NCBI GenBank assembly: GCA_020348925.1
Contig: CP070758.1
Location: 4,330,607-4,374,200 of the forward strand
Origin: Gemmatimonadota bacterium
GTDB lineage: Bacteria > JBHIER01 > G020348925
Length of the DNA: 43,594 bases
Direction: 5' to 3'
The notes under the pieces are model-generated. The model ran no database searches, was not told the origin of the DNA, and saw nothing but the letters and a program-made list of their open reading frames with translations. Shown here piece by piece: positions 1-43,594 of this stretch. A program made the position numbers and the translations under genes. Position 1 is the stretch's first letter; each line of letters opens with the position of its first letter.

Positions 1-140
1 TGACCCATGAGATTGAAGATTTCCAGCGTCGCATGAGCAGGTGAAAAAGAATCCGTTATTTCATATCTGACTATGGTTTTGGATGGGTATTCAAGCCTCT
101 TCCAAAATCGGAGGAGGAGATACATGAGATCACGCGAATC

Positions 141-659
141 ATGAAACCTTCTCAAAAATTCCTCAAGGGACAGGCCAAGGAAGAATTTTTTAAACAGGAT
201 GCAGAAGAATTTGAAATAATCCACTTGGCTACTCATGGCATTCTTGAAGAAAAGCAGCCTCTCTATTCCCGGATCATCCTGGCCCAGGATGATGATCCGG
301 CGGAGGATGGATTTTTACAGACCTTTGAAATTTTCAATATGGATCTGAAAGCCGATCTTGTGGTGCTGAGTGCGTGTGAGACGGGTTTAGGGGAATTGAG
401 CATGGGAGAAGGTTTGATCGGATTGACCCGGGCTTTTTTGTATGCAGGAGTGCAATCAGTGATCGTCAGCTTATGGAGTGTTGAGGAATCAACGTCTCAA
501 TTGATGAAACACTTCTATCAAAATTTAAAAGACGGGATGAACAAAACTGAAGCTCTGAGGCAGGCCAAAATCAAGCTCATTCATACGAGGGAAGAAGGTC
601 TCTCATACGCCCATCCCTTCCTCTGGGCGCCCTTCGTGCTGGTGGGGGATTGGAAATAG
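141..659 (+). CDS. CHAT-domain protein, C-terminal fragment of a probably broken gene
   Basis: CHAT domains are caspase-like cysteine proteases, usually at the C-terminus of long TPR proteins. Both catalytic blocks are visible: HLATHG (His32 counted from the ATG at 141) and LSACETG with the cysteine. The end, PFLWAPFVLVGDWK, is the usual end of the domain. The similarity extends upstream of the ATG: the same frame from 45 to 140 encodes the normal lead-in (PLPKSEEEIHEI) but has no ATG, GTG or TTG there. An in-frame TGA lies at 42-44, and all three plus frames contain a stop within the first 44 bases. The gene is therefore either frameshifted or cut down, and the usual TPR part is not visible. 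CHAT identity is near certain; that the gene is non-functional is inference. Confidence 0.8.
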   Translation: MKPSQKFLKGQAKEEFFKQDAEEFEIIHLATHGILEEKQPLYSRIILAQDDDPAEDGFLQTFEIFNMDLKADLVVLSACETGLGELSMGEGLIGLTRAFLYAGVQSVIVSLWSVEESTSQLMKHFYQNLKDGMNKTEALRQAKIKLIHTREEGLSYAHPFLWAPFVLVGDWK

Positions 660-732
660 GGCCAGAAAAGAAAAGCCATAAAGGTTCTGACGGGCGCACA
701 GGAAAACACCGGTCTATTTTACTCCTTGAATT

Positions 733-1662
733 CTATTCGGTAATAAACTCGTGTTCCGGCGTTTTAACGGAGAGAACCGGGCAGGGTGATTTTCGTACGA
801 CCTTTTCGGCGGTATTGCCCAAAAGAAAGTGATCGATAGCCCCCAAGCCTCGTGTGGCAATAACAATCAAATTCGCCTTCCTCTCCTCGGCAAAATCGAC
901 AATCTGAGTATGGGCTTTTCCCTCGGCTACGTTCTTGTCAAAGGTTAAACCGTCCACATCGAAATTTTTGATAAAATCCTCCATTGCCTCCATCGCTCTT
1001 GTCTTGATGTCGGGCATGAAGTCAAGGATTGATTTATCCCAGGTGGTGTAAAAGGCGGGGTGGATCCAACCCTCGATCACATGAAGGAGATCAAGGTGGG
1101 CGTTATATAACTTCCCAAGAGTTACTGCATATCTCATCGCGTTCTTGCACGGATCGGAAAAGTCAACGGGAACCAGAATGCGCTCATAGACCATGGCGTC
1201 TGTATCCGCCCCGTGCTCAGGGCCGACGGTGAGAACCGGGCAGGGCGCCGAACGCACAACTTTTTCGGCCACACTGCCCAGCAGAAAATGGCTCACGGCC
1301 GTTCTGCCATGCGTGCCCATGATGATGAGATCGACCTCATTCTCCCGGGCGTATTCGATAATCTCCGTCGAAGGCGAGATGGCTCGAACGTTGACCTTTG
1401 TTACTTTTATCTTTCCTTTCGTCTCCTCATCGACACACCGGTCCATACGAGTTTCGGCAACGGCTTCCATCGAATCGTAGCATTCGCAGAGATCCGGAAA
1501 TCGATGGTCCGGATCATTGGGATCGTCCTCGTACATAATGAAGGCGTGCAACATAATGAGCTCACTGTTAAATTTCTGAGCCAGATACGTTGCATGACAC
1601 AGGGCCTGATTGGCACACTCCGAAAAATCGGTCGGGAATAGGATTTTTTTTATCGTAATCAT
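733..1662 (-). CDS. Universal stress protein, tandem UspA domains
   Basis: Cytoplasmic stress protein with two UspA domains in 309 residues, about 1-150 and 158-309. Both halves start with the UspA strand pattern (KKILFPTDFSECANQAL; ERILVPVDFSDPCKNAM). Both keep the nucleotide-binding signature G-x2-G-x9-G-[ST]: GTHGRTAVSHFLLGS and, with ATRG in place of the first G, the second-half TRGLGAIDHFLLGNT. Each ends in the CPVL strand, so ATP binding is plausible in both halves. The ATG at 1662 has a GGAGG Shine-Dalgarno at 1671-1675, so the start is firm. It is convergent with the CHAT fragment. A TTGACA-like element lies at 1709-1714 on the minus strand, but no good -10 is seen at the right distance. 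Family certain; specific role unknown. Confidence 0.93.
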   Translation of the reverse strand: MITIKKILFPTDFSECANQALCHATYLAQKFNSELIMLHAFIMYEDDPNDPDHRFPDLCECYDSMEAVAETRMDRCVDEETKGKIKVTKVNVRAISPSTEIIEYARENEVDLIIMGTHGRTAVSHFLLGSVAEKVVRSAPCPVLTVGPEHGADTDAMVYERILVPVDFSDPCKNAMRYAVTLGKLYNAHLDLLHVIEGWIHPAFYTTWDKSILDFMPDIKTRAMEAMEDFIKNFDVDGLTFDKNVAEGKAHTQIVDFAEERKANLIVIATRGLGAIDHFLLGNTAEKVVRKSPCPVLSVKTPEHEFITE

Positions 1663-1824
1663 AATGTGTTCCTCCGTTTTTCAATTGTCTCATGTGAATA
1701 AACTGTATTGTCAAGATTCAGGGATTCGAGGATTCAAGTGAATATCGAGTGAGGCGTGCAATTGTTCCTCCGCTCCCCTGCACCCCCGCACCTCTGCACC
1801 TCTACTTGACCCATCGAATCCTTA

Positions 1825-3060
1825 TTAAAACAGACTCATCTGAGTTTCCTCCGCTTCATCCGTTTCATCGAAAATGTGGATCTCGCCGTAGACGCCGTCG
1901 TAGCCGGGAACGGCCTTGATGCGCTCCTGTCGTACTCTCATGATTCCTTCGAGCACCCGGTCCGGTGTTCCGTCGACCAGTTCATCCTGCGAAAGGTTAA
2001 GAAGAATATCAAACTCGGTTCCGAGGCGATCAATGAGCTTCGAGTAAAGATCCTCAACTGCTTTTGTCCCCACCCCTTTCTGCAGAGCGCCGGCAATAAT
2101 CTCCTCTAAGGGGACAAGGTGCACTCCTGGGATCGCCCCCTCAGGGACAAATCCCTCCGGTCTGTCCGCCAGAGTTTCCACTCTATGCATGACTCCGATA
2201 GTCAGTTTCCGCCCGCAAATAGGGCAGATGTCGTAGTTCTGTATGGATTCCCCCGGAGACAGTCGAACGTTGCATTTCCGGTGGCCGTCATAATGATACT
2301 TGCCCTCCTGGGGAAAGAATTCCACCGTAAACAGAAACCGCTCTTTGTCTTTATTCTTAATAGCCCTCATAATCTCGTAGTAATCAAGCTCTGTGTCAAA
2401 AACATTTGCCTCGCGGCCGATCCTTGAGGGCGAGTGGGAATCTGAGTTCGATATCAGGGCGAAGCGGTCGAGTTCACTCAGCCGCCAGTTCATGGCCGGA
2501 TCGGATGACAGCCCGGTCTCGATAGCATAGATGTGTTCGGTTTCCTCCTCGAAGCATTCTTCGATTGAGTCGAAGCCTGCATTGGCACCGAAGAGGGAGA
2601 ACCATGGCGTCCAGGCGTGGGCCGGTACAACCATGCAATCGGACGAAATGTCCAGAATAATCTTCACGAGATCCTTGGCTGGGAGGGCGAGGTTGGGCCG
2701 GCCGTCGGAGGCCAGTTTTCCGAACCGGGCAAGCTCGCTATTGATTTTGTCAACAATCTCGAAGCTTGGGGCAAAGATGATATTGTGAATGCGTTTCCCT
2801 TTATGGTTCTTTCGAAAATTATTGCAGACCTCGGCGGAGAGTATGAAATGTGTTTCGCCGTGTTTGTAAAGACCGTTGCCGCAATCCTCAAGGTTTTCCT
2901 TAAGATCACGAAGCCACTCCGGGTGCGTAAAATCCGCAGTGCCCAATAACTGGATCCCCTTCATCCTCGCATATCGATCGAGATGAGGGATATCCATCTC
3001 CTGACTTGTGGCCCGGCTGTATTTCGAATGGATGTGGAAATCGGCTATAAACTGAGCCAT
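1825..3060 (-). CDS. Endonuclease Q (EndoQ) family DNA repair nuclease, PHP domain
   Basis: EndoQ (TIGR00375 family) nicks DNA 5' of deaminated bases (hypoxanthine, uracil, xanthine) and abasic sites. The protein of about 411 residues opens with the PHP metal motif ADFHIHSKYSRATS and continues with GTADFTHPEWL, FILSAEVC, VVPAHAWTPWFSLFG, AIETGLSSDP and ISNSDSHSP, which together carry the His/Asp/Glu metal ligands. A zinc-finger region follows (GHRKCNV then CPICGRKLTIGVMHRVETLADR), typical of EndoQ and absent from plain PHP phosphatases. I chose the second ATG (3060), because GGAGAGA sits just ahead of it and the product then begins like the family; the ATG at 3072 has no Shine-Dalgarno. The family is best known from Thermococcales and a few bacteria. 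No partner gene is adjacent. Confidence 0.85.
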   Translation of the reverse strand: MAQFIADFHIHSKYSRATSQEMDIPHLDRYARMKGIQLLGTADFTHPEWLRDLKENLEDCGNGLYKHGETHFILSAEVCNNFRKNHKGKRIHNIIFAPSFEIVDKINSELARFGKLASDGRPNLALPAKDLVKIILDISSDCMVVPAHAWTPWFSLFGANAGFDSIEECFEEETEHIYAIETGLSSDPAMNWRLSELDRFALISNSDSHSPSRIGREANVFDTELDYYEIMRAIKNKDKERFLFTVEFFPQEGKYHYDGHRKCNVRLSPGESIQNYDICPICGRKLTIGVMHRVETLADRPEGFVPEGAIPGVHLVPLEEIIAGALQKGVGTKAVEDLYSKLIDRLGTEFDILLNLSQDELVDGTPDRVLEGIMRVRQERIKAVPGYDGVYGEIHIFDETDEAEETQMSLF

Positions 3061-3233
3061 CACTCTCTCCATTAAGACAATTAGATCATATGAACGAGAT
3101 CGCTTACAGTTTCAAACATACGATATTTGTCATGAAATATCAACAGGAAAATTTAAGTCTGGGGGGTAACGTGGAAGTATGCATCGGATCACTAATCCCC
3201 CAAAATCTCCCTTTGGAAAATGGGAACTATCTC

Positions 3234-3252
3234 CCTCCTTTTGTAAAGGAGG
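3234..3252. repeat. Short palindrome, REP-like
   Basis: CCTCCTTTTGTAAAGGAGG, arms of 8 with a 3-base loop. It lies in the 491-base gap between endoQ and the first cohesin gene. It resembles the next palindrome (3327-3346), so both look like members of a small extragenic palindromic repeat family. Confidence 0.6.
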
Positions 3253-3326
3253 ATTGGAGAGGATTTATTTACTATTATCAAAAGATAACCCTAAGATTCA
3301 TACTCTTCTTTGACAGGCAAAAATTT

Positions 3327-3346
3327 CTCCCCTTTTCAAAGGGGAG
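3327..3346. repeat. Short palindrome, REP-like, second copy
   Basis: CTCCCCTTTTCAAAGGGGAG: 9-base arms with a 2-base centre. It is related in layout to 3234-3252 (pyrimidine arm, TTT/AAA core, purine arm). It could also act as a transcription stop, but no U-tract follows on either strand. Confidence 0.6.
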
Positions 3347-3372
3347 CGAGAAGGGATTCTTTATTCTTACCT

Positions 3373-3519
3373 AAATTGAGCGATTTTTGACAAACAATAT
3401 GACTTAGATGTCATTCTGAGCTCGATGTATCGGGCGAAGAATCTCTTGCCTTATGAGTGAGATTCTTCACTTCGCGTTGCGGAGCCTGTCCCGAACTTGA
3501 TTCGGGGTTCAGAATGACA
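3373..3519. repeat. Dispersed repeat copy 1 with nested inverted repeats
   Basis: Outer arms TGTCATTCTGA (3409-3419) and TCAGAATGACA (3509-3519) enclose inner arms GAAGAATCTC (3436-3445) and GAGATTCTTC (3459-3468). An adjoining block AAATTGAGCGATTTTT (3373-3388) belongs to the same unit, because all of it recurs in reverse orientation near 23000-23114. No ORF with coding character lies here. With the two palindromes this accounts for most of the 3061-3551 gap. Confidence 0.75.
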
Positions 3520-3551
3520 AATCGGTACTTCGGTCTGATAAATCGGTAAGC

Positions 3552-5012
3552 TTAGGTTTCGCAACTTGCTGTTTCCAAAATAATATTCACAATACACATC
3601 ACATCCAAAATATTCACCTCATCATCATCAAAACAGTCTGCCATAGAAAATTCGGTAAGATTTGGTTTATGTGCATCTAACATAATATTTATAGTGAAGA
3701 TTAAATCAATCACATTCACATCTTCATCTCCATTCACATCGCCTTGTGAGAGAACACTGAATATTCCATCAACAGGCACCGTCAGGAGATGATGGCCCGG
3801 GGGATCCCCTAATTCAGCACCAAAAAAATCCAAGTTATATTCACCAAGTGGTGCATCATCGGCAACATCAAAGTAAATTTCACAAACCGATCCTGTGTCA
3901 GGCCAGATCATTTGTAGATTGTTTCCTAATCTTCCATTCATGGGACCGCCATGGCAGTCCCATGCAACCAAACGAATTCCCTTATCAATGGTAGACCAAC
4001 TGAAACCAATGCAACTCTTAGATCTTTCAGTATGCCTCAGATTAAGTACATTCAAATTGCTCGTATCAAAATAGAGGTCAAAGAAAATTACTGCCAATTG
4101 GGTATCGTTTTCGATATGAACCTCCACCTTGTTCCCTGCACTTCCAGGAAAACCACCTCCATTCATGAAGGTTATCACCCCATGCGGGACCGCAAAGAAA
4201 CCATCAGCACCGGCGGCAGAAATATTATTTCCCGGAGTGTCAGTTAGAACGATGTTGTCAATGCCAATATTATACTCCCCATAGGTAGTACCCTCAGCCA
4301 CAATCAGTATCACATCACAGATAGGGCCACTCCTGAGCCCCAAAACTTCCGGCCCTGTGGTTTTGAACAACCTTATCCCACTACCTATAGCACTCCAACT
4401 GAACTCCCATTGAGCGTAATCCGTAGGCAGAACGTCCACTACTGTCAAAACATCGGTGTCATATTTAAGATTGAATTCACACCCGGAAGCATTCTGATCG
4501 CTCTTCAACTCAATTGGAACTTTCCTTTCCATCCCCCCGCTAATTCCTCCTCTAAATTCGGATGATAGGACAGCATTATTAACAGAAAACACGCCATCCT
4601 CAGCAAGAACAGTGAGAGTGTCAGGATTAATATAGAAATCATAAATTTTGAATGGGTACTCACCAACAGATGCGTTCGCAGCAACATCGATAATGATATT
4701 CGCAAAAATTCCTAATCCGAGGCTACCCCCTGTCTGAAAATAAATCCCATCATCTTTTATCTCCCAATAGCATCTACCCCTCTCACCATACGTTACTTCT
4801 TTTATCTGAAGTACATTTACATCAAATATGATATTAAAGTCAAAATCCCTTATGTACCTCTCATTCCTCAAATATACAGACACCACGTTGTCCGTACTTC
4901 CCGGCCAACCTCCTCCGCCCATAACCTTCAGATAGACATCTTGAGCATGAGCATTAATCACAAAAATGCTCACCAGAAGCCCACCCGAGAAAAGTAAAAA
5001 TTTTCTTGTCAT
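3552..5012 (-). CDS. Secreted protein: three cohesin-like modules plus C-terminal dockerin
   Basis: Extracellular scaffold-type protein, 486 residues. A signal peptide (about 1-23, ending AHAQ) is followed by three cohesin-like beta modules (about 24-145, 148-273, 278-412), each with the series GGxxPGS, a strand FDxxxLxV, then a strand before GEYxLxxxxxxLxD and a final DGxFxV. A linker leads to a dockerin starting at residue 424, with two calcium-loop segments beginning GDVNGDEDVN and DCFDDDEVNILD. Cohesins bind dockerins, so this molecule could both accept and donate a contact. It is the last gene of the trio, 34 bases after its neighbour. The Shine-Dalgarno is weak. Module family is clear from pattern; binding activity is inference. 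No catalytic domain is present. Confidence 0.85.
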   Translation of the reverse strand: MTRKFLLFSGGLLVSIFVINAHAQDVYLKVMGGGGWPGSTDNVVSVYLRNERYIRDFDFNIIFDVNVLQIKEVTYGERGRCYWEIKDDGIYFQTGGSLGLGIFANIIIDVAANASVGEYPFKIYDFYINPDTLTVLAEDGVFSVNNAVLSSEFRGGISGGMERKVPIELKSDQNASGCEFNLKYDTDVLTVVDVLPTDYAQWEFSWSAIGSGIRLFKTTGPEVLGLRSGPICDVILIVAEGTTYGEYNIGIDNIVLTDTPGNNISAAGADGFFAVPHGVITFMNGGGFPGSAGNKVEVHIENDTQLAVIFFDLYFDTSNLNVLNLRHTERSKSCIGFSWSTIDKGIRLVAWDCHGGPMNGRLGNNLQMIWPDTGSVCEIYFDVADDAPLGEYNLDFFGAELGDPPGHHLLTVPVDGIFSVLSQGDVNGDEDVNVIDLIFTINIMLDAHKPNLTEFSMADCFDDDEVNILDVMCIVNIILETASCET

Positions 5013-5046
5013 TTTTCAACTTTCATCTATGGGGTTTTTGCAGGAA

Positions 5047-6525
5047 TCAATTCTCAAGAACTATATTCACAATACACACAACATCCAATATATTGATTTT
5101 ATCATCATCGTTGCAGTCGGCGGCAGCAAATTCGTACACGGTGGGCTCGTAATAGCCTATAATAATATCGACAGTCGTGATGACATCCTCGAAAGAGACG
5201 ACACCATCCCCGTTCACATCTCCCTTCTCAAGAACAACGTGGAAAGTCCCGTTCACAAGAGATATATGCCGAGCAGAACCATAGGTATCTGAATGGACAT
5301 CAACATTGGACAAAAGAAGATAATACTCACCTAAAGGAGCTTCTTTCTTCACATCGAAAAATATATCAGCGATAGGACCTATTCCTGTACCAATTGCACC
5401 AAAAGGCGCCATCACCACACGAAGACCGTTTTCAATTGATCCCCCTTGAAAAATACCGACGTTTCGAGTCCGCTCAGTTCTTTGAACATCTGATACTGAT
5501 AGGTTTGCTTTATCGAAAAGAAGGTCAAACGCAACTGCATTCACATTAAAATCATTAATGAGACCCACCTGTACTAAATTCCCCGAGCTTCCCGGAAATC
5601 CTCGACCTTCTCCCACTCCCATAGACGGCCAATTGATATAGAATTCTCCTTTTTCCGCTATAGATAATACCTCATTTCCTGTGGTATCACGGACGACAAT
5701 ATTGTCAAGGTTCAAATCATATATACCAAACGGAGCCTCTGAAGCAATATCAAAGTATATAAAAGTTATGCGACCATTCCGTATTTCAGGGAAAAATGGA
5801 GCCGCATCTCTCATAGCCACACTTATCCCACCTTCAATAAAATTCCAGTCGAAACGTGAAAAAACTCCTGCATCCCACGATTTTTTTGCATGATTCACTG
5901 AAAAAATCTCAGTATCATAAAGCACATCAAAATCTATCGAAGATGCTTCTACATAACTCGTGACACGTACCGACGCTCTTACTTCTGTATTTCCTGGGCC
6001 ACCCCAATACGTCTTAGGGAAAAATTCAAAGTAGAAATCGTATTCCGGAACAATAAACATTCTGCTGAAATCTGCCAATACGATTTCATTCCCTGACATA
6101 TCTTCCAGTAAAATATTTGTTAAAACTAACTCATGCTCACTTCCTCTTGGAATATCCTCTCTCACCCGAACGGAAACTTTTGCAATATAGCCGTCTCCAG
6201 ATAGTAAAACTGAATCTGAACCGTTGAGATAAACACTTAACCCAGAATCCAAGCTGTCCACATCGACGGACGAAAAAACCTCACCACGCTCGTATCTTTC
6301 TGCTCCGATAACGATTAAGCTTCTCGTATCGAAAAGAAGATCAAATTGAACCGATTTAATTTCAATATTTGCATTCTGCAGCCAGATTCGAATGTCACGC
6401 GAACGGCCTGGAGAAGCGCCTCCTTTCCAAATGTGTAGCAATAATCGCTGCCCTTGAGATTGAGGAATGTTTCCAAATAGTGAGACCAGAAAAATTGCAG
6501 AAAGAAATACAGCTTTCGATTTCAT
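5047..6525 (-). CDS. Secreted protein: three cohesin-like modules plus C-terminal dockerin, paralogue
   Basis: A paralogue of the downstream protein, 492 residues from the ATG at 6525. I chose this ATG because it starts a clean signal peptide (MKSKAVFLSAIFLVSLFG, cleavage near SQGQ); an upstream TTG at 6591 would put 22 polar residues ahead of it. Three cohesin-like modules follow, then a dockerin beginning at residue 435 whose two loops DVNGDGVVSFED and DCNDDDKINILD fit the calcium-binding consensus very well (Asp/Asn at 1, 3, 5 and acidic at 12). The modules repeat the short [ST]ER[ST]-type motif (for example RTERTR) after the FD strand. It lies 100 bases after the large cohesin gene, so co-transcription is likely. 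Ligand unknown. Confidence 0.85.
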   Translation of the reverse strand: MKSKAVFLSAIFLVSLFGNIPQSQGQRLLLHIWKGGASPGRSRDIRIWLQNANIEIKSVQFDLLFDTRSLIVIGAERYERGEVFSSVDVDSLDSGLSVYLNGSDSVLLSGDGYIAKVSVRVREDIPRGSEHELVLTNILLEDMSGNEIVLADFSRMFIVPEYDFYFEFFPKTYWGGPGNTEVRASVRVTSYVEASSIDFDVLYDTEIFSVNHAKKSWDAGVFSRFDWNFIEGGISVAMRDAAPFFPEIRNGRITFIYFDIASEAPFGIYDLNLDNIVVRDTTGNEVLSIAEKGEFYINWPSMGVGEGRGFPGSSGNLVQVGLINDFNVNAVAFDLLFDKANLSVSDVQRTERTRNVGIFQGGSIENGLRVVMAPFGAIGTGIGPIADIFFDVKKEAPLGEYYLLLSNVDVHSDTYGSARHISLVNGTFHVVLEKGDVNGDGVVSFEDVITTVDIIIGYYEPTVYEFAAADCNDDDKINILDVVCIVNIVLEN

Positions 6526-6625
6526 ATTTGAACACCGTTTTGAATGGCAAAATGGTAAAATATAATGTTTCATAGCAACTACTCTTTTCAACCATGAAAA
6601 AAGGTTCCTGACACCTTTTTGATGG

Positions 6626-9600
6626 TCACTTCAAAAGCAACATGCGCTTCGTTTCCGACCAGCGTCCACTATCAATTGACAACCTGTAGAAATAGACTCC
6701 ACAAGGAACCTCATGTCCTCGCTCGTCCCGCCCGTCCCAGCTTACTGTATAGTATCCAGGCTTTTGATGTTTATCCAACAGAGTTTTTACCTCTTGCCCG
6801 AGAATGTTGTATATCTTCATTGTGGTGTGGACGGGTAATCCACTATCTGCTATCTGATATCTGATATCTGTACTGGGATTAAAGGGATTCGGATAATTCT
6901 GCTCAAGGGCAAACTTCTTGGGAAAAATATCGGTTACATCAACCGAAGTTCTGCCCAAAGTGCATTCTTGGTCAGGAATATCCACCGCCCTTAGTTCATA
7001 GGTGTAAAGGCCGCTTATTTCAATGCCGTCGTCACGGAAGCGATAGACCTTCTCTTCAGATTGAGAGGTGGCTTCATAGATTTTAACGAAATTTATCCCC
7101 TGATTTAAACTTCGATGGAGACTGAACCTGCTCAATTCATCACTTCCATTAATGGACCATTCTAAAAAAATTTTTCCAAGTTTATACTCGGCTTTGAATT
7201 GAGACAACTCAACAGCAGTCTCCTCAAGTACAGTGAACCAATTACCCTCAGGAGTTACCGCAAATTCACTTCCTGAGGGATCGGCCAATTTCACATTGGA
7301 CAACTCCATCCAGTACATTCCAGGGGAGGCATAATCGCTAATATTAAACGTAATTCGTGCTACTGGGCCTGTGCCAGCAGGAACAGTAGTACCGATACCC
7401 GTGGCCGCCAATCGGATGCCATTCGCAACTGTGCTGTGCTGAAAAATATTTAAAGATGCGCTCCGCTCTGTCTTCGCTACATCGGTCACTTGCAACGCGT
7501 TTGTATCAAAGCTAAGGTCGAACTGCATTGCTGCGATGCTCGCATCACTATCTAAATTCATTGGTACGATTATATCTGAGCTTCCTGGTGAGCCTGAGGC
7601 CTGGCCTATGCTCAACCTCATTCCACCTGAAATGATAGTGAAAATCCCGCTTTTTGTCCTTGTAGGAATGACAGCTTTTCGGGCATCAAGAAGGGTGACA
7701 TGTGATAGGGCTAAAGGATACGTTCCTCCTGCAGCATCAGATGTAACATCACAAAGCACTTCAACTATTGGTCCCTCACCTGGCTCGATTAAATTACCTT
7801 CATCATCTGAGATAGAAACCTGGATAAGGCCAGGTTCTGTTTCTTGATATTGAATGCTTTCTATATCTATCGTCCTCATTGTTAGGAGAACCTGAGCAAT
7901 CAGCAAAACCGTCTGATCATATTTTAGGTCAAACTCGATGGAAGCAACTCTTTGGCCGTTGAATAGACGAATCGATACAGGGCAATCTTCAGCTCCTATA
8001 AAACCACTTCCATCCAATATATCCAACTCTGTAACAGATACGCTGAATACACCATCTCCCAGACCCATGGGAATTTCATTTCCCGCAGGATCTGTTAACT
8101 TTACATCCTCAAAAGTTATGGGCACGCCGCAGGCTGGTAATCCTTGCGTTATCTCAAAAACGATATCTGCGATAGAGCCGATGCCCGAAGGGATCGATCC
8201 CTCGCTATGCATAACCATAGACACGCCAAATTCCCTCGAAGACCATTGGAAAATGTTTACGACATAAGATCGACTTGTTTTTCGAACTTCTTCCACTTTC
8301 AGTATTGATGTATCGAACACAATGTCCGCCTGTAATGCACTCATTTTGAGAGTATTGGAGAGAATGAGAGGCACAACGCCTTCGAATGAGGATTCTCCCA
8401 TAAAAAGACTATCTCCGAGGGTGGAGAGTATGAATCCACCGTCTTCCAAAGCAACAGGTATCGCCTCGCCGACGATATCCAACACTGAGACGGCGCTCAG
8501 ACTAATTGACAGAATCGAATCTGTCTCAACTGAGATAACTCCGAAACCAAGAGAGAGAATATCTCCGAAACCTTCATCAATGAGCAGTCCATTCACATCG
8601 GAAAGCTGGACGGAGAGAAGCCCTGGCTCCGTTTCCTGAAAAGATACGTCCGAGAATGGAGCTGTTCTCGGTGTTGGTTCTATGCTTAAGGGGATCAGAC
8701 ACTCCGATTCATACTGAGCAACAAAATTGGCCTGGGACAGCAATCCGTCGTTCCACAACGAAATTCCGATCCAATTGGTATCGCTCACAGTTCCGTATGT
8801 TCTACCGACTTTCAAAGTCGGTTCTCCAATCATGACACCACTGCCCAATACCGGAAGAGTGATATGATTGTTTTCCTGATCATCACTGAAAATGTCAATA
8901 GTCCCCGTATATACTCCCATTCTTAGAGGCTCGAAAATGAGAGAAACCTCAATGTCCGATCCTTCTGACAGTGTTTCAGGAAATGCAGGAGAGATCACAC
9001 GAAAGGTCGGATTATCCGATGTCACACTTGTAATAATCAAACTACCCGTTCCAGTATTGATGACTGAAAATGTCTTTTCGTCAGATGTACACATCTGAAC
9101 ATTACCAAAGTCAATTTCAGTAACCGAGAGCTCGATGTGAGGGTCCTTCCCACTTCCTGTAAGACTAACGAATACCGTATCCTCATCAGGGTCATTGCTC
9201 ATTACAGTTAAGATTCCTTGTATTGGTCCAAGAGACGTGGGGGTGAAGACGACACTCACTTGAAGTTGGCTCCCCGGACGAACAGACATCGGAAAGAGAG
9301 GAGAGACGACAGTGAAATCCGAATCGTTTGAGACCACATCAGAAATTGTTAAATCCACCTCCCCTCTGTTGCTTACAGGAAATAACCAGTATGCTGTATC
9401 GGTCAGAGACACCTCCCCGAAATCGTATTCATACGCTGAAAGTTCAATATCGCTTATACCTATCTCGAAATTTCCATCAAAGAGAGTTACATCTACAGAG
9501 GCATCACCAGAATCCAAAACAGTCACATCGGAGAGTTGGAGAGGATACACACCCGAGTTCACTTCCATGGAGACTGTAAAAATGAAATGTGCAATCGAAC

Positions 9601-10351
9601 CGCTACCACAAGAGATGAAAGGCTCTTCATTACTCTGAATAGAAAGCCTGGCATTCCCGGGATCGAGCAGATCCCAGTCGAAATGAGCCAGATCTTGTGT
9701 TCGATCAGTGGGGAGAACATTCGTGAGGGAGAGAGCTGTTGAATCAAAATTGAGGGTGAGTGAGATTTGGGACAATGCTATCTCACTGTAAAGGTTGAGG
9801 AAAACTACATTGCTTTCACTTCCCGGTACTCCAGAGGTTCCAAAAATCCGTAATGCATTTCCTCCCATAACAGTGAACATGCCGTCGTAGGTAATCACGG
9901 GTATTTCATTGGCCGCAGAGTCACCTATATCAACATTTAATAGAACTAAGGGATATTCTCCAGGTAATGCATATTTTTCCACATCAAAGTAAATATCAAC
10001 TATAGATCCGGTACCTGCTATAATTCCAGGCCGACACTTAACAATTGCAAGCTTCAATTGACCTGGATCTGGATCACTCCATTCAAAGATATAAATAAAA
10101 CTCGAGTCAGTTCGTTCAGTAGGTGAAATATCTGAAATCGACAGGACATTCGGATTGAAAGTTAAGTGCAACCCTATACCAGCAACCTCCCCCACTTCAG
10201 AATTATCCAACTCAATTTGGACAACATTATCTTTACTCCCCGGAATTCCAAAACCATCACCAACGGAGAGAACTGCTTGCTGTGCTCTGGTGGGGGAGAT
10301 TGCCAGAGACACAACGAGTATCACCGAAGGTAACGATGCCCTCGAGTTCAT
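6626..10351 (-). CDS. Large surface protein: six cohesin-like modules, two ASH domains, C-terminal sorting domain
   Basis: Secreted, 1241 residues; signal peptide about 1-23 (to PTRAQQ). Order: cohesin-like 1 and 2 (about 24-285), two ASH/HYDIN-type beta domains (about 287-495; repeats of DFGxV, FxVxNxG, VxFxPxxxG, LxGSG), cohesin-like 3-6 (about 496-1035; 3 and 5 are the most divergent and share QETEPGL), a fibronectin-like segment (about 1040-1140), and a C-terminal domain from residue 1146 with NYPNPFNPST, YNILGQEVKTL and WDGRDERGxEVPCGVYFYRL. That last domain resembles FlgD-like / type IX sorting tags, which take proteins to the cell surface. It has no dockerin, so it could be the anchored partner of the two dockerin proteins downstream. 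GGGAGGTG precedes the ATG. Domains clear; ligand unknown. Confidence 0.88.
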   Translation of the reverse strand: MNSRASLPSVILVVSLAISPTRAQQAVLSVGDGFGIPGSKDNVVQIELDNSEVGEVAGIGLHLTFNPNVLSISDISPTERTDSSFIYIFEWSDPDPGQLKLAIVKCRPGIIAGTGSIVDIYFDVEKYALPGEYPLVLLNVDIGDSAANEIPVITYDGMFTVMGGNALRIFGTSGVPGSESNVVFLNLYSEIALSQISLTLNFDSTALSLTNVLPTDRTQDLAHFDWDLLDPGNARLSIQSNEEPFISCGSGSIAHFIFTVSMEVNSGVYPLQLSDVTVLDSGDASVDVTLFDGNFEIGISDIELSAYEYDFGEVSLTDTAYWLFPVSNRGEVDLTISDVVSNDSDFTVVSPLFPMSVRPGSQLQVSVVFTPTSLGPIQGILTVMSNDPDEDTVFVSLTGSGKDPHIELSVTEIDFGNVQMCTSDEKTFSVINTGTGSLIITSVTSDNPTFRVISPAFPETLSEGSDIEVSLIFEPLRMGVYTGTIDIFSDDQENNHITLPVLGSGVMIGEPTLKVGRTYGTVSDTNWIGISLWNDGLLSQANFVAQYESECLIPLSIEPTPRTAPFSDVSFQETEPGLLSVQLSDVNGLLIDEGFGDILSLGFGVISVETDSILSISLSAVSVLDIVGEAIPVALEDGGFILSTLGDSLFMGESSFEGVVPLILSNTLKMSALQADIVFDTSILKVEEVRKTSRSYVVNIFQWSSREFGVSMVMHSEGSIPSGIGSIADIVFEITQGLPACGVPITFEDVKLTDPAGNEIPMGLGDGVFSVSVTELDILDGSGFIGAEDCPVSIRLFNGQRVASIEFDLKYDQTVLLIAQVLLTMRTIDIESIQYQETEPGLIQVSISDDEGNLIEPGEGPIVEVLCDVTSDAAGGTYPLALSHVTLLDARKAVIPTRTKSGIFTIISGGMRLSIGQASGSPGSSDIIVPMNLDSDASIAAMQFDLSFDTNALQVTDVAKTERSASLNIFQHSTVANGIRLAATGIGTTVPAGTGPVARITFNISDYASPGMYWMELSNVKLADPSGSEFAVTPEGNWFTVLEETAVELSQFKAEYKLGKIFLEWSINGSDELSRFSLHRSLNQGINFVKIYEATSQSEEKVYRFRDDGIEISGLYTYELRAVDIPDQECTLGRTSVDVTDIFPKKFALEQNYPNPFNPSTDIRYQIADSGLPVHTTMKIYNILGQEVKTLLDKHQKPGYYTVSWDGRDERGHEVPCGVYFYRLSIDSGRWSETKRMLLLK

Positions 10352-10431
10352 TGTCCAACACCTCCCTGGATGGAGAAATGTGACGAAAACTTGAATCCCA
10401 TATCAGGCAGAAAAATGTTACTTCCGCAGGA

Positions 10432-10479
10432 TTATGAATTAACACTGCGAGAAATTTCCATTGACTGCCAAAGAGTCAT
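10432..10479 (-). CDS. Possible 15-residue leader peptide ahead of the cohesin genes
   Basis: MTLWQSMEISRSVNS, then TAA. A perfect AGGAGG (10487-10492) stands 7 bases before its ATG, about 34 bases after the predicted transcription start. The stop is 80 bases ahead of the large cohesin gene. It may be a translated leader with a regulatory role, or a chance ORF; there is no run of one amino acid as in classical attenuators. The good Shine-Dalgarno is the only real support. Confidence 0.4.
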   Translation of the reverse strand: MTLWQSMEISRSVNS

Positions 10480-10519
10480 TGGGCAACCTCCTTTTTATTT
10501 GGGAATGATTTTCAAAAAT

Positions 10520-10548
10520 AGTATAGTCAAAGGATAACGCCCTGTCAA
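10520..10548 (-). promoter_or_regulatory. Sigma-70 promoter of the cohesin gene trio
   Basis: On the minus strand, TTGACA (10543-10548), a 17-base spacer and TATACT (10520-10525): a full -35 and 5 of 6 at -10. It lies just past the clpB terminator and points at the cohesin genes, with transcription starting near 10513 and a leader of about 160 bases. Confidence 0.8.
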
Positions 10549-10562
10549 GCTCAATTTTTGTG

Positions 10563-10601
10563 CAGAAAAAAGCCGCTGCACCCCAATAGGATACAGCGGC
10601 T
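10563..10601 (-). terminator. Rho-independent terminator after clpB
   Basis: On the minus strand AGCCGCTG and CAGCGGCT (10571-10578 and 10594-10601) pair as an 8-bp GC-rich stem with a 15-base loop, followed directly by a U-tract (from 10571 downward). It lies 25 bases after the clpB stop and separates the stress cluster from the cohesin promoter. Confidence 0.85.
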
Positions 10602-10625
10602 CTATCATTATATGGATCTATTTCA

Positions 10626-13265
<2,640 letters not shown>

Positions 13266-13297
13266 TCTCGTAATACCTCCAGTGTATGTCCACAGGT

Positions 13298-13502
13298 AGT
13301 TAGCTCCCTTTGGTCGCTAACTTCTCCAGAGGGTCTCACCGACCCTCTGGCGCTTCGCGATCCTCCGCATACTCGGATCGCTCCGCTGTTACCCTTGAAG
13401 GGGGTCTGCCCCCTTCAAACTACCCCCGCTGTTTGGAAATTTGTAGAACTTCCAAACGGTCAAGGCCGGCGAAAAAAATGGGAGCGTATCCCCCTGCTCC
13501 CA
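13298..13502. repeat. Row of six hairpins between the FmdB gene and clpB
   Basis: Six perfect inverted repeats follow one another: 13298-13322 (7-bp arms, AGTTAGC/GCTAACT), 13326-13350 (10 bp, CCAGAGGGTC/GACCCTCTGG), 13357-13381 (7 bp), 13395-13418 (10 bp, TTGAAGGGGG/CCCCCTTCAA, 4-base loop), 13431-13457 (8 bp) and 13479-13502 (7 bp, TGGGAGC/GCTCCCA). They fill most of the 290-base gap. Either a structured clpB leader RNA or a composite mobile repeat would explain it. No ORF with coding character is present. Confidence 0.75.
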
Positions 13503-13555
13503 ATCTCCTCTTGCCGTTCAGCCGTCTCGGCCATATGGCAGTCGATTTTCCGCGT

Positions 13556-13828
13556 CTATTCTTTTTTCGACTCCGCCTTCTCTTTCATCTCTTTCGTCTC
13601 CCCTTTTGACTCACCCTTGTCGGCCTTCTCGGCCTTCTTGTAGCTTTCGCTCCGGTAGTCAGTGACGTAAAACCCCGATCCTCTGAACAGAAATCCGGCT
13701 CCGCCACTAATCAGCCGATGCACACGCCCCCCGCACTGGGGACATCGGCTCAGGGGTTTTTCAGAGATGTTCTGAAACTCCTCAAACCGGTATTGGCACT
13801 TCTTGCATTTATATTCGTATGTCGGCAT
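13556..13828 (-). CDS. FmdB-family zinc-ribbon protein
   Basis: Small zinc-ribbon protein of the FmdB/CxxC_CxxC_SSSS family, 90 residues. The first 45 residues carry the ribbon MPTYEYKCKKCQYRFE...SRCPQCGG, with two CxxC pairs for one zinc. A glycine-rich stretch GAGFLFRGSGFYVTDYR follows, then a charged K/E-rich tail of about 30 residues, which is normal for the family. AAGGAGG precedes the ATG. It follows the sigma-factor gene by 33 bases. Family members often sit beside stress or sigma-factor genes, but their biochemical job is unknown. Confidence 0.9.
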   Translation of the reverse strand: MPTYEYKCKKCQYRFEEFQNISEKPLSRCPQCGGRVHRLISGGAGFLFRGSGFYVTDYRSESYKKAEKADKGESKGETKEMKEKAESKKE

Positions 13829-13861
13829 ACACGACTTCCTCCTTCAAACACCCGGGAGCCA

Positions 13862-14725
13862 CTATGTGAGATGGCTCTTCAATCTCCGGCTCCGCGATGC
13901 ATGTCTGAGACGGCGAATGGCCCTGACCTTGATCTGTCTGGCCCGTTCTCTGGAGACACCGTATTTGTCGCCGATCTCTTTCAGAGTGTATGTCTTGTTC
14001 GTTCCAATTCCAAAATAGAGTCTGAGCGTTTCCGCCTCTCGGGGCGTCAGGGTCTTCAATGCTTCATTGATGGCTTTGAGTCGAGACTCCGAGAGAAGAT
14101 CCGTATCCGGGGCCAGCTGGCCCTCGTCCTCGAGAACCTCATGCAGATCTCGATCCCCATCACTGGGAAAAGGCGCATCCATGGAAGCATGTTTCGAAGA
14201 GAGGCTGAGTGTCTCCAGCACCTCTCCGTCGCCCATCTCCAAATGCTGGGCAATCTCCACTGCAGTCGGCGGCCGCTCCAGCTCTTGCTCGAGAGCACCG
14301 GATATCTTCCCAATCTTATGGAGTGCATTAATGCGGTTGATGGGAAGACGGACAACCCGCGTCTGATCCGCCAGGGCCTGGGTAATGGCCTGCCGGATCC
14401 ACCAGACAGCATAGGAAATGAATTTAAACCCTTTGGTCTCATCGAACTTCTTCGCTGCCTTAATAAGACCGAGATTTCCCTCGTTGATGAGATCCAAGAG
14501 CGGCAATCCCTGCCCCTTGTATTCAACCGCGACGCTCACGACAAAACGGAGGTTCGATTTGACCAATGTGTCGAGGGCGTCCTGCTTACCCTTCCGTATC
14601 TTCTTCGCCAACTGAACCTCCTGCTCGGCCGTCAGCAGTGGAATGTTGCTGATCTCTTTCAAATAGAGCGCCAGGTGCTCATCTTCGACGGACAACGGTC
14701 CTTTTCTGTCAGAAAAATCTGCCAT
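13862..14725 (-). CDS. rpoD: RNA polymerase sigma factor, primary (RpoD/SigA) type
   Basis: Sigma-70 family factor, 287 residues, the size of primary sigma factors in Bacteroidetes, which lack region 1.1. Region 1.2 (about 13-45, DEHLALYLKEISNIPLLTAEQE) is present, which points to group 1 or 2. Region 2 has NLRFVVSVA, LLDLINEGNLGLIKAAKKFD and FISYAVWWIRQAI, close to the Bacteroidetes RpoD wording. Region 3 follows, then region 4.2 with YTLKEIGDKYGVSRERARQIK and a SRSRRLKSHL end. AAGGAGG lies upstream. It sits 54 bases after dnaK and before fmdB-clpB, so part of its expression could follow heat stress. Whether it is the housekeeping factor or a close paralogue cannot be settled here. Confidence 0.85.
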   Translation of the reverse strand: MADFSDRKGPLSVEDEHLALYLKEISNIPLLTAEQEVQLAKKIRKGKQDALDTLVKSNLRFVVSVAVEYKGQGLPLLDLINEGNLGLIKAAKKFDETKGFKFISYAVWWIRQAITQALADQTRVVRLPINRINALHKIGKISGALEQELERPPTAVEIAQHLEMGDGEVLETLSLSSKHASMDAPFPSDGDRDLHEVLEDEGQLAPDTDLLSESRLKAINEALKTLTPREAETLRLYFGIGTNKTYTLKEIGDKYGVSRERARQIKVRAIRRLRHASRSRRLKSHLT

Positions 14726-14759
14726 CTCAGCACTCGCCTCCTTGACTGTGCGAATTATT

Positions 14760-14776
14760 CGACTACTTTGTAGTCG
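14760..14776 (-). other. Hairpin between dnaK and the sigma-factor gene
   Basis: CGACTAC-TTT-GTAGTCG, perfect 7-bp arms, directly after the dnaK stop and ahead of the sigma-factor Shine-Dalgarno. Without a U-tract it is more likely an RNA-processing or stability element, or a weak stop, than a full terminator. Confidence 0.5.
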
Positions 14777-14779
14777 ATA

Positions 14780-16696
14780 TTAATCGACAACTTCGTAATC
14801 GGCCTCCACGGCCGCTTCATCAGCTCCCTCAGTCCCTTTTCTCTTCTCCTTGGGCTCCTCGGTACGGGGACTCCCAGCCTGAGCCTGTTGTTGTGCGGTG
14901 GTCTGTTGATAGAGAGTGGCAGCGGCTTGATGCCAGATCTGAGTGAGGGCTTCGGTCGCCGACTTGATCTCGTCTCCATTGTCGACCTTGATAGCTTCCT
15001 TGACTCGGTTCACAGCAGCTTCAACTTTGGCCTTCGTGTCCGCATCGAGTTTGTCGCCCATCTCTTTGAGGTTCTTTTCTGTCTCGTACACCATTTGATC
15101 GGCCCTATTCTTGACGTCAATCGTCTCTCGACGTTTTTTATCCTCATCGGCATGAGACTCGGCATCCTTCACCATCTTATCGATCTCCTGATCGGTTAAA
15201 CCGCTGGAAGCCTCAATACGGATGGACTGCTCTTTGCCGGTCGCCTTGTCCTTGGCGGACACGTTCAGGATACCATTGGCATCGATGTCGAAAGCTACCT
15301 CAATCTGCGGTATCCCCCTCGGTGCGGGTGGAATACCGTCGAGATGGAACCGGCCGATGGTCCGGTTATCGATGGCCATTTCTCGCTCACCCTGGAGAAC
15401 ATGAATTTCTACAGAGGTCTGACTGTCGGCTGCTGTGGTAAAGATCTCGCCCTTTTTGGTCGGGATGGTCGTATTCCGCTGAATGAGTTTTGTGCACACG
15501 CCACCCAGGGTCTCAATTCCCAGAGAGAGAGGTGTCACATCCAGCAGGAGCACATCCTTCACCTCGCCGGCCAGGACGCCCGCCTGAATGGCGGCACCGA
15601 CGGCCACGACTTCATCCGGATTCACCCCTTTATGAGGATCCTTGCCAAACAACGTTTTCACAGTCTCCTGCACCTTCGGAATCCGCGTCGATCCGCCGAC
15701 AAGGATCACCTCATCGATGTCCTTCGGCTCCAGCCCGGCATCCTTCAGGGCCTGCTGACACGGTCCCACTGTCCTGTCAATGAGATCGTCGATCAACTGC
15801 TCCAACTTGGCCCTGGTGAGGGAGAGGTTCAGGTGCTTCGGGCCGCTGGCGTCAGCCGTAATAAAGGGGAGATTGATCTCCGTCTGGGATGTGGACGACA
15901 GCTCACATTTGGCCTTTTCGGCCGCCTCCTTCAAGCGCTGTAAAGCCATGGGATCGGTCCGAAGATTGATTCCCTCCTGCTTTTTGAACTCGTCACACAG
16001 CCAGTCGATAATCCGCTGGTCGAAATCATCTCCGCCCAAGTGCGTATCTCCATTGGTCGACTTCACTTCAAAAACACCCTCGCCCAATTCCAATATGGAA
16101 ATATCAAAAGTTCCGCCACCCAGGTCAAAGACGGCGATCTTCTCGTTGCTCTTCTTGTCGAGACCATAGGCCAGGGATGCCGCCGTCGGCTCGTTGATGA
16201 TGCGGAGCACCTCGAGACCGGCGATTCGCCCGGCGTCCTTCGTCGCCTGACGCTGGCTGTCGTTGAAGTACGCCGGTACCGTAATCACCGCCTGTGTGAC
16301 TTTTTGGCCAAGGTAATCCTCGGCCGTCTGCTTCATCTTCTGTAGAACCATGGCCGATATCTCAGGCGGTGTGTATTTCTTGTCCTCGATCTCCACGGTG
16401 GCCAAATCATTCGTGCCGCTTACTACTTTAAAGGGAACGGTCTTCATCTCCTGACCGACTTCACTATAGCGACGACCCATAAACCGCTTGATGGAAAAGA
16501 CCGTATTTTGCGGATTTGTGATGGCCTGCCGCTTTGCCACCTGCCCCACATGCCGCTCCCCGGACTTGGTAAAGGCAACCACCGACGGTGTCGTCCGGCT
16601 CCCCTCTGAGCTGGGGATAACGACCGGATCACCGCCTTCCATGACGGCCACACAGGAGTTCGTCGTTCCTAAATCTATGCCAATTACTTTTGCCAT
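14780..16696 (-). CDS. dnaK: Chaperone DnaK (Hsp70)
   Basis: Cytoplasmic Hsp70, 638 residues, full length. The nucleotide-binding domain starts with [18 protein letters not shown] and has [45 protein letters not shown] and [15 protein letters not shown]. The substrate-binding domain starts near [14 protein letters not shown] and the lid ends in the usual EVVD. GGGGG precedes the ATG. It lies between hsp20 and the sigma-factor gene. Neither dnaJ nor grpE is in the window, which differs from the common grpE-dnaK-dnaJ order. A 12-bp stem precedes it; I find no CIRCE box for HrcA. Confidence 0.98.
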
Positions 16697-16728
16697 TTTA
16701 TTTGTACCCCCTTACGTGTCAAATAAGA

Positions 16729-16762
16729 GTTGGCGAAGGGCGTAAAAGTTCCCTTCGCCAAC
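16729..16762 (-). other. Long intercistronic hairpin between hsp20 and dnaK
   Basis: GTTGGCGAAGGG and CCCTTCGCCAAC form a perfect 12-bp stem with a 10-base loop, 29 bases after the hsp20 stop and 32 before dnaK. On the minus strand it is followed by TCTTATTTG, a poor U-tract, so it may terminate part of the transcripts or set different hsp20 and dnaK levels. Confidence 0.6.
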
Positions 16763-16791
16763 CGTACACTTTCATACCGTGTTGAGAATGT

Positions 16792-17238
16792 CTACTTCAC
16801 CTCAACAGCAACTTCCTTCGGCTTCACCTCTTCGGCTTTGGGGAGGGTGATTTTCAGAACTCCGTTCTCGTATTTTGCCGAAGCTTTATCAGCCACAACC
16901 AGAGTCGGAAGTGCAAAGGTTCTGGCGAATGAACCGTAGCTGCGTTCAACACTGTGATAGTCCGCCTCCTTTACCTCCTTCTCCTGCTTCTTCTCGCCCT
17001 TCAGGGTCAATATGTTGTCCTTGATGGTCACGTGGATGTCTTTCTGCTCCATTCCGGGGACTTCGGCCTCCACGACAACTTCATGGTCCGTCTCATGAAC
17101 ATCGACATCCGGATTCCACATTCGGTCCCCAAGATCCCGCCGTGCCGGAAATCTCTGAATAAAATCTTCAAAAAGACGGTCCATTTCATCCCGGAACTGG
17201 AAGACGTCTCTCGCCGGGCGCCATCGTACTAACGTCAT
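16792..17238 (-). CDS. Small heat-shock protein Hsp20
   Basis: Alpha-crystallin type holdase that keeps unfolding proteins soluble for DnaK/ClpB. It has 148 residues from the ATG at 17238, chosen because AAGGAGGTGA stands at ideal distance and the product then begins MTLVRWRPARDVFQFRDEMDRLF as in the family. An upstream in-frame start would add 34 residues that look non-coding. The alpha-crystallin domain runs about 45-138 (NPDVDVHETDHEVVVEAEVPGM, LTLKGEKKQ, and the closing A-x-x-x-N-G-V-L-x-I-x-x-P, seen as AKYENGVLKITLPK). First gene of the stress cluster, with a candidate sigma-54 promoter upstream. Confidence 0.95.
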   Translation of the reverse strand: MTLVRWRPARDVFQFRDEMDRLFEDFIQRFPARRDLGDRMWNPDVDVHETDHEVVVEAEVPGMEQKDIHVTIKDNILTLKGEKKQEKEVKEADYHSVERSYGSFARTFALPTLVVADKASAKYENGVLKITLPKAEEVKPKEVAVEVK

Positions 17239-17309
17239 TTTTGTCACCTCCTTCAGTATGTTCGTATCGTAACTTGCGTCTTTTTTCGCGCGTTGCACTC
17301 TGGTATATC

Positions 17310-17324
17310 GCAATTTTTGTGCCA
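17310..17324 (-). promoter_or_regulatory. Candidate sigma-54 (-24/-12) promoter of hsp20
   Basis: On the minus strand TGGCACAAAAATTGC matches the sigma-54 consensus TGGCAC-N5-TTGC with the required GG-N10-GC spacing. It points to hsp20 and would give a leader of about 60 bases. Confidence 0.6.
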
Positions 17325-17493
17325 AAAACCAAATGACCAAAATGCATCATAACTGAAAGAGGCCTTTTACTTTTTATTCTTAGAAATTACAATAGCTTAC
17401 AAATTTCAACGATATCCTTCCAGAAAAGTGGTGTGTAATATACGAAAATAAAATTGCGATGTCAAGCTGACAATGAAATTTATTTATTTGTGC

Positions 17494-17520
17494 CCATATG
17501 TCTCAATTAGGACAATATGG
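17494..17520. promoter_or_regulatory. Inverted repeat, possible activator site
   Basis: Core TGTCTCAATTAGGACA (17499-17514). The arms extend to CCATATGTC on the left and GACAATATGG on the right with one extra base. It lies about 180 bases upstream of the -24/-12 element, a usual distance for a sigma-54 enhancer-binding protein. The assignment is inference. Confidence 0.45.
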
Positions 17521-17674
17521 CAGTAACTCGTCCTATTCGGCAGTACGTAAGGCGAAAGGGAGAATGCGCATTCAAAGAATGATCTTTCGTCATTTTTTCT
17601 GGTTTTTATAAAAAAGAAACGCTTTTACAGAAACATGTTGTGTCCTTAAGGACTTTTTGATATACTTAGAGATA

Positions 17675-18163
17675 ATGAGTTCCGGGCAGATTCAAAATGA
17701 CTCTGAGATCAAATTTATAGCCGATACAATGTTGGGCCGATTGGCGAAATGGCTTCGGATATTGGGTTATGATACGCTGTATCCCGGACAGGAATCGGAT
17801 CAGCGGTTGGCCAGAATTGCGGCCGAAGAAGGTCGTATACTCTTAACGAGAGACACAGAATTGGCCTCGCGAAAGGGATTTCGAAAACTCCTCGTGGACA
17901 GTGATCGTCTGGCGGAACAATTATCCCAGGTGATCGAGGCTTTTCATCTCAAGACGAACGATCGTATTCTATCACTGTGTCTTTTGTGCAATTGTCCCTT
18001 GAGAGAGATTCAAAAAGATTCGGTTCGGGATAAGGTCCCGCCCTATGTTTTCCAAACGCAATCCCGCTTTTTTCAATGCCCTGAATGCGATAAGATTTTC
18101 TGGCCCGGCACGCACCTGGATCACATTCGGACCGAGTTGGAGAGACTTGGGTTTGTTCTTTGA
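17675..18163 (+). CDS. Mut7-C RNase domain protein with zinc ribbon
   Basis: About 162 residues of the Mut7-C family (PF01927): a PIN-like nuclease fold (about 10-85) fused to a zinc ribbon. Visible are FIADTMLGRLAKWLRILGYDT, ILLTRDTELASR and two CxxC pairs, CLLCNCPL and CPECDKIFWPGTH. The acidic residues Asp in FIAD, Asp in GYDT and Asp in TRD fit a metal-dependent nuclease site. The start is uncertain: the ATG at 17675 has only weak AGAG ahead, while a TTG at 17657 has AAGGA 4 bases upstream. A TTGTGT-N17-TATACT element ending at 17666 would make the ATG form almost leaderless. Substrate not known. Confidence 0.85.
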   Translation: MSSGQIQNDSEIKFIADTMLGRLAKWLRILGYDTLYPGQESDQRLARIAAEEGRILLTRDTELASRKGFRKLLVDSDRLAEQLSQVIEAFHLKTNDRILSLCLLCNCPLREIQKDSVRDKVPPYVFQTQSRFFQCPECDKIFWPGTHLDHIRTELERLGFVL

Positions 18164-18287
18164 ACAACAGCGGGACTGTTCGTGGATGCTGCATTCCTCT
18201 CAATGGCCGTTCTGACTGATAGTGCTTCCGCGACCGTCATAGCGAGGGACGAAATCCCGGAACAATCTCGAAAGGAGATGGCAAGCA

Positions 18288-19103
18288 GTGAACCGTGTTG
18301 AGATCATTGCCATCGGAAACGAAATTCTGACTGGACGAGTACTGGACTCCAATTCCAATTGGCTGGCCAAGGCTTTTACCGCCGTAGGCGGTGAGGTCAC
18401 CCGATGTGTGGTTGTACGAGATGTTGTTGACGAAATCGTGAGAGAGGTGCAAAACGCCAGAGCGAACAAGGCCCGGATCATCATCACCACCGGCGGGTTG
18501 GGACCCACCTTTGACGATAGAACTCTGGAGGCCGTTGCCCAGGCCCTCGATCGACCGCTGGTGCTCCATGCCGATGCCCTGGAATGGATCATTCAGAAGT
18601 ATGAGGACCTCAAGAGGGAGGGATACGTCGACTCCGACGACATCACTCCCAGCCGCGAGAAGATGGCTCACGTACCGGACGATTCGATACCGCTGCCTAA
18701 TACGGTTGGGGCCGCACCGGGCGTCATGATTGAGCTAAAAGGCTGCACCTTGTTCTGTCTACCGGGTGTCCCGGCCGAGATGAAGGCCATCTTTGAAGAG
18801 CATGTGGAGGAAAAATTACGATCAATCTTCGGATCTCAGGTTTTTATCGAAAGGAATATCACCACCGATGTGAGTGACGAATCGAAGATAGTCCCCATCA
18901 TCGAAGCAGTTATGAAGGAAGTCGAGGGAGTCTATTTAAAATCAAAACCAACTCACTTCGGCAAAGACGTCCGCATCGGTGTCCGCATCACGGCGTCGGG
19001 GGAAGACGAAACAGAGTTAAAGGAGAGACTCGAAAGAACCGTTACGGTCCTTGAGGTTCAACTTAAAAGAAAAGGTCATTTGATTCTCGATCACGCAAAA
19101 TAA
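18288..19103 (+). CDS. CinA-like protein, molybdopterin-binding fold (COG1058)
   Basis: Competence/damage-inducible CinA N-terminal domain, 271 residues. It has the family wording IIAIGNEILTGRVLDSNSNWLA, IIITTGGLGPTFDDRT and LPNTVGAAPGVMIE...LFCLPGVPAEMKAI. In longer relatives this domain acts as an ADP-ribose or dinucleotide pyrophosphatase and is followed by a PncC nicotinamide-nucleotide deamidase. That domain is absent here, so only the first activity is expected. It starts with GTG, with AAGGAGA nine bases upstream. It lies 23 bases before the next gene, probably in one transcript. Confidence 0.9.
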   Translation: MNRVEIIAIGNEILTGRVLDSNSNWLAKAFTAVGGEVTRCVVVRDVVDEIVREVQNARANKARIIITTGGLGPTFDDRTLEAVAQALDRPLVLHADALEWIIQKYEDLKREGYVDSDDITPSREKMAHVPDDSIPLPNTVGAAPGVMIELKGCTLFCLPGVPAEMKAIFEEHVEEKLRSIFGSQVFIERNITTDVSDESKIVPIIEAVMKEVEGVYLKSKPTHFGKDVRIGVRITASGEDETELKERLERTVTVLEVQLKRKGHLILDHAK

Positions 19104-19126
19104 TCATCAACCTCTTTAATGAACAA

Positions 19127-20050
19127 ATGTCACAGCTCGTCATAGTTACCGGCGCATCAGGTTTTATAGGAAGGATACTTTGCGCAAGCCTTATCGAGCG
19201 CGGCTACACTCTTGTGGCCCTTTCTCGTAATCCCGAAAAAGGGAGGGATATGCTCGGGGACAAAGTCCAGGTTGTATTCTGGGACGGTCGAAGTGCCGAG
19301 GGATGGGGACACTATGCGGATGGTGCGTATGCAATTGTTAATCTCGCAGGTGATAACATCGGCTCCGGGAAATGGACGAAAGAGAAAAAACAGAGTATTC
19401 TGCAGAGCAGACTTAATGCGGGCAGGGCCGTGGTCGATGCCGTCAAACAGGCTCAGAATAAACCAAAAGTAGTCCTTCAAGCTTCGGGTATTGGTGTTTA
19501 CGGAGATCGGGGAGATGAACGATGTGATGAATCGACACCACTCGGAACGGGATTTCTCCCCGACGTAGGAAGACAATGGGAAGCGTCGACTCAGGGTGTT
19601 ACCGATTTTGGTGTTCGCCATGCTATTATTCGAACTGGCGTCGTACTTGGAAAGAACGATGGATTTCTTCCGCGGAACATGCTCCCCTTTCGGCTGTTTC
19701 TTGGCGGCCACTTCGGAAGCGGGAAGCAGTGGCTTTCGTGGATTCACATTGATGATGAGGCACGGGCGATTCGGTTTTTAATGGAAAACGAAAAAGCTCA
19801 GGGTGTTTTTAACCTGAACGCACCGAATCCTCTCATGTCGAAGGAATTTGCCAAAACCCTGGGTCGCTCCATGAAACGACCTTCATGGCTCCCTGTACCT
19901 GGCTTTTTGCTGCGTCTCCTCTTCGGTGAGATGGCCGATGCGCTCATTCTATCCGGCCAGAGGGGAGTGCCGAAAAGGCTTTTGGATCTGGGTTTTGAAT
20001 TTCAGTATCCCGAATTGGAATCCGCTTTACGAAATATTTTGAAAACGTAG
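19127..20050 (+). CDS. TIGR01777 family epimerase (YfcH/SDR39U1-like)
   Basis: Atypical short-chain dehydrogenase of 307 residues. The N-terminal Rossmann motif is TGASGFIG (about 8-15). The family signatures are VNLAGDNI, QASGIGVYGDRGDERCDE with the SDR tyrosine, RTGVVLGKNDGFLPRM-like wording, FGSGKQWLSWIHIDD and GVFNLNAPNP. The C-terminal DUF1731 segment starts near RPSWLPVPGFLLRLLFGEMAD and ends with a GFEFQYPELESAL motif. It probably binds NADP(H); the substrate of this family is not known. No strong Shine-Dalgarno; it likely shares the transcript of the CinA-like gene. Confidence 0.92.
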   Translation: MSQLVIVTGASGFIGRILCASLIERGYTLVALSRNPEKGRDMLGDKVQVVFWDGRSAEGWGHYADGAYAIVNLAGDNIGSGKWTKEKKQSILQSRLNAGRAVVDAVKQAQNKPKVVLQASGIGVYGDRGDERCDESTPLGTGFLPDVGRQWEASTQGVTDFGVRHAIIRTGVVLGKNDGFLPRNMLPFRLFLGGHFGSGKQWLSWIHIDDEARAIRFLMENEKAQGVFNLNAPNPLMSKEFAKTLGRSMKRPSWLPVPGFLLRLLFGEMADALILSGQRGVPKRLLDLGFEFQYPELESALRNILKT

Positions 20051-20177
20051 CACTGTGCCGGGGTAGGTGTTGAACTTCTGCCGAGAAATTCAATTCATCC
20101 TATTCTGATGCGGGAATAAAACTCCAACATCGGCTTTTCGACGAAAGATAAGATGTTATTTTAAACGAGGAGTGATA

Positions 20178-20684
20178 ATGAATTCAATCGATGAGCCAAT
20201 CTTCGGACCGGAGTTTGGTCATGGTGGTTTTGAAACCTCAGAGGAACCTGATGTTGAACACAGTATCCGCGATCTCTTGGCTCACCAATCCTTCTGCGTT
20301 CTGTGCACGCAAGGTCAGAGCCAACCGTACGGTTCGTTGATCGCATTTGCCTTTACGGATAATTTGAAGACGTTTTTCTTCACGACACCTTTGGCGACCC
20401 GAAAGTTTAAGTTGTTGAGCGAATGCAATCGAATTGCTTTGGTCATCGATAGTCGTTGTCAACATCCCGATGATATGACGAAAGTAGGGGCCGTGACGGT
20501 TACAGGGAAGGCAGAGCGACTCCAAAGCGGTGAAGAGTTTGAGCAGGGCATCGCTCTTCTCAAATCGAGACATCCGTATCTCGCACATTTTCTCGAGTCC
20601 GACTCCACAGCACTGTTCAAAGTCGACGTCGTCCGATACTTTCATGTGACGCGTTTTCAAGAGGTCTCCCAGTGGATTCCCTAA
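20178..20684 (+). CDS. Pyridoxamine 5'-phosphate oxidase-family flavin-binding protein
   Basis: 168 residues with the split-barrel FMN fold: DLLAHQSFCVLCTQGQSQPYGSLIAFAF, TTPLATRKFKLLSECNRIALVID and a later GKAERL strand. It most resembles the HugZ/PNPOx-like group, not true PdxH, as the PdxH substrate residues are not evident. GAGGAG lies five to six bases before the ATG at 20178, so I prefer this over the GTG at 20172, which nearly touches the same Shine-Dalgarno. Its end overlaps the next gene by 13 bases, so the two are translationally coupled. Substrate unknown. Confidence 0.85.
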   Translation: MNSIDEPIFGPEFGHGGFETSEEPDVEHSIRDLLAHQSFCVLCTQGQSQPYGSLIAFAFTDNLKTFFFTTPLATRKFKLLSECNRIALVIDSRCQHPDDMTKVGAVTVTGKAERLQSGEEFEQGIALLKSRHPYLAHFLESDSTALFKVDVVRYFHVTRFQEVSQWIP

Positions 20685-22981
20685 AACCATATGTCATGCC
20701 TCTGAATGATGTATCCGAAACAGATGAGAAGGTCATAGGGGGCAAGGCATCCAAGCTGGCAAAACTTGTTGGAATGGGGTATCGCGTGCCTTCAGGCTTC
20801 TGCGTAACCATTTATGCTTATAATCATTTTATCGAGACGAACAGGCTGGATGAGATGATTGCTTTTGAACTGGGCAGAAAACGCTTTCAAGACATGCGAT
20901 GGGAGGAGATCTGGGATGCAGCCCTGCGGATTCGTTCTTCCTTCTTAAGGGAAAAGATTCCCGCTGTCATCAGGAACACAATCATGACCTCACTGAAGAA
21001 AATGGGCTCAGAGAAACCGTTGGCTGTGCGTTCATCAGCGCCGAAGGAGGATACGGCCAGAGCCTCCTTTGCCGGATTGCATGAATCCTATATCGGTGTG
21101 ACGGGAATGGAAGATTTATTGAATTCCATTCGATTGGTCTGGGCGTCTCTCTGGTCCGATGCGGCTCTTCTCTACCAGAAAGAGTTGGGATTGGATCCCC
21201 TTCGGAGCAGTATGGCCGTCGTCGTTCAGGAGCTTGTTCAGGAGGACATCTCAGGTGTAGCCTTTGGGTGCGATCCGACAGCGCCGGAGGAGGATAAGGC
21301 CATTATTGAAGCGGTGCCGGGGCTGTGCCAGAATCTCGTTGACGGCACTCTCGATCCAGACAGGTGGCTTTTAAGGAAATCCACAGGTGAAATGCTCGCT
21401 TTCAAACCTGGGGATCGCGGTGGAGCAGAAAAGGGCACACCGTTATTGGAATCGGATGATCTCAAATTGTTGTATCGAGCACTTCAAGGGATTGAAACCC
21501 TATTCGGTTGGCAGCCTGATCTAGAATGGACCGGACGGAATGATCGATTGACACTTTTACAGGCCAGGCCAATTACGACTTCCCAGGCGGCTCCCAAAGA
21601 TGACAAATCGTATTATCTCACCCTTCGTCCCAATGAGCAAAACTTGAAGAAACTGGCGCAGCGGGTTTCTGAAACGTTGATTCCACAGCTGGAAAAAGAG
21701 GGAGAGAAAATGGCCGCCGAGGACCTCTCGAAATTGAATGATCGAGAGCTGTCAGAGGCCATTGAGACGCGACAAGATGCGCTCGAGAAGTGGAAAAAGA
21801 TTTACTGGGATGAGTTCATACCCTTTGCTCATGGTGTCCGGAGATTGGCGACTTACTATAACGATGCGGTTCGGCCACAGGACCCTTATGAATTCATTGG
21901 ATTGCTGCGAGGACAGGCCATGCGCTCGACCCAGCGTAACCGGAAGATGATGGAGCTGTCAGAAGTGTTAAGATCCGATCCGTCTCTCCTGGAGCTGATT
22001 CGAGATCAGGTTTTTGGGGAAAAAGGTCCGCCGCCGTCATGGCAGGATGTGCGTCATCAGATCCATGCTTTACCCCAGGGTTTAAATTTTGTCAGGGGTT
22101 TCGAGAGCTTGCTTGAAGAGTATATGGATGTGTCCTATGGGAGAGCTCGGCTCAAAGACCGGCCGGAACTCGTCTTGAAGACCGTTGTTGAAATGGCCAT
22201 ATCGAAAGAACATTCTGTGGCAGGGGATCAGGTGACTGGTGGGCAAACCGATGTCGCCGAACTTGAGAAGAAACTTTTCCGTGCCGTTGGTCAAGAGCAC
22301 ATTGAGGAGGCGAAAGAGGTGCTGAGGATTGGCCGAATGAGCTGGCGGCTCAGGGATGATGATAATTTGTTACTCGGCCGGATTGAAAGCCAACTTTTGC
22401 GGGCCGTTCACGTGGGAGTCGAGTTGCTGAGGTCAGAGGGACGTTTACAGAGGGAAGGACGAGTGGGCGAAAAGACGGCCAATATCATCATCGCGGCGCT
22501 TCGAAATCCCTCGCAAAAAAAGGTTATAATTCCTGACGAGAACGGAACCGAGAGAAAAAGCCACCATAAAAAAAGGAAGAGTGTCAAATCCCGACAATTG
22601 ATAGGGCAGCCTGCTGCCCCAGGTCTTGCCACTGGTCCGGTTTGCCGTGTTCTTGTACCGGAAGATTTTGGAGCGTTCAAAGCAGGTAACATTCTGGTGT
22701 GTGATGCCATCCAACCGAACATGACCCATCTGGTGCCCCTGGCCGGCGGAATCATCGAGCGACGCGGCGGCATGCTCATTCATGGTGCCATCATCGCCAG
22801 GGAGTTGGGTGTCCCTTGCGTCAACGGTGTTCCCAACGCAGTCGATCTGCTCGAGGACGGGGAGTTGGTCACTGTTGACGGTCACCTGGGGATCGTGACC
22901 GTGGGGGAGCCTGAATTTGACCTGGAGAGAGATATTAATAAAATCTATCTTCATCCTAAGGTGAGCGATTTATTGAAATAA
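20672..22981 (+). CDS. PEP synthase / rifampicin phosphotransferase-like protein without the TIM barrel
   Basis: 769 residues. The N-terminal ATP-grasp domain of PPDK/PEP-synthase type (about 10-310) shows LNDVSETDEKVIGGKASKLAKL, LAVRSSAPKEDTARASFAGLHESY and LTLLQARPITT. A central helical region (about 330-620) follows. The C-terminal phospho-histidine domain is GQPAAPGLATGPVCRV...GGMLIHGAIIARELGVPCVNG with the carrier histidine at 704. The PEP/pyruvate barrel of genuine PEP synthase is missing; the layout ATP-grasp, middle domain, His domain is that of rifampicin phosphotransferase. It therefore probably transfers the beta-phosphate of ATP to another acceptor. The GTG start has GAGG 7 bases upstream, inside the preceding gene. 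The acceptor is not known. Confidence 0.85.
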   Translation: MDSLKPYVMPLNDVSETDEKVIGGKASKLAKLVGMGYRVPSGFCVTIYAYNHFIETNRLDEMIAFELGRKRFQDMRWEEIWDAALRIRSSFLREKIPAVIRNTIMTSLKKMGSEKPLAVRSSAPKEDTARASFAGLHESYIGVTGMEDLLNSIRLVWASLWSDAALLYQKELGLDPLRSSMAVVVQELVQEDISGVAFGCDPTAPEEDKAIIEAVPGLCQNLVDGTLDPDRWLLRKSTGEMLAFKPGDRGGAEKGTPLLESDDLKLLYRALQGIETLFGWQPDLEWTGRNDRLTLLQARPITTSQAAPKDDKSYYLTLRPNEQNLKKLAQRVSETLIPQLEKEGEKMAAEDLSKLNDRELSEAIETRQDALEKWKKIYWDEFIPFAHGVRRLATYYNDAVRPQDPYEFIGLLRGQAMRSTQRNRKMMELSEVLRSDPSLLELIRDQVFGEKGPPPSWQDVRHQIHALPQGLNFVRGFESLLEEYMDVSYGRARLKDRPELVLKTVVEMAISKEHSVAGDQVTGGQTDVAELEKKLFRAVGQEHIEEAKEVLRIGRMSWRLRDDDNLLLGRIESQLLRAVHVGVELLRSEGRLQREGRVGEKTANIIIAALRNPSQKKVIIPDENGTERKSHHKKRKSVKSRQLIGQPAAPGLATGPVCRVLVPEDFGAFKAGNILVCDAIQPNMTHLVPLAGGIIERRGGMLIHGAIIARELGVPCVNGVPNAVDLLEDGELVTVDGHLGIVTVGEPEFDLERDINKIYLHPKVSDLLK

Positions 22982-22994
22982 TTCGGTGGATTTG

Positions 22995-23114
22995 TTGTTC
23001 TGCGAGGAGCAAAGTGTTGTGAAGAATCCACACCATGCTAAGAGATTCTTCGCCCGACAAAACGGACTCAGAATGAAAGTTACGTCAAACCGGCTGCTAA
23101 AAATCGCTCAATTT
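22995..23114. repeat. Dispersed repeat copy 2
   Basis: Reverse-orientation relative of the unit at 3373-3519. It shares GTGAAGAATC, AAGAGATTCTTCGCCCGA (23039-23056), CTCAGAATGA (23067-23076) and AAAAATCGCTCAATTT (23099-23114) in the same order as the complement of copy 1. The rest has drifted. It fills the first part of the 339-base gap before the DUF378 gene; I see nothing else there except AT-rich DNA. Confidence 0.75.
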
Positions 23115-23320
23115 GTGTTCATTAAAACATTATTGCGGGGACACATAAAAAAAGTTTTTGCAGTAACGTCATATTTTTTATGAACCTGTTTAGAAAGCGC
23201 CCCTTGAATTTTTCAATCACAGAATGATTCTTGAGGACAGAAGGAACGTACCGTTGTTTTAATAGTAATAATTATCAATAATAGTCAAGCTGTACTCTTT
23301 TATAAAGGAGGTGTTTTAAA

Positions 23321-23527
23321 ATGTCGAAACTTTCTGCTATAGATTGGGTGGCCCTCATCCTGGTCGTGATCGGTGGGTTGAACTGGGGATTGGTCGGTGT
23401 CTTCGGATTTGATCTCGTGGCGGCCATATTCGGTCAGATGTCGGCATTAGGGCGCATCGTCTACGTCATTGTCGGACTGGCGGCCATCAAAGTGATCCTT
23501 ATCATGGCCCTGCAGAGCAGGAAGTAA
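23321..23527 (+). CDS. DUF378 family membrane protein
   Basis: 68 residues and two membrane helices (about 9-30 and 43-63). It carries the family wording IDWVALILVVIGGLNWGLVGVFGFDLVA and a G-R-I-V-Y segment before the second helix (GRIVYVIVGLAAI). Function unknown; relatives (YuzA) are common in bacteria and archaea. AAAGGAGGTG stands ahead of the ATG, a very strong site, so the gene is probably well translated. It seems monocistronic, with a terminator 75 bases downstream. Confidence 0.9.
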   Translation: MSKLSAIDWVALILVVIGGLNWGLVGVFGFDLVAAIFGQMSALGRIVYVIVGLAAIKVILIMALQSRK

Positions 23528-23601
23528 ACGTGGGAAACCGGCGTTGCGGAGAGACCTGAAAGCCGGTGGAGATGGTCTGATTTGTGGTGGGACGATCAAG
23601 G

Positions 23602-23631
23602 GGGAGAGGAGAATAGTTCCTCTCCCTTTTT
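23602..23631 (+). terminator. Rho-independent terminator after the DUF378 gene
   Basis: GGGAGAGGA (23602-23610), a 7-base loop, TCCTCTCCC (23618-23626) and five T (23627-23631). Confidence 0.85.
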
Positions 23632-23699
23632 CTTATGTGCTCCTTCCGATGGATCCGAAGACGTCTTTCCCTTAGACTGAACCATGTTCTCTCGTATCG

Positions 23700-25175
23700 C
23701 TACTCTGTTTTGGTTTTGATGAACCGCTCCGCCAGTTGAAGAATGGCTTTGCGCCTCTCAGGATTCAACCTGTCGAAGGCTTTGACCATCATACTCATCC
23801 GGGGATTCTTCAGAAAGAAACGCCGGTGTTTACCGATGAACCGCCAGTAGAGGCCGTCGATCACATCGCACCAGGCCCCCTTTGGGAAATCGCTCATCTT
23901 GAGAATATAACTCGAACCCGAAATATAGGGCTTGGTGGCAAAGCTGCCGCCGTCGGCGAACTGTCCCATGCCGTATACATTGGGTACCATGACCCAGTCC
24001 GATGAATCGACAAAAAACTCCATGAACCAGCGATAGACCTCATCGGGATGAATCTCGCAGAGCAGCATGATGTTGCTCACGATCATCAGGCGTTCGATAT
24101 GATGAGCATAAGCATTCTTTTGGATTCGGCGAATAACCGTGTCCAGGGGCAGCAAGCCCGTCGTACCTTCATACCAGGCCCGGCTCAGTTTTCTTGTATG
24201 AGTGAAAAAATTTCCCTGCAATCTTTCCGTGTTGTACACTCCTCGCATAAATTCCCGCCAGCCGATAATCTGACGGATAAATCCCTCGAGACTGGGAAGT
24301 GGAATGTCCTTCTGTTTCAGGACCGCGCCTATGACTTCCCTCGGTGTGAGGAGCCCCAGATTGAGCACCGGCGAGAGGATGGAGTGAAAGAGAAACGCTT
24401 GATCGGCTGCTATGGCGTCCTCATAGGGTCCAAAATTATTCAATCGCTCCCGCAGAAAGGCTTCGTACCACCGCACCGCCTGGGTCCGGGTTGTCGGCAG
24501 GTAAAAGGAATCAATGGATCCGGGATGATTGGGGAACAATTCATCGACCAAAAGGGCAACATCCCTGGTGTGAGATGTTCTTCTTAATTTCGGCAGGAGG
24601 GGTATGGTGATATCACGCGGCAGCCTCTGCCTGTTTTCCCGGTCGAAGCTCCATCTTCCTCCCAGAGGTCGCCATCCCTCCAGCAGCACGTTGAGCCGCT
24701 GCCGCTGCCAGATATAGAAGTCGTTCATAAAGAGACGCTTATAGGATTTCCGGTACTGAAGAAATTCACTGTGGGTTGTCGCGAAGCCGGGAGAGTCGAC
24801 TATCTCCAAGGTTATTTGTTCCCTGTTGCAGAAGGTGCGTATCCGCTCCCTAAAAAAATGGTCCTCGATATCGTAGGTCACGATGTTTTTTATCCGATGT
24901 TCCCGAAGGGTCTTTTTCAGTTTCTCCTCAAAGGCGAGTTTCATATTTGACCGATCGAGGCTCCAGTATTTGACGGGATATGACCTCTGAATGAAATCCC
25001 GATGCGATCTCATGGCGGACAGGAACAACGTGATCTTGTGTTTGTGATAGTTGAAATGGGTACACAGATCCGCATCCTCGGCCATGAAGAAGAGTGTATT
25101 TGCCCCGGGCTTCAGAGAGGCGTGTGACGGGAAGAGGCAATTCCCCAATATCAAAGCCAATCTTTTTTTCGACAT
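23700..25175 (-). CDS. Cryptochrome/photolyase-related protein (FeS-BCP family) without the cluster cysteines
   Basis: 491 residues of the DPRP/FeS-BCP family (PF04244), whose studied members are (6-4) photolyases or photoreceptors with FAD. Visible are ILGNCLFPSHASL, NTLFFMAEDADLCTHFNYHKHKI near the start, IIGWREFMRGVY, the repair motif HHxxR (AYAHHIERLM, His358, His359, Arg362) and NVYGMGQFADGG. The [4Fe-4S] ligands look absent: the usual MSDYCxxCxY...ACPFNxLYW stretch is shortened to MSDFPKGAWCDVIDGLYW (427-443) with only one Cys, and the cysteine ahead of YAHHIxRLM is replaced (GLLPL, near 343). It is divergent from the TspO operon. FAD binding and repair are inferred; loss of the cluster is read from the sequence. 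Confidence 0.85.
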   Translation of the reverse strand: MSKKRLALILGNCLFPSHASLKPGANTLFFMAEDADLCTHFNYHKHKITLFLSAMRSHRDFIQRSYPVKYWSLDRSNMKLAFEEKLKKTLREHRIKNIVTYDIEDHFFRERIRTFCNREQITLEIVDSPGFATTHSEFLQYRKSYKRLFMNDFYIWQRQRLNVLLEGWRPLGGRWSFDRENRQRLPRDITIPLLPKLRRTSHTRDVALLVDELFPNHPGSIDSFYLPTTRTQAVRWYEAFLRERLNNFGPYEDAIAADQAFLFHSILSPVLNLGLLTPREVIGAVLKQKDIPLPSLEGFIRQIIGWREFMRGVYNTERLQGNFFTHTRKLSRAWYEGTTGLLPLDTVIRRIQKNAYAHHIERLMIVSNIMLLCEIHPDEVYRWFMEFFVDSSDWVMVPNVYGMGQFADGGSFATKPYISGSSYILKMSDFPKGAWCDVIDGLYWRFIGKHRRFFLKNPRMSMMVKAFDRLNPERRKAILQLAERFIKTKTE

Positions 25176-25525
25176 ATGCGGAACGAACCGGTTGTGAGAT
25201 GTGATGATTAACCGACCATCTCAAAGAGAACTGACATTTGAGCCTGAACCATGGCGCTCTCCACAAACATACAAATATTTTCCTTCGGAGACAAGAATAG
25301 ATTCCTCAGGGACAAAAGATTGCTTGATATTTCCCTTTCTTCAAGCTAATTTCTTTTCATGAATGGCAATCGTTTCTTATCCCTGGGTGTGGTTCCAGGG
25401 AGGTCAGAATATCGTCATAAGCGAATGACAGGCAAGGGCACTGACCTGAATCACCGCGCACTGTGTATCGGCAGGGAAACTCATTCTTGCCCAATAAACG
25501 GGACGGGAATTGATGGGAGGATGTC
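25176..25525. other. Divergent intergenic region in the light-repair island
   Basis: 350 bases between the two divergent transcripts. It contains the hairpin CCCTGG-N8-CCAGGG (25381-25400) and widely spaced arms AGGTCAG (25401-25407) and CTGACCT (25441-25447), all in the leader of the TspO operon. I found no clear promoter and no recognisable CarH/LitR operator or cobalamin riboswitch. Confidence 0.4.
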
Positions 25526-25996
25526 GTGGGCGCCTTGAAAATTATAGCATGCATAGTCATTTGCCAGTTTGTGGGATTTCTTGGCTCTTTCTTCACTGCT
25601 CCTGCCATACCAACCTGGTATGCCGCGTTGAACAAGCCTTCTTTCACCCCACCAAACTGGGTCTTCGGGCCGGTCTGGATTACCCTATATTTAATGATGG
25701 GTATTTCGGCTTACCTGGTCTGGCGCTTGGGGCTTAATGAACCAGGTGTGAAAACGGCGTTGCTCCTGTTCGGGCTGCAGCTGGCTCTCAACGCACTGTG
25801 GTCTCCGGTCTTCTTCGGGCTGAAATCCCCCCTGGCAGGGGCGGCCGTAATCATTCTGCTTTGGATCGTTTTGCTGGCCACCATCATGGTCTTTTTCAAT
25901 CTGTCCAGAATATCAGCCATTCTGCTTATCCCCTATATTTTATGGGTAAGCTATGCTGCCGTTCTGAACATATCAATCATGATCTTAAATTCATAG
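25526..25996 (+). CDS. tspO: TspO/MBR family membrane protein
   Basis: 156 residues with five predicted membrane helices. It has the family signature WYAALNKPSFTPPNWVFGPVWITLYLMMGISAYLVW (P-x-W-x-F-x-P-V-W) and L-x-L-N-x-x-W-S-P-x-F-F-G-L (LALNALWSPVFFGLKSP). TspO proteins bind porphyrins and tetrapyrroles, and in bacteria are linked to light and oxygen stress. It starts with GTG, with GGGAGGA five bases upstream. It is first in the plus-strand operon with the DUF523/DUF1722 and photolyase genes, which fits a light-protection role. Confidence 0.93.
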   Translation: MGALKIIACIVICQFVGFLGSFFTAPAIPTWYAALNKPSFTPPNWVFGPVWITLYLMMGISAYLVWRLGLNEPGVKTALLLFGLQLALNALWSPVFFGLKSPLAGAAVIILLWIVLLATIMVFFNLSRISAILLIPYILWVSYAAVLNISIMILNS

Positions 25997-26014
25997 CCAC
26001 TGGAGAGATACCAT

Positions 26015-26989
26015 ATGCGAACATTTGTGAAACCCAAGGTCGTCGTGAGCAAATGCCTCGAGTTCGATGCCTGCCGCTGGAACGGAGCCATGATCTCGTC
26101 CGATGTGGTCCGGCTCCTGAAACCCCACGTGGATTTCACTCCGGTCTGTCCGGAAATGGAAATCGGGCTCGGGGTACCCAGAAAACCGATCCGCATCCTG
26201 TCCGTAAATGGCGAACTCTCGCTCATGCAGCACGAGACGGAAAAAGACGTGACTGAGGACATGGTGAGTTTTGGTGACGGGTTTCTCGGGTCAGTGGGTG
26301 CTGTGGACGGATTCATCCTGAAGTACCGATCCCCTTCGTGCGGGCTGAAGGACGTCATGTTCTATCCCAGCCTGGGAAAATCGAGATCCATCGGTCGAGG
26401 GTGCGGTATTTTCGGGGGTGCCGTGCTGGAGCGGTTTCCCCTGCTGCCCATCGAGGACGAGGGGCGCTTGAGCAACTACCGGATCCGCGAGCACTTCCTG
26501 ACGAAGCTGTTCGCCTTTGCCGATTTCCGGGAAGTGAAAAAGATCAGGAAAATGAAGGAGCTCGTGCGGTTCCAGACCCACAACAAATTCATGCTCATGG
26601 CTTACAATCAGAAAGAGCTGAGGCTGATGGGTCGCATCGTCGCCAACCCGGAGAAGAAACCGATCGAGACGGTGCTGCGGGAATACGAGCAGCATCTGTC
26701 GAGCGCTTTTCTGAAAATACCGAGATACACGTCCCACATCAATGTACTCATGCACGCCCTGGGATATTTTTCCGATGCACTCTCTGCCAAGGAAAAAGCG
26801 TTCTTCCTCGATTCCCTCGAACAATACCGCAACGAAAAGATCCCGTTGAGCGTGCCGGTGAATATCGCCCAATCGTGGATCGTCCGTTTCGAAAACGAAT
26901 ACCTCTCGAACGAGACCTTCTTCGAACCGTACCCCCAGGACCTCGTCGAAATCACCGATTCGGGCAAGGGCAGGAAATTGAAGGGCTGA
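26015..26989 (+). CDS. DUF523-DUF1722 fusion protein (YbgA-type)
   Basis: 324 residues. The N-terminal DUF523 part (about 8-160) has the cysteine motifs VSKCLEFDACRWNG (Cys14, Cys20), VCPEMEIGLGVPRKPIRI and KYRSPSCGLKDV, suggesting metal binding. The C-terminal DUF1722 (YbgA) part (about 190-310) has FQTHNKFMLMAYN and a P-x-N-x-x-x-S-W segment (PVNIAQSWIVRFENEYL). In E. coli ybgA lies beside the photolyase gene phrB, and here too the gene sits in a photolyase operon. Biochemical function unknown. It lies 18 bases after tspO and 11 before the SDR gene. Confidence 0.92.
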   Translation: MRTFVKPKVVVSKCLEFDACRWNGAMISSDVVRLLKPHVDFTPVCPEMEIGLGVPRKPIRILSVNGELSLMQHETEKDVTEDMVSFGDGFLGSVGAVDGFILKYRSPSCGLKDVMFYPSLGKSRSIGRGCGIFGGAVLERFPLLPIEDEGRLSNYRIREHFLTKLFAFADFREVKKIRKMKELVRFQTHNKFMLMAYNQKELRLMGRIVANPEKKPIETVLREYEQHLSSAFLKIPRYTSHINVLMHALGYFSDALSAKEKAFFLDSLEQYRNEKIPLSVPVNIAQSWIVRFENEYLSNETFFEPYPQDLVEITDSGKGRKLKG

Positions 26990-27000
26990 AACAGGACCTT

Positions 27001-28479
27001 ATGGTTACGAATACGAATACAATCGGGACTGTTCTCGTAACCGGCGCCACAGGGTACATCGGCGGTCGTCTCGTTCCCCGCCTCCTGGAGGAAGGATACT
27101 GCCTGCGCGTCATGGTCCGTGACGCGACGAGACTTCAGGGACGATCCTGGGTCAACCGGGTTGAGATCGCCGAGGGCGATCCGCTCAAGCCGGAGACACT
27201 GTCCGGCGCGTTCAAGGGTCTCGATGTGGCCTACGCCTTCATTCACAGTCGTTACAGGGGCGCCGACTTTCACACCAAAGACATGGAGGCCGCGAAAAAT
27301 TTCGGCGCGGCGGCCAAGGCCGCCGATGTCAAACGGATCATTTACCTGGGAGGCCTCGGCGATCCCGAGACCAAATTGTCCGAGCATTTGCGCTCGCGTC
27401 AGCTAACCGCGAAATCCTTGAGCGAGGGAGGTGTGCCGGTGACCCACTTCAGGGCGGCCATCATCATCGGCTCCGGCAGCGCCTCTTTCGAAATGATCCG
27501 GTATATGACCGAGCGCGTGCCGCCCATGATCTGTCCCAGATGGGTCTTCAGCCGCATCCAGCCCATTGCCATTGATGACGTCATGAGTTACCTGGCCATG
27601 GCGCTGAAGGTCCCGGAAAGTGCCGGGAAGACAATCGATATCGGAGGAAGGGACGTGATCACCTATGCCGACACCTTTCGAGGGTATGCAAAAGTGCGCG
27701 GACTGCGCCGCGTCATCATACCCGTCCCGGTCTTGACACCGAGACTGTCATCCCACTGGGTCCACTGGGTCACTCCCATGTCCGCCAAAATTGCCAGACC
27801 ACTGATCGAAGGGCTTCGCAACGAGGTCGTCGTACGGAACGACCTGGCCCGGAGCATGTTCCCCGGCATTCATCCCATCGGTTATGAGGAGGCCGTGCGC
27901 AGGGCTCTGAAAAGTATCGAATCGGGCCGAGTTGAATCAACCTGGAGCGACGCGCTCTGCACAAGCTGCGGGGACAAACCGCCCGCCGTGCTGACCGACC
28001 AGGAGGGGATCATCACGAAGCGGATACAGAAGACGATCGAAGCCCCGGCCGAATCGGTCTACACCGTCGTCACAGGCCTCGGAGGAAAACGGGGATGGCT
28101 TTATTCCAATTGGGCCTGGTGGTCCCGGGGGCTGCTGGACCGGCTTTTCGGCGGGGTCGGTCTGCGACGGGGACGACGCCATCCCGAAAATTTGAGGGCC
28201 GGTGATGTGGTCGATTTCTGGCGGGTCGAAAAACTTGAAACGAACCGACTCCTTCGCCTGCGCTCGGAGCTGAAATTTCCCGGCCGGCTCTGGCTCCAGT
28301 TCGAGATTCACCCCGGTGATACGGACACCTCGATCCTGGTCCAGACCTTCAATTACGTCCCCAAGGGATTCCCCGGATTCCTTTACTGGTACTTACTGCT
28401 GCCTCTTCACAATGTGATTCTGTCAGGGCTTGCCAGACAAATAAAAAAAGCCTCTGAAAAAGAAAATACTGAACCGTAA
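27001..28479 (+). CDS. SDR-type NAD(P)-binding protein with C-terminal DUF2867
   Basis: 492 residues. NmrA-like Rossmann domain (about 1-300): VLVTGATGYIGGRLVPRLLEEGY, the AYAFIHSRY strand, RIIYLGGLGD and HFRAAIIIGSGSASFEMIRYM. The DUF2867 domain (about 325-490) has PAESVYTVVTGLGGKRGW, WAWWSRGLLDRLFGGVGLRRGRRHP and LRAGDVVDFWRVE. This fusion is commonly found near photolyase and other light-induced genes. It may act on a lipid or isoprenoid, but no substrate is established. I start at the ATG at 27001 (AGGA four bases upstream), where the Rossmann domain begins; a longer in-frame ORF upstream only overlaps the preceding gene in another frame. Confidence 0.9.
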   Translation: MVTNTNTIGTVLVTGATGYIGGRLVPRLLEEGYCLRVMVRDATRLQGRSWVNRVEIAEGDPLKPETLSGAFKGLDVAYAFIHSRYRGADFHTKDMEAAKNFGAAAKAADVKRIIYLGGLGDPETKLSEHLRSRQLTAKSLSEGGVPVTHFRAAIIIGSGSASFEMIRYMTERVPPMICPRWVFSRIQPIAIDDVMSYLAMALKVPESAGKTIDIGGRDVITYADTFRGYAKVRGLRRVIIPVPVLTPRLSSHWVHWVTPMSAKIARPLIEGLRNEVVVRNDLARSMFPGIHPIGYEEAVRRALKSIESGRVESTWSDALCTSCGDKPPAVLTDQEGIITKRIQKTIEAPAESVYTVVTGLGGKRGWLYSNWAWWSRGLLDRLFGGVGLRRGRRHPENLRAGDVVDFWRVEKLETNRLLRLRSELKFPGRLWLQFEIHPGDTDTSILVQTFNYVPKGFPGFLYWYLLLPLHNVILSGLARQIKKASEKENTEP

Positions 28480-28511
28480 CACATATTTCAAACCGCTTGA
28501 GTGTCGAAGAT

Positions 28512-29858
28512 ATGAATCCAAACCGCGTCCGAAAATTGAATAATAGAGATGAAGAGAGCGGTCCGGTCGTCTACTGGATGTCGCGTGATCAGCGGGTACG
28601 GGACAATTGGGCTCTTTTGTATGCACAGCACATTGCCTTGGAACGTAAGGCGCCTTTGACAGTCGTTTTCTGTCTTGTTCCGACTTTCCTCGGAGCGACC
28701 CTCAGGCAATACGGTTTTATGTTGAAGGGATTAGAAGAGGTCGAAAAGAGCTGTGCCGAGAAAAACGTCGGCTTCTTTCTGCTCAAAGGGGACCCTGAAG
28801 ACGAGATCCCGAGATTCATAAAAAAGTATACAGTCGGTACTCTCGTCACGGATTTTGATCCGTTACGAATCAAGAAAGGTTGGAAAGATAAAATATCAGG
28901 GCGCATAAAAATTCCATTCTATGAGGTCGATGCCCACAATATTTTACCATGCTGGGTCGTATCCCAAAAGCAGGAATATGCGGCCTACACCATTCGCCCG
29001 AAAATACATCGAGCCCTTCTCGAATACCTGGAGGAATTTCCCCGCCTGAGAAAACATCCCTTTCCCTGGAAAGGAGAGGTGAAAAAGATCGATTGGGAGG
29101 GCGCGAAAAAAGCTCTTCACGTTGATACATCCGTTCCTGAGGTTTCATGGATTCGGCCGGGAGAGAAGGCAGGGCGGAGAGCCTTGACTCATTTTGTGAA
29201 GGATAAACTCCATCTGTATGATGAAAAAAGGAATGATCCCTCACAGGACGGGCAGTCGAATTTATCACCGTATATGCATTTCGGTCAGATTTCGGCCCAA
29301 CGGGTAGCTCTTGAGGTCGAACACGCTGAGGTCCCTGGCAAGTTGAAAGAAGGTTTTATCGAAGAGCTGGTCGTTCGAAGAGAGTTATCGGACAACTTTT
29401 GTCTCTACAATACAAATTACGACAACATTGTGGGTGTCCCCGATTGGGCCAAAAAGACTTTAGAAAGACATAAGAAAGATAAGAGAGAATACCTCTATTC
29501 TCCGGATGAATTTGAAACGGGTGTGACGCACGACAAACTCTGGAATGCGGCCCAAACCGAAATGGTGAAACAGGGCAAGATGCACGGCTACATGAGGATG
29601 TACTGGGCCAAGAAAATTCTGGAATGGACAAAATCGCCGGAGGAAGCTATTGAAATTGCCATCTCTCTCAACGACAGATACGAGCTCGATGGGAGAGACC
29701 CGAACGGGTACGTCGGTGTCATGTGGTCAATTGGCGGTGTGCACGACAGGGCCTGGTTCGAGCGCCCGATTTTCGGAAAGATCCGGTACATGAGTTATAA
29801 TGGATGTAAGAGTAAGTTCGACGTCGAGAAGTATATTGAGAAGGTGAAAGATTTATAG
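28512..29858 (+). CDS. phr: Class II deoxyribodipyrimidine (CPD) photolyase
   Basis: FAD-dependent repair of cyclobutane pyrimidine dimers by blue light. 448 residues from the ATG at 28512 (MNPNRVRKLN), which matches the usual class II start; a TTG at 28497 would add five residues. Class II marks: GPVVYWMSRDQRVRDNWALLYAQ, FCLVPTFLGATLRQYGFMLKGL, VDAHNILPCWVVSQKQEYAAYTIRPKI, LSPYMHFGQISAQRVAL, ELVVRRELSDNFCLYN and the flavin-site end MHGYMRMYWAKKILEWTKSPEEA...NDRYELDGRDPNGYVGVMWSIGGVHDR. Last gene of the tspO operon, 32 bases after the SDR gene. Confidence 0.96.
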   Translation: MNPNRVRKLNNRDEESGPVVYWMSRDQRVRDNWALLYAQHIALERKAPLTVVFCLVPTFLGATLRQYGFMLKGLEEVEKSCAEKNVGFFLLKGDPEDEIPRFIKKYTVGTLVTDFDPLRIKKGWKDKISGRIKIPFYEVDAHNILPCWVVSQKQEYAAYTIRPKIHRALLEYLEEFPRLRKHPFPWKGEVKKIDWEGAKKALHVDTSVPEVSWIRPGEKAGRRALTHFVKDKLHLYDEKRNDPSQDGQSNLSPYMHFGQISAQRVALEVEHAEVPGKLKEGFIEELVVRRELSDNFCLYNTNYDNIVGVPDWAKKTLERHKKDKREYLYSPDEFETGVTHDKLWNAAQTEMVKQGKMHGYMRMYWAKKILEWTKSPEEAIEIAISLNDRYELDGRDPNGYVGVMWSIGGVHDRAWFERPIFGKIRYMSYNGCKSKFDVEKYIEKVKDL

Positions 29859-30150
29859 ATAGTATGTAACGATCAGCATGCTTGAGGTCAATGAGAAAAA
29901 GAGCCGGTGTTGTCCCTCTTTCCAAAGAGCCTGCCCTGGGCTTGACGAAGGTGGGACATAGGGGTATTCGAACCAGAAAATATCGAATTCTCTCTGACTC
30001 CCCTGTGAAAAAAAGGGGAAAAAATATTGATCCCGTAATTTTACTTCCTTGCCCGAAAATCGGTAGACCCGATCACGTCACAGAATTATATTACGATGCC
30101 ATGTATACTGGAAACGATGACACAAGGAATACACTCAGGAATGGGAATGT

Positions 30151-30708
30151 ATGGAAAATATGACACACGAAGAGATGCTCGAGGCAACTCGGAGAAATGA
30201 CGCCACCTACGACGGAACGTTCTATGTTGGCGTGCTTTCGACCGGCATCTACTGTCTTCCCTCGTGCAAAGCGAAGCTGCCCCTCATCAAAAATATCGTC
30301 TTCTTTGCGACCCGCGACGAAGCCATTGCCGCCGGACTTCGAGGGTGTAAACGGTGCAAATCGGAATTCTACCCCAACGTGGTACCCTCCTGGCTGGATG
30401 ATCTTGTCGCCTTCATGAGAAAAGAGAGGTGCAATAAAATCGACGAAAGCAAGCTTGCCGAAATAGCCAAAGTTGATATCTCGACCATAAGAAGATACTT
30501 CAAGTTATATCTTCAAAACACACCCATGGCATTCCACCGAAAGCTGCGCCTGGCCCATGCACGAAAATTGATTGAGAACGGCGTGGATTATCTGACGGCG
30601 GCCTACGAGTGCGGCTTCGAGTCATCCTCAGGTTTCCGTGACGCCTTCACTAAAGAATACGGGCTACCACCAGGAGAGTACTTTGCGCAACGATCACATC
30701 GTTTATAA
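30151..30708 (+). CDS. adaA: AdaA-type methylphosphotriester acceptor and AraC-family regulator
   Basis: Ada N-terminal domain plus AraC-type helix-turn-helix, 185 residues. The zinc cluster of four cysteines is present: YCLPSC and GCKRCKSE. In Ada the first of these takes a methyl from DNA phosphotriesters and turns the protein into an activator. The HTH part (about 95-180) has the typical AxYECGFESSSGFRDAFTKEYGLPPGEY. The methyltransferase domain is not fused but encoded by the next gene, overlapping by 26 bases, as in the AdaA/AdaB split of Bacillus. It probably activates itself and ogt. A second ATG at 30160 is an alternative start. Confidence 0.93.
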   Translation: MENMTHEEMLEATRRNDATYDGTFYVGVLSTGIYCLPSCKAKLPLIKNIVFFATRDEAIAAGLRGCKRCKSEFYPNVVPSWLDDLVAFMRKERCNKIDESKLAEIAKVDISTIRRYFKLYLQNTPMAFHRKLRLAHARKLIENGVDYLTAAYECGFESSSGFRDAFTKEYGLPPGEYFAQRSHRL

Positions 30709-31204
30709 AGAATTGGAGAGCCCCATAGGAATACTCATTGCCGGAACGACCCCAAAGGGCGTTTGTCTTCTTGAATTTGAAGACAGAGGCGGGCTCGACA
30801 GAATCAAACAGCGTATGTTGAAGCGGTATGGGTTCGAAATCGCGCCTGGGACGAATTCTTTCATAGATCAACTCGAATCCGAGGTGTGCCGGTACTTCGA
30901 GGGAGCGCTCAAAACCTTTATGGTGCCTTTAGATCTTAAAGGTACGCCCTTTCAAATGGCTGTCTGGCAGCAATTGCTCAACATTCCCTATGGTGAAACA
31001 ACAACATACGGTGAAATCGCGTCGTTTCTCGGAAAGCCCGGTGCAATGCGAGCGGTGGGGAGGGCCAACGGTGATAACTTTATTGCCATTGTGATCCCCT
31101 GTCATCGGGTCATTCAAGCAGACGGGAACCTGCGAGGTTATGGCGGCGGGATATGGCGCAAACGTCGTCTTCTGGAATTAGAAAAACAACATGTCTCTAT
31201 GTAA
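30683..31204 (+). CDS. ogt: Methylated-DNA--protein-cysteine methyltransferase (Ogt/AdaB)
   Basis: Suicide repair protein that takes alkyl groups from O6-alkylguanine onto a cysteine. 173 residues. The active-site block IVIPCHRVIQADGNLRGYGGG is intact, preceded by FQMAVWQQLLNIPYGETTTYGEIA and the arginine-finger region MRAVGRANGDN. I place the start at the TTG at 30683, since AGGAGA stands five to six bases ahead and the family domain begins right after; upstream codons lie inside adaA. The overlap with adaA implies coupled translation, so both are made in response to the same signal. Confidence 0.94.
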   Translation: MRNDHIVYKELESPIGILIAGTTPKGVCLLEFEDRGGLDRIKQRMLKRYGFEIAPGTNSFIDQLESEVCRYFEGALKTFMVPLDLKGTPFQMAVWQQLLNIPYGETTTYGEIASFLGKPGAMRAVGRANGDNFIAIVIPCHRVIQADGNLRGYGGGIWRKRRLLELEKQHVSM

Positions 31205-31258
31205 CCTGGACCAATTGAAGAACCGAAAAAAGTAGAGACAGCATTCATTGATGTCCGA

Positions 31259-31279
31259 GGACAGGTTTGAAACCTGTCC
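31259..31279. repeat. Palindrome between convergent ogt and LolA-like genes
   Basis: GGACAGGTTT-G-AAACCTGTCC, perfect 10-base arms around one base. No U-tract follows on either strand, so it looks more like an extragenic palindromic repeat than a regular terminator, although its place between convergent genes would also suit transcription end. Confidence 0.55.
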
Positions 31280-31358
31280 CTGTATTTTACAACAGGAGAA
31301 TTTGTAACTCCCAATTTGATATGGGGCGCTTTGAAGTCCGATGGAAAATCGTACGCGA

Positions 31359-32096
31359 CTACTTCCGCAGCGCCGCTTTTGAGAAGATATACTCCGGAAT
31401 ATCAATATCATACGTAACGGATTCGATAAGAAACTCCGTGCCATCACCGCTTTTCAATTCGTCTTTGAAGACGACTCGTTCCCCAACCCAACGGTCCCCT
31501 TCCTTTATCACACTCTTCACTTCCGTTGTCTTCAGCAATTTTCCGCTTTTCGCGTACCGGTTCTCTTTGAGAGCCAGATACCGCTCCTTGTCTACCCAGA
31601 TATCCCGCGAATGATAGGCGACGTCCGTCTCCTTGGCCGTTAATTTGAGCACCCAGCAGGGACGCTCCATGAAGGTTTCTTCTCCAACCACCTCCGCCTC
31701 ATAAAGCCTTAGAAGATGACGATCCTCCATCATATCCTCGTAGGACAGGTCCGAGCCCATGACCGATTGTCTGAGCATGTGTCCCGAGATCTTGATGATC
31801 CTGTCCGTGGATGGAGAGTAGGTCCACAACTGCTCCTGGAGCTTCAGCATTTTTGTACCGCTCTCTCTGGGGGGCTCCAGGTACTCGGTGAAGGATCGAT
31901 CCGCCCCCTCGATCCAGGACTGGGCCTTCAGGGTGCGGCTTCCCCGGCGGCCGTGTATGAGCATCTCATAGATAATTTTTCTGTTCCGAGCAATCTGGTT
32001 CTCATCGACCTTTTCGAGGATAGCTTCGCCTGATGGGACTTGTGCCATCCCCACGGTGGTTATCATCAACATGAGAGGAATCATAAGCCGTTTCAT
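31359..32096 (-). CDS. LolA-like outer-membrane lipoprotein-sorting protein
   Basis: Periplasmic carrier of the LolA-like family (PF17131), 245 residues, with signal peptide MKRLMIPLMLMITTVGMAQ. It keeps the pattern of the family: ARNRKIIYEMLIHGRRGSRTLKAQSWIEGADRSFTEYLEPP, TKMLKLQEQLWTYSPSTDRIIKISGHMLRQSVMGSDLSYEDMM and ERPCWVLKL. Such proteins are thought to hold a lipid in a half-barrel. The ATG at 32096 overlaps the permease stop (ATGA), and an upstream ORF extension is only the permease read out of frame. Last gene of the operon. It likely carries the molecule extracted by the ABC pump to the outer membrane. Confidence 0.9.
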   Translation of the reverse strand: MKRLMIPLMLMITTVGMAQVPSGEAILEKVDENQIARNRKIIYEMLIHGRRGSRTLKAQSWIEGADRSFTEYLEPPRESGTKMLKLQEQLWTYSPSTDRIIKISGHMLRQSVMGSDLSYEDMMEDRHLLRLYEAEVVGEETFMERPCWVLKLTAKETDVAYHSRDIWVDKERYLALKENRYAKSGKLLKTTEVKSVIKEGDRWVGERVVFKDELKSGDGTEFLIESVTYDIDIPEYIFSKAALRK

Positions 32097-33367
32097 ACCT
32101 CTAACTCCTTCATTAAGTGCGACGTCTGTCGCTTGTAAATTCCAATACCAGAAATGGCCGTACCGAGGAACGTGGCGATCAGTCCGGGTACAAAACCGAT
32201 AATCAGGCTGGTGGGCGTCACTCTGGCACGCATCACATCTGAGATCATCATGGATGCGTTCCTCAACATCGATGAAATGTCCAGCCCCTTGACTTGAAGG
32301 TAGTATGAGATGGCCAGACCGACAATCGTTCCCAGTATAGAACCGAAACAACCGATCATCAGCGACTCGGCGATCATTGAGCGATACAGGTGGCTTTTGC
32401 GCTCGCCGATGGCGAGTCTCACTCCAATTTCACCATAACGCCGCATACTCCCGATGAGGCCGGCGTTCCACAGTACAATGGACATGACCACGACGAAAAT
32501 CGTGATGACGATACCGGAAAAGGTGTCCATTAGGTCGAGCAACTCCCCCAGACCGCCCTGATCGCTCAGGGTTTGCATGATCGGCGAGAAAGCGTCATCG
32601 GACTTCTGGAATCGGTTATTAAAGGCAGCAGTAAGGTCGACTGCTCTTCCGGGATAGTAAAAGGAGTCGTTGAAGAAACCTAAAATCTCGCCGGAAGCGT
32701 CTTCCATGTCCAAGGCGTACTGAACGTCCGAGATGTCGGCGATCATCGAACCGCGGTCCAGGGCAACGATCCCGAAGCGAATCGTCCCCACGACTATGAA
32801 ATTATGGGCGGCCATGCCCCCATACATAGTGGAGCTGATGAGTGTGGCTGTCTCGCCAAGTTCAATTTTCAATCGTCCGGCAAAATCGTCGCTGATGACG
32901 ATCTCTCCCGGCCTCTCAGGAAGTCTGCCGCGAACGACAGAATTATTGAGGTTGAGGAGGCTGTGCTCCCGGCTTTGTGAAGAAAAAAGGTCGACGCCAA
33001 GCCCCATCACTGGCCCCTGAGCCCTCGTCTCCCCCTGTTCATCCGGAATATCCAGCAGGCCACCGAATTTGATACGCGGTGTCCATATCATGTGAGGAAA
33101 CCGCGCATTCAATTCTTTCAGGAGTTCGGAAGCGCCGACGAAAGCCAGATCGTTCGGGATTTGATCGGATTCGGCGGCGTAGGCCTGGGACATGATTTTC
33201 ACATGGCCTGTTTCAAAGTTGGCGCTCGACTTGATCATATCCTCTGTAATACCCTGTATCCAGCAATAGAGAACCACGGTCAGCATGACGCCGGCCAAAA
33301 CGGTCAATACCGGAAATAAGGATCGAGATCGATCGCGAATTAAGCCTTTCAGTAAAAAGCGTATCAT
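32093..33367 (-). CDS. ABC transporter permease, FtsX/LolE type (first of two)
   Basis: Inner-membrane subunit, 424 residues. One N-terminal helix (about 18-40), a large periplasmic domain (about 45-265) and three C-terminal helices (about 280-305, 330-355, 375-405), the layout of LolC/E and MacB permeases. The FtsX core wording IGSMRRYGEIGVRLAIGERKSHLYRSMIAESLMIG is present. Works with the ATPase two genes upstream. It overlaps the other permease by ATGA and the LolA-like gene by ATGA, so all are translationally coupled. It differs enough from its neighbour to suggest a LolC/LolE-like heterodimer. Confidence 0.92.
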   Translation of the reverse strand: MIRFLLKGLIRDRSRSLFPVLTVLAGVMLTVVLYCWIQGITEDMIKSSANFETGHVKIMSQAYAAESDQIPNDLAFVGASELLKELNARFPHMIWTPRIKFGGLLDIPDEQGETRAQGPVMGLGVDLFSSQSREHSLLNLNNSVVRGRLPERPGEIVISDDFAGRLKIELGETATLISSTMYGGMAAHNFIVVGTIRFGIVALDRGSMIADISDVQYALDMEDASGEILGFFNDSFYYPGRAVDLTAAFNNRFQKSDDAFSPIMQTLSDQGGLGELLDLMDTFSGIVITIFVVVMSIVLWNAGLIGSMRRYGEIGVRLAIGERKSHLYRSMIAESLMIGCFGSILGTIVGLAISYYLQVKGLDISSMLRNASMMISDVMRARVTPTSLIIGFVPGLIATFLGTAISGIGIYKRQTSHLMKELEV

Positions 33368-34536
33368 GTCATCTTTCCCCTGAGTGCATCGGTCGGTTTG
33401 AGTTTCGCAATCCTTCTGCTTGGCAAATAGCTCACAACAGTGGTTACAAGAAGTATGACCGCCGTTGTTCCCACAATCAGAGCGGCACTATATTCGGGAA
33501 AGAGCTTGTCACCGATCGCAATTCCGTATTGATCCATCGATTGGGGTAGAGGCCATCCTTTGAAGGTGAAATACGTCAAGAGAGGTATACCGTAAACGGC
33601 TGAAATGATTGCGGCCAAAAGGCCGTGCATGGCGCCTTCCAGGGTGAAAAGGAGGATGAGTTTTGCTCTCGTCAGTCCCAGCGCCATCAAGGTACCCATC
33701 TCTTTGCGTCGCCTGAAAATGGAAAGGATCTGCGTGTTAAAGATTGCCAGCATAGCAAGAAAAAGCAGAATGACGTAAAGTATGCCTCTCGAAATTGTTC
33801 TGGCCTTCATCATGTCACGGATATCCTTTAAAAGAACATCCTGGCTCTGAAAAGACCAACCTTCGATTTTTTCTTTCAATCCGATCTGCTGATCGATCAC
33901 AACAAGGGTCGCCTCACCCTCCATCTGGGTCATCCCCTGCAAAGTTTCCAGAGGAATCCAGATCTGATTATTGTCAATACTCTGGACAGAGGTGCGCATG
34001 ATCTGAACGATCTCAACATCTCTGGCATCGAACGTTCCGTCTCTGTCTCGCCACCTGAGAGTGACAGAATCCCCGATCCGTAATCCTGTGCTTTTTGCCA
34101 TTCGGTTGCCGATAAGGGCAGGGACCATTGCACTCTCTCCTGTGAGGAAGTGAGATGGTATGGTCAACACCTTCTGCTCAGGATCGATACCCTTGAGGAG
34201 AATTGTCCGGATCCGGCCATTGGGATAGATCGTGCCCTGGGTGATTAAAAGGGGCGTCGCTTTCCTGTCCCTGACCCATTTCTGAAGAGTTGAGGGTATA
34301 ACCCCATGGGCCTCCTGTAATGCAAAGGGGTCGTATGGATCGTAATTTTCGTTCCAATATTGTCCGCCGCCGTATTCGGCATCGATCTGCGATCGGCTGA
34401 TCTGCTGGTACATGCCGATGTTGAAACCCTGCGTCCAAATGATGGTGACATAGGCAATGGACAGAACGACTACATTCAGCCAGGTACGCAATCCCGCTCC
34501 TAATAAATTTCGCATGGCCAATCTGGGAACAAGCAT
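33364..34536 (-). CDS. ABC transporter permease, FtsX/LolC type (second of two)
   Basis: 390 residues, same layout: a helix at about 15-38, a periplasmic domain to about 250, then helices near 255-280, 305-325 and 350-375. FtsX core: ILSIFRRRKEMGTLMALGLTRAKLILLFTLEGAMHGLLAA, and a C-terminal SYLPSRRIAKLKPTDALRGKMT typical of this family. It begins one base after the ATPase stop and overlaps the next permease by ATGA. Likely half of a heterodimeric lipid- or lipoprotein-extracting pump. Confidence 0.92.
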   Translation of the reverse strand: MLVPRLAMRNLLGAGLRTWLNVVVLSIAYVTIIWTQGFNIGMYQQISRSQIDAEYGGGQYWNENYDPYDPFALQEAHGVIPSTLQKWVRDRKATPLLITQGTIYPNGRIRTILLKGIDPEQKVLTIPSHFLTGESAMVPALIGNRMAKSTGLRIGDSVTLRWRDRDGTFDARDVEIVQIMRTSVQSIDNNQIWIPLETLQGMTQMEGEATLVVIDQQIGLKEKIEGWSFQSQDVLLKDIRDMMKARTISRGILYVILLFLAMLAIFNTQILSIFRRRKEMGTLMALGLTRAKLILLFTLEGAMHGLLAAIISAVYGIPLLTYFTFKGWPLPQSMDQYGIAIGDKLFPEYSAALIVGTTAVILLVTTVVSYLPSRRIAKLKPTDALRGKMT

Positions 34537-34537
34537 A

Positions 34538-35245
34538 TCAATTTCTCTTTGTGTCGATCAGTTCATCCTTATCGACCTTACCATCAAGAAGCGTTATTTT
34601 TCGCCGCAGATATTGAATGACTTTTTGGTCATGTGTTGAAAATACGAACGTCGTTTGCAGGGTTCTGTTCAATCGCTCCATGGTCTGCAGAATGTGGTGT
34701 GAATTCTCGGCGTCCAGATTGGCTGTCGGCTCATCGGCCAGAACGATCTCCGGTTTTTTCACAATGGCTCGCGCAATGGCAACCCGCTGACTCTGTCCGC
34801 CCGAGAGCTGGCTCGGCTTCGATTTGGCTCTATCGGCCAACCCCACCCATTCGAGGGCATCCATCACCAATTTCTGTCGATCGGCGGGAGACATATGCAG
34901 CAACAGGAGCGGGAACTCCACGTTCTCATAGACGGTGTAAACCGGAAGAAGATTGAAGGTCTGAAAAATGAACCCGATGTGTTTATTCCTGAGCTCAGCC
35001 GATTTTTTATGAGAAAGGTGTTCCACTTTTTCTCCCAGTACAAGGGCACTGCCTTCTGTCGGAGTGTCCAGGGAGCCGACGATATTGAGCAGGGTCGTCT
35101 TTCCGGAACCACTCGGTCCCACCAAGCCGGCAAATTCACCTTTCTTAAAAGTGAGATTGACATGATCCAGTGCCACCAGGGAGTGGTCCCCCATGGGATA
35201 AATTTTTACCAAGTCCTCTGTTTGAATTAAGAATTCGTTTTCCAT
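34538..35245 (-). CDS. ABC transporter ATP-binding protein, LolD/MacB type
   Basis: Cytoplasmic ATPase of 235 residues that powers the two permeases. Walker A GPSGSGKTTLLNIVG, Q-loop FIFQTFNLLPVYTVYENVEFPLLL, signature LSGGQSQRVAIARAI, Walker B EIVLADEPTANLD and the switch histidine (STHD) are all intact. The ATG at 35245 has GAGG five bases ahead, so I prefer it to the GTG two codons upstream. The closeness to LolD wording (LLNIVGSLDTPTEG) fits a mechanotransmission-type pump, not a channel transporter. Confidence 0.95.
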   Translation of the reverse strand: MENEFLIQTEDLVKIYPMGDHSLVALDHVNLTFKKGEFAGLVGPSGSGKTTLLNIVGSLDTPTEGSALVLGEKVEHLSHKKSAELRNKHIGFIFQTFNLLPVYTVYENVEFPLLLLHMSPADRQKLVMDALEWVGLADRAKSKPSQLSGGQSQRVAIARAIVKKPEIVLADEPTANLDAENSHHILQTMERLNRTLQTTFVFSTHDQKVIQYLRRKITLLDGKVDKDELIDTKRN

Positions 35246-35255
35246 GGTCACCTCA

Positions 35256-36455
35256 CTAATGATCGAAAACTATCAGGAGTTGCACTCCCTTACCTGCAAA
35301 TGTGCTCGCTGTGTCTTGAGTTTGGAATATCTGAAACCGCTGTGGGTTCCAGAATCCGATGAGATGGAAGCGCCAGTTGTCGTAGGTTCGTTGCCAGTTT
35401 ATGAAACGATACCAGTCTTCATTTTCCCAATCATAATATAATATGCCCGTGATCGTGTCCACCAATCCAAGAGGATAGTTTGCGGACAACGCAGAGAATT
35501 CGAACCCTTCTCCGGAGCCGAAAGCATCGTCCGAAGCCTCGAATATGAAATATTCACCAAGAATATGGAGCCCGTTTCCCAGCCCGATGGTATAGTCGCA
35601 TCCGAGCGTAACGAGTCTTTGGTATTTTAATGGGAGGGCTTCGATATCCTGGTGCAACAGGACTCCTTCAAACCAGACACCTAATTCCATATCCCACTTG
35701 GCATCGAGACCAAACCGATCTTCAGGGGCAGTCTTGTCAGCGAGAGCATATCGGGGATTGAACCCCGGCGGAATATCTCCGGATATCGACGACAGCAACG
35801 AACGGAGACCCTTCTCAAGATCCATTTTTCGATGATGATAGGAAACAGCGATTTCTCCGGTCAGAACAGGATGCTGAAATCGACCGCCATATTCAACCTC
35901 ATGGCCAACAGAGGGTGCGACGTCCCAACCCTTTGTTTCGTCATTTCCGTAAAGACCCCACAGCCAGAGATTGGCATTGTTCAAGAAGTAATATCTGAGA
36001 AGGAGCCCATAGACCCCATCCGTGAGCTGAAGAGGATCGCGGGGATCGATGCGATCGAACCACATCAGCGGTCGCAGCAACGAGGCCGAACCGAAGTTAA
36101 CCTTCTGGAGGCCCACACGAACTTCACATTGTGACCCTGAAAACCGCAGCCAGAGCCGATACGGCTTCGTCTTGCCGTCGGCATCCGTATCGTCAATCGC
36201 ATGAACCAGCGCCGTTCCATATGTATTCAGAGAAAGTTCAGCATCAATTGAATACGCGCCCGCAACGGATTGCGAGATGAAAAGACTCGGAATATAACGG
36301 AGACCAACCTGTGTGGGAGTAGACGCTTCGGCGGTGACAGTTATCCATCCGGAGAGCTGACCCTGAAACTCATAGGCCTGCGACATGAGACCTGCCGGAC
36401 ACCATAAAAAACAGAACGCCGCACAGACGATCTCTTTTGTCATCCTAAGCTTCAT
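35256..36455 (-). CDS. Putative outer-membrane beta-barrel protein of the TetR/ABC operon
   Basis: About 399 residues with a signal peptide (MKLRMTKEIVCAAFCFLWCPAGLMSQA). The rest alternates polar and apolar residues with many Trp/Tyr/Phe, as in transmembrane beta-strands: AYSIDAELSLNTYG, YRLWLRFSGSQCEVRVGLQKVNFG, GVYGLLLRYYFLNNANLWLWGLYG, GRFQHPVLTGEIAVSYHHRK, and the end GKGVQLLIVFDH. No known family name comes to mind. It would be the outer-membrane partner of the ABC/LolA-like set. Start at 36455: GAGG six bases upstream and 11-base overlap with tetR. Barrel fold is inferred from pattern; function is inferred from position. Confidence 0.75.
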   Translation of the reverse strand: MKLRMTKEIVCAAFCFLWCPAGLMSQAYEFQGQLSGWITVTAEASTPTQVGLRYIPSLFISQSVAGAYSIDAELSLNTYGTALVHAIDDTDADGKTKPYRLWLRFSGSQCEVRVGLQKVNFGSASLLRPLMWFDRIDPRDPLQLTDGVYGLLLRYYFLNNANLWLWGLYGNDETKGWDVAPSVGHEVEYGGRFQHPVLTGEIAVSYHHRKMDLEKGLRSLLSSISGDIPPGFNPRYALADKTAPEDRFGLDAKWDMELGVWFEGVLLHQDIEALPLKYQRLVTLGCDYTIGLGNGLHILGEYFIFEASDDAFGSGEGFEFSALSANYPLGLVDTITGILYYDWENEDWYRFINWQRTYDNWRFHLIGFWNPQRFQIFQTQDTASTFAGKGVQLLIVFDH

Positions 36456-37059
36456 TCTCAGCCTCAGACTTATTACCGCCATCCCTCGGAAGGATGCCGA
36501 AGAAGAAGAATTTGGTCAGCTCCATGATTACCTTTTCAGGAGAATCATAGAGCTTCACGAGCCGTTCATCGGAGATCATTTCTACGATGTGATTCAGAAA
36601 ATAGAGGATAAATTCAGGGTTGATATCCCTCCGAATCTCGCCCAGTTTTTGCGCCTTCAAATAGTCGCTGAGCACCTCCTGAAAAGCCTCCTCCCTTTTG
36701 CGAGCGATGAATTCCGCAATCCGTGGATCAGGGTTTTGAGTCATATCGTGAAAGTATTCCTGGCTCACGTCCCTGGCCTGGCTCAATTTCATCTCAATCG
36801 TTTTCTCCACCTTTACGGGAAAAGGCATATCCTGATCCATAATGTGCCGATACCGGGCCATACTCTCCGAAATAATTCGATTGATGAGAAACTTGGTCAG
36901 ATCAACTTTATTGGAGAAGTGCTTGTAAAAGGTCATCTTACTGACATGTGCCGTCCGACAGATCTCCTCAATGGAAACCCTTCTCATACCGTATCGCATG
37001 AACAGCTCCTGAGCGGTATTCACAAGCTGCTGCAATTTGGGATTCTCTATGTGCTCCAT
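36445..37059 (-). CDS. TetR-family transcriptional regulator
   Basis: 204 residues. The N-terminal TetR helix-turn-helix (about 10-57) reads VNTAQELFMRYGMRRVSIEEICRTAHVSKMTFYKHFSNKVDL. The C-terminal ligand-binding part is helical and not close to a known subtype. It is the first gene of the operon with the outer-membrane protein, the ABC pump and the LolA-like carrier, and probably represses it until a ligand, perhaps a lipid or drug, binds. AAGGAGTG precedes the ATG. Confidence 0.93.
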   Translation of the reverse strand: MEHIENPKLQQLVNTAQELFMRYGMRRVSIEEICRTAHVSKMTFYKHFSNKVDLTKFLINRIISESMARYRHIMDQDMPFPVKVEKTIEMKLSQARDVSQEYFHDMTQNPDPRIAEFIARKREEAFQEVLSDYLKAQKLGEIRRDINPEFILYFLNHIVEMISDERLVKLYDSPEKVIMELTKFFFFGILPRDGGNKSEAENEA

Positions 37060-37439
37060 TTTGACACTCCTTACAAACCAGGCCCAACTTTACGATTACA
37101 TTAATTAGATACATATTTCGTAATAAAGTTTCATATTCGTATAATATTTACCCGCGGATATCACTATTTTTGGGAAATGTAGGGGCTCAATATATTGAGC
37201 CCCTATCACGTCTGAAAATTGATCGATTTGAAATACTTATGAATACTGCGGCCAAGTCACGATGGCAAAAGATCATGATGTCGCGTCCCTCTGATAAATC
37301 TTTATGTTATAAGCAACTTTTGAGCACCCTGATGCGTCATAAGAGGTGACCAGATAGGGGCGGACGTCACGAAAGAGCCTGAAGTACCTTTCATTGCTTT
37401 GCTGCACGTTTGAACACTCGATTTGAGAAATCCACCATA
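37060..37439. promoter_or_regulatory. Divergent control region between tetR and the TPR operon
   Basis: 380 bases without coding signs. A direct repeat CATATTTCGTA (37112-37122) / CATATTCGTA (37132-37141), 20 bases apart, lies ahead of tetR and could be its operator. A palindrome lies at 37180-37205. A weak extended -10 promoter for the plus strand (TTGATC 37219-37224, N17, AATACT 37242-37247) would start the TPR operon with a leader of about 190 bases. Confidence 0.4.
37180..37205. repeat. Perfect 26-base palindrome, copy 1
   Basis: The core is GGCTCAATATATTGAGCC, with the outer bases TAGG and CCTA. It is a fully symmetric 26-bp inverted repeat without spacer. Most of it recurs at 43295-43316, between exbD and tonB. 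Extragenic palindromic repeat or shared operator of the envelope operon. Confidence 0.7.
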
Positions 37440-40400
37440 ATGTATATACTCAGAAGAATTTTCTTCACTTTCTGCATATTTTCGTTCTTGCTCATGTCCC
37501 TGTTGGCCGGTGTATCGAACACTCAGCGCCCGGTGAGCACCGAGGCCCGAGTTTTCGTCGCTGCGAGAGGTCTTTTCGACGACGGCCTCTACCAGGCGGC
37601 CATCGACGCGCTGCAGGATTACTTATCGAACCATCCTCAAGGCGAGAACCGCTCCGAGGCACAATTTCTCATCTCCGAGTCCTATTTTCAACTGAAGCAC
37701 TATACCGAAGCCCTGGATGCTTATCAAAAGTTCCTTTCAGAGTATCCTGCAGTGGCCCGTGGCGCCGAGGCGCAACTGCGCATCGGCCAGTCGCTGTTCA
37801 ATACCGAGCGCTTCGATGAAGCCGCGGACGCCTTTGAGGGGTTTTTCAATACGTACGATAAGAGCCCTCTGGAGGATCAAGCCCTCTACTGGCTCGGCGA
37901 GTGCCAGTACCGCCGCGGAAATCCCCACAAGGCTCTCGACCGCTTTTCAACACTGGTCAGCCGATACCCGAAAAGCTCTCTGGCCGACTACGCGTATTAT
38001 TCGACAGGGTGGATTTTCGAGGAGGAAAAGGATTATCGAAGGGCCGCCGATGCCTATATAAATGTGACCGAGAACTTCCCAGAGAGTCCATTGGCTGCTA
38101 CCGCTCTCTATCGATCCGGTCTTGTGCTCTTCCGGGACGGTCACTTGAAGAAGGCGCAGAAGGCTCTGCTGAAAGGGTTGCATAATCATCCGGACCATCC
38201 CCTTGCCCCTGAGGCACGGTATACCCGGGGAGAGATCTACAGGCAGCAGGCCGATTACAGGAAAGCAGTCGAAGCCTTTGAACGTCTCATAGAGACCGAT
38301 CCGCAGGGAGAATATGGTGACGACGGATACTTCGGTCTGGGTTGGTGCCTGGCAAAACAGGATCGATTTACCGAAGCTGCCGAGAGATACGATCGTCTCC
38401 TCAACCTCTTCCCAGAGAGCCCCCTGGCGCCCACTTCACTTTTCCACAAGGGAAGTGCCCTTCTGGCCAGCGGCGATTCATTAGCGGCACGCAACGCGTT
38501 CTTGGACGTAATGCAACGCTATCCCCAAAGCACTGAGGCCGCCGGCGGCCTGTACGAGGCAGCACTGTTGGATTATCACAGCAAGAACTACAGTCAGGCG
38601 CGTGCGAATTTTTTGAGTGTGGCAGACGGGTATCCTGAATCGGGCCTCGTGGCCAAGGCCCTTTTCATGGTCGGTGTATGTCTGAGTTTCGAAGGGTCTC
38701 ACCAACGCGCCATACAAATATACGATCGGCTTCGCTCCGGGAACACCGATTCACCGGAAGCAGCTGAAGCGCTCTTTCGCATGGGCTTGGAGGAGAGGGA
38801 ACTGGGCCATGCTGAGGCGGCTCTTCAGCATTTCTCGGCCTTCATGCAGCAGAACCAAGATCATGAGCTTGTGCCTGAGGCCCTCTTCTGGCAGGCAGAG
38901 ACACATTACGACAGTGGTGACTGGGCAGCGGCCTTGAGAGGATATACCCGATTGGTCACAGAATACCCGTCCAGCCCTCGCAGGGCTATGGCCCTCTACG
39001 GCACGGGCTGGTCAAACATGAAAGTGAAGCGCTTTCTGGAAGCCGTACGTGGGTTTCGAGGGGCCTTAGCTGCAGGATTGAATGGGACCTCACACCAGGA
39101 TGCCCTTCTCCGCATAGGAGACGCTTACTTCAACATCAAGGAGTACGATCAGGCCATTGATGCGTACCGCGATGCGGTTCGCTTCGACCAAGAAACTTTG
39201 ACCGCGGCCGAAGCTCTCTTTGGGATCGGACAATCCTTTTACCGAGACTCTGACTTCGACAGGGCCAGGGAGTCTTTTGAAAAGGTCGCGGAGGATTACG
39301 GTGAGAGCCCTTACGCGGACGAGGCCCGTTACATGATCGGACGAAGCCTCTTCCAGGCCGGGCGATACGATGAGGCGGCGGAGCAGTTTCTGAGCCTCAG
39401 CGAAACATTCCCCGGCAGCCCTTTTGCCGATGATGCTCTCTATGCCTCGGGCGATTGCTACTACAATCTGATCCAATATGACGGGGCCATAGCCCACTAT
39501 GATCGTCTCGTCCGCAGCTATCCCCAGAGTGAGTTGCTGGGAGATGCCATTCTCGGTATGCAGTGGTGCTATCTCCAGCAGGATCGGCTCGATGCTGCGA
39601 TCGCCCTGTCAGACAGGTATGCGGAGCAATTCTCAAAAACCCCACTGGCGGCCGCATTATTGAGCAGAAAGGCAGAACTGCTCTACAATCAGGATCAGTA
39701 CGACGAAGCCATTGAGGCCTACCGAAAGCTCATCCGTGAGTATCCCACAAGCTCCCGAACCTCCCCGGCCTGGTTCTGGATTGGAATGTCCCACCTCAAG
39801 AATGGAAACTCCGTTCAAGCCCTGGAAGCCTTCGAAAACCAGAGAACACAATTTCCCAGGGAGCCATTGACGCCTCGGGCCATCCATGAGACGGCCGAGA
39901 TTTATCTCACCCAAAACCGTTTGAGTGCGTCCGAGCGGGCCTGCCACACATTGATCGAGGACTATCCTGAGAGCGACTATGCCTCCGAAGCCTCGGTACG
40001 TTTAGGCGAGATCGCCGCCAGGACAGGCGAGACCGCGGAAGCCGAGGCCACATTTCGAAACATCATCGGTCGGCTTAAAGGAAAGCCGCTGGGCTGTAAA
40101 GCCCGTGTCAACCTTGCCAAGCTGTATCTCAATGACGAGCGGTTGGATGATGCTTTGACCCTTCTCAAAGAGGTGGTGGAGTCCACCACAGACGAGACGG
40201 CTGCCGAAGCCCAGTTCCTGATGGCCCGAATCGCCCTCAACAGAGGCGACACACAAAAGGCGGCCGGCGAGTTCCTCAAGGTCAAATATCTCTACCCGGA
40301 TCACACCACTTGGGTTATCGCGGCACTCTACGAAGCGGCTCGGGTCGACGAGGAGCTTCGGCGCTGGGAGGAGGCCCGTAAGCTCTATCAGACCCTCATC

Positions 40401-40472
40401 TCCGACTACGGAGATGAAGGGTATCGGCAAAAAGCGCGGGAACGGCTGGAGGCCATTAAAGACAAGAAGTAG
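37440..40472 (+). CDS. Large periplasmic or surface TPR protein
   Basis: 1010 residues with a signal sequence (MYILRRIFFTFCIFSFLLMSLLAGVS). Almost all of the rest consists of tandem tetratricopeptide repeats of about 36 residues, roughly 25 units, many with the YbgF/BamD-like ending YP-x-S-x-x-A-x-x-A (YPESGLVAKALF, YPQSELLGDAIL). Such solenoids bind other proteins. It starts the operon with a TonB-receptor-like barrel and ExbBD-TonB, so it probably acts as a periplasmic scaffold for that complex. A TTG at 37410 would add 10 residues; I prefer the ATG before the signal sequence, though its Shine-Dalgarno is weak. No enzymatic motif. Confidence 0.88.
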   Translation: MYILRRIFFTFCIFSFLLMSLLAGVSNTQRPVSTEARVFVAARGLFDDGLYQAAIDALQDYLSNHPQGENRSEAQFLISESYFQLKHYTEALDAYQKFLSEYPAVARGAEAQLRIGQSLFNTERFDEAADAFEGFFNTYDKSPLEDQALYWLGECQYRRGNPHKALDRFSTLVSRYPKSSLADYAYYSTGWIFEEEKDYRRAADAYINVTENFPESPLAATALYRSGLVLFRDGHLKKAQKALLKGLHNHPDHPLAPEARYTRGEIYRQQADYRKAVEAFERLIETDPQGEYGDDGYFGLGWCLAKQDRFTEAAERYDRLLNLFPESPLAPTSLFHKGSALLASGDSLAARNAFLDVMQRYPQSTEAAGGLYEAALLDYHSKNYSQARANFLSVADGYPESGLVAKALFMVGVCLSFEGSHQRAIQIYDRLRSGNTDSPEAAEALFRMGLEERELGHAEAALQHFSAFMQQNQDHELVPEALFWQAETHYDSGDWAAALRGYTRLVTEYPSSPRRAMALYGTGWSNMKVKRFLEAVRGFRGALAAGLNGTSHQDALLRIGDAYFNIKEYDQAIDAYRDAVRFDQETLTAAEALFGIGQSFYRDSDFDRARESFEKVAEDYGESPYADEARYMIGRSLFQAGRYDEAAEQFLSLSETFPGSPFADDALYASGDCYYNLIQYDGAIAHYDRLVRSYPQSELLGDAILGMQWCYLQQDRLDAAIALSDRYAEQFSKTPLAAALLSRKAELLYNQDQYDEAIEAYRKLIREYPTSSRTSPAWFWIGMSHLKNGNSVQALEAFENQRTQFPREPLTPRAIHETAEIYLTQNRLSASERACHTLIEDYPESDYASEASVRLGEIAARTGETAEAEATFRNIIGRLKGKPLGCKARVNLAKLYLNDERLDDALTLLKEVVESTTDETAAEAQFLMARIALNRGDTQKAAGEFLKVKYLYPDHTTWVIAALYEAARVDEELRRWEEARKLYQTLISDYGDEGYRQKARERLEAIKDKK

Positions 40473-40500
40473 GCAATTGAGCTCTGAGTCGAAATCGCAT

Positions 40501-42213
40501 ATGTTCACTAAGTATTCCTCTGTTCTCAAATACACCGTCTGCGTGGTCCTGCTTATGACGACGTCACTCCCTTCGAACGCCCAAGAAGCTCCGCAGAGTC
40601 AGCAAGAGAGGAAGTCTCCCCTCGAGCTCCCGGATGTGATCGTTTACGGGGTGGATACAGATCTCCGAAAGACGGGAGAAAAGACATCTGCCGCAAAATT
40701 CTCAATCCTCGCCCTGTCCAGTGACGCGCCGGCCCCTTATCCGTCCCTTCCCTCATGCCGGGGCGTCTTAACGATACCCGGTTCCCGCCAATCGAGTCCG
40801 GGCCATGCAACATTTCTCTCTTCCTATGTCGGTTCTTACTCCAGTTGGGGGCTTCAGGCGATTCATAATCGAACTCTGAAAAGAGCCCATCTCAGACTTT
40901 TCTCGGACATTCAGGGGACCAACGGCGCGTTCGACAAGAGTGTCGGGACGTGGGGGGAGATCGAAGGGAGAGTCGACGGTCCACTCTCAAACACCATCAC
41001 CGGTGGGCTTCAGGCCGGTTATCGACGCTGGTCGTACGGGTTGCACGGCTCTCCAAAATTTCTTGGAAAGTTTCGCCAGGAATTGTTGACCATTCAAACA
41101 CATATGGATTACAGGCATTCTCAACACACTCTGAGCCACTTCAGTTTCGCATATCGACTGTTGAACGTCCCCCAATCTCTTTATGACGTGTACGAAAATC
41201 TTTTTCGTGGCGAGTTTACGGTTCAAACGGAATTGGGCCCGTTCGGCATCAGTTCGCATCTTCACTGGACCGGTGACCGTCCTTCAGTTGAAAATATCAA
41301 CGAGCCCCAGGATTTCAATTTGGTTGTCCCCGATTATCCTTCCAGTGATCTGCTCGGGCTCAGCATCGTTTCCAAGGTCCCGCTTCTTCCTCAGTTCTCA
41401 GCCGATATGGGAGTCGATGTGTACGTGTTTTCCAGAGAAAGACAGGACGACGAGACGAGACTTTTCCCAAAATTGCGCTGTCTCTACCGACCCCTTGCAC
41501 CTGTGGCCATCCAGGCGTATCTGGGGGGAAATTTTCGGCATCGATCGCTGGTGGACCTCCATGAAGCAAATCCCTATGCGGTGCCGTCGATTTCATCTAT
41601 CGTGTCTGCTGTCGAGGAGGTCCGATTGAAAGTGGGGACGGAGGTTGAAGTTGAGGTGCGACCGGACCTGTTTCTGAAGGGGGCCTATCGATGGACCCGT
41701 ATCCTCGATGAATTGTATTGGCGATGGGAATGTGTTTCAGAGTTTTATACGAGTTTCCGGCTCGAGGAGGTCAGGCAGCACCGGATCGATCTCTCGTGCA
41801 ATTACCGGCCCGCTGAAAATATTACCATTGAAACAGGATTGACATGGCTCGATTATGGCATCAAAGACCGCTACATCTCCATTGCGAACCCATCTGCGAA
41901 GATCCCCTTTCGTCCCAATAACCAGGCATGGGGGATCGTTACGTTTGACATTCCCGGAATAGTCGATATTCGAGGTGACTGGAGGTGGGTTGGGGGGCGG
42001 ACTGCGTTCCTTCCGCTTCCTTTCGACTCATTCCATGATACGTTGGAACTGGATCCCTATTTTCTCCTCAACCTTACTCTGGAAAAGAACATTCACCGGG
42101 CGATTACGCTCTTTACCTCTATTTACAACCTGACAGACAGCGACTATGAAGTGTGGTACAACTACCCGGAAATGGGTATACATTTTCACGGAGGTCTGAA
42201 AATCGTTTTCTAA
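40501..42213 (+). CDS. TonB-dependent-receptor-like outer-membrane barrel, short or missing plug
   Basis: 570 residues. The signal peptide (MFTKYSSVLKYTVCVVLLMTTSLPSNAQ) is followed by ELPDVIVYGVDTDLRKTG, similar in place and style to a TonB box. Only about 80 residues separate this from the first barrel-like strand (HATFLSSYVGSYSSWGLQAIHNR), too few for a normal plug of 120-150. The C-terminus is receptor-like: LDPYFLLNLTLEKNIHRAITLFTSIYNLTDSDYEVWYNYPEMGIHFHGGLKIVF, with the terminal Phe that the BAM machinery recognises. It lies 28 bases after the TPR gene and 24 before exbB, so it is probably energised by the following genes. Substrate unknown; the start at 40501 is set by the signal peptide. 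Confidence 0.8.
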   Translation: MFTKYSSVLKYTVCVVLLMTTSLPSNAQEAPQSQQERKSPLELPDVIVYGVDTDLRKTGEKTSAAKFSILALSSDAPAPYPSLPSCRGVLTIPGSRQSSPGHATFLSSYVGSYSSWGLQAIHNRTLKRAHLRLFSDIQGTNGAFDKSVGTWGEIEGRVDGPLSNTITGGLQAGYRRWSYGLHGSPKFLGKFRQELLTIQTHMDYRHSQHTLSHFSFAYRLLNVPQSLYDVYENLFRGEFTVQTELGPFGISSHLHWTGDRPSVENINEPQDFNLVVPDYPSSDLLGLSIVSKVPLLPQFSADMGVDVYVFSRERQDDETRLFPKLRCLYRPLAPVAIQAYLGGNFRHRSLVDLHEANPYAVPSISSIVSAVEEVRLKVGTEVEVEVRPDLFLKGAYRWTRILDELYWRWECVSEFYTSFRLEEVRQHRIDLSCNYRPAENITIETGLTWLDYGIKDRYISIANPSAKIPFRPNNQAWGIVTFDIPGIVDIRGDWRWVGGRTAFLPLPFDSFHDTLELDPYFLLNLTLEKNIHRAITLFTSIYNLTDSDYEVWYNYPEMGIHFHGGLKIVF

Positions 42214-42237
42214 TGTTTTTCTGACAAGGAGTATACT

Positions 42238-42867
42238 ATGAGTCTTTTCTCTATTGTCGCCAAGGGCGGCGTGCTCATGATTCTTTTGGCCGCCTGCTCT
42301 ATTGCGGCCCTGGCCATTCTCATCGAGCGCATCATTACGCTCAGGCGAGATGAGATCAATACCCGCGCTTTCCTGCTCGAGGTGAAGAATCGCCTGCTGG
42401 AGAATGATGTCGAGTCGGCCGTACACTTCAGCAGAAGTACCCCTGGTCCGGTGGCCGCCATAACCCAGGCTGGGCTTGAACGACACAACCGGCCTCGGGT
42501 TGAGATCAAAGAGGCCATTGAGAGCGCCGGAAAGACGGCCATCCATCACTTGGAAAAGTATCTGGGCGTTCTGGCCACCATCGCAACGGCTGCCCCTCTC
42601 ATAGGATTTCTCGGAACGGTGACAGGCATGATCAGGGCCTTCATGCGCATTGAAGCTCTCGGCGGGAATGTTAACGCCAGCGTCCTGGCCGGTGGTATTT
42701 GGGAGGCCCTCATCACGACCGCTGCAGGGCTCACTGTGGGCATACCGGCATTGATTTTCTATAACTATCTCCAGGGCAGGGTTGAGAAGTTCATCTTTCA
42801 GATGGAAGAAGCGTCCGTCGATCTCCTGGATACATTGAGCGGGAAGGAAAGCAGCGATGAACTTTGA
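42238..42867 (+). CDS. exbB: ExbB/TolQ/MotA-type proton channel subunit
   Basis: 209 residues, three membrane helices (about 10-32, 115-137, 160-182). Family motifs: the LERHNRPRVEIKEAIES cytoplasmic part, TIATAAPLIGFLGTVTGMIRAF and GGIWEALITTAAGLTVGIPALIFYNYL, with the conserved Thr and Glu of the proton path. It forms the inner-membrane motor with ExbD and uses the proton gradient to energise TonB. AAGGAG lies ahead of the ATG. It overlaps exbD by 11 bases. Confidence 0.95.
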   Translation: MSLFSIVAKGGVLMILLAACSIAALAILIERIITLRRDEINTRAFLLEVKNRLLENDVESAVHFSRSTPGPVAAITQAGLERHNRPRVEIKEAIESAGKTAIHHLEKYLGVLATIATAAPLIGFLGTVTGMIRAFMRIEALGGNVNASVLAGGIWEALITTAAGLTVGIPALIFYNYLQGRVEKFIFQMEEASVDLLDTLSGKESSDEL

Positions 42868-43258
42868 GACGAAGCACAAGCGGATCGCCCAGTTCAACAC
42901 CATCTCCTTGACCGATATCGTCCTTCTGCTCCTCATCTTCTTTCTTCTCTCCTCGACCTTCGTCATCCAGCCTGGGATCAAGGTCAAACTGCCCAAAGCG
43001 GCTTCGACCCAGGCCGAGGAGCGGGGCAATATTTACGTCACCATTACCTCTGACGAGCGGATTTTTCTTAACGACGAGCGGGTGGCGGAAGGAGAATTGG
43101 GGGCGAAGCTCCGAGTTTTGTTGGCTGCTGAGGGAGACAAGGCCGTTGTCATTCGAGGGGATAAGGATTTGACCCTGGAGAAGACCATCTCTATTGTGGA
43201 CATCGCCAAGCTGGCCGGGGCGGAGAAGTTCGTCATCGCCACCCAGCCGGGGTTGTAG
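42857..43258 (+). CDS. exbD: ExbD/TolR biopolymer transport protein
   Basis: 133 residues, one N-terminal membrane helix (about 18-40) and a periplasmic domain. The essential aspartate is Asp20 in ISLTDIVLLLLIFFLLSSTFV. The periplasmic part has IKVKLPKA, VTITSDERIFLNDERV and KAVVIRGDKDL, all usual in ExbD. Partner of the preceding exbB; the operon order exbB-exbD-tonB follows the common layout. Confidence 0.95.
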   Translation: MNFETKHKRIAQFNTISLTDIVLLLLIFFLLSSTFVIQPGIKVKLPKAASTQAEERGNIYVTITSDERIFLNDERVAEGELGAKLRVLLAAEGDKAVVIRGDKDLTLEKTISIVDIAKLAGAEKFVIATQPGL

Positions 43259-43294
43259 GAACTGCGCTCGATTTTAAAGGGTCGAATATTTCGT

Positions 43295-43316
43295 TAGGGG
43301 CTCAATATATTGAGCC
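43295..43316. repeat. Palindrome between exbD and tonB, copy 2
   Basis: The same first 22 bases as the palindrome at 37180; here the symmetric core is GGCTCAATATATTGAGCC (43299-43316). The last arm has diverged (AGCA instead of CCTA). It could attenuate transcription between exbD and tonB, or be a mobile palindromic repeat. Confidence 0.65.
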
Positions 43317-43343
43317 AGCACTACCCTTAAAATAATTAAGTAG

Positions 43344-43594
43344 ATGATGAAGTTATCCGCAAAAAGAAACAGACGAACCGTACTCTCTTGGGCTGTGTCC
43401 CTTGGCGTGCACACCCTCATTTTCGTCATCCTATTAATCATAAAGGTGTTCATGGCTCCCGAGATACCGGAGTACAGCGAGATGGATTTTGTCTCCGTGC
43501 CTACGGTCACGAGTCCAGCGCATGCCCAAGTTCCACCTGTTTCAACCCCTTCAACAGAGGAAATACCGCAAGTCAAGCTTAATGAAGAGCCTGA
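43344..43594 (+). CDS. tonB: TonB-like energy transducer, N-terminal part (cut by window end)
   Basis: Open to the window end, 83 codons seen. Basic N-terminus (MMKLSAKRNRRT), then a single membrane helix SWAVSLGVHTLIFVILLIIK containing the S-x3-H pair (Ser19, His23) that in TonB contacts ExbB/ExbD. A proline-rich periplasmic stretch follows (VPTVTSPAHAQVPPVSTPS). It is the third energising gene after exbB and exbD, 85 bases downstream. The C-terminal receptor-binding domain is beyond the window. Either ATG (43344 or 43347) may be used. Confidence 0.85.
   Translation, partial: MMKLSAKRNRRTVLSWAVSLGVHTLIFVILLIIKVFMAPEIPEYSEMDFVSVPTVTSPAHAQVPPVSTPSTEEIPQVKLNEEP

Follow-up and report, generated by a model that had tools for sequence, protein, structure and literature searches.

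The window, the whole stretch of 43,594 nucleotides of Gemmatimonadota DNA analysed here, carries on its minus strand three neighbouring genes for an anchoring scaffoldin (6626..10351; 1241 aa) and two adaptor scaffoldins, A (5047..6591; 514 aa) and B (3552..5012; 486 aa). A promoter-like site (TTGACA-17-TATACT; 10520..10548, minus strand; 11 of 12 consensus bases) precedes the scaffoldin gene, and a terminator-like hairpin with an 8-bp stem and a T-rich tail (3327..3346, minus strand) follows the adaptor B gene; both are consensus matches only, and their placement is consistent with a single transcription unit. The TTG start of adaptor A at 6591 probably lies too far upstream; the ATG at 6525 is favoured as the real start because the predicted signal peptide begins there.

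The locus is flanked by clpB on one side and a PHP-domain (EndoQ-like) gene on the other. Immediately upstream of the scaffold genes lies a run of chaperone genes (clpB, dnaK and an Hsp20 gene; 10626-17340). The nearest records of the EndoQ-like gene come from Latescibacterota (66%) and Zixibacteria (63%); a literature search for dockerins in Latescibacteria or Zixibacteria returned nothing. Elsewhere in the window, a 172-aa ORF with a CHAT (caspase-like) domain (141-659) aligns to the C-terminal part of the profile only and may represent the terminal portion of a longer or disrupted gene.

The scaffoldin opens with a predicted signal peptide and contains six cohesins at approximately residues 43-142, 173-280, 527-624, 660-754, 791-889 and 919-1024 (own-genome HMM positions count from the preceding stop, +17). 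Two ASH/choice-of-anchor-D domains occupy approximately residues 310-500 (NCBIfam, 99 bits; cut-off 45), and a type IX secretion system (T9SS) sorting tag with the motif NYPNPFNP spans approximately residues 1149-1241 (TIGR04183, 28.1 bits; cut-off 23). Each adaptor consists of three cohesins and a C-terminal dockerin. The Pfam/NCBIfam profiles and own-genome HMMs bear out the preliminary description, which had read six cohesin-like modules, two ASH domains and a C-terminal sorting domain in the large protein and three cohesins plus a dockerin in each of the other two; its list of proposed tests named nine cohesins, and the locus total is 12 (6 + 3 + 3), with 2 dockerins.

The HMM searches it had proposed find the Pfam Cohesin family (PF00963; cut-off 24.1) in all three proteins, at 132 bits in the scaffoldin, 32.1 in adaptor A and 46.9 in adaptor B, and each of the 12 cohesins is clear with own-genome HMMs (E 1e-6 to 1e-26). 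For Dockerin_1 (PF00404; cut-off 22.9), adaptor B scores 24.2 bits and adaptor A 22.0, slightly under the cut-off; the own-genome dockerin HMM gives 8e-16 and 2e-17, respectively. Both dockerins retain the loop-1 aspartates (1, 5 and 12), and their two calcium-binding loops in about 57 residues, together with the profile scores, place them by sequence among type I dockerins. Pfam finds no enzyme domain in any of the three proteins, and CBM families are absent among the Pfam matches of the window scaffoldin.

Structure prediction, likewise proposed earlier, was run with AlphaFold2 on adaptor B and scaffoldin cohesin-6. All three adaptor B cohesins (pLDDT ~80) and cohesin-6 (pLDDT ~95) are modelled as beta-sandwiches, and a fold search matches them to solved cohesins with TM-scores of 0.75-0.82, the best single-domain PDB matches being cohesins of Clostridium, Acetivibrio and Archaeoglobus. 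For the cohesins, phmmer comparison of the window proteins with PDB sequences yielded no useful match; the fold search succeeded. Intramolecular docking was sought in a whole-adaptor run, which was set aside: the alignment of three sequences was too shallow and the adaptor B dockerin reached only pLDDT ~35. The scaffoldin sorting tag was likewise poorly modelled. Profile scores above the Pfam cut-off and a predicted jelly-roll beta-sandwich fold identify the window cohesins as real cohesins, and sequence features identify the dockerins as real dockerins.

Modules, tags and cargo across the genome

The genome is a single contig of 5.04 Mb, in which 116 stretches around matches were examined, about 2.0 Mb or 40% of the genome. 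Pfam's curated cut-offs give 73 cohesins and, among the matches listed, 150 dockerin places, all over the cut-off. In the examined 40%, own-genome HMMs give 251 dockerins in 242 proteins and 151 cohesins in 89 proteins (227 and 135 at a stricter E<1e-8), counts that are lower bounds for the whole genome, the cohesin total depending on taking the own-genome model over the Pfam cut-off. The same 40% holds 189 sorting tags. Among 115 other genomes, none exceeds 13 cohesins (E<=1e-3) or 19 dockerins (E<=1e-5; up to 50 candidates scored in each). A scan of named genomes with the window scaffoldin as query found no relative.

Motif-based counting of dockerins has a pitfall in this genome. Evenly spaced arrays of the dockerin motif GGNGAYGTNAAYGGNGAY are FG-GAP-type beta-propeller repeats and not dockerins. 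GDVNGDG arrays of this type, which mimic dockerin loops, lie at contig positions 1445768-1446397, 1074421-1075287, 474793-476166 and 4791171-4792025, so a figure of 525 motif-based dockerin candidates is too high.

The modules are combined in several ways in the examined 40%. Cohesins occur with a sorting tag in 68 proteins (67 besides the window scaffoldin, which has the highest cohesin number of all proteins sampled), and with a dockerin and no tag in 14. Dockerin, cohesin and tag stand together in 35 proteins, a chain that is a possible self-linking unit; one example (contig 4328075-4330666) stands just past the window's left end. Pure adaptors of three cohesins and a dockerin number three among the proteins sampled, the window pair and a further one at 73 kb. 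A dockerin with a T9SS tag about 60 residues further on is found in 56 proteins, for example at contig 4870291-4870854; their C-terminus lies about 140 residues past the dockerin. In dockerin-only proteins, mostly about 8 residues separate the dockerin from the C-terminus. The sample includes 137 dockerin proteins with neither T9SS tag nor cohesins, and a hydropathy heuristic finds a signal-like hydrophobic N-terminus in 81% of dockerin-only proteins vs 34% of other ORFs.

For 194 dockerin proteins, cargo was assessed by Pfam on the region ahead of whichever module, dockerin or cohesin, comes first, tallying the 25 most frequent families per batch, which makes both the peptidase and the glycosidase figures minima. 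Peptidase domains number at least 30, with at least 8 M28, 5 M14, 5 M1, 5 C25, 4 S8, 2 C1 and 1 M64; glycoside hydrolases number at least 4 (GH13, GH31, GH57 and GH99, one each among the families listed). Non-catalytic modules, including LamG, FG-GAP and PKD, are abundant.

Evidence for a T9SS consists of two components, the translocon SprA (708 bits) and the sortase PorU (738 bits). The scaffoldin tag, scoring above its cut-off in a genome with these components, qualifies as a type A sorting domain. A GspK-like type II secretion match at contig 165508-165654 is weak (20.9 bits; cut-off 24.2). With the modules identified by sequence, and the cohesins by fold as well, the sorting tag in place and SprA and PorU encoded, an anchored scaffold with dockable adaptors is a reasonable prediction.

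A predicted surface network and its alternatives

The preferred reading, to which we assign a probability of roughly 0.68, is that the products of the three genes serve as scaffolding in a large, T9SS-anchored, peptidase-rich cohesin-dockerin network at the cell surface. It builds on what the computation shows, namely modules and tag, T9SS genes, the inventory of the genome and its peptidase content; export, binding, docking partners and substrate are what we infer from them. The scaffoldin would leave the cell through the T9SS and be fixed to the outer surface by its sorting tag, displaying six cohesin sockets. The adaptors would be secreted, and their dockerins would plug into a cohesin on the scaffoldin or on any of the 67 other tagged cohesin proteins. 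Each docked adaptor would add three further sockets; with one adaptor in each of the six, a scaffoldin would gain up to 18 more. These sockets would recruit hundreds of secreted dockerin proteins, peptidases foremost, and also lectin-like, beta-propeller and PKD modules. The outcome would be a multi-enzyme digestion layer held at the surface, following a cellulosome-like logic and directed chiefly at protein. Against this reading stand the 56 dockerin-plus-tag proteins, which go beyond a simple scheme of anchor and cargo, and the cohesins directly before a tag could be mere Ig-like spacers.

In a rival reading, the adaptors would bind the scaffoldin and one another to build a non-enzymatic surface polymer that stands apart from the other dockerin proteins; the preliminary description had considered such a purely structural or adhesive layer possible. 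Its observation of no glycosidase in the window holds for the scanned window ORFs, and the three proteins themselves lack enzyme domains and could chain, since the adaptors carry both module types; the step from there to a purely structural layer fails genome-wide. A genome full of dockerin enzymes had been named in advance as the finding that would count against it, and at least 242 proteins with a dockerin in the examined 40%, many of them with peptidase domains, largely amount to that, with peptidases replacing glycosidases. These hundreds of dockerin proteins also need cohesins, and the window scaffoldin is the richest in cohesins of the proteins sampled. The structural layer was dropped as the main reading on the genome census and the peptidase cargo, and we regard it as unlikely.

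Recognition residues bear on the same question. Across 230 dockerins, the calcium-binding positions are nearly invariant. The residues at positions 10-11 of each loop, a pair that determines recognition in classical type I dockerins, are here hydrophobic, mostly VL or IL, in 209 of the 230 for loop 1 and 216 for loop 2. The window adaptor dockerins have the genome-wide IL pair in loop 2 and, instead of the usual pair, FE and VI in loop 1, and they belong to a small subgroup (11 of 230) marked by FE or VI in loop 1 and a Cys in the second helix. A private specificity is conceivable for such a subgroup: the departure in loop 1 means that the adaptors may dock solely to a special cohesin. The IL pair kept in loop 2 speaks against that separation, and with both loops considered the window adaptors may bind ordinary cohesins as well as a special one. 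A clean split between enzyme-type and scaffold-type dockerins was not seen; protein context predicts the label in part, 147 of 230 nearest neighbours sharing it (shuffle mean 91, maximum 114).

The nearest adaptor paralogue also argues against a separate, enzyme-free layer. This three-cohesin adaptor (contig 73099-74649), 39% identical to window adaptor B over its length, stands in a paralogous cluster (contig 65464-82721) with two subtilisin-dockerin-cohesin-tag genes, one on each side of it, and several dockerin-only genes. Of the two subtilase domains, one is identified by Pfam scan and the other is read from the sequence. Two of the dockerin-only genes in this cluster contain LVIVD repeats.

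Rather improbable is the view that most of the cohesin-like domains are generic Ig-like spacers within T9SS cargo, with dockerins that bind elsewhere or inside the same chain, so that a large complex never forms. The 35 dockerin-cohesin-tag proteins invite intramolecular pairing, and 9 of 20 dockerin-bearing relatives lack a cohesin match at the threshold used. The strong cohesin scores and the fold match to functional cohesins count against spacers, as do the intact calcium-binding loops and the co-occurrence of the two families across the 115 other genomes (11 genomes, about 3.5 expected, p = 2e-5).

An ordinary polysaccharide-degrading cellulosome in a new phylum is very improbable, for although the modules and scaffold logic are the same and four glycoside hydrolase families appear in the dockerin set, peptidases exceed glycosidases by at least 30 to 4 among the families listed and no GH9 cellulase was found in the genome, with controls positive in two genomes, nor any GH48, a weaker result because no control genome gave a match. 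The genome does combine a multi-cohesin scaffoldin with dockerin-bearing enzymes. The system is cellulosome-like in its predicted working, yet the name is not apt because the core cellulases GH9 and GH48 and a cellulose-binding module on the window scaffoldin were not found, and the host, an uncultured bacterium, seems not to be built for cellulose.

The dockerin might serve as a sorting signal in trans: inside the periplasm, the 137 untagged, cohesin-free proteins would attach to tagged cohesin proteins and be co-exported with them through the T9SS. We hold this to be a speculative idea with a low chance of being right; if true, docking rather than a tag of their own would route dockerin proteins to the surface.

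Known systems and significance

Cohesin-dockerin assembly is known chiefly from Gram-positive cellulose degraders. The closest precedent in kind is the smaller cellulosome-like complex of Ca. Stygibacter (Cloacimonadota), described with a single scaffoldin of 3,755 aa that bears CBM2/CBM3 and with a small number of dockerin enzymes, its T9SS-tagged scaffoldin and dockerin peptidases having been inferred from genomes alone (PMC8542988). Both systems share a tandem-cohesin scaffoldin with a T9SS-type C-terminal domain, and dockerins on S8 and gingipain-like C25 peptidases and a few glycosidases (PMC8542988). Unlike Ca. Stygibacter, the present genome, from another lineage, has sorting tags on tens of cohesin proteins, dockerins on hundreds of proteins, and trivalent cohesin-dockerin adaptors as separate proteins.

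In size, the comparison is with Pseudobacteroides cellulosolvens, in which 31 scaffoldins carry 78 cohesins, alongside 212 dockerin ORFs and 71 dockerin-associated putative peptidases (PMC5590126). Its very large inventory, scaffoldins with both module types and peptidase-dockerin proteins all recur here (PMC5590126), and its 78 cohesins and 212 dockerins are exceeded when own-genome HMMs are used, whereas by Pfam cut-offs the totals stay at 73 cohesins and, among the matches listed, 150 dockerins. That organism, however, is clostridial and anchors by SLH or cell-surface binding rather than by a T9SS tag, and its dockerin proteins are mostly counted as carbohydrate-active (PMC5590126), whereas peptidases outnumber glycosidases here among the families listed.

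As in the adaptor scaffoldins represented by the Acetivibrio cellulolyticus cohesin dyad (PDB 3l8q), cohesins combined with a dockerin would multiply docking sites; the window adaptor matches that dyad in predicted fold, although sequence identity is only ~15%. Use of the same modules on targets other than cellulose is described for the mucinolysome of Limousia, in another host and with other cargo, the consulted part of that source making no mention of a T9SS tag (PMC12997984). It is also described for ANME archaeal proteins that combine a single dockerin with as many as five cohesins, where host and cargo again differ and the T9SS tag goes unmentioned in the portion of the source available (PMC9012536).

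The kind of system is thus already known from Ca. Stygibacter and the Pseudobacteroides peptidase-dockerins. The novelty lies in the scale reached within a single genome, in the lineage and in how modules are combined, namely in separate trivalent adaptors and many single-chain proteins with dockerin, cohesin and T9SS tag. A T9SS lineage appears to have one of the largest cohesin-dockerin inventories found, tag-anchored and peptidase-rich. It offers a system for studying how partners are chosen among hundreds of dockerins that mostly share their recognition residues, and by what route proteins without a tag get across the outer membrane.
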